Shown: positions 1 through 64,000 of the stretch, one piece after another | Numbering within the stretch: position 1 is the first letter of the stretch | Layout of the letters: every line of letters starts with the position of its first letter | From: Anaerolineae bacterium | Lineage (GTDB): Bacteria > Chloroflexota > Anaerolineae > Aggregatilineales > Aggregatilineaceae | Direction of reading: 5' to 3' | NCBI GenBank assembly: GCA_018432315.1 | Contig: JAHDLB010000025.1 | Span: forward strand, 124,001 to 188,000 | DNA: 64,000 nucleotides | Position numbers and translations under genes: made by a program | The notes under the pieces: generated by a model | Told to the model about the DNA's origin: nothing | What the model saw: the letters and a program-made list of their open reading frames with translations, nothing else | Databases searched by the model: none

Positions 1-1
1 G

Positions 2-784
2 TACACGCGGCGCGGGCTGGCGATCGCCATCACCGAGCTGAGCTGGTCCGGCGCGTTTCTGCTGGGCATCCCGCTGCTCGGCTGGCTGATCGCGCGGGCG
101 GACACATGGCGAGCGCCGTTCCCGCTTCTAACGCTGGCCGGGCTGGGCGCGTCGATCCTGGTGTGGCGCGTGCTGCCCGCCGACGAGCCGCTCGCCGTCC
201 GGCGCCCGTCGCTGGCCGAGGGCGCGCGGATCGTGCTGGCGCACCCGACCGCGCTGGCCGGGCTGTTCGTCAGCATGTTGATCAACCTGAGCAACGAGAC
301 GATCGGGATCGTCTACGGCGCGTGGATGGAGGACGCCTTCGGGCTGCAAGTGGCGGCGCTGGGCGCGGCCTCCGCCGTGATCGGGCTGGCGGAGCTGGGC
401 GGCGAGAGCCTGGTCGCCGGGGTGGTGGATCGCGTGGGCAAGCGCCGCGCCGTGGCCGCCGGGCTCGCGCTCAACGCGGGGGCGTGCCTGCTGCTGCCCG
501 CGCTGGCCTTCCGCGTGGAGGGCGCGCTGGTTGGCCTGTTCGTGTTCTACATCACCTTCGAGTTCGCCATCGTCAGCCTGATCCCGATCATGACCGAGCT
601 GCTGCCCGGCGCGCGGGCGACGCTCATGGCCGGGAACGTGGCCTTCTTCGCGCTGGGGCGCATGGTCGGCGCGCTGATCGGCCCGCCGCTGTTCGCGTCC
701 GGGCTGCTCGCCAACGGGATCGTCGCGGCTGCTGGCAATCTGCTGGCGCTGGCGCTGCTGGTGGGCTTCGTCAAGCAGGAGTGA
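2..784 (+). CDS. MFS transporter, C-terminal part (5' end outside window)
   Basis: The reading frame is open from the first bases, so this is the C-terminal roughly 260 residues of a larger protein. It is a chain of hydrophobic helices separated by short Arg/Asp-rich loops, with 'ITELSWSGAFLLGIPLLGWLI' style helices near the start. The loop 'DRVGKRRAV' resembles the conserved major facilitator superfamily loop between helices 2-3 and 8-9. The substrate cannot be read from the sequence; family members export or import small molecules across the inner membrane. The stop lies 5 bases before the ATG of the next gene, so the two are probably co-transcribed. An internal ATG/GTG start further in is not supported because the frame is continuous upstream. 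Confidence 0.8.
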   Translation, partial: YTRRGLAIAITELSWSGAFLLGIPLLGWLIARADTWRAPFPLLTLAGLGASILVWRVLPADEPLAVRRPSLAEGARIVLAHPTALAGLFVSMLINLSNETIGIVYGAWMEDAFGLQVAALGAASAVIGLAELGGESLVAGVVDRVGKRRAVAAGLALNAGACLLLPALAFRVEGALVGLFVFYITFEFAIVSLIPIMTELLPGARATLMAGNVAFFALGRMVGALIGPPLFASGLLANGIVAAAGNLLALALLVGFVKQE

Positions 785-789
785 GCGAC

Positions 790-1824
790 ATGACTTCCGA
801 CACCGTGGGATTCGCCATTCTCGGTCCTGGCATCGTGGCCGATCTCCACCAGCGGGCCATCGAGGCCAACGCCGACGTCGGCGCGCGGCTGGTCGCGGTC
901 GGCTACCACAACGCAGCCCGTTTCGCGGAGATCGAAGGGCGGTTTGGCGCGCCCTGCCTCAGCGAAGCCGACCTGCTCGCCCACCCAGGCGTGGACGTGA
1001 TCTGCATCTGCACGCCGAGCCACCAGCACGCCGCCCAGACCATCGCCGCAGCGCGGACAGGCAAGCACGTGTTGGTCGAAAAGCCGATGGCGATCGCGCT
1101 GGCCGACGCCGACGCGATGATCGCCGCCTGCCAGCAGGCCGGGGTGAAGCTGGCCGTCACCGTGCAGCGCCGGGCGGAACCGCTGTTCCAGCGCGTGGCG
1201 CGCGCCATCCGGGCCGGCGACCTGGGCACCCTGACGCACGCCGTCGTCACCGTCCCCTACACGCGAAACGACGCTTATTTCGCCCAGGCGGACTGGCGCG
1301 GCACCTGGGCCGGGGATGGCGGCGGCGTTTTGATGAATCAGGGAATTCACCTGATCGACCTGCTGGTGTGGTACATGGGCGATCCGGTGAGCATCCAGGC
1401 CCAGGCGGCCACGCTCAGCCGGCCCATCGAGGTCGAGGACACCCTTGTAGCCACCCTGCGCTTTGCGAACGGCGCGCTGGCGACCGTCGCCGCGACGACC
1501 ACCGCCGAGCCGGGCTTCCCACACCGGATCGAGATTTACGGCACCGGGGGCGGCATCCAGATCGAGGGCGAGGCGGTCGTGCGCTGGAGCCTGCTCGACC
1601 CGGCGCGCGCGAAGGTCGAGCCGCCGCAGATGGGCGCGCCCGCCGCCACGGGCGCGGGCAGCGATCCGCGCGGCATCGCGGCCACCGGCCACGCGGCCAT
1701 GTTCCGCGACTTCATCGCCGCCGTGCGCGAGGATCGCGCGCCGCTGGTCGACGGCGCCGAAGGGCGGCGCAGCCTGGCCGCGGTGCTCGCCATATACCGG
1801 GCGGCGGGACTGAACGCGTGCTAG
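790..1824 (+). CDS. Gfo/Idh/MocA family NAD(P)-dependent oxidoreductase
   Basis: A 344-residue protein with an N-terminal Rossmann fold (FAILGPGIVADLHQRAI, residues about 6-22) and the family signature EKPMA (about residue 97). The central 'GGGVLMNQGIHLIDLLVWYMG' carries the usual catalytic His region. Family members oxidise or reduce sugars, inositols and related polyols with a tightly held NAD(P); the substrate here is unknown. ATG at 790 is chosen; a GTG at 781 in the same frame would overlap the preceding stop. The 3' end overlaps the convergent histidine kinase gene by 4 bases. Length is normal for the family. Confidence 0.85.
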   Translation: MTSDTVGFAILGPGIVADLHQRAIEANADVGARLVAVGYHNAARFAEIEGRFGAPCLSEADLLAHPGVDVICICTPSHQHAAQTIAAARTGKHVLVEKPMAIALADADAMIAACQQAGVKLAVTVQRRAEPLFQRVARAIRAGDLGTLTHAVVTVPYTRNDAYFAQADWRGTWAGDGGGVLMNQGIHLIDLLVWYMGDPVSIQAQAATLSRPIEVEDTLVATLRFANGALATVAATTTAEPGFPHRIEIYGTGGGIQIEGEAVVRWSLLDPARAKVEPPQMGAPAATGAGSDPRGIAATGHAAMFRDFIAAVREDRAPLVDGAEGRRSLAAVLAIYRAAGLNAC

Positions 1825-3197
1825 ACCGGTAGCTCAAACAGGAACGTCGTCAGCCCCGGCGCGCTCTCGACCCAGATGCGCCCGCCATGCAGCGCGACCA
1901 ACTGCTGCGCGATCGCCAGCCCCAGGCCGCTGCCGCCCGTGTCGCGGGCGCGGGCGTCTTGGGCGCGCCAGAACGGCCTGAACACCTGGGCCGCCTGCTC
2001 CGGCGAGAGTCCCTGCCCCGTGTTGCTCACCGCGAAGCGCACCCGGTCGCCCTGCCGCGCCGCCCGCACCGTGATCCGGCCCTCCGGCGGCGTGTGGCGG
2101 AGCGCGTTGGTCAGTAGATTCCCCAGGACCTGCTGCATCCGGTCGACATCGGCGCGGACCGCCGGCAGCCCCGGCTCGAAGTCGTGCTCCAGCGTGATGT
2201 TCGCGTCCAGCGCCAGCGGCTCGAAGCTCTGCACGGCGCGGCGGGCCAGCTCGTCCGCGGGCACGGCGACGCGCTCCAAAGACAGCTTCCCCGCCTCGGC
2301 GCGCGTCAGCAGGCGCAGGTCGTCCACCAGGCGGCTGAGGTGGATCGTCCGGTCGTAGGCGACCGCCAGATGCTCGCCGTCCAGGGGAAACACGCCGTCG
2401 AGCATGGCTTCCAGGTGGCCGCGCAGCACGCTGACCGGCGTGCGCAGTTCGTGCGCGATGTCGGTCGCCATGCGCTGGCGCAGCGCCTCGCCCTCGGCCA
2501 GGTCGCGCGACATGGCGTTGAAGGCGCGGGCCAGGTCGGTCGTCTCCGCCGTGCCGCCGGCGTTCACCTGGCGGCCCAGCGCGCCCGCCGCCAGATCGTC
2601 CGCCGCCGCCGTCAGCGCGCGCAGGGGCCGCATGAGCTGCCACGCCAGCAGCGCCCCCGCCAGCACCGCGACCAGCGTCGCCAGGACCGCCGTGATCGCC
2701 AGCCGCTCGGTGGTGTCGTCCAGAAAACGCTGCTCCGCCTCGCCGAGCGCCTGCCCGCCGGGCGTCTGCTGGGCCAGCCACCCCACCTGCTGCCCGTCCA
2801 CGTTCAGCGCGACGGCATTCGCGCGCGCCCCAGCGTCCAGCGCCGTGCCAACCAGCGCCGGATCGGTCGCGACATGAACGACACCCGCCATGTCGGCGAT
2901 CATCACCTGCCGCCCGCCGCTCCCGATGCCGCTCCCGACGCCGCTGCTAGCACCGCGTCCCTGGCCTTGACCCGGGCCGGGCAGCAGCGTTTCGGCGCCG
3001 GTCCAGGAACCCGTTTTGGCGTAGTGAGCTTCGAGCCGCTCGACGAACGTCGCCTCGAATGAAGCGCTGTCGCGCTGGTTGACGTAGTGGCGAAAGCTGC
3101 TCTCGACGGTGCTGCGCACAACCAGCGCCACCGCGCCGACGGCGATCCAGGCCACCAGCAAAAACGCCAGCGACAGCCGCACCCACAGCCTATTCAT
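1821..3197 (-). CDS. Sensor histidine kinase (BaeS-like)
   Basis: A 458-residue inner-membrane sensor. A first transmembrane helix lies at about 8-27, followed by an extracytoplasmic sensor region of about 130 residues with a Gly/Ser/Gln-rich stretch (about 74-96). A second helix is at about 165-186, then a HAMP segment, a HisKA domain with the phospho-accepting His in 'DIAHELRTP' (His249), and a HATPase_c domain with N box (NLLTNALRHT) and G boxes (GSGLGLAIAQQL). It autophosphorylates and passes phosphate to the response regulator encoded immediately upstream, whose ORF overlaps this start by 8 bases, indicating translational coupling. The signal sensed is not evident. The neighbouring respiratory genes suggest a redox or envelope role, which is inference. 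Confidence 0.93.
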   Translation of the reverse strand: MNRLWVRLSLAFLLVAWIAVGAVALVVRSTVESSFRHYVNQRDSASFEATFVERLEAHYAKTGSWTGAETLLPGPGQGQGRGASSGVGSGIGSGGRQVMIADMAGVVHVATDPALVGTALDAGARANAVALNVDGQQVGWLAQQTPGGQALGEAEQRFLDDTTERLAITAVLATLVAVLAGALLAWQLMRPLRALTAAADDLAAGALGRQVNAGGTAETTDLARAFNAMSRDLAEGEALRQRMATDIAHELRTPVSVLRGHLEAMLDGVFPLDGEHLAVAYDRTIHLSRLVDDLRLLTRAEAGKLSLERVAVPADELARRAVQSFEPLALDANITLEHDFEPGLPAVRADVDRMQQVLGNLLTNALRHTPPEGRITVRAARQGDRVRFAVSNTGQGLSPEQAAQVFRPFWRAQDARARDTGGSGLGLAIAQQLVALHGGRIWVESAPGLTTFLFELPV

Positions 3198-3882
3198 GGT
3201 GCGACCGCATCCGGTAGCCCACGCCGTACACCGTCTCGATGAACTGCGGCTGGCGGGGATCGTCCTCGATCTTGGCGCGCAGGTTCTTCACGTGCACGTC
3301 GATGGTGCGCTCGTACCCGGCGAACGCTTCGCCCTGCACCCGTTCGAGCAGCTCCATGCGCGTGAACACCCGGTCGGGCCGCGCGATCAACACGGCCAGC
3401 AGGTCGAACTCGCTCGGCGTCAGGTCAACGCGCTGGCCGCCTTTGGTCACCAGCCGCGTCTCGGCGTTCAGCTCCAGGTCGCCCACGCGCCACACCGTCG
3501 GCTCTGATGACAGGTCGCCATACGCCCGCCGCAGCACGGCCCGCACGTGCGCGACCAGCACGCGCGGACTGAACGGCTTGGTGATGTACTCGTCCGCGCC
3601 GATCTCCAGCCCGGTGATCTTGTCGAAATCGTCCACGCGCGCCGTCAGGAAGATGATCGGCACGTCGCTCTCTTTGCGGATCAGCCGGGCGGCGTCCCAG
3701 CCGTCCATCTCCGGCATCATCACGTCGAGGATCACCAGATCGGGCTGCTCGTGGCGATAGGTGAACAGCGCTTCGCGCCCGTCCCGCGCGACGACCACCT
3801 GAAGCCCGGCGTTCTCCAGGTAGGCGCGCACCGTGTCGAGGATGTGTTGTTCGTCGTCGGCGATCAGGATTTTGCGGCTCAT
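3190..3882 (-). CDS. OmpR/PhoB-family response regulator
   Basis: A 230-residue transcription factor. The receiver domain (residues 1-120) has the acidic pocket DD (9-10), phospho-acceptor Asp53 in 'LVILDVMMPEMDG', Thr80 region 'IFLTAR' and Lys in 'YITKPF'. A trans_reg_C winged helix follows (about 130-228) with 'LTPSEFDLLAVL' and 'RTIDVHVKNLRAKIEDDP'. It precedes and overlaps its histidine kinase gene in the same transcript. OmpR/PhoB family proteins bind tandem 11-bp direct repeats as dimers. Such repeats occur at 8528-8571 upstream of the nearby secreted protein and cytochrome genes, making those genes plausible targets (inference). Confidence 0.95.
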   Translation of the reverse strand: MSRKILIADDEQHILDTVRAYLENAGLQVVVARDGREALFTYRHEQPDLVILDVMMPEMDGWDAARLIRKESDVPIIFLTARVDDFDKITGLEIGADEYITKPFSPRVLVAHVRAVLRRAYGDLSSEPTVWRVGDLELNAETRLVTKGGQRVDLTPSEFDLLAVLIARPDRVFTRMELLERVQGEAFAGYERTIDVHVKNLRAKIEDDPRQPQFIETVYGVGYRMRSHHE

Positions 3883-3993
3883 ATTGCCCCCATCACGTCA
3901 CGTTCGTCACCGTCAAATAAACACCGGGAACCCGTTTTTCGCCACTGCCGCCCGCGCCGGGCAGGCGATCCCACCCGGCGGCGCTCCACGCGC

Positions 3994-5115
3994 TCAGTTC
4001 TGCCGCCACGGCGGGCCGCCACCCGCGCCCGCTTGCGGCTGCGCTACGCCCGCGCTCGGCTGGACGATGGCCGGTGCAGTCGGCTCCAGGCTGCGCAGGT
4101 ACGCCGTCAGCGCGGCGATGTCCGCGTCGGACAGGCGCCCGCCCCAGGCTGGCATGTTCGTCCCCGGCACGCCCAGCGCGATGATCTGCTGGATGGCCGC
4201 GTCCGGCGTCTCGTTCAAGAACGTCTGGTTATTCAGCGCGGGGGCCATGGCCGTGCCGAAGCCGGTCGAGCCGTGGCACTGGGCGCACAGCAGGCCGTAC
4301 AGCCATTCGCCCTGCGCGACTGCCTCAGGACTCATGTCCACCGGCTCGGCCTCGATGACCGGTATCTCGATCCCGGCGGCGGTCAGCTCCGGCCAGCGAC
4401 GCACCAGCAGCGTCAGGTTAGCGATGTCCTCATTGGAGAGCGCGCGGCTCCACCCGGCCATCAGCGTGCCCGGCACGCCCTGCTCGATGATGCGGCTGAC
4501 GTCGGCGTCGGTCAGGCGGGCGCGCAGCTCGTCGCTGTCCAGCGCGGGGGCCAGCGTAGTGCCTTCGGCGTTCGCGCCGTGGCAGGCCGCGCACTCCGCC
4601 GCGTAGAGGGTCAACCCTCCGGCCAGGGCGTCGCCATCCGGCAGGCCCCGCACGGAGGCCAGCGTTTCGTCGGTCAGCTCGACGAGCACCGGCTCCGGCG
4701 GCGTCAGGCCCAGTTCGTCGACGCGCGCGGCTACTGCCGACCAGTTCCCATATTGGATCACCGCGATCAGCGTGTCGATCTGCGCGTTGGTGAAGATGCC
4801 GCCCTCGTTCGCGCCGTACGCCGCCATTAGGGTGTTGTAGCGCCCGCGCTCGATGACCTTGAACAGGTCCTCGTAGGCCATGCTCTGCACGCCCTCGGAG
4901 TTGAGCAGCGGCGTGGCGCCCAGCCCTTCGCCCGCCGCGCCGTGGCACAGCGCGCAGTTTTCGGCGTACAGGTCCATGCCCGCCGTCACCGCCTCGACGC
5001 GCAGATCGCGGATCGCGTCCGCCTGCCGGTCCGGTTCGCGCAGCATCGCCACGCCCAACACGACCAGAATCAGGCCGGTCGCCAGCAGTCCTATCCAGGT
5101 CAGTTCGCGTGTCAT
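3994..5115 (-). CDS. Membrane-anchored triple c-type cytochrome
   Basis: A 373-residue protein with an N-terminal signal/anchor helix (about 7-25) and three consecutive class I cytochrome c domains. Each has a haem-attachment CXXCH: CALCH (54-58), CAACH (175-179) and CAQCH (277-281). Likely axial Met residues lie in 'NTLMAAYG', 'GTLMAGWS' and 'TNMPAWGG'. It is the last gene of the cytochrome b/Rieske cluster (12 bases after the Rieske stop), so it probably accepts electrons from the Rieske centre on the outer membrane face. A Pro/Gly/Ala-rich tail follows the third domain. Three fused monohaem domains are more than a canonical cytochrome c1, but multihaem c subunits are common in Chloroflexota-type complexes. 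Confidence 0.92.
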   Translation of the reverse strand: MTRELTWIGLLATGLILVVLGVAMLREPDRQADAIRDLRVEAVTAGMDLYAENCALCHGAAGEGLGATPLLNSEGVQSMAYEDLFKVIERGRYNTLMAAYGANEGGIFTNAQIDTLIAVIQYGNWSAVAARVDELGLTPPEPVLVELTDETLASVRGLPDGDALAGGLTLYAAECAACHGANAEGTTLAPALDSDELRARLTDADVSRIIEQGVPGTLMAGWSRALSNEDIANLTLLVRRWPELTAAGIEIPVIEAEPVDMSPEAVAQGEWLYGLLCAQCHGSTGFGTAMAPALNNQTFLNETPDAAIQQIIALGVPGTNMPAWGGRLSDADIAALTAYLRSLEPTAPAIVQPSAGVAQPQAGAGGGPPWRQN

Positions 5116-5127
5116 CGTGCGTCCCTC

Positions 5128-5622
5128 CTAGGCGTAAACGGCGTCATCGGGCCGGGTGTGGTCGCGCTGGATCGTCGTGCCGGTATCGACCTTGATCGTG
5201 CCAGCCTCGATGGTGATCGGAAAGCGGTCGAGCGGGCGCGGCGCGGGCGGGTTGATCACGTCGCCGTCGATCTCGAAGGCCGACGCGTGGCACGGGCAGA
5301 TGAACTGGCCCGCCGCCTGGTCCCACGGCACGGCACAACCCAGGTGCGTACACTTGCGATACAGCGCTAGGAAGCCACCGTCCGCCTGCCGGACCAGGTA
5401 GAACCGCCCGTTAGGGAACGGCGTCACGCTGCCCGGCGGGTAATCGTCGGCCAGCCCCGCGTCGAACTCGCCGCCGAACTCGCCCTCGGTGACTTTCGGC
5501 GCGAAGAAGCGGAAAGTCACCAGTCCCCCTTCGGCCAGGGCCACCGCCCCCGCCGCGCCCCACGCCCACTTGAGAAAGCCGCGCCGCGTGACCTCCGCCC
5601 CGCCAGACGTTTCAGCCGCCAT
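5128..5622 (-). CDS. Rieske [2Fe-2S] protein of a bc-type complex
   Basis: A 164-residue protein. A twin-arginine signal-like N terminus (TRRGFLKWAWGAAGAVALAEGG, about 12-33) is followed by a Rieske fold with the two cluster-binding boxes CTHLGC (91-96) and CPCH (109-112). The second box continues 'ASAF' where many homologues have 'GS.Y'. It transfers electrons from quinol at the cytochrome b Qo site to the cytochrome c. I set the start at the ATG ending at 5622 because it is preceded by the cytochrome b stop in the overlapping string TGATG and gives a full-length Rieske protein. The longer open frame upstream is only a shadow of the cytochrome b gene. Confidence 0.92.
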   Translation of the reverse strand: MAAETSGGAEVTRRGFLKWAWGAAGAVALAEGGLVTFRFFAPKVTEGEFGGEFDAGLADDYPPGSVTPFPNGRFYLVRQADGGFLALYRKCTHLGCAVPWDQAAGQFICPCHASAFEIDGDVINPPAPRPLDRFPITIEAGTIKVDTGTTIQRDHTRPDDAVYA

Positions 5623-7007
5623 CACATCACCTCCCAGGGCCACATCAGCGCCATGCCCTCGCCGCGGAAGGCCACGCCGATCACCGTCAGCACGACGAAC
5701 GACACGACGAGCAGCGTGAACACGCTCTGCCGGGTCTCGCACGCCGACGCCCCGAACGCGCGGCGCACGAAAACGTAATACAACACCAGCATCAGCAGCA
5801 GGATCGCCAGCGGCACCCAGCCGTTGCTGATGATCGTCGGCAGGCTGGGCAGCAGCGCGGGCAGATCGAGCAGGTATTCGTCCAGCAGCACGAGGACCGG
5901 CGTCGCCACCAGCCCGGTCAACGCGCCGACCGCCGCCGTGACGCGCCCGCGCCGCGACCGGAACCAGATTCCTTCCGCGTCGCTGTCGAAACGCAGGTAC
6001 GGCAGCGCCGCCAGCGCCCCCAGCGCCAGCCCTGGCACCACGATCGCGCCAAACACGGGATGAAAGTGCAGCAGCAGTTCCTGAAGACCCATGAAATACC
6101 ACGCGGCTTTGGCCGGGTTCGGGCTGTGATCGGGGTTGGCGGCCTCTTCCAGCGGCGCATCCATCCACGACGCCCACAGCAGGATCAGCGCGATCATCAC
6201 CAGGGCGAACACGAACTCGATCGCGACGAGGTGCGGCAGCGTGGTCACCTTCTCGACGCGGTTCGGCGGCGGCTCGTCCAGGCGGCGCGGGATGGAGAGC
6301 GTATCCTTGCGCACGCGCCAGATGTGGAACGAGATGATGCCCATCAGCATCAGCGGGATGATCGCCACGTGCAGCCCGTAGAAGTTCGTCAGGGTCGCCG
6401 CGCCGACCTCCGGCCCGCCGAGGATCAGGCGGCTGATCGCCGGCCCGATCACCGGCACGTAATCGAGCAGGCTGGTGCCGACCGTCACCGCCCAATAGGC
6501 GAGCTGGTCCCAGGGTAGCAGGTAGCCGGTGAAATTGGCCGCCACCACCAACAGCAGCAGGGCGATCCCCAACACCCAGTTGAATTCGCGCGGGGGGCGG
6601 TAGCCGCCCGTGAAGAACACGCGCAGCATGTGCAAAAACGCCACCACGACCATCAGGTTACCGCTCCAGTGGTGCAGGTTGCGGATCATCTGGCCGAACT
6701 GAATCTCGGTGCGCAGCCGCAGCATGTCGTTGTAGGCGCGCTCCGGCGTGGGCGTGTAGACGAACATCAACATGATGCCCGTCACGGCGAGGATCATCAT
6801 CAAGAGGATCGCCAGCCCGCCCAGGCCCCAGGTGTAGGTGAATTTGAGCGTCGGTTTGGCGACTTTGCTGGGGTGGATGTGCAGGATCAGGTTGTTCATC
6901 ACGACGCGCATCCGGCCCCGGTCGTCCTGGGGCGGGAGCTCGTCGCGCTGGACGGACTCCCAGACGCGCTGGGGCAGGCTCTCCGGGCGCGGATCTTGAA
7001 CGGTCAT
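5622..7007 (-). CDS. Cytochrome b subunit of quinol:electron acceptor oxidoreductase (bc/b6f-type)
   Basis: A 461-residue integral membrane protein covering both the N-terminal four-helix haem domain and the C-terminal domain of cytochrome b in one chain. Haem b ligands are visible in 'RNLHHWSGN', 'FLHMLRVFF' and 'YGLHVAIIPLMLMGIISFHIWR'. The Qo-site PEWY motif reads 'KAAWYF', a variant near the KAPWYF form of menaquinol-type complexes. Together with the Rieske and cytochrome c genes downstream it forms a proton-translocating quinol dehydrogenase. It shares one base with the Rieske start (TGATG). The 51 bases before it separate it from the upstream secreted-protein gene, so the four genes may form one transcript. 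Confidence 0.93.
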   Translation of the reverse strand: MTVQDPRPESLPQRVWESVQRDELPPQDDRGRMRVVMNNLILHIHPSKVAKPTLKFTYTWGLGGLAILLMMILAVTGIMLMFVYTPTPERAYNDMLRLRTEIQFGQMIRNLHHWSGNLMVVVAFLHMLRVFFTGGYRPPREFNWVLGIALLLLVVAANFTGYLLPWDQLAYWAVTVGTSLLDYVPVIGPAISRLILGGPEVGAATLTNFYGLHVAIIPLMLMGIISFHIWRVRKDTLSIPRRLDEPPPNRVEKVTTLPHLVAIEFVFALVMIALILLWASWMDAPLEEAANPDHSPNPAKAAWYFMGLQELLLHFHPVFGAIVVPGLALGALAALPYLRFDSDAEGIWFRSRRGRVTAAVGALTGLVATPVLVLLDEYLLDLPALLPSLPTIISNGWVPLAILLLMLVLYYVFVRRAFGASACETRQSVFTLLVVSFVVLTVIGVAFRGEGMALMWPWEVM

Positions 7008-7058
7008 GCGGAATTCTCCTGGCTGGATGCGATGCGAATGGGAGAACGAGGGCGGGCG

Positions 7059-8468
7059 TTACTGCCGCCCGCCACGGAACTGCCGGCCCTGGGTGCCCTG
7101 CGCGTCGGTCGCAGCGCCTGCGGCCTGGTTGCCCTGACCACCCTGCGCAGCGCCCGCGGCCTGGTTGCCCTGGCCCTGAGCACCCTGGGTGTTCATCCAC
7201 AGCAGCCGCCCGTTCTGATCGCGGATGGTCACCTGCTGGCCGCTGGCCTCGAACGTCACCACCCCGGCCTCGAACTGCCCGTTCAGCCAGTAGCCCTGGA
7301 CCGCCAGCGCGTCGCGCACTGAGAACCAGATCCCCTGCTCGCTCCAGAAATCGACCTGGCCCAACGTGACGCGCACCGTCTCACCCGCCTGCGTCTGGAG
7401 CGTGAGCGCCAGCGGCTCGACCATCGTCACCGAGCCGCGCAGCGTTTCCCACTGCGTCGCGGGGACCAGCACTCCCTGCGCCTGGCCCTGGTTGCCCTGT
7501 GCACCGCCAGCGGCCTGATTGCCCTGGCCCTGGTTGCCTTGACCCTGCCCACCGGCAGCAGCGCCGTTGGTATTCCCGTTGCGTCCCGGCCCGGCCCACA
7601 GCGGGCGCCCGTTCGGGTCGCGCAGCATCAGGCGCTCGCCGGTGGCGGTCTTGGTCACCTCGCCCACCTGGAACTGCGTCCCCTGCCAGAAGCCCAACAC
7701 GGCCACGGCGTCGCCCGGCGCGAACGTCACGCCCTGCGCCTGCCAGAACCCTGGCTCGCCCAACTGGATGGCGAGCGTTTCCCCGGTGCCGGTCTGCACG
7801 TTCAGCGTGGAATTCACCAGGCTGGTCACCGTGCCATCGATCGTGACCCAGTCTTCCGCGGGCACCTCGACCGCCTGCCCGGCTCCGGCAGTCGCGCCGC
7901 CGCCCGCCGCGCCGCCCGACCACAGCGGCTGGCCTTCCGCCGTGCGCACGGCAAGCTGCGAGCCATCGGCTTTGGTCACGGACCCGGCGTGCGCCTGCTC
8001 GCCGTTATAGAATCCCTCGACGGTCACGCGATCCCCGGCGGCCAGCGTCACACCCTGCGCGCCCCAATAGCTCGACGGCCCCAGCTCGACGTAAATCTCG
8101 CTGCCATCGTCGAGCGCCAGCGTGAAGCCGACCGCGTCCAACAGCGCGATGGTGCCGCTGGCCGACCACGGCTCGCCCACCATCGACAGCGACTGGTTTT
8201 GCTGCTGCTGGAGCTCTACCGGCCCGGTGCCATCCCCGGACTGGGGCACGGCGGGCGCGGTGGGCGTGGCGGTCACGGTCTGCGCCAGAGCGTCCGCGAC
8301 GGCGGGCTGCGCGTCGCCAACAGCGGCGGCGTCCTCTGCCGAGGCGGGGTTGGCGAGCACGTCCGGCGTTTCTTCATCCGGCGCTTGGCGGGTCGCATCG
8401 TACATCCCGACCCCAGCCGCGCCGATCAATGTCAAAGCGAGCAGTCCAATCACGAGCTTCTGTATCAT
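7059..8468 (-). CDS. Secreted protein with three DUF5666-like repeats
   Basis: A 469-residue protein with a signal peptide or anchor (about 4-22), a low-complexity Ala/Thr/Pro stretch, then three homologous modules of about 85-90 residues (about 100-185, 203-293 and 335-425). Each has 'V.LG...FW..QGV.F..GD.V.V.GFW.G.QF..G.VT' and ends in 'G(R/Q)PLW'-like text. The modules are joined by Gly/Gln/Asn linkers (GQGNQ, GNQAAG units). The modules look like small beta-barrels of the DUF5666 type; no catalytic motif is visible. ATG at 8468 is preferred over the longer GTG-type start because GGAGAG sits 6 bases before it. It lies just upstream of cytochrome b and downstream of the 11-bp repeat operator. 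The function is unknown; an envelope or metal/redox-linked role is a guess from context. Confidence 0.75.
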   Translation of the reverse strand: MIQKLVIGLLALTLIGAAGVGMYDATRQAPDEETPDVLANPASAEDAAAVGDAQPAVADALAQTVTATPTAPAVPQSGDGTGPVELQQQQNQSLSMVGEPWSASGTIALLDAVGFTLALDDGSEIYVELGPSSYWGAQGVTLAAGDRVTVEGFYNGEQAHAGSVTKADGSQLAVRTAEGQPLWSGGAAGGGATAGAGQAVEVPAEDWVTIDGTVTSLVNSTLNVQTGTGETLAIQLGEPGFWQAQGVTFAPGDAVAVLGFWQGTQFQVGEVTKTATGERLMLRDPNGRPLWAGPGRNGNTNGAAAGGQGQGNQGQGNQAAGGAQGNQGQAQGVLVPATQWETLRGSVTMVEPLALTLQTQAGETVRVTLGQVDFWSEQGIWFSVRDALAVQGYWLNGQFEAGVVTFEASGQQVTIRDQNGRLLWMNTQGAQGQGNQAAGAAQGGQGNQAAGAATDAQGTQGRQFRGGRQ

Positions 8469-8527
8469 GGTTTTCTCTCCACACGTCACACTGCTTCAGC
8501 GGAATGCTCCTGATCATGACGGAACAT

Positions 8528-8571
8528 TATGTAGAAATTATGAAGGCGGTATGTGAAGATTATGTGCGGAT
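8528..8571. promoter_or_regulatory. Four tandem 11-bp direct repeats, probable OmpR/PhoB-family operator
   Basis: Four contiguous 11-mers: TATGTAGAAAT, TATGAAGGCGG, TATGTGAAGAT and TATGTGCGGAT. All begin TATG and repeat with exact 11-base periodicity, which is the geometry bound by OmpR/PhoB-type dimers. They lie in the divergent gap between the secreted repeat protein (minus) and rsmI (plus), about 60 bases from the former's start. The AT-rich repeats stand out in GC-rich DNA. The regulator at 3190-3882 is the obvious candidate. Confidence 0.65.
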
Positions 8572-8656
8572 CGCCGGGCGGGAATACCACGGCGGGCCAC
8601 ACCTGCGGTACACTTCAGGCCATCACCGGCGCGTCACACGGAAGGAACGCCCGCCC

Positions 8657-9478
8657 ATGTCCACGCTGTACATCGTGCCCACGCCCATCGGCAACCTGGA
8701 GGATATCACGCTGCGCGCGCTGCGGGTTCTGGGCGAGGCCAGCCTGATCGCCGCCGAAGACACGCGCACGACGCGCGTGCTGCTCGACCATTACGCGATC
8801 ACCACGCCGATGACCAGCTACCACGAGCACAACAAGCTGGCGAAGCTCGACAGCCTGCTCGACGCGCTGGCGACCGGGGACGTGGCGCTCGTCTCCGACG
8901 CGGGGATGCCCGGCATCTCCGATCCGGGCTACGAGCTGATCCGCGAGGCGCTGGCGCGGGACATCCCGGTCGTGGTGCTGCCCGGCCCGTCCGCTGTGGT
9001 GACGGCCCTGGTCGCGTCCGGCCTGCCGACCGACCGCTTCCTGTTCGTCGGATTCCTGCCGCGCCGCAAAAAGGCGCTGCACGCCGCGCTGGCCGCCCTG
9101 GCGAGCGAGCCCGGCACCCTGATCGCCTACGAAAGCCCGAACCGGCTGGCGGCCACGCTCCAGGCCGTGCTGGACGTGCTGGGCGACCGCCCGGTCGCCG
9201 TCGGGCGCGAGCTGTCCAAGCTGTACGAGGAGGTCCGGCGCGGCCCGGCCAGCGCGGTGCTGGCCCACTTCGCGGAGAATCCGCCACGGGGCGAGATCAC
9301 GCTGGTGATCGGCGGCGCGACCGACACGCCGCGCGACGAGCCGTGGGACGCCGACCGGGTCCGCGAGGCGCTGCAAGCCCGGCTGGATTCCGGCGACTCG
9401 CGGACGGCAGCCGCCCGCGCCGTCGCGGAACAGGCGGGCTGGAACCGGCGCGACGTGTACAACCTGGACCTGGACTGA
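8657..9478 (+). CDS. rsmI: 16S rRNA (cytidine1402-2'-O)-methyltransferase
   Basis: A 273-residue TP-methylase family protein. The N terminus 'STLYIVPTPIGNLEDITLRAL' is the RsmI signature, followed by 'AAEDTRTTRVLLDHY', 'LVSDAGMPGISDPGYELIREA' and 'VVVLPGPSAVVTALVASGLP'. The family uses S-adenosylmethionine to 2'-O-methylate C1402 of 16S rRNA in the ribosomal decoding centre. ATG at 8657 is chosen because it starts the conserved domain and follows GGAAGG. The longer in-frame upstream region crosses the operator repeats and is not coding. Confidence 0.95.
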   Translation: MSTLYIVPTPIGNLEDITLRALRVLGEASLIAAEDTRTTRVLLDHYAITTPMTSYHEHNKLAKLDSLLDALATGDVALVSDAGMPGISDPGYELIREALARDIPVVVLPGPSAVVTALVASGLPTDRFLFVGFLPRRKKALHAALAALASEPGTLIAYESPNRLAATLQAVLDVLGDRPVAVGRELSKLYEEVRRGPASAVLAHFAENPPRGEITLVIGGATDTPRDEPWDADRVREALQARLDSGDSRTAAARAVAEQAGWNRRDVYNLDLD

Positions 9479-9596
9479 CCGGGCCGGAAGGTGGCGCTTC
9501 GCCCGCCAGCCGGTATCATATGGCGCGGGTTCGCGGGTTGATTCGCCCGCTTCACCGGGCCAGGACCCGATCGCCGTTCACCGACCGGACAACCGT

Positions 9597-10703
9597 ATGC
9601 GCATCCTGATGCTGTCGAAAGCCTGCGTGGTGGGGGCCTACCAGCGCAAGCTCGAAGAAATGGCCCGCCTGCCGGACGTCGATCTGCGCGTGTTGGTCCC
9701 GCCGAGCTGGCGCGACGACCGGGGCGACCTGCGCCTGGAGCGCGCCCACGTCGAGGGCTACGATCTGCGCGTCACGCCGATCCGCTTCAACGGCCATTTT
9801 CACCTGCACTACTATCCCCGGTTCGGGCAGCAGGTGCGCGCCTTCCAGCCGGACATCGTGCACATCGACGAGGAGCCGTACAACCTCGCCACCTGGCACG
9901 CGCTGTGGCACGCCCGGCGGCACGGCGCCAAAACGCTGTTCTTCTCGTGGCAGAACATCCCGCGCCGCTACCCGCCCCCCATCCGGCTGGCCGAGCGCTG
10001 GGTGCTGCGCCATGTCGATTACGCCATCGTGGGCACCACCAGCGCGGCGGACGTCTGGCGCGAGAAGGACTACCGCGGCCCGCTGGCCGTGATCCCGCAG
10101 TTCGGCGTGGACCCGGACATCTTTCGCCCGGCGGAGCGCCCGCGCCAGGGCGGGACGTTCCAGATCGGGTTCGTGGGGCGGCTGGTCGAGGAGAAGGGCG
10201 GCGCCGATCTGCTCGACGCGCTGGCCGAAGTGGGCGGCATGTGGCGGCTGGACATCATCGGCGACGGGCCGCAGAAAGCCGCGCTGGACGCCCAGGCCCG
10301 GCGGCTGGGCATGGCCGGACAGGTGACGTTTGCCACGTTGCCATCCACGCGGATGCCTGGGTATTATCAGGGTTTGGATGTGCTCGTGGTGCCGTCGCGC
10401 ACGCGCCCCAACTGGAAAGAGCAGTTCGGGCGGGTGATCGTCGAGGCGATGGCGTGTGGGGTGCCCGTCATCGGATCGTCCAGCGGGGCCATTCCCGACG
10501 TGATTGGCAACGCGGGCGTGATCGTCCGCGAAGGCGATCGCGCGGCGCTGGCCGGTGCGCTGCGCGGCCTGATGGGCGATCCCGACCGGCGGCGCGATCT
10601 GGCCGAGCGGGGCCGGGCGCGCGTGCTGGCCCGCTACACCCAGGCCCAGGTCGCCGCCCAGACCATCGACGTATACCGATTCATGTTGAGGAAGCCGGAC
10701 TGA
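9597..10703 (+). CDS. GT4-family glycosyltransferase
   Basis: A 368-residue GT-B fold protein. The N-terminal domain begins 'RILMLSKACVVGAYQRKLEEMA'. The C-terminal domain has 'GFVGRLVEEKGGADLLDAL', 'DIIGDGPQK' and the donor-binding motif 'EQFGRVIVEAMACGVPVIGSSSGAIPDVI', with the E-x7-E pattern of retaining family 4 enzymes. It transfers a sugar from a nucleotide-sugar donor; acceptor and donor are unknown, and a glycolipid or exopolysaccharide role is likely. The stop overlaps the next start (TGATG), so it is the first gene of a translationally coupled set with the HAD phosphatase and shikimate-kinase-like genes. Confidence 0.9.
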   Translation: MRILMLSKACVVGAYQRKLEEMARLPDVDLRVLVPPSWRDDRGDLRLERAHVEGYDLRVTPIRFNGHFHLHYYPRFGQQVRAFQPDIVHIDEEPYNLATWHALWHARRHGAKTLFFSWQNIPRRYPPPIRLAERWVLRHVDYAIVGTTSAADVWREKDYRGPLAVIPQFGVDPDIFRPAERPRQGGTFQIGFVGRLVEEKGGADLLDALAEVGGMWRLDIIGDGPQKAALDAQARRLGMAGQVTFATLPSTRMPGYYQGLDVLVVPSRTRPNWKEQFGRVIVEAMACGVPVIGSSSGAIPDVIGNAGVIVREGDRAALAGALRGLMGDPDRRRDLAERGRARVLARYTQAQVAAQTIDVYRFMLRKPD

Positions 10704-11482
10704 TGTTGAAAGCCGTATTGTTCGATCTCGACCAGACCCTGATCACCTGGGACAACGCCGAACCATGGGAAACGTACCAGGGCCGGCGGCTGCGCCGCGT
10801 GTACGACTACGTGCACACCCACCTTCACCCGCTGACCGGCGGCGATGGCGACACGTTTTTCGCCGAGTTTGCGCGGCGGCTCGGCCAGGCGTGGACCGAA
10901 GGCAACCAGACGCTGCGCCCGCCGAGCGTCGCGGCCATCCTGGCCGACCTGATCGAGGCGTTTGGCGCGCCCGCGGATGGCGTGGACATGGACGCCGTGA
11001 TGCACGCCTACGACTGGCAGCCCGCGCCCGGCGAGGCGGCCTTCCCCGATGTGCTGGAAGTCCTGCCGGAGCTGCACGCGCACGGCGTCGAGCTGGGCAT
11101 CGTGACCAACGCTTCGCTCGCCATGCGCTACCGCGACCGCGAGCTGCACGCGGTGGGCCTGCTGGACCTGTTCCCGCGCTGCCGCGTGGCCGCGGTGGAC
11201 GTGGGCTATCTCAAGCCGCACCGCGGCATCTTCGAGCGGGCGCTGGACGTGCTCGGCGTCGGGCCGGACGAAACCGTTTTCGTCGGCGACAACCTGGAGG
11301 CCGATATTCGCGGCGCGCAAAACGCCGGCATGAAGGCTGTGTGGCGCATCCCCACGTCCAATGGCAACGGCGACAAACCGGTGCCCGCGATCACGCCCGA
11401 CGGCGCGATCGCGACGCTGCACGAACTCCTGCCCCTGCTCGATGGCTGGTACCCGGGCTGGCGCAACGGGCACACGCCATGA
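10703..11482 (+). CDS. HAD-superfamily hydrolase
   Basis: A 259-residue protein with HAD motif I 'FDLDQT' (nucleophile Asp8, general acid Asp10), motif II 'GIVTNAS', motif III Lys in 'GYLKPHRGIF' and motif IV 'VFVGDNLEADIRGAQNAGM'. A helical cap lies between motifs I and II (about 15-120), so this is a C1-type phosphatase of the haloacid dehalogenase/phosphoglycolate phosphatase group. The substrate is unknown. Starts inside the stop of the glycosyltransferase gene and ends inside the start of the next gene (ATGA overlap), which suggests linked expression. Confidence 0.88.
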   Translation: MLKAVLFDLDQTLITWDNAEPWETYQGRRLRRVYDYVHTHLHPLTGGDGDTFFAEFARRLGQAWTEGNQTLRPPSVAAILADLIEAFGAPADGVDMDAVMHAYDWQPAPGEAAFPDVLEVLPELHAHGVELGIVTNASLAMRYRDRELHAVGLLDLFPRCRVAAVDVGYLKPHRGIFERALDVLGVGPDETVFVGDNLEADIRGAQNAGMKAVWRIPTSNGNGDKPVPAITPDGAIATLHELLPLLDGWYPGWRNGHTP

Positions 11483-12015
11483 CCCTGCTCGAGTCGACTC
11501 CCTACCAGAACCTCGTCCTGACCGGCCCGATGGGCTCCGGCAAGACGTCCGTGGGGCGGGCGGTGGCGGACCGGCTGGGCGCCAAGTTCTTCGACCTGGA
11601 AAACGAGATCCTCGCGCGGGAAGGGCAGTCGGTCGATTCAATCCGCGAGCTGTTCGGCGAGGCGCGCATCAGGGCGCTGGAGACGACAGCCATCCGCGAC
11701 CTGACGCTGAACCGCAGTTCCGTGTTCGTCATCAGCGGGACGGCGCTGCTCGACGAGACAAACCGGGCCCGCCTGGCCGAATCGGGCGCGATCCTGTGCC
11801 TGACGTGCGCGGTCAACGAGATCTTGCGGCGGCAGCACGTGGCGCGCGGGGCGTGGTTCCAAAGCCCGGCCAACCGGGGCGTGATCCTCAGCCGGCTCAA
11901 GCGCGAGTGGCGCGTCACGACGCTGAACCTGCCCCAGCTCGATACCTCGCAGTTGACGCTGGAGCAGACCATCGACGCGGTGATCGACTACTGGAAAACC
12001 CATACCCAGGTGTAA
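11479..12015 (+). CDS. Shikimate-kinase-like P-loop kinase
   Basis: A 178-residue P-loop protein: Walker A 'GPMGSGKTSVG' (about 15-25), then 'KFFDLENEILAREGQSVDSIRELFGEARIRALE', matching the shikimate-binding and lid-leading region of AroK in layout. The usual 'GGG' loop is replaced by 'ISGTALL'. The canonical Arg-rich lid is unclear ('FQSPANRGVILSRLKREW'). It may be a divergent shikimate kinase or a related small-molecule kinase; no other aro gene is adjacent, so I leave the symbol blank. The start overlaps the HAD stop by 4 bases. Confidence 0.7.
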   Translation: MTLLESTPYQNLVLTGPMGSGKTSVGRAVADRLGAKFFDLENEILAREGQSVDSIRELFGEARIRALETTAIRDLTLNRSSVFVISGTALLDETNRARLAESGAILCLTCAVNEILRRQHVARGAWFQSPANRGVILSRLKREWRVTTLNLPQLDTSQLTLEQTIDAVIDYWKTHTQV

Positions 12016-12045
12016 AATACGTTTTCGTGGTGAAAGGACAATGGG

Positions 12046-12822
12046 ATGACGACCCTAACCGTTTCGCTGGTCCAGATGGACGTTCGCACGGGCGCGCCGC
12101 GCACCAACTGGACCGTGATGCAAGAACACACCGCCGAAGCCGCCCGGCGCGGCGCAGACCTGGTCGTGTTTCCGGAGTTGTGGGACGCGGGCAGCGCGCT
12201 CGACAAGGGCAACGACTTCGCCAGCTCGCTTAGCGGCGGGCTGTTTGCGCAGGTGGTCGCGCTGGCGCGCCAGCACAACATTCACATTCTCGGCTCGATG
12301 TACGAAAAGCGCGGGGTGGGCGTCTACAACACCTGCGCCGTGATCACGCCGCGCAACGGGATCATGGGCGCCTACCGCAAGATGCACCTCTTCACGCTGA
12401 TGGACGAGCACAAGTGGCTCCAGCCGGGCGAGGCGCCGCTCGTGATCGACCTGCCCTGGGGCCGGACCGGGATCGCGATCTGCTACGACCTGCGCTTCCC
12501 GGAGCTGTTCCGCCGCTACGCGTCCGACGGCGCGCAAGTCGTGATCATGCCGATGGCGTGGCCGCACCCGCGCCTGGAGCACTACCGGACTCTGCTGCGC
12601 GCGCGGGCCATCGAAAACCAGTGCTACATGGTGGCCGCCAACCGCGCATCACGCGACGACGACGGGACCACCTTCTTCGGCCATTCGTGCGTAATCGATC
12701 CCTGGGGCGAGCCGGTGGTCGAGGCGGGGGAGGTTCCCGGCCACTTCACCGTCGAGATCGACATGGATAAAGTTGCCCAGGTGCGGCGCCAGCTTCCCGC
12801 GCTGGATAACCGGCGGCTGTAG
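12046..12822 (+). CDS. Carbon-nitrogen hydrolase (nitrilase/omega-amidase family)
   Basis: A 258-residue protein with the complete nitrilase-superfamily triad: Glu44 (LVVFPELW), Lys112 (AYRKMHLF) and Cys146 (GIAICYDLRFPE). The pattern 'YRKMHLF' plus 'CYDLRFPELFR' is typical of the omega-amidase/Nit2-like branch, which hydrolyses alpha-keto amides such as 2-oxoglutaramate; other amides are possible. It is cytosolic, with no signal peptide. AAAGGA before the ATG at 12046 and a TAAAAT box at about 12014 suggest its own promoter. Confidence 0.88.
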   Translation: MTTLTVSLVQMDVRTGAPRTNWTVMQEHTAEAARRGADLVVFPELWDAGSALDKGNDFASSLSGGLFAQVVALARQHNIHILGSMYEKRGVGVYNTCAVITPRNGIMGAYRKMHLFTLMDEHKWLQPGEAPLVIDLPWGRTGIAICYDLRFPELFRRYASDGAQVVIMPMAWPHPRLEHYRTLLRARAIENQCYMVAANRASRDDDGTTFFGHSCVIDPWGEPVVEAGEVPGHFTVEIDMDKVAQVRRQLPALDNRRL

Positions 12823-12840
12823 CCTCGCCGCGTCACGCCG

Positions 12841-13680
12841 TCACGGGCTGAGCGGGCCGGAGTGCTGGCCCTCGGCAGTGTATACGGCATAGACGTGTCC
12901 ATCCGGGGCGGTGAACATCGCGCCGCGCTCGAAGTCCTGCCACGTGCTGCTGGCCGGTGTTTCGGGCTGCGTGCCCCACCCCAACGCGTCGCGCACCGCG
13001 CCGTTGGAGCGCCACGCCAGGCCGAATCCGCGCACCGGCTGGACCAGCCCACCCGGCGGCGCCAGCGCCGGATCGTCGGCAGGCATCCCTTCCTGCCAGC
13101 CATCGGGGATCTGCCAGAACTGCCCGTTGTGGGCCAGGACGTAAATCTGCCGCGTGTCGCGCCAGAACATCACGCCGCGCTCGAACGGCTGCATCACGAG
13201 CTGGACCTGCCCCCCGCCGCCAACCGGGCAGCCCAAGCGCTGCTGCACGTTGCCGGCATACGCGCTCGTGAAGGGCGCCGCGACCGCCATGCCGCACGAT
13301 CCCGCCGCACTGCCGATCGGTCCGCTGGCAACCGGCGCGCCGCCCGCGCCCGGGTTGACCACGAACGGGGCCACCGTGGGCGGCGGCTCGCCCTCCTCGC
13401 CGCTGGCCGCGCCCAGGAAAATCCCCACGTAGGGGGTCAGCGTGGCGGTGGGGCGCGGCGGCTCCGGCGTCGCCGTCGGCTGCGAGAGGTCGACCACCTC
13501 GCCACCGGCCAGCACCGGGGTCGGCGTGTCGGTGAGCACGATCGTCGCGAGATGCTTGGGCATCGACTCGGGCCCGGTCAGGATCGGCGGATCGCCGCCC
13601 GGCGCGGGATCGTCGCCGCCGCACGCCGCCAGCAGCAGGACGAGCGCGATCGTCACCCCCAACCCGGCGTACCGGCTCAT
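12841..13680 (-). CDS. Lipoprotein with two LGFP-like repeats
   Basis: A 279-residue protein with a lipoprotein signal peptide and lipobox 'LLLAACGG' (Cys about residue 20). A Pro/Thr-rich linker follows (to about 130), then two related repeats containing 'RLGCP...FERGVMFWRDTRQIYVL' and 'ALGWGT...FERGAMFTAPDGHVYAV'. These resemble LGFP repeats of cell-surface proteins. It is probably tethered to the outer face of the membrane. ATG at 13680 is chosen because it begins the signal peptide and overlaps the NUDIX stop (ATGA); the longer open frame upstream is antisense noise. The function is unknown. Confidence 0.75.
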   Translation of the reverse strand: MSRYAGLGVTIALVLLLAACGGDDPAPGGDPPILTGPESMPKHLATIVLTDTPTPVLAGGEVVDLSQPTATPEPPRPTATLTPYVGIFLGAASGEEGEPPPTVAPFVVNPGAGGAPVASGPIGSAAGSCGMAVAAPFTSAYAGNVQQRLGCPVGGGGQVQLVMQPFERGVMFWRDTRQIYVLAHNGQFWQIPDGWQEGMPADDPALAPPGGLVQPVRGFGLAWRSNGAVRDALGWGTQPETPASSTWQDFERGAMFTAPDGHVYAVYTAEGQHSGPLSP

Positions 13681-14243
13681 GGGGCGCGCTCCTGCAAATG
13701 CTGCCGCAAGACCGGCTCGCAGAGCAGGATCGCCAGCGCGCTGATACCATCCTGGATCGCGCCGCCCCGCGCCAGCGCCAGCCCTTCCTCGACCGGCACC
13801 AGCCGCAGCCGGATATGCTCGGTTGGCTCGTGCTGCGGCTCGCCCAGCGTCACACCCAGCGCCAGAAAGACCTGGGCCACCTCGTCGCCGATTCCGTTCA
13901 TGCTGTAGAACTCCGCCACCGCGATCAACTGCTGCGCCGTGCCGCCGATCTCCTCGCGCAGCTCGCGCGCCGCCATGCCGGGCGCGTCCAGCTCCGGCTC
14001 GATGTTGCCCGCCGGCACTTCCAGGCACCACGCATCGACCGTATACCGGTACTGGTCGATCAGCACCAGCTCGCCGTCCGCCGTCACCGGCACCACCCAC
14101 ACGGCGGGCGGTTTTTCGATCACGGTGTAGGTCAGCTCGCCGCCCGACCGGCTGCGCAGGTGATCCTGGCGCACGTTATACCAGCGGCTCTGCCACAGGT
14201 AGCGGCGGGAGAGGGTCGTGTAGGGGCGTTGGGGGTCGCTCAC
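13677..14243 (-). CDS. NUDIX hydrolase, ADP-ribose pyrophosphatase-like
   Basis: A 188-residue NUDIX protein. The Nudix box is 'GNIEPELDAPGMAARELREEIGG', with the REXXEEXGG-like core slightly altered to 'RELREEIGG'. 'WVVPVTADGELVLIDQYRY' precedes it, as in the ADP-ribose pyrophosphatase NudF group. The family hydrolyses nucleoside diphosphates linked to another group. The GTG at 14243 is preferred: it has an AAAGG ribosome site 7 bases upstream, whereas the ATG at 14282 has none. Co-transcribed with the downstream lipoprotein gene (ATGA overlap). Confidence 0.85.
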   Translation of the reverse strand: MSDPQRPYTTLSRRYLWQSRWYNVRQDHLRSRSGGELTYTVIEKPPAVWVVPVTADGELVLIDQYRYTVDAWCLEVPAGNIEPELDAPGMAARELREEIGGTAQQLIAVAEFYSMNGIGDEVAQVFLALGVTLGEPQHEPTEHIRLRLVPVEEGLALARGGAIQDGISALAILLCEPVLRQHLQERAP

Positions 14244-14390
14244 GCGCAGCCTTTCCGTTCGAGAACTCCGATCCTCCGCCATTGTACGGACGAACCGCGC
14301 TTTCTGCCAGCCTCCGCCGACTTTCGCGCGGGCGAAGGGCTGCGTTATAATGCGCCCAGACCATCGATCTACGAACCGGAGCGAGTGATC

Positions 14391-14693
14391 GTGAAAATCG
14401 ACCGTGCAACCGTAGAGCACATCGCCGAGCTGGCGAAGCTGGACCTGACCGACGACGAGATCGCGCTGTACGCCGGGCAGTTGTCGGACATCCTCGACGC
14501 CGTGGGCCAGCTCGAGCAGTTGGATACCGGCGCCATCCCGCCCACGGCGTCGGTGCTGCCGCTGCGCAACGTGTTTCGCCCGGACCGCGCCCAGCCCTCG
14601 CTGCCGCGCGACGCGGCGCTGGCGAATGCCGCCGACTCGGCAGAGGGACAGTTCCGCGTCGACGCTGTGCTGGATGATGCCGGGGAGGGCTGA
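14391..14693 (+). CDS. gatC: Asp-tRNA(Asn)/Glu-tRNA(Gln) amidotransferase subunit C
   Basis: A 100-residue protein with the GatC pattern 'KIDRATVEHIAELAKLDLTDDEIALYAGQLSDILDAVGQLEQLDT' and the later 'PLRNVFRPD'. It is the small subunit wrapping GatA in the GatCAB amidotransferase, which converts misacylated Glu-tRNA(Gln) or Asp-tRNA(Asn). GTG at 14391 is preferred over GTG at 14385 because GGAG at 14378-14381 is 9 bases away rather than 3. A TATAAT box lies at 14346-14351. gatA and gatB are not in the window. asnS at 52841 suggests that Asn-tRNA need not depend on the amidotransferase. Confidence 0.92.
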   Translation: MKIDRATVEHIAELAKLDLTDDEIALYAGQLSDILDAVGQLEQLDTGAIPPTASVLPLRNVFRPDRAQPSLPRDAALANAADSAEGQFRVDAVLDDAGEG

Positions 14694-14695
14694 CC

Positions 14696-15532
14696 ATGAG
14701 CGCCGACAAGCGGCTCCTGGTGATCGAGTCCGATGACGACCTGGTGGAAATGCTCCGCCGACATTTTGCCCCGGAGGGGATCGAGCTGCACGCGGCGGCC
14801 ACCTGCGCCGCCGGGCTGGAACTTGCCAGCTCCGTCCGCCCCCACCTGATCCTGCTCTCCGCCGAGATGCCCGACGGGGCCGCCGCCGACACGCTGGGCG
14901 CGCTGAACGACAAGCCCCGAACCGGCCACATCCCGGTCATGATCCTGGCCGCCAGCGACGACGACGCGCAGCGCAACACGCTGCTGGCCGGAGGCGCATA
15001 CGACGTCATCCGCAAACCGCTGGACCTGGACATTTTCGCGCTGCGGGTGCGGAACGCGCTGCGCCGGGCGGAGCGCGAAGGACTGGCCGAGCCGCGCACC
15101 GGCCTGCCTACCGGGCGGCTGATCGACGAGCGGCTGGCCGCCCTGGCGGGCGCGCGCGGCTGGTATCGCATCGACGTGACGATCACCGAGTTCGACACTT
15201 TCCGTGACCTCTACGGCTTCGTGACGGCCAACGAGGCGCTGCGCTTCGCCGGCAACCTGATCACCCAGATCGTCAACGAGTACGGCGACCCGGATGATTT
15301 CGTGGGCCACCCCACCGGCACCGAGCAGTTCGTCATCGTGACGACTCAGGCCCGCGGCCCCCGGCTCAAAGAGGCGCTGGCCGCCCGCCTGGACGGCGAG
15401 CTCCAGTCGTTTTACGGCTTCGTCGAGCGCGACCAGGGCTATGTCATGGTCGAGGACGGGACCGGGGCACAGGTCCAGACTCCGCTCATGTCCGCTGTGC
15501 TGGACGTCAGCCAGGGCGAGCCGGCCCCGTAA
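14696..15532 (+). CDS. Degenerate receiver/GGDEF-like two-domain protein
   Basis: A 278-residue protein with a receiver-like domain (about 5-125) and a GGDEF-like domain (about 140-275). Both appear catalytically degenerate. The phospho-acceptor position in 'HLILLSAEMPDG' is Ser55 instead of Asp, and the GGDEF signature is replaced by 'TGTEQF'. The conserved receiver Lys is kept (VIRKPLDLDIF). It is probably a signalling scaffold or sensor rather than a diguanylate cyclase. It starts 2 bases after the gatC stop, so it is co-transcribed with gatC. Confidence 0.75.
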   Translation: MSADKRLLVIESDDDLVEMLRRHFAPEGIELHAAATCAAGLELASSVRPHLILLSAEMPDGAAADTLGALNDKPRTGHIPVMILAASDDDAQRNTLLAGGAYDVIRKPLDLDIFALRVRNALRRAEREGLAEPRTGLPTGRLIDERLAALAGARGWYRIDVTITEFDTFRDLYGFVTANEALRFAGNLITQIVNEYGDPDDFVGHPTGTEQFVIVTTQARGPRLKEALAARLDGELQSFYGFVERDQGYVMVEDGTGAQVQTPLMSAVLDVSQGEPAP

Positions 15533-15572
15533 GCCCGATCCCTCGCCGCCTCACAGCCAAATCCCGGCAGCA

Positions 15573-15607
15573 CAAAAAACCTCCCGGCCAGCGGCCCAGG
15601 AGGTTTT
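15573..15607. terminator. Bidirectional rho-independent terminator
   Basis: The stem AAAACCTCC/GGAGGTTTT encloses a GC-rich loop between the convergent ends of the degenerate receiver gene (plus) and pyrH (minus). On the minus strand it is followed by a run of T residues, and on the plus strand the T run is part of the stem. It probably ends both transcripts. Confidence 0.75.
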
Positions 15608-15636
15608 CGGTTGTCCGACTTCGCGCCGGCAGGCGA

Positions 15637-16374
15637 TCACTCGCCGTCGACGAGCGTGCCGACCGGCTTGCCCATCACCGCGTCGACCAGGCTGTGATCG
15701 TCCCAGATGTTGAGCACGATCAGCGGCTGCTTATTGTCCATGCACAGCGTGATGGCCGTCAGGTCCATGACGCGCACGCGGTATTCGAGCGCCTGCGAAT
15801 AGGTCAGGCGGTCGAAGCGCCGCGCGTCCGGGTTCTTCTTGGGGTCCTCGGTGTAGACGCCGTCGACCTGCGTCCCCTTGATGATCACGTCCGCGTTGAC
15901 TTCCATGCCGCGCAGCACGGCGGCGGTGTCGGTCGTGAAGTACGGGTTGCCCGTCCCGCCGGCAATGACCACGACGCGCCCTTTTTCCATGTGGCGGATG
16001 GCCCGCAGCCGGATGTACGGCTCGGCCACCTGGTTCATCATGATCGCCGTCTGGACGCGCGTCGGCACGTCGATGCGCTCCAGGGCATCTTGCAGCGCCA
16101 GCCCGTTCATCACCGTGGCGATCATGCCCATGTGATCGGCGGTGGACTGCTCCATGCCGCGCTCGACGCCGGTATTGCCGCGCCACAGGTTGCCCGCGCC
16201 GCACACCAGCGCCACCTGGACGCCCAGATCGTGAACGGATTTGATCTTCTGGGCAATGATCGCGGCCTGGTCCGGATCGATGCCGAAGCCCTGCGGCCCG
16301 GCCAGCGCTTCACCACTCAGCTTCAGGACGATACGACGGTAGCGGGGGGTTGGGGATGGGGTTTCAGATGACAT
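15637..16374 (-). CDS. pyrH: UMP kinase
   Basis: A 245-residue amino-acid-kinase-family protein. '[14 protein letters not shown]' at the N terminus, '[10 protein letters not shown]', '[35 protein letters not shown]' and '[22 protein letters not shown]' are the bacterial PyrH hallmarks. It phosphorylates UMP to UDP with ATP for pyrimidine nucleotide synthesis and is usually hexameric and allosterically regulated. It follows tsf in the common rpsB-tsf-pyrH order, but a strong terminator at 16413-16446 lies between tsf and pyrH, so readthrough or its own promoter is needed. Confidence 0.96.
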
Positions 16375-16412
16375 ACGATCCTCGTTCTCTAGGCTGGTCG
16401 GTCGGTGGCATC

Positions 16413-16446
16413 AAAAAGGGGATTAGGAAACTGCCCTAATCCCCTT
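16413..16446 (-). terminator. Rho-independent terminator after tsf
   Basis: Read on the minus strand, AAGGGGATTAGG pairs perfectly with CCTAATCCCCTT (12 bp) around a short loop, followed by TTTTT. It lies 21 bases past the tsf stop and 39 bases before the pyrH start, probably attenuating readthrough from rpsB-tsf. Confidence 0.85.
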
Positions 16447-16467
16447 CCTGGTGTGCATCGTGTTGGC

Positions 16468-17082
16468 TTACGCCTCGTCTTCGCCGGCCTCTTCGCCCAT
16501 TGCGAAGCGCATGAACCGGTTGACGGTGATATTCTCGCCCAGCTCGGCGATGGCCTGGGTGACCAGATCGCCGATGGTGACGCCGTCATCCTTGATGAAC
16601 GGCTGCTCGAAGAGCACCATCTCTTCGAAGAACTTGCTCATGCGCCCGTCGACGATGCGGTCGACCACGTTCTCCGGCTTGCCCTCGGCCAGAGCGTGCT
16701 GCCGCTCCAGCGCACGCTGGGCCTCGACCACGGCCTCGGGCACGTCCTCGCGCTTGACGTACTGCGGGTTGAGGTTGGCAACCTGGAGCGCGATGTCGTT
16801 CGCCAGGCTGCGGAACTGGTCCGTATTGGCGACGAAGTCGGTCTCGCAGTTGAGCTCCAGCAGCACGCCCAGACGGTTGTTGTGGTGCACGTACGCGTGC
16901 ACGACGCCTTCGTTGGTGGCGCGACCGGCCTTCTTGGCGGCTTTCGCCAGGCCCTTTTCCCGCAGGTGATCGGCGGCCTTCGCCATATCACCGTCAAACT
17001 GTTCCAGCGCCTTTTTGCAGTCCAGCGGACCCGCACCGGTCATCTCGCGCAGTTCTTTGACCATTTGCGCCGTAATCGTCAT
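16468..17082 (-). CDS. tsf: Elongation factor Ts
   Basis: A 204-residue nucleotide-exchange factor for EF-Tu. The N-terminal domain 'AQMVKELREMTGAGPLDCKKAL' contacts EF-Tu, and the core has the signature 'LLELNCETDFVANTDQF'. 'KAGRATNEGVVHAYVHHNNRLGVL' begins the core. The protein is much shorter than the E. coli factor (about 283) and close to the single-core form of Thermus-like and Chloroflexota bacteria. Only 3 bases separate it from rpsB. Confidence 0.95.
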   Translation of the reverse strand: MTITAQMVKELREMTGAGPLDCKKALEQFDGDMAKAADHLREKGLAKAAKKAGRATNEGVVHAYVHHNNRLGVLLELNCETDFVANTDQFRSLANDIALQVANLNPQYVKREDVPEAVVEAQRALERQHALAEGKPENVVDRIVDGRMSKFFEEMVLFEQPFIKDDGVTIGDLVTQAIAELGENITVNRFMRFAMGEEAGEDEA

Positions 17083-17085
17083 CGG

Positions 17086-17979
17086 TTATTCTTCCTCGCT
17101 CTCGTCTTCCTTGTCGACGTCCTTTAACTCAATATCCTCGTCCTCATCCTCGTCATCGCCCACGAAGTCGAGGTCCCCGCTGCGCAGCTTCGCCAGCGTC
17201 GACTCGCCCAGGTACGCCTCGTCGTCGAGATCGGCCATCGCTTCGGCAAAGTCCACGTCGCCTTCTTCGTATTCCTCGTCGTCCATGCGAGTCTTGCGCA
17301 GGGCGATGCCTTCGAGCACGGCATCGGCCATCTTGGCGGTCAGCAGCTTGATCGCGCGGATGGCGTCATCGTTGGCCGGGATGATGTGATCGATCGGATC
17401 GGGATCGCAGTTGGTATCCACCAGGGCGATCACCGGGACGTCCAGGATGTTGGCTTCCTTCACCGCGGTGACCTCGCGCCGCACGTCCACGACGTACAGC
17501 AGATCGGGCAGGCGCGACATGTTGCGCATACCGCCGAACCGCAGTTCCAGGCGCTCCATCTTGCGGTCGAGCAGCAGGCGCTCTTTCTTGGTCAACTGCT
17601 CGAAGACGCCTTCTTCACGCTGGCGTTCCAGGCGCTTCATGGTTTCGAGCCGCTCGCGGAAGGTCCGCCAGTTGGTCAGCGTGCCGCCCAGCCAACGCTG
17701 GTTGACGTAGGGCATGCTGCAGCGGGTGGCTTCCGAGGCGATCGTTTCCTGCGCCTGGCGCTTGGTGCCCACGAACAGCATCGTGCCGCCGTCGGCCACC
17801 GTGTCGCGCACCAATTCGTAGATTTCGTCGAGAAAAACGAGCGTTTGCTGTAGGTCGATGATGTGGATCCCGTTGCGTTCCGTGAAGATGTACGGCTTCA
17901 TCTTCGGGTTCCACTTGCGGGCGCGGTGTCCAAAGTGAACACCCGTCTCCAGCAGGGATTTCATGGAGACAACTGGCAT
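17086..17979 (-). CDS. rpsB: 30S ribosomal protein S2 with acidic C-terminal extension
   Basis: A 297-residue S2. '[42 protein letters not shown]' and '[10 protein letters not shown]', '[20 protein letters not shown]', '[31 protein letters not shown]' are classic S2. After the core (about residue 225) it carries some 70 extra residues dominated by Asp and Glu, ending [12 protein letters not shown] at 17979 is chosen: AGGAGG lies 9 bases upstream and it begins the conserved domain; the longer open frame is leader sequence. Co-transcribed with tsf. Confidence 0.95.
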
Positions 17980-18117
17980 GAGATATATCCTCCTGAATGT
18001 GTTTGAACGTTCACGCCGTTCACCCCCCGCCTTCATCCGGCCTGGCCGGACAACACCGGCGGAGTCCCGGCGTGTGTTGATTGAATCCGGCGCGCCAGTT
18101 GGCAACGCCCGATCCGG
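17980..18117 (-). promoter_or_regulatory. Structured rpsB 5' leader, possible S2 autoregulatory element
   Basis: From the predicted promoter the rpsB transcript would have a leader of about 138 bases. It contains the perfect inverted repeat TCCGGCC/GGCCGGA with one-base centre (18036-18050) and a GAACG/CGTTC hairpin (18005-18021) just upstream of the ribosome site. S2 represses rpsB-tsf through an mRNA leader in E. coli; a similar role here is inference. Confidence 0.4.
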
Positions 18118-18123
18118 CGAAGC

Positions 18124-18152
18124 ATTGTATCACAAGCCCAGGCCGCTAACAA
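18124..18152 (-). promoter_or_regulatory. Predicted sigma-70-type promoter for rpsB-tsf
   Basis: On the minus strand TTGTTA (-35) and TACAAT (-10) are separated by 17 bases, between the surE stop and rpsB. The expected start point is near 18117. Confidence 0.55.
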
Positions 18153-18172
18153 GACCCGGAATCGCCGCCGGG

Positions 18173-18970
18173 TCAGCCCTCCGCGGGCTGGCGGCCCGGC
18201 TGCATCGACTCCAGGCCGAGCGCCTGCAAGTCCTCCATGACCGCGTAACTGGTCATGTCCAGGTGAATGGGCGTGATCGACACATAGCCGTTGTGCGTCG
18301 CCCAGAGATCGGTGCCCTCTTCGGTCATGTCGCCGGTGGGCGCCGTCCCGCCGATCCAGTAGTACGGGCGCCCGTACGGGTCGATGCGCGTGATCAGTTC
18401 GTCGTTGTACTCGCGCAGCCCCTGACGGACCACCTTGAAGCCCTTGATCTGGTCCAGCGGCAGCGGCGGAACGTTCACGTTCAGCAGGGTCAGCGGCGGC
18501 AGTTTGGCGTACAGCTTCAGCGCCACGACCTGCCGGGCGACTGCCGCCGCCGCGCTGTAATCGGCATCCGTCGCGAAATTCACCAGCGAGAACGCAATGG
18601 CCGGCGTGCGCCAGATGACCGCCTCGAACGCCGCCGAGACGGTGCCGCTGTACGTCAGGTCCTGGCCCATGTTCGCGCCCCGGTTGATGCCCGATACGAC
18701 CAGGTCGATCGGCTCTTTGATCAGGCCGAGCAGGGCCACCGCCACCGAGTCCGACGGCGAGTCGGACGTGGCATAGGCTTTGATACCCTTCACGGCGAAC
18801 GACACCTCGTCGATGCGCAGCGGCTTGTGCATGGTCTTGCGGTGCCCGATGGCGCTGCGGTTCTCTTTGGGAGCCACGACCGTCACCTGGCCGAACGGCA
18901 GCATGGCCTCGGCCAGCGCCGCGATGCCCGGCGCATAGACTCCGTCATCGTTGGAAACTAGGATATGCAT
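18173..18970 (-). CDS. surE: 5'/3'-nucleotidase SurE
   Basis: A 265-residue SurE. The N terminus 'HILVSNDDGVYAPGIAALAEAM' has the metal-binding Asp pair, with 'VVAPKENRSAIGHRKTMHKPLRI' and 'DLVVSGINRGANMGQDLTYSGTVSAAFEAVIWRTPAIAFS' completing the active site. It dephosphorylates nucleoside 5'/3'-monophosphates with a divalent metal. The length is normal. It is transcribed toward rpsB, but a promoter in the 193-base gap implies a separate unit for rpsB. Confidence 0.95.
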   Translation of the reverse strand: MHILVSNDDGVYAPGIAALAEAMLPFGQVTVVAPKENRSAIGHRKTMHKPLRIDEVSFAVKGIKAYATSDSPSDSVAVALLGLIKEPIDLVVSGINRGANMGQDLTYSGTVSAAFEAVIWRTPAIAFSLVNFATDADYSAAAAVARQVVALKLYAKLPPLTLLNVNVPPLPLDQIKGFKVVRQGLREYNDELITRIDPYGRPYYWIGGTAPTGDMTEEGTDLWATHNGYVSITPIHLDMTSYAVMEDLQALGLESMQPGRQPAEG

Positions 18971-19051
18971 GGTGTTCTCAATCCGTTCAATGGTTGGTCA
19001 ATGACTGGTGGTGTGGACGGGTGACGGCGAATTCTAACACGTCCGGCACGC

Positions 19052-19080
19052 ACAAAACAGGGGCAATCGCTGATTGCCCC
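19052..19080 (-). terminator. Rho-independent terminator (minus strand)
   Basis: GGGGCAATC/GATTGCCCC forms a 9-bp stem with a 3-base loop, followed on the minus strand by TGTTTTG. It lies between the LysW-like gene and surE and isolates surE from upstream transcription. Confidence 0.65.
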
Positions 19081-19191
19081 TTCGGGCGCGCGCGCAGTCG
19101 GGGATGAGGAACGCGAGCGCCATGAGTCAGGCTACTGCACGCGGGTTAAATCCAGGTTATTGGCAGGTAAAATCCGCCAAACATAACAAGA

Positions 19192-19218
19192 CCCCCCGCC
19201 GCTTTCCGGTGGGGGGGA
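19192..19218 (-). terminator. GC-rich hairpin terminator after the zinc-ribbon gene
   Basis: CCCCCC-ACCG / CGGC-GGGGGG (minus strand, one mismatch) starts about 38 bases after the stop of the zinc-ribbon gene. The T run after it is weak (TCTTGTT), so it may act together with the hairpin at 19052. Confidence 0.5.
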
Positions 19219-19255
19219 GAGTCACGTTTTTCGATATGGGGCGGGTCCGGGGCCG

Positions 19256-19507
19256 TCAGTCTTCCTCTTCCCAGTCCTCGTCATCCCATTCGTCATCGTC
19301 TACGTCATCGTGAGCATAGTCCAGCGTCGGCGGACGGAGCTCGACGACCTCTAACAGCGTGTTGCATTCCGGGCATTCGACAAGGTCCCACACTTCGACG
19401 TTATCCCGAAGGTTGACCCAGGTGTTGCAGGCCGGGCACCGCGCCCGCAGTTTGCTCTTTGGGCTTCGCGTTCCTTCAGACTTACCGAGCATGTAGTCGT
19501 CGTTCAT
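19256..19507 (-). CDS. LysW-like zinc-ribbon protein with acidic tail
   Basis: An 83-residue acidic protein with two CXXC pairs (Cys24/27 and Cys45/48) spaced as in LysW, the amino-group carrier protein of lysine/arginine biosynthesis ('CPACNTWVNLRDNVEVWDLVECPECNTLLEVVEL'). LysW proteins end in EDWGE, where the last Glu carries the intermediate; this one ends EDWEEED after a run of Asp/Glu. It may therefore be a LysW paralogue, or a general zinc-ribbon adaptor. No lysX/argX-type ligase is adjacent. A clear promoter precedes it. Confidence 0.7.
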   Translation of the reverse strand: MNDDYMLGKSEGTRSPKSKLRARCPACNTWVNLRDNVEVWDLVECPECNTLLEVVELRPPTLDYAHDDVDDDEWDDEDWEEED

Positions 19508-19546
19508 GAGTCTTGCACAGGCTCCTCAATCACGTGTGCTATGCAG

Positions 19547-19575
19547 TCTATATCACGAAACAAGCGTCCTGTCAA
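19547..19575 (-). promoter_or_regulatory. Sigma-70-type promoter for the LysW-like gene
   Basis: On the minus strand a perfect TTGACA (-35) and TATAGA (-10) are spaced 17 bases, giving a start near 19540 and a leader of about 33 bases. Confidence 0.75.
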
Positions 19576-19630
19576 TCAAGCCAACTACGCGAAAATGAAC
19601 AGGTCTATACCCTGATCCTTCGGCGGCGAG

Positions 19631-19644
19631 CAATTCATGAATTG
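19631..19644. repeat. Perfect 14-bp palindrome CAATTCATGAATTG
   Basis: A perfect inverted repeat in the gap between PBP1A and the LysW-like gene, about 56 bases upstream of the TTGACA box. It could be an operator for the LysW-like gene; it has no T run and is short for a terminator. Confidence 0.4.
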
Positions 19645-19669
19645 TGCATAGACGCCACCCCTTAACGTG

Positions 19670-22600
19670 CTAGGGTTCGACCTCAATGACCACATGCCCG
19701 GACTCGGCGCTGTTGCCCGCCGCATCGAACGCCACGGCCCACAGCTCGTACTCGCCCGGCTCGGTGATGTTCCAACGCTCAGTATACGGCCATTCCTCGC
19801 TGGCGGCTAGCATCTCGCCGTCGATGTAGAACTCGACGTAAGCCATCTGCACGTTGTCGTCCGGCTCGGCCCGCAGCCGCACGAATACGTCCTCGCGGCG
19901 GCGGTAGGTGCTGCCGTCTTCCGGCGCGGCCAGCGCCACGGTCGGCGGCTGATTGTCCACCGTCACCGACACGTAAGCCGTTTCCAGGCTGTTATCCGTC
20001 CGCACCATCTGCACCCGCAGCGTGTACACCGCCCCGTCGCTCAGCCCGGTCGTGTCCCACGCGCCCATCAGGATATCCCGGCCCGGCTCGGTCTGCGTTT
20101 CGCCGATCTGCCGCCACACATCCGGCTGGGTCCCGGCGCCGTAATCGAGCCGGTACGACGCGAACGCCTCGTCGGTGGCGTTACCGCGCATCTCGACCAC
20201 GCCGCTCACCCACGCCAGGTCCGGCGGCGAGATGATCGTCACCGGGCTGAACGGCGAGGTGGCGTCGGACACGTCGGTTTCCGCCGGCGGCATCCGCTGG
20301 CCCGTTTCGCGCGCCCAGGCGCGTGTCTCCGCCGGGTAGTCGAAGAACACCAGGTCTTCGACGCAGCTTGGGGGCGACGACAATGTCGCCAGCCGCCCGG
20401 AGCACACGTTGACCGAAACCGTCTCCCAATAGGTGTCGGTTCGGACCGGCTGCGTGTCGATCGGCACGGCGGGATCGACGTAGAACAACTCGCGCACCTG
20501 CGGGCAGGATCGCGTCGGCAGCAGGCCGGACGTCCGGCAGACCACGCGCTCGACCACCGTCGACGGGCGCGGCCATTCCTCTTTCGGCAGCGAATCGCGG
20601 ATGTGGACGTACTCCATCAGTGCGTGCCAGATCGGCGCGGCGCCGTTCGTGCCGGTCACGTCGACCATCGAGTGATTGTTGTTGTTGCCCACCCACACGC
20701 CGGTGACGATCTGCGGGGTGTAGCCGACCGTCCAGCTATCGCGGTTGTCGTTGGTGGTGCCGGTTTTGGCCGCCGCCGGGCGCGAGAGTTCCATCGGGCT
20801 GTCGCTGCCAAAGGCGGGCTTGCGCGCCTCGCGGTCGGCCAGGATGTCGGTCATGATGTACGCGAGCGCCGGCTCCAGGATCAGCCGCCGCTGGAAAGTC
20901 GTCGTTTCCGTGCCGTATTCCCACAACACGCGCCCGTCCGCGTCCTCGATGCGCAGGATCGCCACCGGGTTCAGGGTGCGGAAGCCGGGCGTGCTCTGGT
21001 CTTTGTGGATCGGCATTCCGACCATGTAGCCGCCGGTGTTGAATACGTTGTACGCGTAGGTCAGGTCCAGCAGCGACACCTCGCCGCTGCCCAGCGCCAG
21101 CGCCAGCCCATACTGATCGACCCGGTTCAGCGAGTTGATCCCCAGGCGGTGAGCCGTCCGCACGACCGGCCCCAGGCCGATCAGGTTGACGAGCTGGACG
21201 GGCGGCACGTTGTACGAATTCGCCAGCGCATCGCGCACGCTCATCGGGCCGTGATACTGCCGGTCGATGTTCACCGGCGTGTACGGCTGGCCGCCGTTGT
21301 CGAACTCGATCGGCACGTCATAGGTCATCGTCGCGGCGGTGATGCCGTTGGGGTGCCCCGGCAGCGGCCCCTGCAAGAACGCCGCCGTATAGATGATCGG
21401 CTTGAACGTCGAGGCCGGCTGGCGCTGGGCGAGCGCCGCGTTGTAATTGCCCTGGATGCCCTCGTTCCAGTAATCCACGCTGCCCACCAGCGCCAGGATC
21501 TCGCCGGTCGAGGCGCGCAGCATCGTCACGGCGGCGTTGGTCACCTCGCGATCGACGCCGATCATCTCGTCGGGCAGCGCGGGCAGGTACGTGGCCGCGA
21601 CGCACGGCGTGCCGGCGCTCGTGTTCTGCGCGACCTGCGGATCGGCGCCGTCCAGGCGCATCACGTGGCTGCGCGCGACACACTCCGCCTGAAGCTGCAA
21701 ATCTACGTCGAGCGTCGTGTAGATGCGCAGGCCGCCCCGCGTCACCAGCCGGGGTCCGTCCAGGCCCAGGTCGGTCAGAATGGCCTCAGCCTCGGCGCGG
21801 GCGTAAGTCGAGAAGTGGGGCGCGATGATGTCGAACCGGTCGGCGAAGGGGCGCACGACCAGCGGCTCAGCGAAGGCTTCGTTGGCCTGCGCCTGCGCGA
21901 TCATCCCTTGCTGGACCATCGCCGCCAGCACCAATCCCTGGCGCAGCTTGGCCGCTTCGGGGTTGTCGATCGGGTTTTGCAGCGGGTACTGCGGGATCGC
22001 CGCCAGCATGGCCGCCTCAGCCAGCGTCAGATCGCGGGCCGGCTTGCTGAAATACTGCTGCGCGGCAGCCTCGATGCCGTAGGCCCACCCGCCGTAAAAA
22101 TTCGTGTTGACGTACCATTCGAGGATCTGGTCTTTGCTGTAGAGCCGCGAAATCTCGGTCGCCAGAATGACCTCTTTGATCTTGCGGTCGACCGTAATCT
22201 CCCGGCGTTCTTCCGGGTCCATCAGCACGTTGCGCACGAGCTGCTGGCTGATCGTGCTGCCGCCCTGGACGTACCCGCCGGTCAGGTTGTTCCACAGCGC
22301 GCGGCCCACACCGCGCAGGTCGAAGCCCGGATTCTCATAAAAGCTCGAATCTTCGATGGCGACGGTAGCGTCGAGGAAATAGCGGGGAATGTTGCTGGTG
22401 CTGACCCAGCGCCGGTCGCCGCCCAGCGGGTCCATCACTTCGTAGATCACCGTTTCGCCGGAGCGATCGTACAGCACCGTCGTCAGGAACGCGTCCTCTT
22501 CGGCGGCGATGATGTCCTCGGCGGGCGGCAACTCGGCGGCGTAATGGTTGTAGACAGCCACGAACGCGCCCGCCCCCAACAGGGCCAGCCCGGCGATCAG

Positions 22601-22720
22601 AACCAGCACGCCCACCATCACTGCGACCAGCCAACGCAAGAAGCGCGGGGCAGTCAAGCCTTGTTGCTGGCGGCGACGGCGGCGCTGGCGTGCCACGCGG
22701 GCGATGCTGAGGTTCAACAT
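19670..22720 (-). CDS. Class A penicillin-binding protein (PBP1A-like) with C-terminal Ig-like region
   Basis: A 1016-residue bifunctional peptidoglycan synthase. A basic cytoplasmic tail and one transmembrane helix (about 30-57) come first. The GT51 glycosyltransferase domain follows, with catalytic Glu123 in 'AIEDSSFYENPGFD' and 'GGSTISQQLVRN'. The transpeptidase domain has Ser437 in 'ASTFKP', 'SYN' (502-504) and 'KTGTT' (about 660). After the transpeptidase, about 250 residues include Ser/Thr/Pro-rich text and beta-sandwich repeats (VSGVVEMRGNA..., PPTVALAAPEDGSTYRRREDV...) of the bacterial Ig-like type, probably binding the wall or spacing the enzyme. It polymerises and crosslinks glycan strands outside the membrane. 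Confidence 0.95.
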   Translation of the reverse strand: MLNLSIARVARQRRRRRQQQGLTAPRFLRWLVAVMVGVLVLIAGLALLGAGAFVAVYNHYAAELPPAEDIIAAEEDAFLTTVLYDRSGETVIYEVMDPLGGDRRWVSTSNIPRYFLDATVAIEDSSFYENPGFDLRGVGRALWNNLTGGYVQGGSTISQQLVRNVLMDPEERREITVDRKIKEVILATEISRLYSKDQILEWYVNTNFYGGWAYGIEAAAQQYFSKPARDLTLAEAAMLAAIPQYPLQNPIDNPEAAKLRQGLVLAAMVQQGMIAQAQANEAFAEPLVVRPFADRFDIIAPHFSTYARAEAEAILTDLGLDGPRLVTRGGLRIYTTLDVDLQLQAECVARSHVMRLDGADPQVAQNTSAGTPCVAATYLPALPDEMIGVDREVTNAAVTMLRASTGEILALVGSVDYWNEGIQGNYNAALAQRQPASTFKPIIYTAAFLQGPLPGHPNGITAATMTYDVPIEFDNGGQPYTPVNIDRQYHGPMSVRDALANSYNVPPVQLVNLIGLGPVVRTAHRLGINSLNRVDQYGLALALGSGEVSLLDLTYAYNVFNTGGYMVGMPIHKDQSTPGFRTLNPVAILRIEDADGRVLWEYGTETTTFQRRLILEPALAYIMTDILADREARKPAFGSDSPMELSRPAAAKTGTTNDNRDSWTVGYTPQIVTGVWVGNNNNHSMVDVTGTNGAAPIWHALMEYVHIRDSLPKEEWPRPSTVVERVVCRTSGLLPTRSCPQVRELFYVDPAVPIDTQPVRTDTYWETVSVNVCSGRLATLSSPPSCVEDLVFFDYPAETRAWARETGQRMPPAETDVSDATSPFSPVTIISPPDLAWVSGVVEMRGNATDEAFASYRLDYGAGTQPDVWRQIGETQTEPGRDILMGAWDTTGLSDGAVYTLRVQMVRTDNSLETAYVSVTVDNQPPTVALAAPEDGSTYRRREDVFVRLRAEPDDNVQMAYVEFYIDGEMLAASEEWPYTERWNITEPGEYELWAVAFDAAGNSAESGHVVIEVEP

Positions 22721-22750
22721 ATCGGTTCCACAAAGACTGTGTTAAAATGA

Positions 22751-22774
22751 ATTGCGATGTTCGCAGGTCGCAAT
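22751..22774. promoter_or_regulatory. Dyad ATTGCGA-N10-TCGCAAT between PBP1A and a response regulator
   Basis: A perfect 7-bp inverted repeat with a 10-base spacer in the 148-base divergent gap. The centre itself contains a smaller GCGA/TCGC dyad. This geometry suits a dimeric regulator acting on either gene; the identity of the regulator is unknown. Confidence 0.4.
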
Positions 22775-22868
22775 CGCCCGAATCATAGCACGGCGAGCGC
22801 GCGCCTGACAAATAAGGGCCGGAGATTTTTTTGAAGATGCTGTCACCCGGGGAAAGGACAGCCTGATA

Positions 22869-23570
22869 ATGCCTGGGTACGAATCGCGGCAGTTGATTGC
22901 TGTTGACGACGATAAGGGCCTGCTGCGTTTATTGAATGATACGTTTGAATCTGAAGGTTACGACATCGAGACATTCTGCGATCCGGTCCAGGCGCTGCGC
23001 TACGTCCGCAGGCGCGGCCTGCCGCACCTGGCCCTGATCGACCTGCAGCTCCCCGCAATGCACGGCTTCGACCTGAGCGCCGAACTCAAGGCGATGGGCG
23101 ACATCCCCATCGTGTTCATCACCGGCGAGGACGAGCCCGAGATGGCCGTCACCGGGCTGGTCCAGTACGCTGAAGATTACGTCCGCAAACCCTTCAACAT
23201 CGGCGAGCTGGTCGCACGTGTCCGGCGGGTTCTCAGCCGGTTCGCGGATTCGGTCTACACCCAAACCCCGGTGACGAACATCGACAACTGGCTCTCGGTG
23301 GACCTGGCGAACCAGCGGCTGTGGCGGGGCAAACAGCCGGTCATCCTCACGCCTATCGAGGCGAATCTGCTGCATATCCTGCTGCGCCACGCAGGGAACA
23401 CCGTGACGACGGACACCCTGTTGATGCGCGTATGGCCGTACCAGGACGTCTATGCCGACACGCTGCGCGTGCACATGCACCGTCTGCGGCGCAAGATCGA
23501 GCCGGACTACCGGCGTCCGACATATATCCAGACGGAGCGTGGGGTGGGATACCGGTTCAGGATCGATTGA
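22869..23570 (+). CDS. OmpR-family response regulator
   Basis: A 233-residue protein. The receiver domain (about 8-125) has acidic residues 'VDDD', phospho-acceptor Asp58 (LALIDLQLPAMHG) and the conserved Lys in 'YVRKPF'. A winged-helix trans_reg_C domain (about 145-232) ends 'TLRVHMHRLRRKIEPDYRRPTYIQTERGVGYRFRID'. It is a DNA-binding transcription factor. No kinase gene is adjacent, so it is an orphan here; the following gene is a stand-alone receiver. AAAGGA precedes the ATG. It is divergent from PBP1A, which could suggest cell-wall regulation (inference). Confidence 0.93.
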   Translation: MPGYESRQLIAVDDDKGLLRLLNDTFESEGYDIETFCDPVQALRYVRRRGLPHLALIDLQLPAMHGFDLSAELKAMGDIPIVFITGEDEPEMAVTGLVQYAEDYVRKPFNIGELVARVRRVLSRFADSVYTQTPVTNIDNWLSVDLANQRLWRGKQPVILTPIEANLLHILLRHAGNTVTTDTLLMRVWPYQDVYADTLRVHMHRLRRKIEPDYRRPTYIQTERGVGYRFRID

Positions 23571-23641
23571 CCGGCCTGCCCACGCCTATCGAACACGCTA
23601 ACACGCATCGATCGCTGTTCTCGCGAGGAGAATGAGCGCAG

Positions 23642-24007
23642 ATGGCCCACATCCTGATCGCCGAAGATGAATCCGACATCATGCTGCTGATCCGCCGCAG
23701 GCTCGAATCGGCGGGCTACACCGTGACCGCCACGAGCAACGGTCTCGATGTGCTGCCCCTCACCGAACAGGAGCGCCCGGACCTCGTGCTGCTCGACATC
23801 ATGCTGCCGGGGCGCGAGGGAATCGATATCTGCCGCGACATCAAAACCGGCCTGGGGCCGGACGCGCCGCCGGTCGTGCTGATGTCGGCGCGCGGGCAGC
23901 AGTTCGACGTGCAGGCCGGTTTCGAGGCCGGCGCCGACGATTACCTGATCAAGCCGTTTTCGCCGCGCGCGCTGCTCGAACGGATCGAGATGTTACTGGC
24001 GTTCTAA
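23642..24007 (+). CDS. Stand-alone receiver domain (CheY-like)
   Basis: A 121-residue single receiver: 'HILIAEDESDIMLLIRRRLE', phospho-acceptor Asp52 in 'LVLLDIMLPGREG', 'LMSARGQ' and Lys in 'DDYLIKPFSPRALLERI'. There is no output domain, so it acts by protein contact in a phosphorelay or in regulating a partner kinase. It lies 71 bases after the OmpR-family regulator with a GAGGAG ribosome site, probably in the same transcript. Confidence 0.92.
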   Translation: MAHILIAEDESDIMLLIRRRLESAGYTVTATSNGLDVLPLTEQERPDLVLLDIMLPGREGIDICRDIKTGLGPDAPPVVLMSARGQQFDVQAGFEAGADDYLIKPFSPRALLERIEMLLAF

Positions 24008-24121
24008 TCGGCTGCCGCGAAAACCCGCGTTTCCGCGCCTATCATCTGGCTCCACATCCGGGCTCATTCGCAGGTGAACGGTGGAATGCGCCCCGCGCGT
24101 GGAAAAATATTCGTGTCGTAA

Positions 24122-24150
24122 TGTACTCCGTAATGCGGGGGGCCTATAAT
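24122..24150 (+). promoter_or_regulatory. Predicted promoter of candidate small RNA
   Basis: A perfect TATAAT at 24145-24150 lies in an otherwise GC-rich gap. The -35 region (TGTACT, 17 bases upstream) is weak. The expected start is about 24157, exactly at the beginning of the structured element. Confidence 0.5.
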
Positions 24151-24156
24151 AGTAGG

Positions 24157-24267
24157 TGCATTTGAGTTGGATATGCTCCCGGCCCAAAAAAACCCGCTTA
24201 ACCCTAGAGCATCTCTTCCCCACCCCTTTCAACTCAGATGCAAGGACCGCTCAGCGGTCCTTTTTTT
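24157..24267 (+). ncRNA. Candidate structured small RNA (about 110 nt)
   Basis: No ORF of note lies here. The outer strands GCATTTGAGTTG (24158-24169) and CAACTCAGATGC (24230-24241) pair over 12 bp with one G-U. They enclose a second helix GATATGCTC/GAGCATCTC (24170-24178 with 24207-24215, one mismatch), an A- and C-rich apical loop and a C-rich 3' internal loop. A strong terminator follows immediately. It matches neither the SRP RNA nor the 6S RNA layout as I know them. It could instead be a structured 3' end of the receiver transcript. Confidence 0.45.
24242..24267 (+). terminator. Rho-independent terminator
   Basis: AAGGACCGC/GCGGTCCTT with a TCA loop followed by a long T tract: a textbook plus-strand terminator ending the candidate small RNA and any readthrough from the response-regulator genes. 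Confidence 0.9.
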
Positions 24268-24268
24268 C

Positions 24269-26128
24269 TCACGGCAGCACCGTTACCTCGCCCAGCACGG
24301 CATCATCGCCGGACGGCGCGCCCTGCGTCGTGACCGGCAGCGGCATCCCGTCGCCGTACCAGTACACGCGAATGTCCAGCGCGTACTCGCCCGGCGCCAA
24401 CCCTGCGGGCAGGATCAGCCGGTGCGCGTCGTACTTGAGCGCGCCCGGCTCCCAGGCGCTGGTCGGCGAGGCGCCGTCCAGGGGCGCGCCGTCCTGCTGG
24501 GCGACGCGGTTCCCCTCGGCGTCGAGCAGCATCACCGAGATGCTGTAATCCAGCCCCGGCGGCTGGTCAGCCGTCCACCACAGCGCGACGTCGAGCGTCT
24601 CGCCCGCCCGCGCAGAGGCCGGAAGCTCGAAGCGGCGCAGCGTCAGCACGTCGCCAAAGCGAGCCACCACTGCCCCGGTCGTCCTGTCGTAGCGGAAGCT
24701 GTAAATCGGCGAGCCGAGATGGTCGATGCTGAAGGTCGCCGTGCGCTCGAAGCCCGCCTCGGCGATCACGCCGCCGTATTCCGGTAGAGCCGGGTCGCCC
24801 CAGTACACCAGCCAGAACGAGTCGATCTGCTGCAGGTAGTCCAACAGGTGCGGCAGGAACTGCTCGCGGTAAGCGTCGCGCCATTCGCGCAGCGAAACGC
24901 GCGGTGTGGCGTCGCCCATCTGCCGGTCGATGTAATACCGTACCGGGAAATCCCCGACCCACACGTCCATCAGCACCGGCTCCCCGGCGTGGTGAGCCGC
25001 CACCGTCCGCGTCAGCGCCCGCCAGTCCGGGTAATGGCGCCGCGCGTCGACCGTGGTCAGGCCCACGACGACGATCACGCCCACCAGCAGCCCGCGCGCT
25101 GCCCGATCCAGGTTGGTCAGCCCGTGCGCGATCAGCACGAGGATCGGCGGTGTGACCAGGATGAAGTTGCGCACGGTGAGGAACTGGCGCCGCTCGTTGA
25201 TCAGCACCGTCGTGCCGACGACCAGCGCGATCCAGATGACCAGGTAGAGCGTGGGCCACGCCGGGCGCAGCCGCACCCGCACGCGCGGCTCGCCCGCCCC
25301 GCGACGGTACGCCAGGTACACCAGCCCGGCCAGCAGCAGGCCCGCCATCAGGCCGTAATGGCTGCCGAGCAGCGCGACGCGGACCGCCCGGTAGGTGTCG
25401 AGACTGTTGGGCAGCGCGTTCTGGTAGTACAGCGGATTGTCCCAGCGCAGCCGGTTTTGATCGAGCACGACCGGCAGCCACGGCAGAAAGCCCAGGCACG
25501 CCGCGCCGACCAGGAACAGCGCATCGGCCAGACGCCGCCAGGGCCGGGCGAAGGCCAGCATGTGCAGAAGCTGAGCGACCAGCACGAAGCCGCCGAGATA
25601 GTGCGTGTACAGCAGCGCGATTGAGGCGAGCACATAGCCGATCCGGTTGGCGCGGGTGGGATGCCGCCACCAGCGCACGTAAAACACGCCCGACGCAATC
25701 GCCAGGGTAGCCAGCAGACTGTAATGGCGCACTTCCTGCGACAGGTCGATGTGATTGTCGGCCAGCGCCAGCAGCAGCGCCGCCAGCACGCCCGCCAGCG
25801 GCCCGTACAGCCCCCGGCCAAGCTGGACGATGCCCGCCACCGCCAGCAGCCCGATCAGCGCGCTGAAGGCCCGCGTGGCGAACTCGGTATCGCCTGCGGC
25901 GCTGCGCCACAGCCGAAACGCCGCGAAGAACAGCGGCGGGTGCTGGTCGGCGGCCAGGGTGCGCGTCACGTCGTCCAGGCCCGGCCCCTCGCTGAGCAGC
26001 ATGGTCCAGCCTTCGTCCGCCCACAGGCTCCGCGCGTCGATGTCGTGAATGCGCAGCGCCCATCCCAACAACAAGACGAGGACGATCGCGGCGAACAAGG
26101 AGCTGGAGCGGTGTGGCGTTCGGTTCAT
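24269..26128 (-). CDS. GT-C membrane glycosyltransferase (family 39/ArnT-like)
   Basis: A 619-residue polytopic protein. 'RIHDIDARSLWADEGWTMLLSEG' near the N terminus has the acidic motif of the first extracytoplasmic loop typical of PMT_2/ArnT enzymes. About 11-13 hydrophobic helices follow up to about residue 370. A soluble C-terminal domain of about 230 residues ends in a beta-rich module (about 500-619) carrying 'LPAGLAPGEYALDIRVYW'. Family members move a sugar from a polyprenyl-phosphate donor to a lipid or protein outside the membrane. Donor and acceptor are unknown. It is the first of several GT-C genes in the window. Confidence 0.85.
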   Translation of the reverse strand: MNRTPHRSSSLFAAIVLVLLLGWALRIHDIDARSLWADEGWTMLLSEGPGLDDVTRTLAADQHPPLFFAAFRLWRSAAGDTEFATRAFSALIGLLAVAGIVQLGRGLYGPLAGVLAALLLALADNHIDLSQEVRHYSLLATLAIASGVFYVRWWRHPTRANRIGYVLASIALLYTHYLGGFVLVAQLLHMLAFARPWRRLADALFLVGAACLGFLPWLPVVLDQNRLRWDNPLYYQNALPNSLDTYRAVRVALLGSHYGLMAGLLLAGLVYLAYRRGAGEPRVRVRLRPAWPTLYLVIWIALVVGTTVLINERRQFLTVRNFILVTPPILVLIAHGLTNLDRAARGLLVGVIVVVGLTTVDARRHYPDWRALTRTVAAHHAGEPVLMDVWVGDFPVRYYIDRQMGDATPRVSLREWRDAYREQFLPHLLDYLQQIDSFWLVYWGDPALPEYGGVIAEAGFERTATFSIDHLGSPIYSFRYDRTTGAVVARFGDVLTLRRFELPASARAGETLDVALWWTADQPPGLDYSISVMLLDAEGNRVAQQDGAPLDGASPTSAWEPGALKYDAHRLILPAGLAPGEYALDIRVYWYGDGMPLPVTTQGAPSGDDAVLGEVTVLP

Positions 26129-26198
26129 GCTGACCTATCCCTGGGCGTCCGGCGGGCGGTGATGGGTCCGTGAGAAGCGATCCGCGCCGCCGTGGCTC

Positions 26199-26226
26199 TT
26201 GACATCCGATCCGAATGGGGTATAGT
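26199..26226 (+). promoter_or_regulatory. Promoter and AT-rich operator region of the ROK-regulated operon
   Basis: TTGACA (26199-26204) and TATAGT (26221-26226) are spaced 16 bases. Immediately downstream lies a 40-base AT-rich island with TTAATTAA, very unlike its surroundings. ROK repressors of the NagC/XylR type favour AT-rich operators, so autoregulation here is likely (inference). Confidence 0.7.
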
Positions 26227-26299
26227 AAATATAATTTATTTTTCCACTTGCTTAATTAATTGAGGACGTGAGGCCCCACCGGTCTCGGAGCCATCCCTT

Positions 26300-27543
<1,244 letters not shown>

Positions 27544-27544
<1 letters not shown>

Positions 27545-28887
27545 TGACATCGCGCTCGCTCAGGCTGGGTTTCGTTGCGATTGCCCGGCCCACGTTTGAC
27601 ATGCCCCTGGCCCGCGACGTGACGCGGCAGGCCCGCGACCAGCTCGCCGGGGCGGGGTTCGCGCTGGACGGGCCGCCGGAACTGGTGAGCACGCCCGACG
27701 ACGCCGCGAGCGCCATCCGCACCCTGGCCGCCGACCCGCCCGACCTGCTGGTGATCTTCCAGGCGACGTTCGCCGACAGCACGCCAACCCTCGCGCTGGC
27801 CGAGGGCATCGACGCGCCGCTGGCCCTGTGGGCGGTCCCCGAGGCGAGCACCGGCGGGCGGCTGCGCCTGAACTCGCTGTGCGGGATCAACCTGGCGGCC
27901 CACTCGCTGACGCGCGCGGGGCGGCGCTACGCGACGATTTACGCCGCGCCCGGCGATCCCGCGGCGCTCGACCGGGTGCGGACACTCGCCCAGGCCGGGC
28001 ACGTCCGGCGGCGGCTGCGCGGCGCGCGGGTCGGACGCGTGGGCGAGCACCCGGCGGGCTTCGACACCTGCCGCGTGGACCGGGCCGCGCTCAAGCAGAC
28101 CTTCGGCCTGGACGTCGTCCAGGTCGACCTGGAAACGGTGTTCGAGAAGGTCCGCGTGGCGGACCCGCAGGCCGTCGGCGCGGTTGAGCAGCGCCTGGCG
28201 CCCCGTCTGGACGGCATGGCGGACGTCGACCAGACCGCGCTGCGCCGCACGCTGGGTACCTACGTCACGCTGCGCCAGTTCGCCGCAGAGGAACGGCTGG
28301 CCGGGTACGCCGTGCGCTGCTGGCCGGAGTTTTTCACCGGGCTGGGCTGCGCGGCGTGCGGGTCGTCGTCGCTGCTCAACGACGAGATGGTGCCTGCCAG
28401 TTGCGAAACCGACGTGAACGGCACCGTCACCCAGTTGATCTTGCAGTGGCTGAGCGGCGAGCCGGCGTTCGGCAGCGATGTGGTGTCGTTCGACATGGAG
28501 ACGAACAGCGCCGTATTCTGGCACTGCGGCAAAGCGCCCCTCTCGATGGCCGACCCGGACACCGGGCCGCGCGCGACGATCCACTCCAACCGCCAGCTTC
28601 CGCTGCTGATGGAGTTCCCGCTCAAGCCGGGCCGCGTGACGCTGGCGCGGCTCAGCGAGGCGACCGGGCGCTTCCGGCTGGTGATCGGCGGCGGCGAGGT
28701 GCTGCGCGCGCCGATCAGCTTTGGCGGCACGTCGGGCGTGGTGCGCTTCGACAGCCCGGCGGGAGACGTGCTCGACACCATCCTGTCCGAGGGACTGGAG
28801 CATCACCTCGCGCTGACGTACGGCGATCACCGCCCGGCGCTGGAGGCGCTGGCCCACATGCTGGACATTCCCGTGCTGCGCCTGTGA
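27544..28887 (+). CDS. FucI/AraA-like sugar isomerase family protein
   Basis: A 447-residue protein. The N-terminal half is a two-lobed alpha/beta region ('LGFVAIARPTFDMPLARDVTRQARDQLAG', 'PPDLLVIFQATFADSTPTLALAEGIDAPLALWAVPEA'), as in L-fucose/L-arabinose isomerases. The C-terminal half contains 'RCWPEFFTGLGCAACGSSSLLNDEMVPASCETDVNGTVTQLILQWLSGEPAF', the family's metal-binding Glu/Asp/His region. Members interconvert an aldose and a ketose using Mn2+. In transaldolase-type sulfoglycolysis the sulfoquinovose isomerase belongs, as I recall, to this fold. The substrate here is inferred only from neighbours. Overlaps the ROK stop by one base. Confidence 0.75.
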
Positions 28888-28941
28888 CGGCGCGGCTGTT
28901 TCGAATCGAACGCAGCAAGACGTAATAAGGAGCATCTCATC

Positions 28942-30378
28942 ATGACCGATCCCCGTCCATTTCTGGTAGGCGGCGAGTGGCGCACCAGCGACGACATTCT
29001 CGACGTTCGGTTCCCCTACACCCATGAAGTCGTGGGCCGGGTCTGCCAGGCGACCGACCAGGACCTGGAAGACGCGATCACAGCCGCCGAGCGCGGCTTC
29101 GAGATCACCCGCAAGCTGCCGTCGCACGCTCGCTCGCGCATTCTGTACGCGCTGCTGGACCAGATGCAGGCCCGCGCCGGCGAGCTGGTCGAAACGCTGA
29201 TCCTCGAAGGCGGCAAGACGCGCAACGTGGCCGAAGGCGAGACGTCGCGCGCGATGGAAACCGTGCGCGTGGCCGCCGAGGAAGCCAAGCGCGTCACCGG
29301 CGAGATCGTCCCCATCGACTGGACCGAGGCCGGGGAGAACCGGATGGGCTTCGTCCGACACCTGCCGCTCGGCCCGGTGCTGGGCATCGCGCCGTTCAAC
29401 TACCCGCTGAATCTGTCGGCTCACAAGCTGGCCCCGGCCATCGCGGCGGGCAACTCGTTCATCCTCAAGCCGGCGTCGGCCACGCCGCTGTCCGGCCTGT
29501 TGCTGGTGGAGATGACGCTCGAAGCCGGGTTCCCGCCCGAGGCGCTGAGCTACGTCGTCTGCCCGGGGCGCATGGCCGAGCGGCTGGTCACCGACGAGCG
29601 CATCAAGTTCTTCACCTTCACCGGCAGCAGCGAGGTCGGCTGGCACCTCAAGAGCGTGGCCGGGCGCAAGCGCGTCGGTCTGGAGTTGGGCGGCAACGCG
29701 GCGGCCATCGTCCACGAGGACGCGAATATCGATTACGCCGTGCGCCGGATCGCGGTCGGCGGCTTCACCAACGCCGGGCAGAACTGCATCTCCGTGCAGC
29801 GCGTGCTGATCCACCGCCCGGTGTACGACCAGACGGTCGAAAAACTGCTGGCCCGCATCCGCGAGTTGAAGACCGGCGACCCGCGCGAGGCCGGGACCGA
29901 CGTCGGCCCGATGATCGACGCGGCGGCGGCCAGCGACGCCATGGAGCTGGTACAGGAGGCGGTCGCGGGCGGCGCGGAAATCCTGATGGGCGGCGAGTGC
30001 AGCGGGACGATGTTCGCCCCGACGGTGGTCGCCAACGCCGCGCCGGAGATGCGCGTCAACCGCGAGGAGATCTTCGCGCCGGTGATCACGGTCGCGCCCT
30101 ACGACGACTTCGACGAGGCGATCCGGCTGGCGAACGATACCGACTATGGCCTGCAATCGGGCGTCTTCACCCAGAACGTGAATCGCATCATGCGCGCCTT
30201 CGAGCTGGTCGAGGTGGGCGGCCTGCAGGTCAACGACGTCTCGACCTTCCGCGTGGACCAGATGCCGTATGGCGGCGTGAAGGGGTCCGGCGTGGGACGC
30301 GAGGGCCCGCGCTACGCGATCGACGAGATGACCGAGATGCGGCTGATGGTTTTGAACCTGAACGGTGGGATGGAGTGA
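28942..30378 (+). CDS. NAD(P)-dependent aldehyde dehydrogenase
   Basis: A 478-residue ALDH. It has 'PFNYPLNLSAHKLAPAIAAGNSFILKPAS' (cofactor pocket with Lys176), 'FTGSSEVGWHL', general-base Glu248 in 'LELGGNAA' and catalytic Cys282 in 'NAGQNCISVQRV'. The C terminus 'YGGVKGSGVGREGPRYAIDEMTEMRLMV' is typical of the succinate-semialdehyde/lactaldehyde dehydrogenase group. It oxidises an aldehyde to an acid. Beside a transaldolase and a UxaA/SuyAB-like lyase it fits a sulfolactaldehyde dehydrogenase (SlaB-like) or another C3 hydroxyaldehyde dehydrogenase; this is inference. It has its own AAGGAG ribosome site 54 bases after the isomerase. Confidence 0.92.
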   Translation: MTDPRPFLVGGEWRTSDDILDVRFPYTHEVVGRVCQATDQDLEDAITAAERGFEITRKLPSHARSRILYALLDQMQARAGELVETLILEGGKTRNVAEGETSRAMETVRVAAEEAKRVTGEIVPIDWTEAGENRMGFVRHLPLGPVLGIAPFNYPLNLSAHKLAPAIAAGNSFILKPASATPLSGLLLVEMTLEAGFPPEALSYVVCPGRMAERLVTDERIKFFTFTGSSEVGWHLKSVAGRKRVGLELGGNAAAIVHEDANIDYAVRRIAVGGFTNAGQNCISVQRVLIHRPVYDQTVEKLLARIRELKTGDPREAGTDVGPMIDAAAASDAMELVQEAVAGGAEILMGGECSGTMFAPTVVANAAPEMRVNREEIFAPVITVAPYDDFDEAIRLANDTDYGLQSGVFTQNVNRIMRAFELVEVGGLQVNDVSTFRVDQMPYGGVKGSGVGREGPRYAIDEMTEMRLMVLNLNGGME

Positions 30379-30395
30379 GACAGGAGCACGATAGC

Positions 30396-31058
30396 ATGAA
30401 GTTTTTCCTGGACAGCGCGATAGTCGAAGAGATCGAGCACGCCTTCACCATGTGGCATTTCGACGGCGTGACGACCAATCCCCGGCACGTGCAGGTGTCG
30501 GGTAAACCGTTTTTGAAAGTGATCAAAGAGATCGCGGCGCTGGCGGCGGGCACCGACCGGGCGATCTCGGTCGAGGTCAACCCGCACCACGACAACCACG
30601 CGGCGATGGTCGAGGAAGGGCTCAAGCTGGCCGCGATCAGCCCCAACTTCGTGATCAAGCTGCCCGCCACCGAGGCCGGGTTCAAGGCGATCCCGCTGCT
30701 CAAAGAGCAGGGCGTGCGCGCCAACCTGACGCTCGCCTTCTCGGCGGCGCAGGCTTTGCAGGCGATGCGCATGGGCGCGACCTTCGTCTCGCCGTTCATC
30801 GGCTGGAAGGAGAGCAACGGCGAGGAAACCGTCAGCATGATCGAGGAGATCGTGACGATCCGCGACAACTACGGCTTCGATACCGAAGTGTTGGTCGCCG
30901 CCGTGCGCAACGCGCGCCAGATCGTCGATGCGGCGGTGGCCGGCGCGGACATCGTGACCGCCGGGTTCGCCGTCTTTCAGGACGCCTTCGACCACCCCTA
31001 CACCGGGGTCGGGCTGGCGAAGTTCCAGAGCTTTTGGGATCAGACACCCTACGAATAA
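30396..31058 (+). CDS. Transaldolase, fructose-6-phosphate-aldolase type
   Basis: A 220-residue small transaldolase/FSA family protein. It has 'KFFLDSAIVEEI' with Asp6, 'GVTTNPRHVQ' (26-29 TTNP), Schiff-base Lys88 in 'FVIKLPAT', and 'VRANLTLAFSAAQALQAMRMGATFVSPFIGW'. The family cleaves or transfers dihydroxyacetone units. In sulfo-TAL sulfoglycolysis an enzyme of this size splits 6-deoxy-6-sulfofructose, passing the C3 unit to glyceraldehyde-3-phosphate and releasing sulfolactaldehyde. 'NPHHDNHAAM' replaces the usual residues after the VEV strand. ATG at 30396 has CAGGAG upstream; the longer open frame overlaps the dehydrogenase and is not coding. Confidence 0.9.
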   Translation: MKFFLDSAIVEEIEHAFTMWHFDGVTTNPRHVQVSGKPFLKVIKEIAALAAGTDRAISVEVNPHHDNHAAMVEEGLKLAAISPNFVIKLPATEAGFKAIPLLKEQGVRANLTLAFSAAQALQAMRMGATFVSPFIGWKESNGEETVSMIEEIVTIRDNYGFDTEVLVAAVRNARQIVDAAVAGADIVTAGFAVFQDAFDHPYTGVGLAKFQSFWDQTPYE

Positions 31059-31078
31059 CGGAGAATACCTTAAACACA

Positions 31079-32494
31079 ATGGCACCCACTAAGCCGCCAA
31101 AAATCGTCATTCTCGGCGCGGGCAGCGCGATCTTCGGGCTGGGCGCCATGGCGACGCTCATCCGGTCCGAACGGCTGCGCGGCGCCGAACTCGCCCTGGT
31201 GGACGTCGACGAGCCCGCGCTCGAAACGATGACCTTCCTGGCGCAGAAGATGAACCAGGCCTGGGACGCGGGCATGACGATCACCAGCACCACGCGCCGC
31301 GCCGAAGCCCTGCCCGGCGCCGACTTCGTGATCGTCTCGGTGCAGGTCGGCCAGCGCGAGACGGTCTGGGAGATGGACTGGCAGATCCCGCTGCGGCACG
31401 GCGTGCGCCAGCCCTACGCCGAGAACGGCGGTCCCGGCTCGTTCGCGCACACCTGCCGCAACCTGCCGCTGATCCTCGACATCGCGCGCGACATGGAGCG
31501 CCTGTGCCCCGACGCGTGGTACATCAACCTGGTCAACCCGCTGATCCGCCTGACGCTGGGCGTGCACCGCTATACGAACATCAAGGTGCTGGGCCTGTGC
31601 CACCAACTGCTCTGGGGCTACGCAATGGCCGCCGCGATCCTCGCGGACCGCTACGACATCCCGATCCCGGACGGCTTTCACGTCCACACCGACGCGGACA
31701 ACCTGCCCCACTTCATCCCGGTGGCGCGCGCCGGTTACGAGCGCCTGGACATCAAGGCGGCGGGCATCAACCACTTCTCGTGGATCGTGGACATCCGCGA
31801 CAAGGCCACCGGCGAGGACCTCTACCCGCTGCTGCGCGAGCGCTGGCTGACCGGCTATCGCCGCGACTTCGAGCCGCTCACCCGCGAGATGTTCGAGGTC
31901 TTCGGGCTGGTGCCCACCCCCGGCGACAGCCACCTGTGCGAGTTCCTGCCGTGCGTGGTCGATCCGGTCCACAAGCCGTGGGAGAAGTACCATCTCAAGC
32001 TGCAAAGCTGGGAGGGCAACCGCCGCCGCCGCGCCAGCCGGTGGGAGCTGGCCCGGTCGATCCTGTCCGAAGAGACGCCGGTCGAAAAGCTGCGCGACAT
32101 GTGGCAGTTCAACATCCTGGAGGAACCGGTCGCCGAGATCATCGAGGCGATCACCTACAACGACAACTACTACGCCCAGCAGTTGAACATCCCCAACAAC
32201 GGCGGCCTGATCCCCAACCTGCCCGCCGATGCCATCGTCGAGGTGCCAGGCGTGATCTCCGGCATGGGCATCCAGGGGCTGGGCTTCCCGCCGCTGCCCG
32301 ACGGCATCGCCGCGCTGTGCCGCCGCGAGCTGGAGCTCAGCTCGATCGTCGTGGACGCGGCAGCGACCGGCGACCGGAGCCTGGCGCTGCAAGCCCTGCT
32401 GCTCGATCCGATGATCGACGACCTGGACACGGCGCGGGCCATCTTGAACGACTTTCTGACCGAATTCGCGGACTACCTGCCGCAGTTCGCATGA
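31079..32494 (+). CDS. Glycoside hydrolase family 4 (NAD+/Mn2+-dependent)
   Basis: A 471-residue GH4 protein. The Rossmann motif 'IVILGAGSAIFG' (9-20) binds NAD+. 'YINLVNPLIRLT' has the substrate Asn, and the metal ligands Cys174 (LGLCHQLLWG) and His232 (AGINHFSWI) are both kept. GH4 enzymes cleave alpha- or beta-glycosides by transient oxidation at C3 and elimination, and accept C6-modified sugars such as 6-phosphates or uronates. Here the substrate may be an alpha-galacturonide or, given the neighbours, a sulfoquinovoside. ATG at 31079 begins the conserved domain. Confidence 0.9.
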   Translation: MAPTKPPKIVILGAGSAIFGLGAMATLIRSERLRGAELALVDVDEPALETMTFLAQKMNQAWDAGMTITSTTRRAEALPGADFVIVSVQVGQRETVWEMDWQIPLRHGVRQPYAENGGPGSFAHTCRNLPLILDIARDMERLCPDAWYINLVNPLIRLTLGVHRYTNIKVLGLCHQLLWGYAMAAAILADRYDIPIPDGFHVHTDADNLPHFIPVARAGYERLDIKAAGINHFSWIVDIRDKATGEDLYPLLRERWLTGYRRDFEPLTREMFEVFGLVPTPGDSHLCEFLPCVVDPVHKPWEKYHLKLQSWEGNRRRRASRWELARSILSEETPVEKLRDMWQFNILEEPVAEIIEAITYNDNYYAQQLNIPNNGGLIPNLPADAIVEVPGVISGMGIQGLGFPPLPDGIAALCRRELELSSIVVDAAATGDRSLALQALLLDPMIDDLDTARAILNDFLTEFADYLPQFA

Positions 32495-32522
32495 GTTTTT
32501 GAGTATGAGGAGCGAACCATCC

Positions 32523-32825
32523 ATGAAAAAAGTGTTTGTCGTCGAAAAGAGTGACAACGTCGGGACAGCGGTCGGCGAGCCTATCGGGGCCGGCGAGACG
32601 GTCGGCACCGAGGGGCGCGTCACCGACCGGACGGTCGTCGCGCGGGCGGACATCCCTTACGGGCACAAGATCGCCCTGGCGGACATTCCCAAAGGCGCCC
32701 AGGTCACCAAGTATGGCCTGAGCATCGGCAGCGCCCTGGCCGACATCAAGGCCGGCGATCACGTCCACATTCACAACGTCGAGAGCAACCGCGGGCGCGG
32801 CGACAAAGCGGCCCAGGCTCGCTAA
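32523..32825 (+). CDS. UxaA-family small subunit, SAF domain (SuyA-like)
   Basis: A 100-residue protein with the SAF fold of the N-terminal part of altronate/galactarate dehydratases: 'DNVGTAVGEPIGAGETV', 'VVARADIPYGHKIALADIPKGAQVTKYGLSIGSALADIKAGDHVHIHNVES'. In UxaA the domain is fused to the catalytic part. Here it is a separate subunit immediately before the large subunit, the arrangement of (R)-sulfolactate sulfo-lyase SuyA-SuyB and of some split altronate dehydratases. I cannot decide between them from sequence alone; operon context favours the sulfo-lyase. Confidence 0.85.
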   Translation: MKKVFVVEKSDNVGTAVGEPIGAGETVGTEGRVTDRTVVARADIPYGHKIALADIPKGAQVTKYGLSIGSALADIKAGDHVHIHNVESNRGRGDKAAQAR

Positions 32826-32840
32826 CCAGGAGGGGAAACG

Positions 32841-34016
32841 ATGACCGAATTCATGGGATACGTCCGGCCCAATGGGGCGGTAGGCGTGCGCAATCACGTC
32901 TTGCTCCTGTCGGGGACCGTCTACGCCAACAAGCTGTGCGACAAGGTCGCCAGCATGGTCGCCGGGACTGTATCGGTGACTCACCCCCTGGGCCGCTGCC
33001 AGGTCCGCCCGGACCTGCGCATGACGCGCCGCTTCCTGGCCGGGACCGGGATCAACCCCAACGTTGGCGCGGTGGTGATCGTCGATCACTTCCGCGAGGA
33101 CGGCATGACGGCGGAAGACCTGGCCCACGACATCAGCGAGGCCACCGGCAAGCCCGTCGCGGTGGTCAACATTCGCGGCGAGGGCGGCCTGATCCACGCC
33201 ACCGAGCAGGCTATGCGCTACGCGGCTAACTTCGCGCGCGCGCTCAGCGACATGCGCCGCGAGTCCGTCCCGATGAGCAAGCTGCTGTTAGGGACCGAGT
33301 GCGGCACGTCGGACACGACATCCGGTCTGGCGGGCAACCCCGCCACCGGCATCTGCTCCGACCTGGTCATCGCCGAGGGTGGGCGGGCCATCCTGGCCGA
33401 GTGCACCGAGTGGATGGGCTGCGAGGAGTGGCTGACCAGCCGCGCGGCCAGCCCGGCCATCGCCGAGCAGATCGTCGCCGGCGTCAAGCACATCGAGCAG
33501 CGCGCGCTCGCCAGCGGCGAGGACATCCGCGGCTCGCAGCCGACCGGCGATAACATGGTCGGCGGCCTGACCACTATCGAGGAAAAGTCGATGGGCGCGG
33601 TCAAGAAGGGCGGCAGCGCCCCGGTGGTCGGCTACCTGGACGTGGCCGAAAGCCCGACCGGCACCACGCCCGGCCTGTACGTGATGTACGGCCCCGGCCA
33701 CGGCGCGGAGTCGATCAGCAGCATGGCGGCGGCGGGCTGCCAGGTGCTCGTCTTCTCGACCGGCGGCGGGCACACCTCGTCCCACCCGATCATGCCTACC
33801 ATCAAGGTCACCGGCAACGCCGAATCATTCCGGCTGATGTCGGACACGGTCGAGCTGGACGTCAGCGGCGTGCTGCGCGGCGAAATCACGCTGGAGCAGG
33901 CCGGGCAGATGATCTTCGACGAGGTTATCGCCGTGGCGAGTGGCCGCCTCACCAAGTCCGAAACGCTCAAGGACGACAACAGCTTCGCCATTCACCGCGT
34001 TGGCATCAGCATCTGA
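32841..34016 (+). CDS. UxaA-family large catalytic subunit (SuyB-like / altronate dehydratase C-domain)
   Basis: A 391-residue protein matching the C-terminal domain of UxaA/GarD. It has 'GYVRPNGAVGVRNHVLLLSGTVYANKLCDKVA', 'HPLGRCQ', 'LLLGTECGTSDTTSGLAGNPATG', 'LAECTEWMGCEEWL' and 'CQVLVFSTGGGHTSSHPIMPTIKVTGN'. The conserved Cys residues are probably Fe/Fe-S ligands. It eliminates water from a sugar acid (altronate) or sulfite from (R)-sulfolactate. It starts 15 bases after the small subunit with an AGGAGG site. SuyB is about this length. It is the last gene before a terminator. Confidence 0.88.
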   Translation: MTEFMGYVRPNGAVGVRNHVLLLSGTVYANKLCDKVASMVAGTVSVTHPLGRCQVRPDLRMTRRFLAGTGINPNVGAVVIVDHFREDGMTAEDLAHDISEATGKPVAVVNIRGEGGLIHATEQAMRYAANFARALSDMRRESVPMSKLLLGTECGTSDTTSGLAGNPATGICSDLVIAEGGRAILAECTEWMGCEEWLTSRAASPAIAEQIVAGVKHIEQRALASGEDIRGSQPTGDNMVGGLTTIEEKSMGAVKKGGSAPVVGYLDVAESPTGTTPGLYVMYGPGHGAESISSMAAAGCQVLVFSTGGGHTSSHPIMPTIKVTGNAESFRLMSDTVELDVSGVLRGEITLEQAGQMIFDEVIAVASGRLTKSETLKDDNSFAIHRVGISI

Positions 34017-34034
34017 TCTGGGTTATCCTCGCGG

Positions 34035-34067
34035 GCAGGCCAAATCGGGCCTGCCTGCGTTGTTTTT
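34035..34067 (+). terminator. Rho-independent terminator closing the sugar-acid operon
   Basis: GCAGGCC (34035-34041), a 6-base loop and GGCCTGC (34048-34054) are followed after a few bases by TTTTT (34063-34067). It lies just after the UxaA large-subunit stop and before the methyltransferase ribosome site. Confidence 0.75.
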
Positions 34068-34082
34068 AGGTGAGGGTTCCCC

Positions 34083-34892
34083 ATGTCCGCACCATCCTAC
34101 AATCCCGCTAATGTCGAACGCTTCAGTGGTTTTTCGGACACCTACGACCGCCATCGCCCACAGCCGCCCGCCATCCTGATCGACGTCCTGACACAGATCG
34201 CCGGGATCGAGCGCCCGGCGTTGGTGGTCGACGTCGGATCGGGCACCGGCCTCTCGACTCGCCTCTGGGCCGGGCACGCCGACCAGGTGATCGGCATCGA
34301 GCCCGGCGACGACATGCGCCGCCAGGCGGAAGCGCAAACCACCGCGCCCGGCGTGCGCTACCAGCCGGGCTCCAGCACGGCGACCGGCCTGCCCGACGCC
34401 TGCGCCGACATCGTCACCGCCTCGCAGGCGCTGCACTGGATGGAGCCGGAGTCGACCTTCGCCGAGATGGCGCGCATCCTGCGCCCCGGCGGTGTGTTCG
34501 CCGCCATCGACTGCGACTGGCCCCCGGCCATGCACTGGGAAGCCGAAGCCGCCTACGACGCCTGCATGGCGCGGGTGAATGCCATCAACCGCGAGCGCGG
34601 CTTCACCCGCGAGGTCCGGAAATGGGCCAAAGGCGAGCACCTGGGCCGGATGCAAGCCAGCGGACACTTTCGCTACACGCGCGAGGTCGTCCTGCACCAC
34701 CTCGAAATGGGTAACGCGGAGCGGCTGGTCGGACTGGCGCTCAGCCAGGGCCGCGTGGCGACGGTGCTCAAGCACGGCATTACCGAAGCGGACGCCGGGA
34801 TCACCGCGCTGCGCGCCGTGGCCCAGCGCGTGCTGGGGGACGATCCGCGTCCCTGGTACTTCAGCTATCGCGTCCGGTTAGGAATCACGTGA
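34083..34892 (+). CDS. Class I SAM-dependent methyltransferase
   Basis: A 269-residue methyltransferase. Motif I is 'ALVVDVGSGTGLSTRLWAG', with the acidic residue after strand 2 in 'QVIGIEPGDDM'. Motif II/III is 'ADIVTASQALHWMEPESTFAEMARILRPGGVFAAIDCDW'. The 'FSGFSDTYDRHRP' N terminus is typical of small-molecule methyltransferases of the UbiE/Methyltransf_11 type. The substrate is unknown. It follows the operon terminator and overlaps the LarA-like gene, forming a separate unit with it. Confidence 0.87.
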   Translation: MSAPSYNPANVERFSGFSDTYDRHRPQPPAILIDVLTQIAGIERPALVVDVGSGTGLSTRLWAGHADQVIGIEPGDDMRRQAEAQTTAPGVRYQPGSSTATGLPDACADIVTASQALHWMEPESTFAEMARILRPGGVFAAIDCDWPPAMHWEAEAAYDACMARVNAINRERGFTREVRKWAKGEHLGRMQASGHFRYTREVVLHHLEMGNAERLVGLALSQGRVATVLKHGITEADAGITALRAVAQRVLGDDPRPWYFSYRVRLGIT

Positions 34893-36160
34893 CGATGTCC
34901 CGGATCACGGTCCCTTACGGAAAAACGCACCTCAGCGCCACGCTGCCGGACGAGTGCCCGGTCGAGATCATCGCGCCCAGGGATGCCCCCGCGCCCGCCC
35001 ACCCGGCCCAACTGGTGGAGGCCGCGCTGGCTACCCCGCTGGGTGGCGTCCGGCTGTCGGATTTCGCGGGCGCGCGCTCGGCGGTCGTCGTCATCAGCGA
35101 CAAGACGCGCCCGCTGCCGGCCCTCGCGCTGGCGCCGCTGCTGGCCCGCCTGGAAGCGCTCGGCCTGCCGCCGGACGCGATCACGCTGCTGGTCGGCACG
35201 GGGACGCACGCGCCCATGAGGCCGGACGAGTTCCCCGCGCTGCTGCCGCCGGACGTCCTGGGGCGCTACCGCGTGATCTCGCACGATTGCGACGACGCGG
35301 CCAACCTGATCCACAAAGGGACCACCTCGCGCGGGACCGAGGTCTGGGTGAACCGCGCGTTCGACGAAGCGGCGCTGCGCGTGGTGACCGGCAACCTGAA
35401 CCCGCACCAGTTCATGGGCTTTTCCGGCGGGGCCAAAGCCGCCGCCATCGGCGTCGCGGGCCGCGCTACGATCAACCAGAACCACGCCCGCATGGTCGAC
35501 CCGCTGGCCCGGCTGGGCGAATACGAGCGCAACCCGACCCGGCAGGACGTCGAGGAAATCGGGCGGTTGATGGGCATTCATTTCGCGCTCAACGTGATTC
35601 TCAACACGGCGAAGCAGATCATCGCCGCGCTGGCCGGTGACCCGGTCGCGGTGATGGAGGCCGGGTTTCCGCTGGTGCGCCGCCTGGTGCAGGTCCCGGT
35701 CGCCGCGCCGTTCGACCTGGTGATCACGTCGCCGGGCGGGCACCCCAAAGACATCAACCTCTACCAGGCGCAAAAGGCCCTCGGCCACGCGTCGTTGATC
35801 GTCCGGGACGGCGGGACGGCGATCCTGGCCGGGGCCTGCCCGGAGGGGACCGGCAGCGCCAGCTACGAGGCGTGGATCGAGGGCATGACCTCGCACGAGG
35901 CCGTGCTCGACCGCTTCGCCCGCGAGGAATTTCGCCTGGGGCCTCACAAGGCATTCCAGATCGCGCGGGATGCCGTTCGCGCCCGCGTGATCTTCGTCTC
36001 CGAAATGGACGAGGACCGGGTGCGCCGCCTGCTGCTGACGCCCGCCCACGACCTGCAAGCCGCGGTTGACATGGCCCTGGCCGACCTGCCGCCAGGGGCG
36101 CGGATCGGCGTGCTGCCCGCGGCCAACAGCACGGTGCCCGTCCTCGCGCCGGAGGGCTGA
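34889..36160 (+). CDS. LarA-like nickel-pincer racemase/epimerase family protein
   Basis: A protein of about 423 residues with the LarA features. 'VISDKTRP' holds the Asp/Arg pair, 'LVGTGTHAPM' a catalytic-type His and 'ISHDCDD' another His. 'NPHQFMGFSGGAKAAAIGVAG' holds a His and the Lys that anchors the nickel-pincer nucleotide, and 'INQNHARM' a further His. LarA enzymes racemise or epimerise 2-hydroxy acids using this cofactor, made by LarB/C/E (not in the window). The substrate is not lactate by necessity. The GTG at 34889 overlaps the methyltransferase stop; an ATG at 34895 is equally plausible. Confidence 0.85.
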   Translation: MTMSRITVPYGKTHLSATLPDECPVEIIAPRDAPAPAHPAQLVEAALATPLGGVRLSDFAGARSAVVVISDKTRPLPALALAPLLARLEALGLPPDAITLLVGTGTHAPMRPDEFPALLPPDVLGRYRVISHDCDDAANLIHKGTTSRGTEVWVNRAFDEAALRVVTGNLNPHQFMGFSGGAKAAAIGVAGRATINQNHARMVDPLARLGEYERNPTRQDVEEIGRLMGIHFALNVILNTAKQIIAALAGDPVAVMEAGFPLVRRLVQVPVAAPFDLVITSPGGHPKDINLYQAQKALGHASLIVRDGGTAILAGACPEGTGSASYEAWIEGMTSHEAVLDRFAREEFRLGPHKAFQIARDAVRARVIFVSEMDEDRVRRLLLTPAHDLQAAVDMALADLPPGARIGVLPAANSTVPVLAPEG

Positions 36161-36172
36161 GCCGCGTTTCCC

Positions 36173-36793
36173 ATGATCGACGCCTGGATCGTCTTCCGGC
36201 GCGGGCTGGGCCTCTGGCGGCGGCACGTCGTCGCGCTGACGCTGGTCAGCCTGGCGTGGGCCGCGCTGAGCCTGACCATCCTGCTGCTGCCCCCGGCCAC
36301 GGCGGGCCTGTACGCCATCGCCAACCGCATCGCCTATGGCGAGCCACCGCGCGCCGAGCATTTCTTCGCCGGGGCGCGGCGTTACAGCGCGCTCAGCTTC
36401 CGGTGGACGCTGGTGAACCTGGCCGCCGGGGGCCTGTTTCGCGCCGGCTACTCGGTCGATGGCCTGCCCACGCTGGCGCGCGCCCTCTTGTTGCTCGCCC
36501 TCGGCGGCTGGATCGCCGTCCAGTTTTACACGTGGCCGCTGCTGCTCGAAATGCCCCGCAAGCGCCTGTTTCCCGCCTTGCGGACGGCGCTGCTGCTGGC
36601 GCTGGTCGCGCCGCTGTATTCGCTCGCGCTGCTGTGGGGTACCGCGCTGGTGGTCCTGGCCGCGACCGAGATCGCCGCGCCGCTGGGGCCCCTGGCGGCG
36701 GGATTCGTCGCGCTGGTGGGGAACCTGGGCGCGATCGAGCGGCTGGCCGCCTATGGCCGCACGCCCGACCCGCGCAGCGCCCGCCTCTATTGA
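36173..36793 (+). CDS. Small multi-pass membrane protein (DUF624-like)
   Basis: A 206-residue protein with about five hydrophobic helices. 'WRRHVVALTLVSLAWAALSLTILLLPPATAGLYAIANRIAYGEPP' is reminiscent of the DUF624 family (YesL-like), whose members sit near carbohydrate-use genes. There are no catalytic motifs. It starts 12 bases after the LarA-like stop and is probably co-transcribed. The function is unknown. Confidence 0.7.
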   Translation: MIDAWIVFRRGLGLWRRHVVALTLVSLAWAALSLTILLLPPATAGLYAIANRIAYGEPPRAEHFFAGARRYSALSFRWTLVNLAAGGLFRAGYSVDGLPTLARALLLLALGGWIAVQFYTWPLLLEMPRKRLFPALRTALLLALVAPLYSLALLWGTALVVLAATEIAAPLGPLAAGFVALVGNLGAIERLAAYGRTPDPRSARLY

Positions 36794-36858
36794 GACAACA
36801 CACCGCCCAGGCGCGTGGCATGGGCGGGTATTGCGTATGCGATTGTCGTGACGGTGAG

Positions 36859-37986
36859 CTACAGGTCCGACGTGGGCCGCGCCTGGAGCGTCACCGGCAG
36901 ATCGAGGTACTGCCCGTCGCGCCAGATGCGCAGCGTGACCGTATCGCCCGGCAGGGTGCGGGATTCCAGGTACGCGATCAGGTCGCTCATCTGGGTGATC
37001 GGCTGGTCGTCGATGGCGACGATGATGTCGCCGTTCACCACCACCGGGCCGAAGGGCGTGTTGACCGCATCGGTCGCCCCGCGCAGACCCGCCGCTGCTG
37101 CCGGCCCGCCGCGCACGACTTCGCTCACAATCGCGCCGCGCACGTCACCCGGCAGATTCATCGCCTCGATCTGCGTCGCGCCGACGGTCGTGCCCGAAAT
37201 GCCCAGCCAACTGTGATCGAACGCGCCATCCGCGACCAGGTACGGCACGATCCGGCGGACCGTGTTCGCCGGAATAGCGAACCCGACGCCGGACGCGGTG
37301 CGGCTCTCGCTGAGGATGGCGGTATTGACGCCGACCACGCGCCCCGCGCGGTCCAGCAGCGGCCCCCCGCTGTTACCGGGGTTGATCGCCGCATCGGTCT
37401 GGATCAGCTCGGGGATGCTGAACTGGTTGGCCTGCCGCAGGCTGCGGTCCAGGCCGCTGACGATGCCGGTGGTGAGGGTGAACGCCTGCCCCGCGCCAAA
37501 CGGGCTGCCGATCGCCATCACTTCCTGGCCGATGAAGACCTCGCTCGAATCGGCGAACTGCACCGGCGTGAGAGCGATCGCGGATGGATCGACCTTGATC
37601 ACCGCGAGGTCCGAGTCCGGGTCGCGGCCCACCAGCTCGGCACTCAGCACGGTATTGTCGACGAACGCCACCTCGATGTAGTCCGCCCCTTCGACGACGT
37701 GATTGTTGGTGACGATGTGGCCCTGCGTATCGATCACGAAACCGCTGCCCGTGCCGTAGCCGCCGCGCCGCGTCGCCACCGAGATATTCACGATCGACGG
37801 GATGACCTGCTCGTACACCGCGGACAGGTCCGCTTCGCCCTGCGAGGGCTGGTAGGTTTCCGCCGCGGGCAGGGGCGTCATCACGCTGTCACCGCCCTGG
37901 GCCTGCACGCCCACCACACCCACGACGATCCCCAACACGAAAGCCAATGCGACGATCACCGCCGCAAAGCGTTGTTTGTGGTTCAT
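36859..37986 (-). CDS. HtrA/DegP-type serine protease with one PDZ domain
   Basis: A 375-residue protein with an N-terminal signal anchor (about 8-28), a trypsin-like domain with the full triad His96 (TNNHVV), Asp126 (DSDLAVI) and Ser206 (GNSGGPL), and one C-terminal PDZ domain (about 275-370, 'GPAAAAGLRGATDAVN...GDIIVAIDDQPITQMSDLIAYL'). It degrades misfolded envelope proteins or acts in regulated proteolysis outside the membrane. It is the single-PDZ DegS/HtrA-like form common in Gram-positives and Chloroflexota. Convergent with the DUF624-like gene. Confidence 0.94.
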   Translation of the reverse strand: MNHKQRFAAVIVALAFVLGIVVGVVGVQAQGGDSVMTPLPAAETYQPSQGEADLSAVYEQVIPSIVNISVATRRGGYGTGSGFVIDTQGHIVTNNHVVEGADYIEVAFVDNTVLSAELVGRDPDSDLAVIKVDPSAIALTPVQFADSSEVFIGQEVMAIGSPFGAGQAFTLTTGIVSGLDRSLRQANQFSIPELIQTDAAINPGNSGGPLLDRAGRVVGVNTAILSESRTASGVGFAIPANTVRRIVPYLVADGAFDHSWLGISGTTVGATQIEAMNLPGDVRGAIVSEVVRGGPAAAAGLRGATDAVNTPFGPVVVNGDIIVAIDDQPITQMSDLIAYLESRTLPGDTVTLRIWRDGQYLDLPVTLQARPTSDL

Positions 37987-38064
37987 AGTGACATCACTCC
38001 TTGTCCAATACTGCTACAGAGGGTAGTCCCGATTTGTATAACGAAGCTTGGAGAAAGATTAGAA

Positions 38065-38082
38065 AATCTATAGAAAACTCAG
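38065..38082. repeat. Left copy of 18-bp direct repeat (AATCTATAGAAAACTCAG)
   Basis: Matches 17 of 18 bases with the copy at 40653-40670 in the same orientation. The two copies bracket the two lower-GC glycosyltransferase genes. The rest of the 250-base gap (37987-38237) has no clear gene; it presumably holds promoters for the protease and glycosyltransferase. Confidence 0.6.
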
Positions 38083-38237
38083 TCGCTTCACCGAGGCACG
38101 TCCCAGATCCAACGTAGGCGGCAGCAGTCAATACGATAGTTGACGAGCAACATGAATCCAGGAACACACGTTCTTCAGGCATTTTTCATATAGCGAGCTT
38201 GACAACAGAGGTTACCAACCAATATCATCAAACTGGC

Positions 38238-39110
38238 ATGAACACCTACAAACATCCGACTGATCTTGAGCTATCAAAACTGCGTTTAGCCATCCTACTG
38301 GCAGTGGTTTTTGCGCTACTTGTTGCCGTCTTTCTCGCCTCTCCCTGGCCCGGTGGCGATGACTGGGAGACTTTCCACGGCGCGGCGCAGCGTGTGCTCG
38401 ATCGCGATCCCCTTTACGGCACCCCGGTCACGCATGCCTACTACTCCAATCCGGCATGGTTTGCCTTGCTGCTGGCACCTTTTGGCCTGCTTCCTATACG
38501 TTTCGGCTGGGCAATCCTGTCGGCATCCACGCTCATTGCTGGACTGGCATTGCTGCGGCGATGGGAATTGCACAGCGGCGCAATCAAACCGGTGTTGGTG
38601 TTGCTCTCGCCCCCCATGATCTACACGCTGCTGCACGGGCAGATCGACGCCATTATCATCTGTGCCGTCTTTCTGCCCGCTGAGTGGTGGGCGCTGGCGG
38701 CTTTCACCAAACCACAGGTCGCGCTTGGACTTCTGGCGGGGATCCCGCCGGCACATTGGCTTCGGGTCATCCTGGTGTCTGGGGCGGTCCTCGCCGTCAC
38801 ACTGGTTGTCTTCGGGCTATGGCCGCTCGACCTGATCGATCAGCCTACCCCCTTCGTCGATGCCGGTCACAATCTCTGGCGAGGACTGTGGCCCTTCCAG
38901 GTTCCGGCAGGCGTCGCCCTCATCGCTCTGGGGTTTTCGCGCAAGGACGAACGACTGCTCATTGCAGGGTCCCCTTTGCTTTCGCCCTATGCGGCCATCT
39001 CGACGCTGATTGGCCCCTGGATCGCCGCCGTCACCTATCTGAACAACTGGCAGTCGAGTCTGGTGTTCGCGAGCTGGTGGGCAGCCGTCATCTACCGGGG
39101 ATTAGGTTAG
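38238..39110 (+). CDS. GT87-like (DUF2029) membrane glycosyltransferase
   Basis: A 290-residue membrane protein with about eight helices. 'SPWPGGDDWETFHGAAQRVLDRDPLYGTPVTHAYYSNPAWFALLLAPFGLLPI' is the acidic first-loop pattern of DUF2029/GT87 polyprenol-phosphate-dependent mannosyl- or arabinosyl-type transferases. At 290 residues it is shorter than the usual about 400. ATG at 38238 is preferred to a TTG at 38199. Its base composition is visibly lower in GC than flanking genes, which together with the bracketing repeats suggests horizontal acquisition. Ends 4 bases before the next gene. Confidence 0.75.
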   Translation: MNTYKHPTDLELSKLRLAILLAVVFALLVAVFLASPWPGGDDWETFHGAAQRVLDRDPLYGTPVTHAYYSNPAWFALLLAPFGLLPIRFGWAILSASTLIAGLALLRRWELHSGAIKPVLVLLSPPMIYTLLHGQIDAIIICAVFLPAEWWALAAFTKPQVALGLLAGIPPAHWLRVILVSGAVLAVTLVVFGLWPLDLIDQPTPFVDAGHNLWRGLWPFQVPAGVALIALGFSRKDERLLIAGSPLLSPYAAISTLIGPWIAAVTYLNNWQSSLVFASWWAAVIYRGLG

Positions 39111-39114
39111 GAGC

Positions 39115-40629
39115 ATGGATTTGAGGATTTCAAAAACTCAGGCAACGACACCTTTCTTGTCAACTGTGCTTGTCATCCTGCTCGTCGCATTTGGCCTGCG
39201 TGTTTATGCCCTGGACTCAGCAAGCCTTTGGTATGACGAGGCATTGACGTTCATGCGAGTCCAGGATGGGGTGGTTGAGACAATCCGTATGACTCTGGAG
39301 AGTAGCAATCAGGTCCCACTTTTTTTCGTGCTCTTGCACGTACTCCCTCACGACACTGACTTCACACTCCGATACTTATCCGTGCTGGCCGGTCTTTTTG
39401 GGGTCGCCGCCATCATCGGAATCACCCGGAGACTCTACGGCTCGCCACGAAAAGCCTTGTGGGCCGGCGCGCTCATTGCTGCAAATCCTTTGCTCATCTG
39501 GCTGTCCCGGACGGCCCGCCCCTATGCGCTGCTTTTCGTCCTGCTTCTGCTGGCTTCCTACAGCTTCTTGGTGCTGCTCCGAAAACCAGACTCGAAATCC
39601 AACCTCATTCTTTTCACGCTGAGCAGCATGGTCGCTTATGCAACCCACTATTTCGCGCTCGCACTGCCAATGGCGCAATATATCACGCTGGGTTTTATGC
39701 TCAAACAGCGAAAAGTGTTTCGCCGGTGGTTCATCGCCCAGGTTATCGCCGGTGTCCCCCTGCTGATCTGGATTGCACTGCTCTCGCAGCAAGAGATGAT
39801 ACAACTCGCCATCGAATGGATTCGAGAGCCAACCCTCTCCGACATCCCCCTAACGCTGTGGAATCTCACGGTAGGATACACCGGTGAATATCATCTCCTG
39901 CTGTGGCCGGGTTTCATTGCCTCGATCGTCGGAATAGGTGCCGGCGTCTATTTCGCTATCCGCCACTGGAAAACGGAGCGCCCGAACTTGTACTGGTCCA
40001 TCCTGATCAGCGCTCCGCTGGCGGTGGTGTTCATTGCATCTATCACTTTTAGGCCGGTCTACGAAGATCGGTATCTAATCTTCATGATTGTTGGGTTGGT
40101 TTTTCTCATTGTCGCCGGGTGGGAACGGCTCTCACCGAAGATGGCAAACATCGCGCTGGGCCTCATCGTGGTGAGCGGTGCGCTCCATACTCTGGCAAGC
40201 TTTTACACCGGCGATCACATTCGTGAAGACTGGAAGGGAGCCGCCGCATTCATCCAGGCTGCACACGGGCCGCAGGATGGTATTCTCGTGGACAACCAGC
40301 TCTCGCTGTATGCGTTTATGCGCTACTACAGCGATCTCGATGCACTGGAATATACACAGTTCTTCGGCAAGACGGGATTCGATCCGTACGTTCCACAGCC
40401 CGTTCACGACACATTGTCGCACCAGCCAGAACGGTTGTGGGCCATCTACCGAAACGGGCGCGATGACTGCCATCGCCAGGGCAAAATGCAGGACTTCGAT
40501 CTCTTCGCGCCCGGTGTGACGCCCATCGGCGATTGGCTGATCGCCCACAGAGAGCAAATACGCGAGATCCACGAATTCAACGGCGTCAAGGTCATCCTGC
40601 TCGACAACCCGATTCCCGAAGCACAATGA
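39115..40629 (+). CDS. GT-C glycosyltransferase (family 39/PMT_2-like), lower GC
   Basis: A 504-residue polytopic protein with 'LDSASLWYDEALTFMRVQDG', the acidic first-loop motif of family 39-like enzymes, about ten helices (to about 360) and a soluble C-terminal domain of about 140 residues. It uses a polyprenyl-phosphate-linked sugar as donor; the acceptor is unknown. Codon use is more AT-rich than neighbours (many TTT, ATC/ATT, AAA codons). Paired with the preceding GT87-like gene. Confidence 0.82.
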   Translation: MDLRISKTQATTPFLSTVLVILLVAFGLRVYALDSASLWYDEALTFMRVQDGVVETIRMTLESSNQVPLFFVLLHVLPHDTDFTLRYLSVLAGLFGVAAIIGITRRLYGSPRKALWAGALIAANPLLIWLSRTARPYALLFVLLLLASYSFLVLLRKPDSKSNLILFTLSSMVAYATHYFALALPMAQYITLGFMLKQRKVFRRWFIAQVIAGVPLLIWIALLSQQEMIQLAIEWIREPTLSDIPLTLWNLTVGYTGEYHLLLWPGFIASIVGIGAGVYFAIRHWKTERPNLYWSILISAPLAVVFIASITFRPVYEDRYLIFMIVGLVFLIVAGWERLSPKMANIALGLIVVSGALHTLASFYTGDHIREDWKGAAAFIQAAHGPQDGILVDNQLSLYAFMRYYSDLDALEYTQFFGKTGFDPYVPQPVHDTLSHQPERLWAIYRNGRDDCHRQGKMQDFDLFAPGVTPIGDWLIAHREQIREIHEFNGVKVILLDNPIPEAQ

Positions 40630-40652
40630 CCGGGTATTGAGGCAGGGTTGAG

Positions 40653-40670
40653 AATCGATAGAAAACTCAG
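40653..40670. repeat. Right copy of 18-bp direct repeat (AATCGATAGAAAACTCAG)
   Basis: The second copy, 2588 bases from the first, 24 bases after the glycosyltransferase stop and 20 bases before a strong promoter. See the left copy. Confidence 0.6.
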
Positions 40671-40690
40671 GCAACCAGCCCGAATCAGGA

Positions 40691-40720
40691 TTGACAGGGG
40701 GCCGCGCCCCGTGCTACGAT
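40691..40720 (+). promoter_or_regulatory. Sigma-70-type promoter for the MFS gene leader
   Basis: TTGACA (40691-40696) and TACGAT (40715-40720), spacer 18. It drives a leader of about 260 bases before the MFS start. Confidence 0.65.
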
Positions 40721-40726
40721 GGGCGC

Positions 40727-40986
40727 GATCTTTCGCTCGATATGTTTCACCGAGTCCTTCAGGCAGGTGCACCATGCCAGCAACCATTCACCATACCGCC
40801 GCTCAACACGCGCCGCTGCTGTCTGCGTGTGGGTGCGCCCGCTGATCTAGCCACCTTCTGGCCTTTCGGATTTCGTAAAGAGCAACGCCCGGTGGGCGCA
40901 CTGCCAGCCCTGCGAGGTTTTTCGCCCGCAGGGGCTGTCGTGATTCTGCTATCATCGACCGCTCACCAATCCGAAAGGGCTGAGAC
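40727..40986 (+). other. Long leader of the MFS gene with small ORF and hairpins
   Basis: The 357-base gap 40630-40986 holds the repeat, the promoter and then this leader. It includes a 23-codon ORF, a GCCC/GGGC hairpin (about 40890-40899), a CCCTGCG/CGCAGGG hairpin (about 40909-40934) and a TATCAT box (about 40951) that could be a second promoter. The layout resembles an attenuated or leader-peptide-controlled transporter gene; this is inference. Confidence 0.4.
40774..40845 (+). CDS. Possible 23-residue leader peptide
   Basis: ATG at 40774 follows AGGCAGG by about 7 bases and encodes MPATIHHTAAQHAPLLSACGCAR, then TGA. It is the only well-placed short ORF in the leader of the downstream MFS gene. 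The His/Cys content and position suggest a regulatory leader peptide, but a chance ORF cannot be excluded. Confidence 0.3.
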   Translation: MPATIHHTAAQHAPLLSACGCAR

Positions 40987-42255
40987 TTGTCTCTCGTTCA
41001 ACCATCCAGACGCGATGCCTACGCCGTCTACCTGCTGATCAGCGGCGCGGGATCGCTGTTTTTCTCGCTCATCTTCACCGTCAACCTGTTCTATCACGTG
41101 ACGACGGTCGAGCTTAACCCGCTCCAGTTGGTGCTGGTCGGCACCCTGCTGGAAGGGTCGATCTTTCTATTCGAAGTGCCGACGGGCGTGGTGGCCGACG
41201 TCTACAGCCGCCGCCTGTCGGTGATCGTGGGGTACTTCCTGCTCGGCCTGGGATTCGCGCTGGAGGGCGCCGTCCCGCGCTTCGAGGCCGTGCTGATGGC
41301 CCAGGTGCTGTGGGGCATCGGCTACACGTTCACCAGCGGCGCGGAGCAAGCGTGGATCGCGGACGAAGTCGGCGAGGAGAAAGCCGGCGACGCCTTCGTG
41401 CGCGCCTCGCAGATCGGGCGCATCGGCGGGCTGGTTGGCATCCCGCTCAGCGTCGCGCTGGCGAGCGTCCACGTCACGCTGCCGATCGTGCTGGGCGGCG
41501 CGTTCTTCGCCGGGTTGGCGCTCGTGCTGGCGCTGATCATGCCCGAAAACGGGTTCGCCCCCACCCCGCGCGGCGAGCGCGAAACGTGGCGCACCCTGAC
41601 GCGCACGTTCACCGATGGCGTCCGGTTGGTGCGCGGGCGCGCGATACTGGTCACGTTCCTGGGCGTGTCGGTCTTCTACGGGCTGTACAGCGAGGCGCTC
41701 GACCGCCTGTGGGCGGCGCACCTGCTGGACATCGGGCTGCCGGGGCTGGGGCCGCTGGAGCCGGTGGCGTGGTTCGGGATCATCAGCGCGCTGGCGATGC
41801 TGCTCTCGCTGGGCGCCACCGAGTTGGTCCGGCGCCGGCTGGACACGACCAACCGCGCCGCGATCCTGCGCACGCTGCAAGGGCTGACCGCCGGGACCGT
41901 GCTGGCGATCTTCGGCTTCGCGCTGGCGGGCCGGTTCGGCGTGGCGCTGGCGGCGCTGCTGGCGTTCAAGGCGCTGCGCAGCACGAGCGGCCCGCTGTTC
42001 ATGGCGTGGATCAACCCGCACATCGAGTCGCGGGTCCGCGCCACCGTGTTCTCGATGGCGAGCCAGGTGGACGCGATCAGCCAGGTGGCCGGGGGCCCGG
42101 TCCTGGGCTTCATCGGCAAGACATGGTCGATCCGCGCCGCGCTCGCCGCCAGCGGGCTGGTGCTCTCGCCGGTGCTGCTGCTCTACACGCGCGCGCTGCG
42201 CCGCGAGGAAGCGCCGGACGCGTCACTGGCGGCGCCCGTTTCGCTGGACTCGTAG
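40987..42255 (+). CDS. MFS transporter
   Basis: A 422-residue 12-helix major facilitator protein. The loop 'VPTGVVADVYSRRLSVIVGYFLLGLGFALEGAV' has the conserved D-x-x-S/G-R-R motif A between helices 2 and 3, and 'GAEQAWIADEVGEEKAGDAFVRASQIGRIGGLVG' follows helix 4-5. Such proteins are usually drug or metabolite exporters. The start is TTG at 40987, preceded by AAAGGG; no ATG precedes the first helix. A long structured leader and promoter suggest regulated expression. Confidence 0.85.
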   Translation: MSLVQPSRRDAYAVYLLISGAGSLFFSLIFTVNLFYHVTTVELNPLQLVLVGTLLEGSIFLFEVPTGVVADVYSRRLSVIVGYFLLGLGFALEGAVPRFEAVLMAQVLWGIGYTFTSGAEQAWIADEVGEEKAGDAFVRASQIGRIGGLVGIPLSVALASVHVTLPIVLGGAFFAGLALVLALIMPENGFAPTPRGERETWRTLTRTFTDGVRLVRGRAILVTFLGVSVFYGLYSEALDRLWAAHLLDIGLPGLGPLEPVAWFGIISALAMLLSLGATELVRRRLDTTNRAAILRTLQGLTAGTVLAIFGFALAGRFGVALAALLAFKALRSTSGPLFMAWINPHIESRVRATVFSMASQVDAISQVAGGPVLGFIGKTWSIRAALAASGLVLSPVLLLYTRALRREEAPDASLAAPVSLDS

Positions 42256-42264
42256 CCGAACGGC

Positions 42265-42293
42265 GAGGGGTGGCCCCGCGCGGGCTGCCCCTC
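42265..42293. terminator. Hairpin between convergent MFS and DMT genes
   Basis: GAGGGGTGGCCC pairs with GGGCTGCCCCTC over 12 bp including two G-U pairs, loop CGCG. There is no T run, so termination would rest on the stem alone. Confidence 0.45.
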
Positions 42294-42308
42294 GGTTCTG
42301 ACGCAACG

Positions 42309-43184
42309 TCACGAGCGCGAGATCAGGTAGATGCTCACCAGGATCAGCCCGCCGCCGGCCACGCCGAGCAGGTTGGGAATCTCGTCGAACAGGAACAGGC
42401 CGAACAGCACGCCGCTGACCGGCTCCAGCAGGGCGACCACGCTCACCACCTGGGCGGGGATGCGCTGCAAGCCCAGGAAGTACAGCAGGTAGGACAGGCC
42501 CAGCGAGAAGACGCCGAGCGGGATCAACAGGTGGACGTTGTCGGCCACCGTCTGCGCCGGGACGTCGCGCAGCGCCCAGGGCAGCAGCACCAGCGCCGTC
42601 AGGCCGTTGCTCCACAGCGTCTGGGTGAGGCCGGTCACCGCGCCGCGCAGCCCGCGCCCGATCAACATGACCAGCGCGTACGTCAGGCCGGAGAGCGCGC
42701 CCGCCGCAATTCCCCCCAGCGAATCCCAACTGAGCTGCAGTTCCGCCGGGTTAGAGACGAAGATCATGCCGGTGACGGCCAGCGCCAGGCTGGCCCACGT
42801 GTACCGGGCGCGCGCTTCGTGGAGCACCAGCGGCGCCAGGACCGCCACGTAAATCGGCGACGAGTTGACGAGCAGCGCGGCGTTGGCGGCGGTCGTGTTC
42901 TGGATCGCGTACGTGTACAGCGAGACGGTCATGCTGACGAACACGCCCAGCACCACCAGGCGGGGCATGGATGACCGGTACGCGCCAAACCGCACCGGCT
43001 CGCGGAAGCGAATCACCAGCGCGCACAAAAACAAAAAGCCGAACAGCGCCCGGAAGAATGCGATAGTGGACGTGCCGAGGCCGTCGGTCCAGCGGGTGAA
43101 GGGGATCGCCATGCTGAAGCAGAACGACCCCACCGCCACCATCAGGACGCCCTGCCATTCGACGGTGGATCGCGTGGCGTTCAT
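42309..43184 (-). CDS. EamA/DMT-family transporter
   Basis: A 291-residue ten-helix protein with two EamA repeats: 'GFLFLCALVIRFREP...AIQNTTAANAALLVNSSPIYVAVLAPLVLHEA' and 'GVFSLGLSYLLYFLGLQRIPAQVVSVVALLEPVSGVLFGLFLFDEIPN'. Members export amino acids, nucleosides or other metabolites. It is convergent with the MFS gene. The substrate is unknown. Confidence 0.88.
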   Translation of the reverse strand: MNATRSTVEWQGVLMVAVGSFCFSMAIPFTRWTDGLGTSTIAFFRALFGFLFLCALVIRFREPVRFGAYRSSMPRLVVLGVFVSMTVSLYTYAIQNTTAANAALLVNSSPIYVAVLAPLVLHEARARYTWASLALAVTGMIFVSNPAELQLSWDSLGGIAAGALSGLTYALVMLIGRGLRGAVTGLTQTLWSNGLTALVLLPWALRDVPAQTVADNVHLLIPLGVFSLGLSYLLYFLGLQRIPAQVVSVVALLEPVSGVLFGLFLFDEIPNLLGVAGGGLILVSIYLISRS

Positions 43185-43214
43185 CGAATCGATGTTATGA
43201 CCCTGTGTGCGTGG

Positions 43215-44180
43215 TTACTGGTCCAGTTCCTGCCGTACCGTATCGACCAGCGCCGCCGCGTGCAGCTCGGCCAGCGTGTAGCACGGCCCCCCCAACCGGT
43301 CGGCGAGCAGTTGGGCCAGCCCCTGGTCGAAAGTGGCGTGCTCCATGTTGATCGTCACGTTGCGGATGTTCGCCTCGTTGATCTGGTCGGCGATGCGGTG
43401 GGCTTCGTCCTGCGGCGGCAGGTTGGTCATCGACACGTTTCCGGCGCCATCGGTGAGCAGGATCATCAGCGGCATCACGTCCGGGTGGCTGATCTGCTCG
43501 CGCTTGAAGACCTCCAGCGCCAGGTACAACCCCGCGGCCAGCGGCGTCTTGCCGCCGACGGGGATATCGGCCAGCGCCTTTTTCGCCAGCGTGACCGAAT
43601 TGGTGGGCGGCAGCACCAACTGCGCGCGGTCCTTCTGGAACACGATCAGCCCCACGCGGTCGCGGCGCTGGTAGGCATCGGTCAGCAGCGACATGATCGC
43701 GCCCTTGGTGGCGTTCATCCGCTCGGCGACGGCCATGCTCCAGCTCGCGTCCACCACGAACAGGATCAGGTTGGCCGACTTGCGCACGCGCACCTTGCGC
43801 TGCAAGTCCCCTTTGTGGATCGAATACGCGAGATGGTTGGCGTCGCGCTCCGGCTCGCGGCCCAACTGGTGCGGCGCCGCGGCGCGCAGCGTGGCGTCGA
43901 AGGCGATGTCGTCCAGCCGGTCGCCGGCGGGCCGCGCCTGGATGTAGCGCCCGTGCTTCCGGTCGGTGCGGGTCCGGCTGCGGCGGCCCGACACCTTGCG
44001 CGTCAGGCGGTCGAGCGGCGTGTCCAGGCGGCGCGGGGCGAATTCCTGGTTGGCCTCGACCTGTTTACCGCCTTCCCACCAGTACGCATCTTGCGCCTGA
44101 AAAACGTCCTGGGGCGCGGGTTCGGGCTCGCTCTCTACGACGTCGGATTCCGGCTGACCACTCTGGGTCAGCGGCTGACT
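43215..44180 (-). CDS. VWA domain of ChlD-type chelatase subunit, reached by -1 frameshift
   Basis: This frame is open without any start codon from the A8 run at 44180 down to a GTG at 43994. It encodes the acidic/Pro linker (SQPLTQSGQPESDVVESEP...) and basic segment that join AAA+ and von Willebrand A domains in ChlD/BchD. The VWA domain has the MIDAS motif 'DASWSM' (DxSxS) and 'LLTDGAGN'. Read as a -1 continuation of the AAA+ ORF it gives a protein of 687 residues, the normal ChlD size. Independent translation from GTG 43994 would give 259 residues without the linker. ChlD-type subunits form the AAA+ motor with ChlI to insert Mg2+ or Co2+ into tetrapyrroles; the large chelatase subunit is not in the window. 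Confidence 0.8.
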   Translation of the reverse strand, partial: SQPLTQSGQPESDVVESEPEPAPQDVFQAQDAYWWEGGKQVEANQEFAPRRLDTPLDRLTRKVSGRRSRTRTDRKHGRYIQARPAGDRLDDIAFDATLRAAAPHQLGREPERDANHLAYSIHKGDLQRKVRVRKSANLILFVVDASWSMAVAERMNATKGAIMSLLTDAYQRRDRVGLIVFQKDRAQLVLPPTNSVTLAKKALADIPVGGKTPLAAGLYLALEVFKREQISHPDVMPLMILLTDGAGNVSMTNLPPQDEAHRIADQINEANIRNVTINMEHATFDQGLAQLLADRLGGPCYTLAELHAAALVDTVRQELDQ

Positions 44181-44188
44181 TTTTTTTC
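44153..44188 (-). other. Predicted -1 recoding signal: A8 slippery run plus hairpin
   Basis: On the minus strand codons run GCG GAA AAA AAA GTC AGC CGC TGA, so the slippery heptamer A-AAA-AAA is in frame. Seven bases downstream the perfect 7-bp stem GCTGACC/GGTCAGC (44166-44172 with 44153-44159, loop CAGAGT) begins, and the zero-frame TGA lies within the stem. A -1 slip gives E-K-K-S-Q-P-L-T and continues into the VWA frame. Confidence 0.75.
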
Positions 44189-45277
44189 CGCGTCCGCGGG
44201 ATCGCTGGTCGTCTCCTGGACGACCTCGGCAGCCTGTTCGTCGTACTCCTCGCTGATCTGTTCCAGGCGCTCGCCCAGGTCGCCCTGGTAGAGCGTCTGG
44301 TCGGAGAACGGGCCGCGCTTCATGCGGTGCGGCAGCGCCAGCTCCGCGGCCAGCAGGATGTCGCGCTCGGTGATCTGCGTCCGCCCCTCGAAGGCGGCAT
44401 GCGCGCGCGCCGTCTTGAGGATGACGAGGTCGGCGCGGTGGCCGTCCACGCCCAGGCTGGCCGTGAGCGTGGCGATTGTGAACAGGTCGCGGCGGGTGTA
44501 TTCCACGTCCTCGACGATCCCCCGCGCGGCATCGATGCGCGCCGAGAGTTCCTGCTCCCGCGGGAGCCAGTCACGGCGAAAGTGCTCGGCGTCGGCGTCG
44601 AACGCGATGTGCCGTTCGAGGATCGCCATGCGCTCGCCCGCGTCGGCCAGGCCGCGCACGTCCACCGACAGCGCGAACCGGTCCAGAAGCTGCGGGCGCA
44701 GATCGCCTTCTTCGGGGTTCATGGTGCCCACCAGGATGAAGCGGGCCGGGTGCTGGAAGCTGATCCCCTCGCGCTCGACGACGTTGACGCCCATCGCCGC
44801 CGAGTCGAGCAGCAGGTCCACCACGTGATCATCCAGCAGGTTTACCTCGTCCACGTAGAGAATGCCCCGGTTGGCCGCGGCCAGCACGCCCGGATCGAAG
44901 TGGCGCTCGCCCTTCTGGATCGCCTTCTCGATATCGAGCGTGCCCACGACGCGATCCTCGGTGGCGCTCACCGGCAGGTCGACCAGGCGCGTCCGGCGCC
45001 GGGCCACGGGCAGTTCTTCGCCCCGCGCCAGCCGGTCGCGGCATTCGTCACACAGGCGGTCGCGCTGGTGTGGATCGCAGTTGAAGCGGCAGTCGGCGAC
45101 GACCTCGATATCCGGCAGCAAAGCCGCCAGCGCGCGCGCCGCGGTGGACTTGGCCGTGCCGCGCTCCCCACGAATCAGCACGCCGCCGATGCTCGGATTG
45201 ACCGCATTCAGAATCAGCGCACGTTTCATGCGCTCCTGGCCCACGATCGCGGTGAATGGATAAACGGTCTGTTGCAC
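44168..45277 (-). CDS. AAA+ ATPase, ChlI/BchI-like chelatase subunit (zero-frame product)
   Basis: A 369-residue AAA+ ATPase: Walker A 'IRGERGTAKSTAARAL', Walker B 'NRGILYVDEVNLLDD', and 'TMNPEEGDLRPQLLDRFALSVDVRG' (sensor 1 and arginine-finger region), all as in magnesium/cobalt chelatase I subunits. Four Cys in 'CRFNCDPHQRDRLCDECRDRL' may bind metal. The start is GTG at 45277 with GAGG upstream. The frame ends two residues beyond the usual AAA+ length, at a TGA inside the recoding hairpin, so the same gene can yield an I-like short and a D-like long product. Confidence 0.9.
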   Translation of the reverse strand: MQQTVYPFTAIVGQERMKRALILNAVNPSIGGVLIRGERGTAKSTAARALAALLPDIEVVADCRFNCDPHQRDRLCDECRDRLARGEELPVARRRTRLVDLPVSATEDRVVGTLDIEKAIQKGERHFDPGVLAAANRGILYVDEVNLLDDHVVDLLLDSAAMGVNVVEREGISFQHPARFILVGTMNPEEGDLRPQLLDRFALSVDVRGLADAGERMAILERHIAFDADAEHFRRDWLPREQELSARIDAARGIVEDVEYTRRDLFTIATLTASLGVDGHRADLVILKTARAHAAFEGRTQITERDILLAAELALPHRMKRGPFSDQTLYQGDLGERLEQISEEYDEQAAEVVQETTSDPADAEKKVSR

Positions 45278-45374
45278 GATGAACCTCGTTCGCTAGTGTT
45301 CTCTTACGTCAGCGCCTAGATTATAACGTAGTCCGCCACCTTGCGGCATGGTGAGTTTGACCAGCGGGCGCGCG

Positions 45375-46757
45375 TCACTGGCACGCCCCGACGCTGCTCA
45401 CCACGATATAGCCCTGAATCGTCTCCGCGACGCGCTTCTCGCCGATGATCGCGGACACGTTCACGTAGATGAGGTGCATGCCGGGATCGAGATCTTCGGT
45501 GTCGGCATACACCTCGACGGTGTCGCCGTTGGTCACCTCCGGCGGGTAGATCTCCACCTCCGGCCCGTTGGGCGGCACGGCGGCCTCGGCGGTCGCGGTG
45601 AAGCTGCCGGGGAAGCCGGAGTTGAGCACCTCGAACTCGCCCACCTTGATCGAGCCGGGGCAGTACGCGCCGGTTTCGACCGTCATGTTCTCGGCGTAGA
45701 TCGTCAGGCGCGGCAGGTAGTCGCTGGTGCGGCGCGGCATCGAGGCCACGCGCTGGAATACGGGCAGCGGCGATCCATCGCTGCGCAGCACGCTGAACCA
45801 GCGCATGTGGCTGCACGCGCCGTTCATGTCCGTCGGGTAGAGCGCCCAGTTGAGGTTCCACAGGAACATCGGCCCGGCCCAGGGCCAGTGACGGTCCGCC
45901 CACTCGAAGGCGCGCACCGTGTAATCGGCCTGGGTCTGGCCGGAGACGCGCAGCCACGCGAAGCCCTGGAAATCCGGATCGGTGTCCGAGCAGGTGACGC
46001 CGTCCTCCGCCGGGTCGCGCAGCCAGCCGAACTCGGTCATCCAGATCTGCTTGTCGACGATCCCGCGCTCCTCGAACAGCGCGCGGATCAGCTCGGCGCG
46101 GCGGAAGGTGAGCCGGTTGTAGGCCGGCTCGGTTTCGGGCGGCTCGTTGTAGCCGTACGGGTGATAGCCGAACGCGTCGAACCACTGCGCCGCGCCGTTG
46201 TCGAGCATCTCGGCGGCGTAGTCGATGTCGCTGATCGCGCCCCGGTCGCCCGTCGTGATCGTTGGGGCCAGCCCGCCCGACACGACGATGATGTCCGGAT
46301 TCACGCTCTTGATGATGGTGTAGGACACGCGGAGCATCTGGGTGAACTCCCACGCGTTCGGCCCGTGCGGCCACTCCATCGCCAGGTTCGGCTCGTTGTG
46401 GACCTCGATGGCATCCACGCCCGCCGCCGACAGCTCGACGGCCCGCTGGCGCACGCTCTCGCGGAAGGCGTCCCAGTTGCTCGGCCAGGGCAGGTCGATG
46501 CGAAACAGGACCCGCTTGTTCGCGTACCGGGCGATCTGCCCGGCCTCGTAGAGCTTCACCCAGTCCATGCCGAGCTGGTCCACCAGCGCCGGATCGACGT
46601 TGGTGTGCGGGCCGATATGGACGCCGTAGCCCAGGTGCGGCGCAGGCAGGTTGTCGCGGACCTGGGCGGCGGCGGGATGCCCGCCCCACGCGGGCCAGCC
46701 CACCCCGGCCAGAATGAGGATCAACAGGCTGTGCTGTATGAGTGTTTTGAGTCGCAT
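45375..46757 (-). CDS. Secreted clan GH-A-like glycosidase
   Basis: A 460-residue protein with a signal peptide (about 8-31, 'LLILILAGVGWPAWGGHPAAAQ'). A TIM-barrel region has the acid/base in 'IEVHNEPNLAMEW' and the nucleophile in 'IWMTEFGWLRD', as in clan GH-A families 5/39/53. A C-terminal beta-sandwich (about 365-460, 'GEFEVLNSGFPGSFTATAEAAV...') follows. It probably hydrolyses a polysaccharide outside the cell; the exact family and substrate are uncertain. A TATAAT box lies at 46764-46769, only 6 bases before the ATG, so the mRNA may be leaderless. Confidence 0.78.
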   Translation of the reverse strand: MRLKTLIQHSLLILILAGVGWPAWGGHPAAAQVRDNLPAPHLGYGVHIGPHTNVDPALVDQLGMDWVKLYEAGQIARYANKRVLFRIDLPWPSNWDAFRESVRQRAVELSAAGVDAIEVHNEPNLAMEWPHGPNAWEFTQMLRVSYTIIKSVNPDIIVVSGGLAPTITTGDRGAISDIDYAAEMLDNGAAQWFDAFGYHPYGYNEPPETEPAYNRLTFRRAELIRALFEERGIVDKQIWMTEFGWLRDPAEDGVTCSDTDPDFQGFAWLRVSGQTQADYTVRAFEWADRHWPWAGPMFLWNLNWALYPTDMNGACSHMRWFSVLRSDGSPLPVFQRVASMPRRTSDYLPRLTIYAENMTVETGAYCPGSIKVGEFEVLNSGFPGSFTATAEAAVPPNGPEVEIYPPEVTNGDTVEVYADTEDLDPGMHLIYVNVSAIIGEKRVAETIQGYIVVSSVGACQ

Positions 46758-46799
46758 GGGCTCATTATAAACCAGAACAAATCCGGTGCGAACGGTCGG

Positions 46800-46828
46800 T
46801 TGCCGGGCAGGGGGCAGTGCGTTATAGT
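46800..46828 (+). promoter_or_regulatory. Sigma-70-type promoter for the DPM1-like gene
   Basis: TTGCCG (46800-46805) and TATAGT (46823-46828), spacer 17, about 49 bases before the ATG at 46877. Confidence 0.55.
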
Positions 46829-46876
46829 GTTAGCCTCAAGACTGTGTTGACGATCCTTGCGACGGAGCGAGGCATA

Positions 46877-47647
46877 ATGAAGGTAATGGTGATCCTGCCG
46901 ACCTACAACGAGGCAGAGAATCTCGAAACGATGATCAACGCGCTGTTCGCGCTGCCCGTGCCGGACCTGTCGGTGCTGGTCGTGGACGACAATTCGCCGG
47001 ACGGCACCGGGCAGATCGCGGACGAACTCGCCCAGAAACATCCCGACCGGGTCGCGGTCATGCACCGCGCCGGCAAGCTCGGCCTGGGGACGGCGTACAT
47101 CCAGGGATTCCGCGAAGCATTCGCGCGCGGCGCCGACTACATCCTGCAAATGGACTGCGACTTCTCGCACGATCCGAAATACATCCCGCAGATGATCGAA
47201 CGGCTGGACACCTGCGACTGCGACATCGTGATCGGCTCGCGCTATGCGAAGGGCGGCAAGCTCGACGAGACGTGGAGCTTCTTCCGCAAGCTGCTGAGCT
47301 GGTGGGCCAACAGCGTCTACGTCCGCCTGATCCTGGGCGAAAAACTGCGCGACGCGACGGGCGGCTTTCGCCTCTGGCGGCGCGAGGTGCTGCAGGGTAT
47401 GGACCTCGACCGCATTCGCTCCAACGGCTACGTCTTCCAGGTCGAGACCATCTACGTGGCCGAAAAACTGGGCTACAAGGTGGACGAAATCCCGATCTAT
47501 TTCGCGGACCGGCGCCAGGGCCAGTCAAAGATGAGCTTCAAGATCCAGTTGGAAGCGGCGCTGCGCGTGTGGCAGGTCTGGCTGCGCCACCGCCACCTGA
47601 AGCCCAGCATGCGCCTGCCCGTGCCGGACCAGCAGCCGGCGGCGTGA
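46877..47647 (+). CDS. GT2 polyprenol-phosphate mannosyltransferase-like (DPM1-like)
   Basis: A 256-residue GT-A enzyme with 'VILPTYNEAENLETMINAL', 'VVDDNSPDGTGQIADEL', the metal-binding 'QMDCDFSHDPKYIPQMIE', and 'DATGGFRLWRREVLQGMDLDRIRSNGYVFQVE'. This is the dolichol/polyprenol monophosphomannose synthase pattern. There is no membrane domain, so it is the soluble DPM1 form. It would make polyprenyl-phosphate-mannose (or glucose), the donor used by the GT-C enzymes encoded elsewhere in the window. ATG at 46877 is chosen with GAGG upstream. Confidence 0.9.
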   Translation: MKVMVILPTYNEAENLETMINALFALPVPDLSVLVVDDNSPDGTGQIADELAQKHPDRVAVMHRAGKLGLGTAYIQGFREAFARGADYILQMDCDFSHDPKYIPQMIERLDTCDCDIVIGSRYAKGGKLDETWSFFRKLLSWWANSVYVRLILGEKLRDATGGFRLWRREVLQGMDLDRIRSNGYVFQVETIYVAEKLGYKVDEIPIYFADRRQGQSKMSFKIQLEAALRVWQVWLRHRHLKPSMRLPVPDQQPAA

Positions 47648-47713
47648 AACCGCCCGACTAACCGGCAACTCGCGGGTGCCTCAGCGCCACCGCCAGCCTA
47701 GCGGAGCCGTGTC

Positions 47714-50700
47714 TTGCGGATCAAAACCATCCTCCCCGACCTCGTGATTGTGGCAGGGCTGTTGCTTCTGCCACTGTTGTTTTTCGCCCCGGTGACGCTC
47801 GGCAGCCGGACGCAGATCCCCGCCGACAACCTGTACCAGTTCCAGCCGTGGCTCAGCGCGCGCGACGCGGTGGGCGCCCCGGACGTGCCGCACAACGGGC
47901 TGTTGTCCGACCTCGTGCTGCAAAACTTCCAGTGGAAAACCTTCATCCGCCGCAGCCTGTCGGACGGCGTGATCCCGCTGTGGCAAACCGAGCAGTTCGC
48001 CGGGACGCCCTTCCTGGCGGCGGGGCAGCATTCCGCGCTCTACCCGTTCAGCCTGATCTACACCATCCTGCCACTGCCGCGCGCCTATGGCTGGTTCACG
48101 ATCAGCCAGTTGTGGCTGGCCGGGGCGCTGATGTACGTGTTCGTCCGCGGGATCGGGCTGGGCCGCGCAGCGGGCGCGGTGGCCGGAGTCGCCTACCAGT
48201 TCAGCACGTTCTTCATCCTCAGCGTCGTCTTCCCGATGATGATCGCGGGCGCGGCGTGGCTGCCGCTGCTGCTGCTCATGATCGAGTTCGCCATCCGGCG
48301 GCGACCTCTGCGCGGCGACCGGCCCGCCACCGTCCCCTGGATCGCGCTGGGGGCCATCGCGCTGATGATGAACATCTTCGCCGGGCACGTCGAGATCACG
48401 TACTACACGCTGATCGTGATGGCCTATTATGCGGCGGCGCGGCTGGGCTGGCTGTGGTGGCGGGATCGTGGCGGCTGGCGGCGGCTGGCTCGCCCGGCGG
48501 CCTCGCTGCTCGTCATGGTGGCGCTGGGGCTGGGCCTCGGCGCGGCGCAGTTCATCCCGCTCTACGAGCTGGGCACGCGCAACTTTCGCGAAGACGCCGC
48601 CGATCTCGACACCGTGCGGAGCTGGGCTTTCCCGGCGCGGCACGTCGCCAAGTTCCTGATCCCCAACGTCTACGGCAACCCGGCCCACCACGCCTACCGC
48701 GACGTCTTCACCGGCGAGCGCGTGGCCCACGACTGGGCGCGCCCGTGCGATTGGTGCCCGGATGGGGTCGAGCGCGTGACGGATACCGCGTTCGGCATCA
48801 AGAACCACGTCGAGGGCGGGGCGTACGTGGGCATCCTCACGCTGGCGCTGGCCGCGATCGGCCTGCTGGCGCGGCGGGGTCCCGGCCCGGACGAGCGCAG
48901 CGAGCGCGACGATTCCGATCCGCCGTTCCGCGCAATCTTCGCCGTCCTGGGCGCGGTCGCGGCGACATTCGCCTTCGGCCTGCCCACCTACGCCGTGCTG
49001 TACCACGCCTTTCCCAACATCAACCAGCTTCACACGCCGTTCCGCTGGGTGTGGCCGCTGACGTTTTGCGCGGCGGTTCTGGCCGCGTTCGGCGTCGAGG
49101 CGCTCGCCCGCGCCCGCCAGCCGGGCGCCCCGCGTTGGAACATCCGGCTGATCCGCGCCGCCGGCCTGGGACTCGTCGCGGCGGGCGTCGTCGTGACGGG
49201 TGGGCTGCTGCTCAGCCGCGCCGCCTTCGGGACGTTCGAGCCGCTGGTCGAGCGGGTCTTCGAGGGACTGACCGGGGCCGACCGGGCCTTCCCCGACGCG
49301 CACAGCTTCTACAGCTACCAGTTCTGGAACGTGTTGATCTTCGGGATTGTGCTGCTGGCATCCGGCGCGGTCGTCCTGCTGGGCCGGGCGCGGTGGGTGC
49401 TGCCGCGCCGCCTGGGGCGCGCGCCGCTGTGGGCGGCGGGCGCGGTGGCCGTGATCGCGGTCGACCTGATGATCGCCGGGTGGGACTTCAACCCGTCGGC
49501 GGACCCGGCCTGGCTCGACTACACGCCGGAGTCGGTGACGTGGCTCCAGGCCAAACAGGCCGAGGGCGTCCCCTTCCGCTACACGACGGTCAACTTCGGC
49601 AAGGCGCCGCTGCACGCCAACAGCACGTGGCGCTATGGCCTGCACGACGTGCGCGGCTACGACAGCATGATCCCCCGGCAGTACGCCGACTACATGGAAC
49701 TGATCGCGCCGCAGGGCGAGCTGCAGTTCAACCGCATCGCGCCCGTGCAGTGGGACGATACCGCCGCGCTGGCGTCGCCGCTGCTGGACCTGCTCAACGT
49801 GCGCTACATCGTCGCCGATTATGTGGTCGAGGATGCCGGCTCACTGGGCCTGGACGAAGTGTACGTCGATGGCGCGGTCCGCATCTACGAAAACCGGGAC
49901 GCGCTGCCGCGCGCGTACACCCTGCCCTACACCGATCTCACCGAGGAGCAGTGCGGCGCCACCCCGGACGACTTCGCGACCATCGTCACCAGCCCGGATT
50001 TCGCCGCCGACCCGCGCCGCGTGGTGATCGAAGGTTTCCCCGATGCCGACGACTGCGAGCTGGTCTATCACTGGCCGGAGCCTGAACACGAGGCAGACCC
50101 GGTCGCCGCGCAGATCACGAATTACGGCGCGATCGAGGTCATCGTGGCGCCGGAGGTCGACGCCGAGTCGTGGCTGGTGCTGGCCGACAGCTACTATCCC
50201 GGCTGGAAGGCGTTCATCCGCCCGCAGGGCAGCGGCGAGGATGCCGAAGAACAGGTCGACATTCACCTGGTCAACGGCAACTTTCGCGGCGTGCGCGTGC
50301 CGCCCGGCGCGTGGATCGTCCGCTTCCGCTACAGCCCGCCGAGCTTTCAGATCGGCGCGTTCGGCTCGTTCCTCAGCGGGATGCTGATCATCTTCATGCT
50401 GATGTTGTGGCTGTGGCGCCGCTTTTACCGCGAGGACGCCGAGGGCGACAGCGCCAGGCGCATCGCCAAGAACAGCCTCGCGCCGATCATCCTCAACCTG
50501 TTCAACCGCGGGATCGACTTCGCCTTCGCGTTCATCATGCTGCGCATCCTCGGCCCGGCGGACGCGGGAATCTACTATTACGCGATCGTGATCTTCGGCT
50601 GGTTCGACATCCTGACCAACTTCGGCCTGAACACCTTCCTCATGCGCGAAGTGGCCCGCAACCGCGCGGAGGCGGGCCGCTACTTGCTCAACAGCACGGT

Positions 50701-51928
50701 GTTGCGGCTGGGGCTGGCGGTGGCGGGCGTGCCGCTGCTGATCGCGTTTCTGGCGGCGCGGCAGGCGACGGTCGATCCCCCACTCGAAACGCAGGCCATC
50801 GCAGCGATCGTCCTGCTGTATGTGGGGCTGCTGCCCAACAGCATCAGCACCGGGCTGACGGCCCTGTTCTACGGGTTCGAGAAGGCCGAATTTCCCGCCG
50901 CGATCACGACCGTGAGCACCATCGTCAAGGTGACGCTCGGGCTGGCGACGCTGCTGCTCGGCTGGGGCGTGGTCGGGCTGGCGGGCGGCGCGGTCGTCAC
51001 CAACCTGGTGACGTTCGCCGTGCTGGCCCTGCTGGCGCGCCCGCTGGTGGGCGATTTTTTCCAGAAGCCGGACGGGCGCGTCATGCGGCACATGATGGGC
51101 GAGAGCTGGCCGCTGATGCTCAACCACCTGCTGGCAACGGTCTTCTTCAAGATCGACATCGTGCTGATGGAAGCCATCAACGGCAACACCGTCGTCGGGC
51201 AGTATTCGACCGCCTACAAGTGGCTCGACGCGCTGAACATCATCCCGGCGTTCCTGACGATGGCGCTGCTGCCGGTCATGGCGCGGCAGGCCCACGCGGA
51301 CCGGCCCGGACTGCGGCGCAATTACACGCTGGCGGTCAAGCTGCTGTTCATGACGGCGGTGCCGATCGCGGTGGTGACGACGTTCATCGCCGAGCCGCTG
51401 ATCCGCGTGCTGGGCGGCGCGGAATACCTGCCGGCGGGCGGCATCGCGCTGCGGATCATGATCTGGAGCATCCTCATCGGCTGGATCAACAGCGTGACCA
51501 ACTACGTGATCGTGGCGCTGGATCGCCAGCGCACGCTGACCTTCGCCTTTGCGATCGGCGTGGCGTTCAACGTCATCACGAACCTGATCCTGCTGCCGGT
51601 TTACAGCTACCGCGCGGCGGCGGTCACGACTATATTCTCGGAACTCACGCTGATGCTGGCTTTCGGCTGGATCATCCGGCAGGAGATCGGCGGCATGCAG
51701 TGGCCGCGCGCGCTGTGGCGCCCGGCGCTGGCGGGGGGCGTGCTGCTGGCGCTGTTGGGCGTGTTCTGGCAGTTTTCACCCGCTCTGGGGCTGCTCCTGT
51801 CGCCGGTGATATACGGCGCGGTGGTGCTGGGGCTGCGCCCGTTCGGCCCGGACGAGCTGGCGCGCATCGCGCCGCTGCTGCCGGGGCGGCTGCGCCCGCG
51901 CGCCGTCCCCCTGCGCGAGGGGCGGTAG
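47714..51928 (+). CDS. YfhO-like membrane protein fused to a Wzx-type flippase
   Basis: A 1404-residue protein. Residues 1 to about 905 resemble YfhO-family (GT-C-like) proteins: a first helix, 'IPADNLYQFQPWLSARDAVG', about 12 helices and an extracytoplasmic domain with 'YYPGWKAFIRPQGSGEDAEEQVDIHLVNGNFRGVRVPPGAWIVRFRYSP'. From about 912 ('AKNSLAPIILNLFNRGIDFAFAFIMLRILGPADAGIYYYAIV') to 1404 is a complete polysaccharide-flippase (Wzx/MATE-like, about 12-14 helices). The frame is continuous with no stop at the junction. It may couple glycosylation with lipid-linked sugar export. The start is TTG at 47714 with GGAG upstream. Confidence 0.82.
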   Translation: MRIKTILPDLVIVAGLLLLPLLFFAPVTLGSRTQIPADNLYQFQPWLSARDAVGAPDVPHNGLLSDLVLQNFQWKTFIRRSLSDGVIPLWQTEQFAGTPFLAAGQHSALYPFSLIYTILPLPRAYGWFTISQLWLAGALMYVFVRGIGLGRAAGAVAGVAYQFSTFFILSVVFPMMIAGAAWLPLLLLMIEFAIRRRPLRGDRPATVPWIALGAIALMMNIFAGHVEITYYTLIVMAYYAAARLGWLWWRDRGGWRRLARPAASLLVMVALGLGLGAAQFIPLYELGTRNFREDAADLDTVRSWAFPARHVAKFLIPNVYGNPAHHAYRDVFTGERVAHDWARPCDWCPDGVERVTDTAFGIKNHVEGGAYVGILTLALAAIGLLARRGPGPDERSERDDSDPPFRAIFAVLGAVAATFAFGLPTYAVLYHAFPNINQLHTPFRWVWPLTFCAAVLAAFGVEALARARQPGAPRWNIRLIRAAGLGLVAAGVVVTGGLLLSRAAFGTFEPLVERVFEGLTGADRAFPDAHSFYSYQFWNVLIFGIVLLASGAVVLLGRARWVLPRRLGRAPLWAAGAVAVIAVDLMIAGWDFNPSADPAWLDYTPESVTWLQAKQAEGVPFRYTTVNFGKAPLHANSTWRYGLHDVRGYDSMIPRQYADYMELIAPQGELQFNRIAPVQWDDTAALASPLLDLLNVRYIVADYVVEDAGSLGLDEVYVDGAVRIYENRDALPRAYTLPYTDLTEEQCGATPDDFATIVTSPDFAADPRRVVIEGFPDADDCELVYHWPEPEHEADPVAAQITNYGAIEVIVAPEVDAESWLVLADSYYPGWKAFIRPQGSGEDAEEQVDIHLVNGNFRGVRVPPGAWIVRFRYSPPSFQIGAFGSFLSGMLIIFMLMLWLWRRFYREDAEGDSARRIAKNSLAPIILNLFNRGIDFAFAFIMLRILGPADAGIYYYAIVIFGWFDILTNFGLNTFLMREVARNRAEAGRYLLNSTVLRLGLAVAGVPLLIAFLAARQATVDPPLETQAIAAIVLLYVGLLPNSISTGLTALFYGFEKAEFPAAITTVSTIVKVTLGLATLLLGWGVVGLAGGAVVTNLVTFAVLALLARPLVGDFFQKPDGRVMRHMMGESWPLMLNHLLATVFFKIDIVLMEAINGNTVVGQYSTAYKWLDALNIIPAFLTMALLPVMARQAHADRPGLRRNYTLAVKLLFMTAVPIAVVTTFIAEPLIRVLGGAEYLPAGGIALRIMIWSILIGWINSVTNYVIVALDRQRTLTFAFAIGVAFNVITNLILLPVYSYRAAAVTTIFSELTLMLAFGWIIRQEIGGMQWPRALWRPALAGGVLLALLGVFWQFSPALGLLLSPVIYGAVVLGLRPFGPDELARIAPLLPGRLRPRAVPLREGR

Positions 51929-51938
51929 GGCCGCGCGG

Positions 51939-52139
51939 TCAGTCCTCGCCGGGGTCCTCGAGCGAGCGTTTCTTCTTTTTCTTTCTGCCGCCGTTTCCTG
52001 ATTCCATCGCCGCGCCGATGGCGACGCCGAAAACCAATCCCAGCGCGGCATTGCCAAACAGCACCGTCCCCATGATCACGCCGATGACCATCCCCACCGC
52101 CAGGCCACCGACCGATGTGGTGTCGGTTCGTTTTCCCAT
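51939..52139 (-). CDS. Small glycine-rich membrane protein
   Basis: A 66-residue protein with one or two glycine-zipper helices ('GGLAVGMVIGVIMGTVLFGNAALGLVFGVAIGAAME') and a basic KKKKK tail. GGAGAAAG precedes the ATG. The function is unknown; such small proteins often oligomerise in the membrane. Convergent with the flippase fusion. Confidence 0.55.
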   Translation of the reverse strand: MGKRTDTTSVGGLAVGMVIGVIMGTVLFGNAALGLVFGVAIGAAMESGNGGRKKKKKRSLEDPGED

Positions 52140-52159
52140 GCGACTTTCTCCGCTATAAC

Positions 52160-52184
52160 AAAGTCCAACCCGCGTTGGACTTTT
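52160..52184. terminator. Hairpin terminator AAAGTCCAAC/GTTGGACTTT
   Basis: A perfect 10-bp stem with a 4-base loop and T-rich flanks in both directions (TTTTC on plus). On the minus strand it ends the transcript of the 52299-52628 gene before the small membrane protein. Confidence 0.65.
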
Positions 52185-52298
52185 CTGCTGTTCTATCTTG
52201 TTATACGTGAAGACCTGCTTGGGGTTTCAGCAAACGGAAGCACGGCCAACCTTGCGGTTGCCGTCAGCAGGCCGGCGTGGGCGGGTTTAGCCGGTGAG

Positions 52299-52628
52299 TC
52301 AGTCGGACAACTGCACGTTGTCGCGTTTCAACAAAACGATCTTCAACTGGCGCTGGTTCATCAAACGGCGAATAACAGGGTTGCTCTGCACTGGAAGAAT
52401 CTGGGTTTGACCGTCTTTGGTTAGCTCAAAATGGTACACGTCGACACGACGAACGCCGGCGTGCCAGTGTTCCTCGAGTCCAACGACCGGGCTGATCTCC
52501 CAACCTTCGGCCAAATACTGGATCAACACATCGGCTGGGGCGTAGGTCTGGGATGACGGTGACCAGTGTCGCCGCGTGTCGTTAGACCGCAGTTCCATCT
52601 CCACAAAGGATGGTGCGGCTCCTGACAT
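52299..52628 (-). CDS. Hypothetical protein, 109 residues
   Basis: A soluble, mixed-charge protein ('YAPADVLIQYLAEGWEISPVVGLEEHWHAGVRRVDVYHFELTKDGQTQILPVQSNPVIRRLMNQ'). No family recognised. ATG at 52628 is chosen over the longer frame because AAGGAGAG lies 8 bases upstream. It is divergent from asnS. The gap 52629-52840 holds the asnS promoter. Confidence 0.6.
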   Translation of the reverse strand: MSGAAPSFVEMELRSNDTRRHWSPSSQTYAPADVLIQYLAEGWEISPVVGLEEHWHAGVRRVDVYHFELTKDGQTQILPVQSNPVIRRLMNQRQLKIVLLKRDNVQLSD

Positions 52629-52767
52629 AAGTTTCACTCTCCTTGTCCTGATACATTCCGGCAAACAGCCAATCGACCTGGCTCGGAAAACCAGCGTACG
52701 ACGGTACCGGTATGATTCTAGCAGCAGTGACGAGAACGAAGCCATGTCGCCCGCCCACCGCGCCTGC

Positions 52768-52796
52768 TTGACCGGCACCAACCGCCGGGCTAGAAT
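52768..52796 (+). promoter_or_regulatory. Sigma-70-type promoter for asnS
   Basis: TTGACC (52768-52773) and TAGAAT (52791-52796), spacer 17, start near 52803, giving a leader of about 38 bases. Confidence 0.65.
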
Positions 52797-52840
52797 ACCT
52801 GTCACTTAATCTGATTATAGCACACAAGAGGTTATGCAAC

Positions 52841-54172
52841 GTGCTCATTCAAGTGAGTGATATCGCCCGGTACGAAGGCCAGGAAGTGACCCTTCGGGGC
52901 TGGTTGTACAATCGCACCGACAAGGGGCGGCTCCAGTTTTTGCTGGTCCGCGACGGCAGCGGCGTGGCGCAGTGTGTGGCCTTCAAGAAGGAACTGCCGC
53001 CGGAAGTGTTCGAGATCGCCCAGACACTCACGCAGGAGTCGTCGGTGATCGTCACCGGCGTCGTGCGCGCCGACGAGCGCGCGCCGGGGTATCCGGGTGG
53101 CTTCGAGGTCGGGATCACCGGGCTGGAGTTGGTCCAGATGGCCGGTGAATACCCGATCCAGCCGAAAGATCACGGCGTCGAGTTCCTGATGGACAACCGC
53201 CACCTGTGGGTGCGGTCGTCGCGCCAGTGGGCCATCCTGCGCATCCGCGCCACGATCATCCACACCATCCGCACCTGGTTGGACGATCACGGCTATTTGC
53301 TGGTCGATACGCCGATCCTCACGCCTGCCGCCGGCGAGAACACCACCACCCTGTTCGAGATCGACTATTTCGGCCAGCCCGCCTACCTGGCCCAGACCGG
53401 CCAGCTTTACAACGAAGCCAACATCGGCTCGTTCGGCAAGGTGTACTGCTTCGGGCCGACCTTCCGCGCCGAGAAATCGAAGACGCGCCGCCACCTGATG
53501 GAGTTCTGGATGGTCGAGCCGGAGATGGCCTTCTTCTCGCTCGAAGACCTGATGGACATGGAGGAGCAGTTCGTCAGCGCCATCGTCCAGAGTGTGCTCG
53601 AAAAACACCGCATGGAGCTGGACATCCTCGAGCGCGACACGACGCGCCTGGAGACGGTCACCGCGCCGTTCTACCGCATCAGCTACGACGAAGCGGTCGA
53701 GCGCCTGCAACAACTGGCCGCCGAAACCGACGACCCGGAGCGCAAGGCCGAGCTGGCGATCACCTGGGGCGACGACTTCGGCGCGCCGCACGAGACGGCA
53801 GTCGCCGAGATGTTCGACAAGCCCGTGTTCGTGTACCACTATCCTACCGCGGCCAAAGCGTTCTACATGCAGCCGGTCGAGGGGCGGCCCGAAAGCTGCC
53901 GCAGCGTGGACCTGCTGGCACCGGAAGGGTACGGCGAGATCACCGGCGGCAGCGAGCGTATCTACGACGCGGACCTGCTCAAGCAGCGCATCGACGAGAT
54001 CGGCATCTCGCCGGAGAATTACGCGTGGTATCTCGACCTGCGCAAGTACGGCTCCGTCCCACACGCCGGGTTCGGCCTGGGGCTGGAGCGAACGGTCGCC
54101 TGGATTTGCGGGCTGCCGCACATCCGCGAGACGGTGCCCTACGCGCGGATGCTCAACCGCCTGTACCCGTAG
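52841..54172 (+). CDS. asnS: Asparagine--tRNA ligase
   Basis: A 443-residue class IIb synthetase. An N-terminal OB-fold anticodon-binding domain ('[34 protein letters not shown]', about 1-115) is followed by the catalytic core with motif 2 '[28 protein letters not shown]' and motif 3 '[15 protein letters not shown]'. '[18 protein letters not shown]' matches AsnRS rather than AspRS. It charges tRNA(Asn) with asparagine. The start is GTG at 52841 with AGAGG about 9 bases upstream. Confidence 0.94.
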
Positions 54173-54176
54173 CCGC

Positions 54177-54926
54177 ATGAACGAGACGACGTCGATTCAC
54201 CAAAAGCGCCAGCAGGTGCGCCGCCTGCTGGACGATTCCAGCCCGGCAGACGCGCCGACGGCGTATTACGCGCTGTTCCATTCCCCGGCACGGTCGGCGT
54301 TGTACACGCACGTCAACGGGGACGAGCGGGTGCAGGGCTTCGTGGGCCAGTTCCAGACCGGGATCGACCTGTTCCGCCCGCTGATCACGCTGGTCTGCCG
54401 CGACGCCGAAACCGCCGCCGACCTGATGGCCGAGGCGCTGACGCCGGGCCGCCCCTACATCCTGTTCGCCAACCTCAACCAGCTCCCGCTGGTGGGGGGC
54501 AGCCTGCGCATCGTCCAGCACCGCGTCCTGGAAATCTTCCGGCTCGACGTGGGGCGCTTCCAGCCAGAGATCAACGTGCTGGTGCAGCAGTCCCAGGCGC
54601 CCGACGGCACGCCGCGCTGCGCGATCGAGTCCGGCGGGCAGGAGGCCGTTGCGGGAGTCAACTGGCAAAGTCCGGGCTTCGCCGAGATCTACGTCCACAC
54701 CGACCCCGGCGCGCGCCAGCGTGGATGGGGGACCAGCGTCGCCGCCGCCGTCACCCAGGCCGTGCTGGCCGGGGGGCGCATCCCGGTCTACCTGGTCGAG
54801 CCGGACAACGACGCGTCGCGCCAGCTTGCGGCCAGCCTGGGGTACGTGGATACCGGCGCGCGGCAGGTATACGCCGACGTCGCGTACGTGGGACATCCAC
54901 GCGCCGGGGCCAACAACCGCCGCTAA
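54177..54926 (+). CDS. GNAT-family N-acetyltransferase (FR47-like)
   Basis: A 249-residue protein. The N-terminal half is an unrecognised alpha/beta region. The C-terminal half has a GNAT acetyl-CoA site 'FAEIYVHTDPGARQRGWGTSVAAAVTQAVLAGG' (R/Q-x-x-G-x-G/A pattern as RQRGWG) and 'LVEPDNDASRQLAASLGYVDTG'. It acetylates an unknown amine. It starts 4 bases after the asnS stop and is co-transcribed with asnS; the longer open frame overlaps asnS and is not coding. Confidence 0.8.
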   Translation: MNETTSIHQKRQQVRRLLDDSSPADAPTAYYALFHSPARSALYTHVNGDERVQGFVGQFQTGIDLFRPLITLVCRDAETAADLMAEALTPGRPYILFANLNQLPLVGGSLRIVQHRVLEIFRLDVGRFQPEINVLVQQSQAPDGTPRCAIESGGQEAVAGVNWQSPGFAEIYVHTDPGARQRGWGTSVAAAVTQAVLAGGRIPVYLVEPDNDASRQLAASLGYVDTGARQVYADVAYVGHPRAGANNRR

Positions 54927-54954
54927 ATCGGATCGAGGGGGTGGAAAGGTCGTC

Positions 54955-56325
54955 ATGGTCGATTTTTCGCTCGGTTTTCCGGCGGGATTTTTGTGGGGAG
55001 CCGCCACCGCCGCCCACCAGGTCGAAGGGAACAACACCAATAATAACTGGCACGCCTGGGAAGAGGCGGGCCGCGTCTTCCGCCAGCAGCGGTCCGGGCT
55101 GGCGTGCGACTGGTGGGGCGGGCGCTACGTCGAGGATTTCGACCGGGCGGCGGCGCTGGGCCACAACGCGCACCGCTTCTCGATCGAGTGGAGCCGCATC
55201 GAGCCGGAGCGCGCCCGTTTCGACGGCGCAGCGATGGACCACTACGTGCGCATGGTCGCCGCGCTGCGCGAGCGCGGCATGGAGCCGCTGATCACGCTGC
55301 ACCACTTCAGCAATCCGCTGTGGATCGAGAATGACGGCGGCTGGACCAATCCGGAGACGATCCGCCGCTTCGAGCGCTTCGTGCGGACCGTCGTCGAGGA
55401 ATTGGCGCCGGGCGTCCGGCTGTGGTGCACCATCAACGAGCCGATGATCTACGCCACGCAGGGCTACCTGTTCGGCCACTTTCCGCCGGGCCGCCGCAGC
55501 CTGCGCGAAACCTTCACCGTTGCGGAGAACCTGCTGCGCGCCCACGCCCGCGCGTACAACGCCATCAAAGAGATCGACCCCGCGGCGCAGGTCGGTCTCG
55601 CCAAGCACCAGATCAGCCTCAAGCCCGGCTTCCCCGCGCTGGTCAACCGCCGCGCGCGCCGGATCGTGTGGGACTTCTTCAACGCGGCGTTCGTCGACGC
55701 GCTGCAAACCGGGACGCTGGCGCTGCCCCGCCGCACCGTCGAGGTGCCCGAAGCCGCCGGCACGTTCGACTGGATCGGCCTGAACTATTATTACCGCTTC
55801 CTGATCCGGTTCCACCTGCTCTATCCCCAGCGGCTGTTCCTGCACCAATCCCGCCCGCGCGACGGCATCCAGGGGCCGGAGAGCGTGGGCGAGATCTGGC
55901 CGGAAGGGCTGTTCGAGCACATCAAGTGGCTGGGCGACCGCACCGGCAAACCGATCTACATCACCGAGAGCGGCCTGCCCGACCCGGACGACGCGATCCG
56001 CCCGCTGTTCCTGGTGCGGGCGCTGCGCAGCGTGTGGCAGGCGATCAACTTCAACTACCCGGTCAAGGGCTATTTCTTCTGGACGCTGGTGGACAACTTC
56101 GAATGGTCCGAAGGCTACGACCCGCGCTTCCGCTTCGGGCTGTTCGGCTGCGACCCGGAGACGCAGGCGCGCACGCGGCGGCCCAGCGCCGATCTCTACG
56201 GCGAGATCTGCGCGGCGAATGCCCTCACCGCGGACATGGTGCGGCGTTACGTGCCGGACCACGCCGGGGAGCTGTTCCCCGGCGTCGACGTCCTGCCCGA
56301 AGTGACGCTGCCCCCGCGCGCCTGA
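54955..56325 (+). CDS. Glycoside hydrolase family 1 beta-glycosidase
   Basis: A 456-residue GH1 enzyme. 'GFPAGFLWGAATAAHQVEGNN' is the N-terminal signature, acid/base Glu162 is in 'CTINEPMIYA' and nucleophile Glu338 in 'IYITESGLPDPDD', with 'FFWTLVDNFEWSEGYDPRFRFGLF' binding the substrate. It hydrolyses beta-glucosides or beta-galactosides in the cytosol (no signal peptide). GGAAAGG lies before the ATG at 54955; the open frame upstream overlaps the GNAT gene. Confidence 0.95.
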   Translation: MVDFSLGFPAGFLWGAATAAHQVEGNNTNNNWHAWEEAGRVFRQQRSGLACDWWGGRYVEDFDRAAALGHNAHRFSIEWSRIEPERARFDGAAMDHYVRMVAALRERGMEPLITLHHFSNPLWIENDGGWTNPETIRRFERFVRTVVEELAPGVRLWCTINEPMIYATQGYLFGHFPPGRRSLRETFTVAENLLRAHARAYNAIKEIDPAAQVGLAKHQISLKPGFPALVNRRARRIVWDFFNAAFVDALQTGTLALPRRTVEVPEAAGTFDWIGLNYYYRFLIRFHLLYPQRLFLHQSRPRDGIQGPESVGEIWPEGLFEHIKWLGDRTGKPIYITESGLPDPDDAIRPLFLVRALRSVWQAINFNYPVKGYFFWTLVDNFEWSEGYDPRFRFGLFGCDPETQARTRRPSADLYGEICAANALTADMVRRYVPDHAGELFPGVDVLPEVTLPPRA

Positions 56326-56331
56326 CCCGCC

Positions 56332-57543
56332 TCACGGGACGCGGCGGCGCAGCCAGAACTGCCACGCGCCGAAGACCAGCCCCGCCACGATGACCAGCGC
56401 CAGCAGGTGCAGGCCCATCCGCGCCAGGCTGGCGTCGGCCACCATCACCGCCAGCATCGCCAGCCCCAACACGCCCACCACGTAGACGAGCATCCGCTCG
56501 CGCTCGCCTTGCAGCAGCGCGAGGCGCGTTTGCAGCGTGCGCATCATCACGTCCAGGCGGCGCAGCGTCACGTCGATGTGCTGCTCGTCGTGCGCGATCT
56601 GCGCCTGAAGCTCGGCCAGGCTCGATACCTGCGCCTCCCACACGCTCGGCGCGGCGTCCCACAGCCCGCTCTGCATCAGCGACAGCCGGTAATCGGTCAT
56701 CAGCATCTTGACTTCCTGGGCCGCGGCGCGCGTCATCGCCAGATCGCTGAGGACGTTGCCGTAGGTCGACTCCAGCAGGTCGAGGTCGGCCTGAAGCGGC
56801 AGCAGCGACCGCAGCCGCCGCTGCTCCTGCGGGGCGGCCCAGAACTGGACCGACTGGGTGACCTGCTCCAGCGCCTGCTGCTGGTTGCGCACGGCGACCG
56901 CGGCGTGGTTGGTGTACTGCTCCAGCCGGTAGCGGGCCTGGACCGGGTACCAGTCCAGTTGGGGCGCCAGCGAGCGCAGGAAGGTGCTCGCGCGGGACTC
57001 GGTGCGCTGGTCCGCGTAGATCAGCAGGTGCGAGGTCGCGCCGCGGCCCAGGCTCAGCACGCCGAACGGCGTCTTGACCGGCAGCGAGCGCTCCTGTTCG
57101 AGGTCCTCCGGCGGGCGCGGGGCCATCCCGCACCAGTAGCGCACCGTTTGCAGCCAGGATGGCGCGGTTGGCGGCATGCCGAGCGCCTCGTCCAGCATCG
57201 ACCAGGCGGTTTGCTCGTGCTCGCCGGGGCGCAGCAGGGCCACGCGCAGCAGTAGCATATTGCGCAGGACGAACGCTTGCAGCCACGCCGACGCGTTGAT
57301 CTGGCCTTGCAGCTCGGCGGTTTTCATCAGCGGCTGCGCGGTGGGCGGCCCGTCGTCGTCCCAGGGCGCGATCGAGAGCGACACCGGCGACGACATCGAC
57401 AGCCAGCCGGTCAGCGCGTTCTGGATGCGCTCCGCATCCTCGACGAACGCCGCGTGCCGGTCCTGGCGGCGGGCCGGGCTGTCGCCGGGCGCCTCGCGCA
57501 GGTAGTAGTATGTGGCGTGAACCAACGGCTCGCGTATTAACAT
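56332..57543 (-). CDS. Unknown protein with C-terminal membrane hairpin
   Basis: A 403-residue protein. A largely alpha-helical cytosolic region comes first. A helical segment rich in Gln/Glu/Leu (about 225-345, probable coiled coil) follows, and two transmembrane helices end it (about 352-395, 'MLVYVVGVLGLAMLAVMVA' and 'LHLLALVIVAGLVFGAWQFWL'). No catalytic motif is visible and I do not recognise a family. The true start is ATG at 57543; the much longer upstream open frame is antisense to the next gene. It probably follows the GT-C gene at 57567 in one transcript (23-base gap). Confidence 0.7.
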   Translation of the reverse strand: MLIREPLVHATYYYLREAPGDSPARRQDRHAAFVEDAERIQNALTGWLSMSSPVSLSIAPWDDDGPPTAQPLMKTAELQGQINASAWLQAFVLRNMLLLRVALLRPGEHEQTAWSMLDEALGMPPTAPSWLQTVRYWCGMAPRPPEDLEQERSLPVKTPFGVLSLGRGATSHLLIYADQRTESRASTFLRSLAPQLDWYPVQARYRLEQYTNHAAVAVRNQQQALEQVTQSVQFWAAPQEQRRLRSLLPLQADLDLLESTYGNVLSDLAMTRAAAQEVKMLMTDYRLSLMQSGLWDAAPSVWEAQVSSLAELQAQIAHDEQHIDVTLRRLDVMMRTLQTRLALLQGERERMLVYVVGVLGLAMLAVMVADASLARMGLHLLALVIVAGLVFGAWQFWLRRRVP

Positions 57544-57566
57544 CGTGTTCGCTTTTCTCCGTTCCG

Positions 57567-59183
57567 TTACTGTTCCACCGGCACAATCCGGTACAAATGC
57601 AGCCCGTGCTCCGGGAATTCGACGATTCGATCCAGGCGCGGGCTGGACGTCTCGCCCCGGTCGACCGAGTTGATCGCCGCGCGTGGGACCGGCGCCAGCA
57701 GGTGCGTCACACCGTACCGGTCCGCCACGTCGAGGATCACGTCGAGCGGCTCGTTGGGCACCATCACCGCGCGGTAGCCGGTCACGAACGCGATCGACCA
57801 CGGATCGCGCGTCATGACGATGATCTCGCGGTCCTCGCCCGCCGCCAGCCGGTCGAGCTGGGCGCCAACGTCCTGGTAGATCGCCATCTGGTCGTTGTTG
57901 AGCTTGAAATCGGCGCGGGTCAGCTCGACCGCGTTCGCCAGCAGCAGCGCCAGCGTGATGCCGCTCATCAGCCGGAACGCGGACTGGGGCCGGACGTAGC
58001 GCTCCGCCGCCCGCGCGCCGATGATCAGCAGAAAGGGCACCATCGCCAGGTACGCTTTCTTGAAGCTGCCGCCCTGGCTGAGATACGGCATCAGCACGCC
58101 ATACGCGCCGAAGGTGAGCACGATGAAGGCCAGCCCGGCCCCATAGGGCGCCAGGTCGAATCGCCCGGGGAAGTTCTCCGGCCCCGGCTCCGGCAGGCGG
58201 TGGCGCGTGCGCCAGGCCTCCCACAGGCCGCCCAGAATCGCCACCGGGAAAATCAGCTCGACCAGGGTCAGCATCAGCTTGACGCTGGCCGCCAGCTCGA
58301 ACGCGATCTTGCCCAGGATGGCCGGCATTCCCTGGTCGAGATACGTCGCGGGCGAGATGTCCTTGGCATAGGCGTAGAAGTCCTCGTGGTCGGTCACGAA
58401 CATGCTCCGCACGGCGCTGCCCGGCCAGTACGTGCCCAGCTCGGACTGGTTGCGCGCCACCCACGGCAGCAGCACCAGCGCGAACGCGATCCCCGCGCCG
58501 AGCACGTGCAGCCAGCGCGGGCGCGCATCGCCCCGCCAGACGAGCCAGCCCGCCGCGAGCAGGCCCGCCGGGACCAGCATCACGCCGTCGTTGCGGGTCA
58601 GCGCCGCCAGCCCGGCCAGCAGGCCCGCCGCCCACAGCCAGCGCCCGTCCTCGCGGACGCCCAGGTACACCGCCGCCATGCTGCCGAAACCCAGCACGCC
58701 GAAAAGAGTCGTCGTGTCGGTGTGCAGCGACGACAGGAACAGCCACGGCATCCACGCGGTCGCCAGCGCGGTGAAGATCTGGACGTTGTGGCTGGCGTGG
58801 ATGCGCCGGGCGAAGGCGTACACCATCAGGCTCTGCACCGCGCCCAGCAGCGCGAATGGCAGCAGCGCCGCCGGCACCGATACGCCGAACAGCGCGAACG
58901 ATCCCGCCGCCACGATGCCCGGCAGCGGCAGCCAGTGATCGAGCGGGTGCGTCACCGCGGCGGGATCGTTGGCGAAGCTCCAGATGTGGTCGAGCGTGAA
59001 GCCGTGCCCCGCGTGCAGGTTGGCCCCCAGCAGGTAATACTCGGTCGGGTCCCACAGGCCGGGATGCTCGCTGATCGCGACGAACACCAGCCGCGGCGCC
59101 AGCGCCAGGATGGCGATTGCCACCGGCCAGAATCCGGCCCGTGTGGTGAGGAATGTCAGCCGGTGAGTCCCGTTCTCCTGCAT
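57567..59183 (-). CDS. GT-C glycosyltransferase (family 39/ArnT-like)
   Basis: A 538-residue polytopic protein (from ATG 59183). 'SEHPGLWDPTEYYLLGANLHAGHGF' is the first-loop acidic motif, followed by about ten helices and a soluble C-terminal domain ('DVGAQLDRLAAGEDREIIVMTRDPWSIAFVTGYRAVMVPNEP'). The donor is probably a polyprenyl-phosphate sugar; the acceptor is unknown. An alternative ATG at 59234 would add 17 basic residues but lies only 9 bases from a TATAAT box (59244-59249), so 59183 is preferred. Divergent from another GT-C gene. Confidence 0.8.
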   Translation of the reverse strand: MQENGTHRLTFLTTRAGFWPVAIAILALAPRLVFVAISEHPGLWDPTEYYLLGANLHAGHGFTLDHIWSFANDPAAVTHPLDHWLPLPGIVAAGSFALFGVSVPAALLPFALLGAVQSLMVYAFARRIHASHNVQIFTALATAWMPWLFLSSLHTDTTTLFGVLGFGSMAAVYLGVREDGRWLWAAGLLAGLAALTRNDGVMLVPAGLLAAGWLVWRGDARPRWLHVLGAGIAFALVLLPWVARNQSELGTYWPGSAVRSMFVTDHEDFYAYAKDISPATYLDQGMPAILGKIAFELAASVKLMLTLVELIFPVAILGGLWEAWRTRHRLPEPGPENFPGRFDLAPYGAGLAFIVLTFGAYGVLMPYLSQGGSFKKAYLAMVPFLLIIGARAAERYVRPQSAFRLMSGITLALLLANAVELTRADFKLNNDQMAIYQDVGAQLDRLAAGEDREIIVMTRDPWSIAFVTGYRAVMVPNEPLDVILDVADRYGVTHLLAPVPRAAINSVDRGETSSPRLDRIVEFPEHGLHLYRIVPVEQ

Positions 59184-59233
59184 TGTTGCCTGCCCCCGGG
59201 TAACACGGTATAAACGGCGCGAACTCCTACGCA

Positions 59234-60556
59234 TTGGCGGTTGATTATACCTTGACCAACGGCACTCGCTTAACTCAACTCCGCCGCCCGGCCCTGATCA
59301 TCTTCGTGGCGGCGCTGGCCCTGCGCCTGATCTTCGTCCTGATCCTGGAGCCTTCCCCCGATTTTAGCGGGGGTGACGCCAATTGGTACATGAAAAACGG
59401 GCGCGACCTGGTCAAGTTCGGCAAGACGCTCGGCCCGCTCCAAACCGCCCCGCTTTATCCTGTGTTCCTGGGCGTGGTGCAGATGGTGATCCCCGGCGAG
59501 CGCCTCACCGGGTTTTACTACAGCCACGCCGAGATGCAAACCGTGCGCATCCTCCAGGCCGGGATCGGCGCGGCGCTGTGCGTGGCGCTCTACTGGATCG
59601 CCCGGCGGCTGTTCGGCGAGCGGGCGGGGCGGCTGGCCGCGGCGATCATGGTCATCAGCCCGGCCCTGATCATCGAGTCCGGCAACCTGGCAACCGAGGG
59701 CGTCTACCTGCTGGGCGTGTTCGGCGGGCTGGCGCTCTACGTCGACCAGCGCCCGCCCCGCACCGCTCGCCGGATGGCCGCGACCGGCGTCGTCTTCGGC
59801 CTGGCGACGCTCACCCGCGCGGTGTTCCTGCTGTTCCCGCTGGCGATCGCCGCTCACCTGCTGCTGACCGAGCGCGCGCGCTGGGCCCGGCTGGCGGCGG
59901 CGCTGCTGGTCAGTTACGGGCTGGTCGTCTCCACCTGGACCGTCTACAACCTCGCGGTGTGGGATCGCTTCGTCATCGGCGGCGAGGGCCTGTGGAGCTT
60001 CCTGTACCAGGGCGCCGAGGGGCGCGGCTCGCCCCAGGAAACGGACAGCCAGATCGGGATCACCGCCGAGCACGACCACGAAGAACGTCAGGACATCCTG
60101 CGCGAGCGCGCCGCCGAGAGCATCACCGCCGACCCGGCGGGATGGGCGGCTCACCGCGTGCGCGAGCTGGCCCACTCGTATCTCCAGCCGCACAACACCG
60201 TCCACTATGGCGGGCGCAGCGTCAAGGATGCGCTGGCGGACTGGCTGCGCGAGGACCGGTCACCGGGCGGGCTGGCCGACCTGACGCACCTGGAGTCGTT
60301 CTGGCCCAAGCTGGCGCTGTACGTGTTCCACTTCACCGGCCTGCTGCTCGGCGCGGCGGGCATGATCCTGGCCGCGCGGCGCTGGCGGGCGCTGCTGCCC
60401 CTGTACGCCGTGGTCGTCTACTTCACCGGGATTCACCTCGTGCTGCTGGCCCTGCCGCGCTACGTCTTCCCAACCTACCCCGTGCTCTGGATGTTCGGCG
60501 CGGCGCTCGTCGTCCGGGCGGCGGACAGGTGGCGCGCGCCTCACGACCCGGTCTGA
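59234..60556 (+). CDS. GT-C glycosyltransferase (family 39-like)
   Basis: A protein of about 440 residues with 'LEPSPDFSGGDANWYMKNGRDLVKFGKTLGPLQTAPLYPVFLG' (acidic first-loop motif) and 'IARRLFGERAGRLAAAIMVISPALIIESGNLATEGVYLLGVFGGLALYV', the family 39/PMT_2 pattern. About ten helices are present with a small extracytoplasmic insert. The start is uncertain: TTG at 59234 or TTG at 59252; neither has a strong ribosome site. The 3' end overlaps the convergent YceI-like gene by 16 bases. Confidence 0.78.
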   Translation: MAVDYTLTNGTRLTQLRRPALIIFVAALALRLIFVLILEPSPDFSGGDANWYMKNGRDLVKFGKTLGPLQTAPLYPVFLGVVQMVIPGERLTGFYYSHAEMQTVRILQAGIGAALCVALYWIARRLFGERAGRLAAAIMVISPALIIESGNLATEGVYLLGVFGGLALYVDQRPPRTARRMAATGVVFGLATLTRAVFLLFPLAIAAHLLLTERARWARLAAALLVSYGLVVSTWTVYNLAVWDRFVIGGEGLWSFLYQGAEGRGSPQETDSQIGITAEHDHEERQDILRERAAESITADPAGWAAHRVRELAHSYLQPHNTVHYGGRSVKDALADWLREDRSPGGLADLTHLESFWPKLALYVFHFTGLLLGAAGMILAARRWRALLPLYAVVVYFTGIHLVLLALPRYVFPTYPVLWMFGAALVVRAADRWRAPHDPV

Positions 60557-61203
60557 CTCTCGACCGCTTCCAGGCGGGCGGTGAGCTGGATCGTCGAGTT
60601 GCCGATCATCGCCGGGAACTCGACCTCGTGATTCGCCAGGTCGAGATCGGACGTCGCCTCGGCCCGCATGTCCCCGCCGACAAGCTGGGCGCGCACGGTC
60701 ATGCTGTGCGGTGCGGCGACGTTGTGGACGTCCAGCTCGCCATCGAGCAGGAAGGTGATCTCTTCTTCGGTGACCGGCACCGGCTCGCGCGACTCCGCGA
60801 CGTAAAAGGCGATCGGGTAATCGCCGGTTTTCATCGCGCCGCGCAGCACGGGCGTCACCAGGGCGCTGGTGCTCACCGCGTCGACGTCGATCTCCAGGTA
60901 GACGTGAACGCGCAGCGCCTCACCTTCCGGCTCCAGCGTGATCGTCCCCGCCTCGACCGGGAACACGCCCTCGACCGGCACCCCGCGCACCTCGGTCACG
61001 AAATCAACCTGCGAGCGGTCCGGCAAGATGTCGAACGTCCGCGCCGACTGCGCGGCCAGGGTGGGCGTGACCAGCCCGGTCGACGTGTCGCCCTTGTCAC
61101 CGGGATCGATGACCTGGGCGTAAACCACCACCCCCGCGAGTATCATCACCAACGCCGCGATTCCGGCCACCAGGGCCGCGCGGCGGTGCCGCATGCGTGC
61201 CAT
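60541..61203 (-). CDS. YceI-family lipocalin-like protein
   Basis: A 220-residue protein with an N-terminal signal anchor (about 10-30) and a YceI beta-barrel: 'RTFDILPDRSQVDFVTEVRGVPVEGVFPVEAGTITLEPEG', 'VTPVLRGAMKTGDYPIAFYVAES' and 'GELDVHNVAAPHSMTVRAQL'. YceI proteins bind polyisoprenoids in the periplasm or outer envelope. ATG at 61203 has GAGG 9 bases upstream; a TTG at 61209 is less likely. A role in carrying lipid-linked sugars near the GT-C genes is only a guess. Confidence 0.88.
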   Translation of the reverse strand: MARMRHRRAALVAGIAALVMILAGVVVYAQVIDPGDKGDTSTGLVTPTLAAQSARTFDILPDRSQVDFVTEVRGVPVEGVFPVEAGTITLEPEGEALRVHVYLEIDVDAVSTSALVTPVLRGAMKTGDYPIAFYVAESREPVPVTEEEITFLLDGELDVHNVAAPHSMTVRAQLVGGDMRAEATSDLDLANHEVEFPAMIGNSTIQLTARLEAVESQTGS

Positions 61204-61238
61204 AGGCAAAACCTCGTGTTCGTCTCGAAACTGTGCGA

Positions 61239-63089
61239 TTACCGGGCCTTGAGCCGGTCGTGGGCCAGCATGTACAGCAGTCGCCCGGCGAAATAGGCGC
61301 TGAACCCGCCCGCCGCCAGCAGCAGCGCCAGCAGCGCCGTGAACGCCCGCCCGGTGTCGTCCGGATCGTCGGTGAGGATGCCGCCCGACTGCGGTTGGAC
61401 CGGCGGCGCCAGCCGCACGACGACCGGGTCGGAGGCCAGCGTTGTGCCGTCCGGCCCCGGCACCTCGGCCACCAGCGCGATCTCGCCGTCGCCCGCCAGC
61501 GTGACGGACGCCTGCCAGGCGCCGTCCGCCGGGACGGTGACCGTCGCCAGAACCTGCCCGCCGTCGCGGTCGCGCAGCGTGACGGTGACGCCCGGCTGGG
61601 CGATGCCCCGCACGGTGACCGGCCCCGGCGAAAAGACGCTGCCCGGCGCGGGCGCCGTGATGCGCGGGCGCGGCGCGACCAGCTCGACGCGCAGCACTGC
61701 CGGCGGGCTGGCATTCACGTCGCCCTCCACGGCCACCGCCTCGAGGGTCACCTCGCCCAACGTGCCGCCCTCCCAGGTGACCGTCCAGGCACCATCCGGC
61801 CCGGCAGCCACCGTCCCGACCGGGTCACCGTTGGCGGTCACGACCACCGTCTGGCCCGGTTCGGCGCGCCCATCGATGATCACCGGCTCCAACGCGGACA
61901 CCTGCGCGGGCAGCGCGGCGATCTCCGGCGGCGCGAGCGGCGTCACCGTGGGCGAGGGGGAAACGGTCGGTGTGGCGGTCGGGGCGTCCGTGCCCTGGAC
62001 CTGGAGCGGCGCGACGGTGGGCTGCGCGGTGTCGCTGGGCGTGGCGCTCGGCGTCAGCGTGTCGGTCGCGGTGGGCGGGATCGGCGTGCGCGTCGGTGGA
62101 ACGGGCGTCTCGGTCGGCGACGGGCTGGGCGTGTGCGTCGGCGTGCCAGTGGGGGATGGGCTCGCCGTGGGCGTTTGCGTCGCCGTGGGCGTCCGGGTGA
62201 GCGTGGCCGTCGGCGGGGCAGGCGTCTCGGTCGGCGATGGGCTGGGCGTGTGCGTCGCGGTGAGCGTCGGCGTGGCGGTTGCCGTGGGCGTGCGCGTGAG
62301 CGTCGGCGTGCGGGTGGGCGTATTGCTCGGCGCCCGCGTGGACGTCGCGGTGGGCACCGGCCCCAGGTTGAAAGCGATCTGGGACGTCTGGAAGGTGGCG
62401 CCGTCCAGGTCGATCAACCGGATGGTCAGCTCGTAATGGCCTTCGGGCATGTCGACCGGCAGGCTCACCGACCACAGCCCGCTCGCCCCGGCGACCGCCG
62501 ACGCCAGCAGTTGGTCACCGTCGTATACCTCGACGGTGTAGCCGGGCTGCGTCTTGCCGCTGAGCGTCACCGGGCGGCTCACGGTCACGCCCGGCAGCGG
62601 CGGCAGCGTGCCGTCACTCGCCCCCGGCGGCGCCGTGCGGGTGGGCGTGCGTGTCCCCTGGAGCAAGGCGACCGGGGTACCCCCAATGCTGATGCTGGCC
62701 TCCTCCGTCGCCGGCTGGCGATCCGGCTCGGTGGCCGCCGCGTCGTCTGGCCCGGGCGAGAGCGCCGCTTCCGTCGCCGCCGGATCGGGCGTCCAGGTGG
62801 GCGGGACCGCTGTCACGGTGTTCGTAAGGCTGGCCGTCAAGGTGGGCGGAACCGCTGTCACGGTATCGGCAGGGCTGGCCGTTGGAGTGGGCGGGAGCGG
62901 CGTGCGCGTGGCGGTGACGCCCAGCGCCGCCGCCGTGGACGTCGAGCGCGGGGCCGCGTCGACGTCTTCCTGATCGAGATAGAACTGGGTCCAAAACAGG
63001 AGCGCAGCCAGCCCGGACGTTACCAGCAAGCCCACGAAAAACAGGGTATCCAGGCGCCGTACCAGCCGGTGCCGGTCAGGTGTTCTCAC
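61239..63089 (-). CDS. Thr/Pro-rich membrane protein with Ig-like (big) domains
   Basis: A 616-residue protein. The N-terminal transmembrane helix lies at about 16-35, followed by Thr/Pro/Ala linker text. A beta-sandwich with 'VTLSGKTQPGYTVEVYDGDQLLASAVAGASGLWSVSLP' covers about 165-240, and a long Thr-Pro repeat tract (TPT, TATxTP units) about 250-390. Two further Ig-like repeats follow ('IIDGRAEPGQTVVVTANGDPVGTVAAGPDGAWTVTW' and 'VTVRGIAQPGVTVTLRDRDGGQVLATVTVPADGAWQASV'), then a C-terminal helix (about 590-606). It is probably a surface stalk or adhesin-like protein, with the Thr tract a likely O-glycosylation target. Overlaps the next gene's stop (ATGA). Confidence 0.78.
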   Translation of the reverse strand: MRTPDRHRLVRRLDTLFFVGLLVTSGLAALLFWTQFYLDQEDVDAAPRSTSTAAALGVTATRTPLPPTPTASPADTVTAVPPTLTASLTNTVTAVPPTWTPDPAATEAALSPGPDDAAATEPDRQPATEEASISIGGTPVALLQGTRTPTRTAPPGASDGTLPPLPGVTVSRPVTLSGKTQPGYTVEVYDGDQLLASAVAGASGLWSVSLPVDMPEGHYELTIRLIDLDGATFQTSQIAFNLGPVPTATSTRAPSNTPTRTPTLTRTPTATATPTLTATHTPSPSPTETPAPPTATLTRTPTATQTPTASPSPTGTPTHTPSPSPTETPVPPTRTPIPPTATDTLTPSATPSDTAQPTVAPLQVQGTDAPTATPTVSPSPTVTPLAPPEIAALPAQVSALEPVIIDGRAEPGQTVVVTANGDPVGTVAAGPDGAWTVTWEGGTLGEVTLEAVAVEGDVNASPPAVLRVELVAPRPRITAPAPGSVFSPGPVTVRGIAQPGVTVTLRDRDGGQVLATVTVPADGAWQASVTLAGDGEIALVAEVPGPDGTTLASDPVVVRLAPPVQPQSGGILTDDPDDTGRAFTALLALLLAAGGFSAYFAGRLLYMLAHDRLKAR

Positions 63090-64000
63090 CGTGTTGTCTC
63101 AACTTTCTCGCGCTGCGCGACCATCAGCTTCGCCTGTTCGATCCAGCTTTCGGCATCGATCGCGCGTGCCCGCCATTCCGGCTCGTCGATGACCATCTTC
63201 AACACCTCCGGTGACATGGACGCCAACTGCCGGTAGGTGAAAATGCCCGCTTCATAGAGCTTCCCCGCATAGACCGGGCCGATGCCCTTGATATCGGTCA
63301 GCCGGTCGTGCTCGGCGCGCGGCGGGTTGGTGACCAACTGGTTGACGACCGTGAACAACTCGCCCACCCGGTACAGCACCCGGTCGACCAGGCTGGCCTG
63401 CTCGCGCCGCTCGGTTTCGGCGGTGACCAGCAGGGTCGTGTGCTCGCTGATCTTGGCTTCCATCTGCCCGATGGCCTGCGCCGTCGCGATCAACTGGCGA
63501 TCCAGGTCGGTCAGCACGCGCGCCTGCTCGGCCAGGGGATGGCTCTCCGGCACCCCCGCCGACGCCCAGGCATCCAGGCGGTCGGCGAGCGCCACCAGCC
63601 GGTCGATCTGGGCCTGGATCAGGCCCGAATAGCCCTGCGTGTCGGCGGCGGTGACGCTCGTGGGCCGGGCTTCCAGGCGTTCCAGCGCCCGGCCCTGCCC
63701 GGCGACCTGCTCGAACAACGCGGGCAGGGTCGTCCCGGTCAGCTCGTCCACCTGCTGCGCCGTCCGGTCGAGCGTGGTTTCCTGGCGGCCCAGACGCTCC
63801 GCCAGCCCGGCCAGGTGCGACGCGTGCTCTTGCAGCAGGCCGGTCAGCGTTTCGACAGCCTGGCTGTGCGAGCGCAGCATCGCGCGCAGCGACTCGAACT
63901 CCTGGCCGAGGCCCGCCGCCGCTTCCAGGCGCGAGGTGTGGTGTGCCAGCGCGACGTTCAAACGCTCGACCGCCGCGTGCTGGCCGGCCAGCCGCGTGCC
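63086..64000 (-). CDS. Coiled-coil protein with C-terminal helix-hairpin-helix domain (5' end outside window)
   Basis: The frame is open to the window end, so the N terminus is missing. Residues upstream of the first in-window start candidate read GTRLAGQHAAVERLNVALAHH, in the same coiled-coil style. Long Gln/Leu/Glu/Arg heptads lead to 'RLTDIKGIGPVYAGKLYEAGIFTYRQLASMSPEVLKMVIDEPEWRARAIDAESWIEQAKLMV', a helix-hairpin-helix/DUF4332-type domain. It may organise DNA or a surface structure with the Thr/Pro-rich protein that overlaps its 3' end. Confidence 0.78.
   Translation of the reverse strand, partial: GTRLAGQHAAVERLNVALAHHTSRLEAAAGLGQEFESLRAMLRSHSQAVETLTGLLQEHASHLAGLAERLGRQETTLDRTAQQVDELTGTTLPALFEQVAGQGRALERLEARPTSVTAADTQGYSGLIQAQIDRLVALADRLDAWASAGVPESHPLAEQARVLTDLDRQLIATAQAIGQMEAKISEHTTLLVTAETERREQASLVDRVLYRVGELFTVVNQLVTNPPRAEHDRLTDIKGIGPVYAGKLYEAGIFTYRQLASMSPEVLKMVIDEPEWRARAIDAESWIEQAKLMVAQREKVETTR

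Follow-up and report, generated by a model that had tools for sequence, protein, structure and literature searches.

Within the 64-kb stretch of Anaerolineae DNA analysed here (the window), a reading frame for an AAA+ protein ends just behind a run of eight A residues, and the sequence continues in the −1 frame into a VWA domain. The locus raises the question whether this is one gene with two products and, if so, by which kind of slippage the second product would be made.

The slip site of the window gene and its relatives

All features of the gene lie on the minus strand. The zero frame starts with GTG at 45277 and encodes a ChlI-like AAA+ short product of 369 amino acids (44168..45277). Its 3′ end reads GCG GAA AAA AAA GTC AGC CGC TGA, in which the A8 run (44180..44187, T8 on the plus strand) provides the heptamer A_AAA_AAA in frame. 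The TGA (44168..44170) is located 9 nt past the run, within the 5′ arm of a candidate frameshift-stimulating stem-loop, GCTGACC / CAGAGT / GGTCAGC (44153..44172), with a 7-bp stem starting at +7 and a 6-nt loop. A sequence-only reading had pointed out the run, the heptamer, the hairpin 7 nt on and the stop in its stem, and all were found again when the minus strand was re-read. Reading in the −1 frame past the A8 passes through a linker (43995..44179) into a region carrying the VWA domain (43215..43994) and ends at 43215, which gives the 687-residue long product claimed earlier. The VWA_2 domain was matched at about 43446-43766, with DASWS as its MIDAS motif, and the linker, described before as acidic, is mildly so (22% D/E and 13% K/R over residues 341-440).

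No ATG, GTG or TTG occurs in the −1 frame from the slip site up to the GTG at 43994 (+193 nt), in agreement with the earlier figure of about 190 bases without a start codon; a CTG is present at +16. The third frame has no stop for 112 nt. The A8 is the sole run of at least eight A/T in the window, which has 67.5% GC and for which a first-order Markov model predicts 0.07 such runs by chance. The hairpin is modest when taken alone (z −1.80 for a 101-nt fold, with 9 of 200 shuffles equally good, and z −1.59 for a 55-nt window), so its weight has to come from relatives.

For the order, 101 genomes were searched, our own included, and 96 orthologous loci (L001-L096) were obtained; G037, G047, G059, G064 and G066 were left out, with weaker matches only (best E 4e-70 to 3e-5). 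In 89 of the 96 loci, the window included, an A8-A10 run is followed by the VWA part in the −1 frame. This part is in the same frame in four (L033, L049, L054 and L065, the last without any run) and in the +1 frame in two (L035 and L060), and in L081 the C part is missing at the end of the fetched stretch. Uninterrupted relatives, named in the sequence-only reading as the refuting case, thus do occur, as a minority beside a −1 majority, and most order loci match the predicted −1 recoding gene with its I-like and D-like products. A_AAA_AAA is in frame at all 89 −1 order loci, any run of nine or more giving this heptamer by itself. The zero-frame stop lies exactly 9 nt past the run in 82 of these 89 loci. 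Of 227 distinct loci from the order and class, 206 have it within 15 nt of the run; when the corresponding frame was read within the VWA part as a control, a stop was that close in 15.7%.

The wider sample consisted of 80 named relatives, 100 class loci and 48 phylum loci, many of the last being repeats. The named relatives carry titles that are mostly Anaerolineae, Anaerolineales, Anaerolineaceae and Chloroflexi MAGs, with odd single titles such as Thermoflexus, Herpetosiphon and Bacteroidetes. Class and phylum loci were chosen from the best-scoring matches listed, mostly with a short open frame. Among the 324 classified rows, duplicates included, 286 are in the −1 frame, 27 in the same frame (a fused share that is not an unbiased estimate given this choice), six in +1 (L035, L060, L119, L183, L205 and L325) and five lack the C part. 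L035 and L119 have an identical +1 site, and L325 is in +1 without a run. Slip runs of the relatives range from A7 to A10. All 274 distinct rows retain intact Walker A, Walker B, sensor and MIDAS motifs, and 273 retain the LLDRF motif. The conserved signal and frames can be read directly from these sequences, and as a prediction from them the production of two subunits from one gene via −1 recoding is well supported.

On the same strand, 30 bases downstream of the frameshift gene, lies an EamA-type transporter gene (42309-43184). Elsewhere in the window (47714-51928, plus strand) there is a 1404-aa ORF; on visual inspection, its second half resembles a polysaccharide flippase joined to a large membrane protein. 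No conserved neighbour that could be a partner emerged, the largest neighbour family occurring at 29 of 273 loci and the EamA cluster of the window at 7; the test is weak because flanks covered about 0.1 to 2.5 kb, with about 0.1 kb upstream at most class and phylum loci.

Protein family and putative function

The name chelatase subunits, used in the sequence-only reading, holds for the family. The short product matches the ChlI/BchI structures 8osf, 6l8d and 1g8p (best E 5.7e-102 with phmmer), and the VWA part matches the ChlD/BchD model TIGR02031 (192.9 bits) as well as the BchD structure 2x31. Pfam domain cut-offs were passed. The short product scored 427.1 bits with TIGR02030 (cut-off 466.95), and with TIGR02442 the separately scored N and VWA halves reached 504.6 and 254 bits (cut-off 779.45), so that neither half by itself attains a curated NCBIfam cut-off. 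An AAA+ domain, a linker and a VWA domain are encoded in one gene, split by the −1 frame change.

Chelatase function is doubtful. Neither a large subunit ChlH/BchH/CobN (PF02514) nor CbiC was found in our own genome, which is 99.4% complete, and for this reason chelatase stands here for a family name only. PF02514 was present in 4 of the 101 order genomes and above cut-off in 43 of 297 in the class set; CbiC occurred in 1 of the 101. The large-subunit neighbourhoods of three of these order genomes were retrieved (loci L097-L100). The large-subunit gene adjoins another ChlI-like gene in G019 (contig C76) and G088 (C16) and an in-frame I-D-like gene in G011 (C92), not the frameshift gene; from the fourth genome, G064, no orthologous frameshift locus was taken. 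The scarcity of large subunits and their placement away from the frameshift gene suggest that the I-like/D-like pair probably acts on a different client, perhaps in a way analogous to MoxR-VWA systems.

Frameshifted chlD genes (fs-chlD) are a described kind of gene, as the sequence-only reading had stated for chlD-type frameshifting. The accessible part of Kuznetsov et al. 2022 (PMC9227772) reports genes with ChlD architecture and a mostly −1 shift at an AT-rich slip site that 'usually' has RNA structure downstream, including Chloroflexi that lack the large subunit and a B12 or chlorophyll pathway (e.g., Brevefilum fermentans, stage 1). In the same part, Anaerolineaceae are described as having mixed genotypes, with fs-chlD next to a separate chlI, and the function of fs-chlD in such Chloroflexi is called unknown by its authors. 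The window gene shares the ChlD architecture, the −1 frame, the slip heptamer and the downstream stem, and is a member of this kind.

Our own genome also contains a separate ChlI-like AAA+ gene (contig C41, L102:1375-2562, plus strand), whose 396-aa product is 39% identical to the short product. Among the matches listed, many order genomes have second matches of about 40% identity. Antonov 2020 is said to have dealt with fs-chlD genes, and fs-chlD was reportedly found enriched where a separate small-subunit gene is missing, this being no strict requirement; in our genome the separate gene is there.

Run length and downstream hairpin

The 286 −1 loci represent 246 distinct sites. A stem was called canonical if it was the longest one, had at least 7 pairs and started 3-10 nt past the run. 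Canonical stems were present at 23 of 31 A7, 19 of 22 A8, 14 of 172 A9 and 1 of 21 A10 sites, which amounts to 42 of 53 short-run (A7/A8) and 15 of 193 long-run (A9/A10) sites (Fisher p 1.6e-24). The order alone gave the same picture, with a canonical stem in 14 of 15 A8 loci vs 5 of 74 A9/A10 loci. Comparison of homologues, as recommended in the sequence-only reading, therefore divided its two elements: the A-run is kept, but the hairpin is not general and is tied to short runs. All 42 short-run stems start 5-9 nt past the run, whereas those behind long runs are scattered over 0-15 nt. With any start from 0 to 15 nt allowed, the background for stems of at least 7 pairs was 12-17% among shuffles and 21-39% among windows lying further downstream, with the short-run group at the upper end. 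Mean fold z was −2.46 for A7, −2.03 for A8, −0.46 for A9 and −0.40 for A10. GC content was considered as a cause of the link and rejected, as sites above 60% GC still gave 34 of 38 vs 6 of 67.

Run class must have changed at least 11 times on the tree, and the association between run and hairpin was attained by none of 5000 simulated histories (FastTree topologies, midpoint root). For stems with any start and at least 6, 7, 8 or 9 pairs it was reached by 4, 0, 2 and 5 of 5000 simulations, respectively; such simulation is the weaker control, since the topology is taken as known. An independent-pairs test on the first tree, with 6 supported pairs only, was not significant. Independent pairs numbered 2.8 for and 0.1 against with stems of at least 7 pairs (median p 0.25), 3.9 for and 0.2 against with at least 8 (median p 0.125), and 3.4 for and 0.4 against when z below −1.5 was used (median p 0.25).

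Eleven of the 53 short-run sites lack a canonical stem. The exceptions include five of the six A7 rows from a clade that lies beyond the class and serves as outgroup (among L317-L321 and L323), two members of a four-row A8 clade (L249 and L269), three sites with stems of 5, 6 and 6 pairs (L219, L252 and L176) and an A8 relative in which one stem pair is broken (L013). The 15 long-run sites with a canonical stem include L005, which combines A9 with the family hairpin. Hairpin sequences differ between clades. Inspection by eye revealed compensating changes in two loci from a single clade (L195 and L197) and in a window-family locus, L015, where both sides of one stem pair have changed though both changes alter the protein. 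In the stem alignment of the window family this was the one doubly changed pair, and covariation was as high in 124 of 500 shuffles.

A Shine-Dalgarno-like stimulator upstream of the run was not clearly enriched. Mean pairing energy at −22 to −4 was −4.42 kcal/mol for A7/A8 sites, against a range of −3.47 to −4.33 over four more distant upstream windows, and −3.68 for A9/A10 sites, compared to −2.73 to −3.73. Outside the class, the A9 loci L315 and L316 have stems of 6-7 bp directly at the run end (offset 0), which is not frameshift spacing; these stems might act on polymerase slippage.

Relative to the fs-chlD literature, what the order and class counts add is the pairing of a short run with a hairpin vs a long run without one. 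For Antonov et al. 2013 (PMC3711429), the text at hand lists fs-genes from Pseudomonas, Burkholderia, Delftia, Herpetosiphon and methanogens, with overlapping ORFs and A_AAA_AAR as in our loci, and ties run length to efficiency, not to hairpin presence as here. Strong structure potential with unconserved sequence is reported for chelatase slip sites in the available part of PMC5009743. Among the titles and abstract beginnings screened, a set that did not cover Antonov 2020 and is not proof of absence, no publication was recognised that pairs run length with the hairpin in fs-chlD.

Ribosomal frameshifting, slippage and their possible exchange

We consider it likely that two proteins are made from the window gene by programmed −1 ribosomal frameshifting. 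Many ribosomes would halt at the TGA that follows GAA AAA AAA GTC AGC CGC and release the 369-residue ChlI-like ATPase. A fraction would pause at the stem-loop, slip one base back on A_AAA_AAA and enter the linker and VWA domain, yielding a ChlD-like protein of 687 residues that shares the AAA+ domain of the short product. Together the two would form a mixed AAA+/VWA complex comparable to ChlI-ChlD. We infer that ribosomes slip here and not RNA polymerase, as we do for the product ratio, the assembly and a client other than CobN/ChlH. Ribosomal frameshifting is favoured by the A8 run with its 7-bp stem at +7, shared with nearly all A8 loci of the order, by the double stem change in L015 and by the open third frame of the window gene. 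It is further favoured by frame, run and stop being kept throughout the order, by the excess of zero-frame stops close to the run over the control, and by magnesium chelatase cassettes that shifted in E. coli by 63% (11 A), 40% (9 A) and 10% (7 A), as given in the available text of PMC3711429. It is weakened by covariation that does not exceed shuffles, the broken pair in L013, a window hairpin that taken alone beats shuffles by little, the missing Shine-Dalgarno-like enrichment and the statement in the same text that homopolymers of at least eight can be transcriptional slip sites.

That statement also speaks for the strongest alternative, in which RNA polymerase adds an A and the resulting A9 mRNA is translated normally into the long product, as in Thermus dnaX. 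The relatives lend it weight, since 193 of the 246 distinct −1 loci have A9 or A10 and few of these a canonical stem. Where slippage of a run can be of either sign or span several bases, the third frame is expected to be closed, and a third-frame stop within 30 nt was found in 175 of 192 A9/A10 rows vs 23 of 53 A7/A8 rows (controls: linker 28-29%, VWA 14-18%), a pattern as described for 9A dnaX slippage. At a 35-nt cut-off the difference shrinks (181 of 192 long vs 38 of 53 short rows), as the stop is at +31 in seven loci of the window family. It was reached by 2 to 31 of 5000 simulations for cut-offs of 15 to 90 nt, and by 3 of 5000 on log distance. The window gene itself does not fit: its A8 is one below nine, the length at which Baranov 2005 sees selection in a large share of genomes, it carries a stem, and the third frame is left unguarded, unlike what slippage of either sign leads one to expect. 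For this gene we regard transcriptional slippage as unlikely.

dnaX is the closest parallel for a change of mechanism, with one gene giving two products by ribosomal frameshifting in E. coli and by transcriptional slippage on 9A in Thermus (PMC5009743 and PMC1088944, each as far as accessible). The Thermus gene has stops near the run in the other frames; a run of nine together with such stops is seen in many of the relatives, not in the window gene. The zero frame encodes the long product in dnaX but the short one here, except in two groups of fused genes, some one-frame genes having retained the A-run. In f29 genomes (L186, L190 and L328, all three taken) the fused gene has A9, and the other two frames meet stops at +0 and +5. 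The f17 genomes (L214, L293 and L333) and the named locus L177 carry A7, their −1 frame closing at +26; L293 and L333 also have a stem of 8-9 bp. Both groups look inverted and dnaX-like: default reading would yield the long product. In other fused genes the run exceeds that of a related locus by one A; these cases may be genuine or result from misassembly.

A single mRNA often carries neighbouring ORFs that overlap, and the VWA part could be translated separately, by coupling, from the GTG at 43994 or from an unusual upstream codon such as the CTG at +16. The 193 nt past the slip site that hold no ATG, GTG or TTG, the conserved slip run and the linker joined in frame in fused homologues make this very improbable. 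A sequencing or assembly error in the homopolymer of a draft genome in 66 contigs, or a pseudogene of a single uninterrupted ORF, is hardly credible: 27 of 324 rows are in one frame and L054 and L234 are one A off related loci, but the −1 rows predominate with varied run lengths and phases, the −1 frame recurs throughout the order, the stop lies just past the run, and the motifs are intact.

With ribosomal frameshifting as the preferred reading for the window gene, the pattern of runs and hairpins, judged from sequence comparison, suggests that ribosomal frameshifting and long-run slippage have replaced each other repeatedly. Taken as a whole, the reading that follows is tentative and in our judgement falls somewhat short of an even chance. 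Within one class, the same gene would repeatedly have exchanged its recoding machine. A7/A8 lineages would use hairpin-driven ribosomal frameshifting, with hairpins unrelated from clade to clade, and A9/A10 lineages would use long-run slippage, with RNA polymerase and/or the ribosome sliding, the other two frames closed by stops and a hairpin not needed. Run length would decide whether the hairpin is retained, while selection would hold the two-product output constant. The swap between two slip modes may be the new part.

If the exchange is true, short-run genes should need their hairpin and have uniform mRNA, and long-run genes should not need one and have ragged mRNA. Comparison across the class serves as a natural experiment for the upkeep of a recoding signal. 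As a member of the fs-chlD kind, the window gene also sharpens the question of what role a ChlI/ChlD-like pair has in bacteria without the large subunit.
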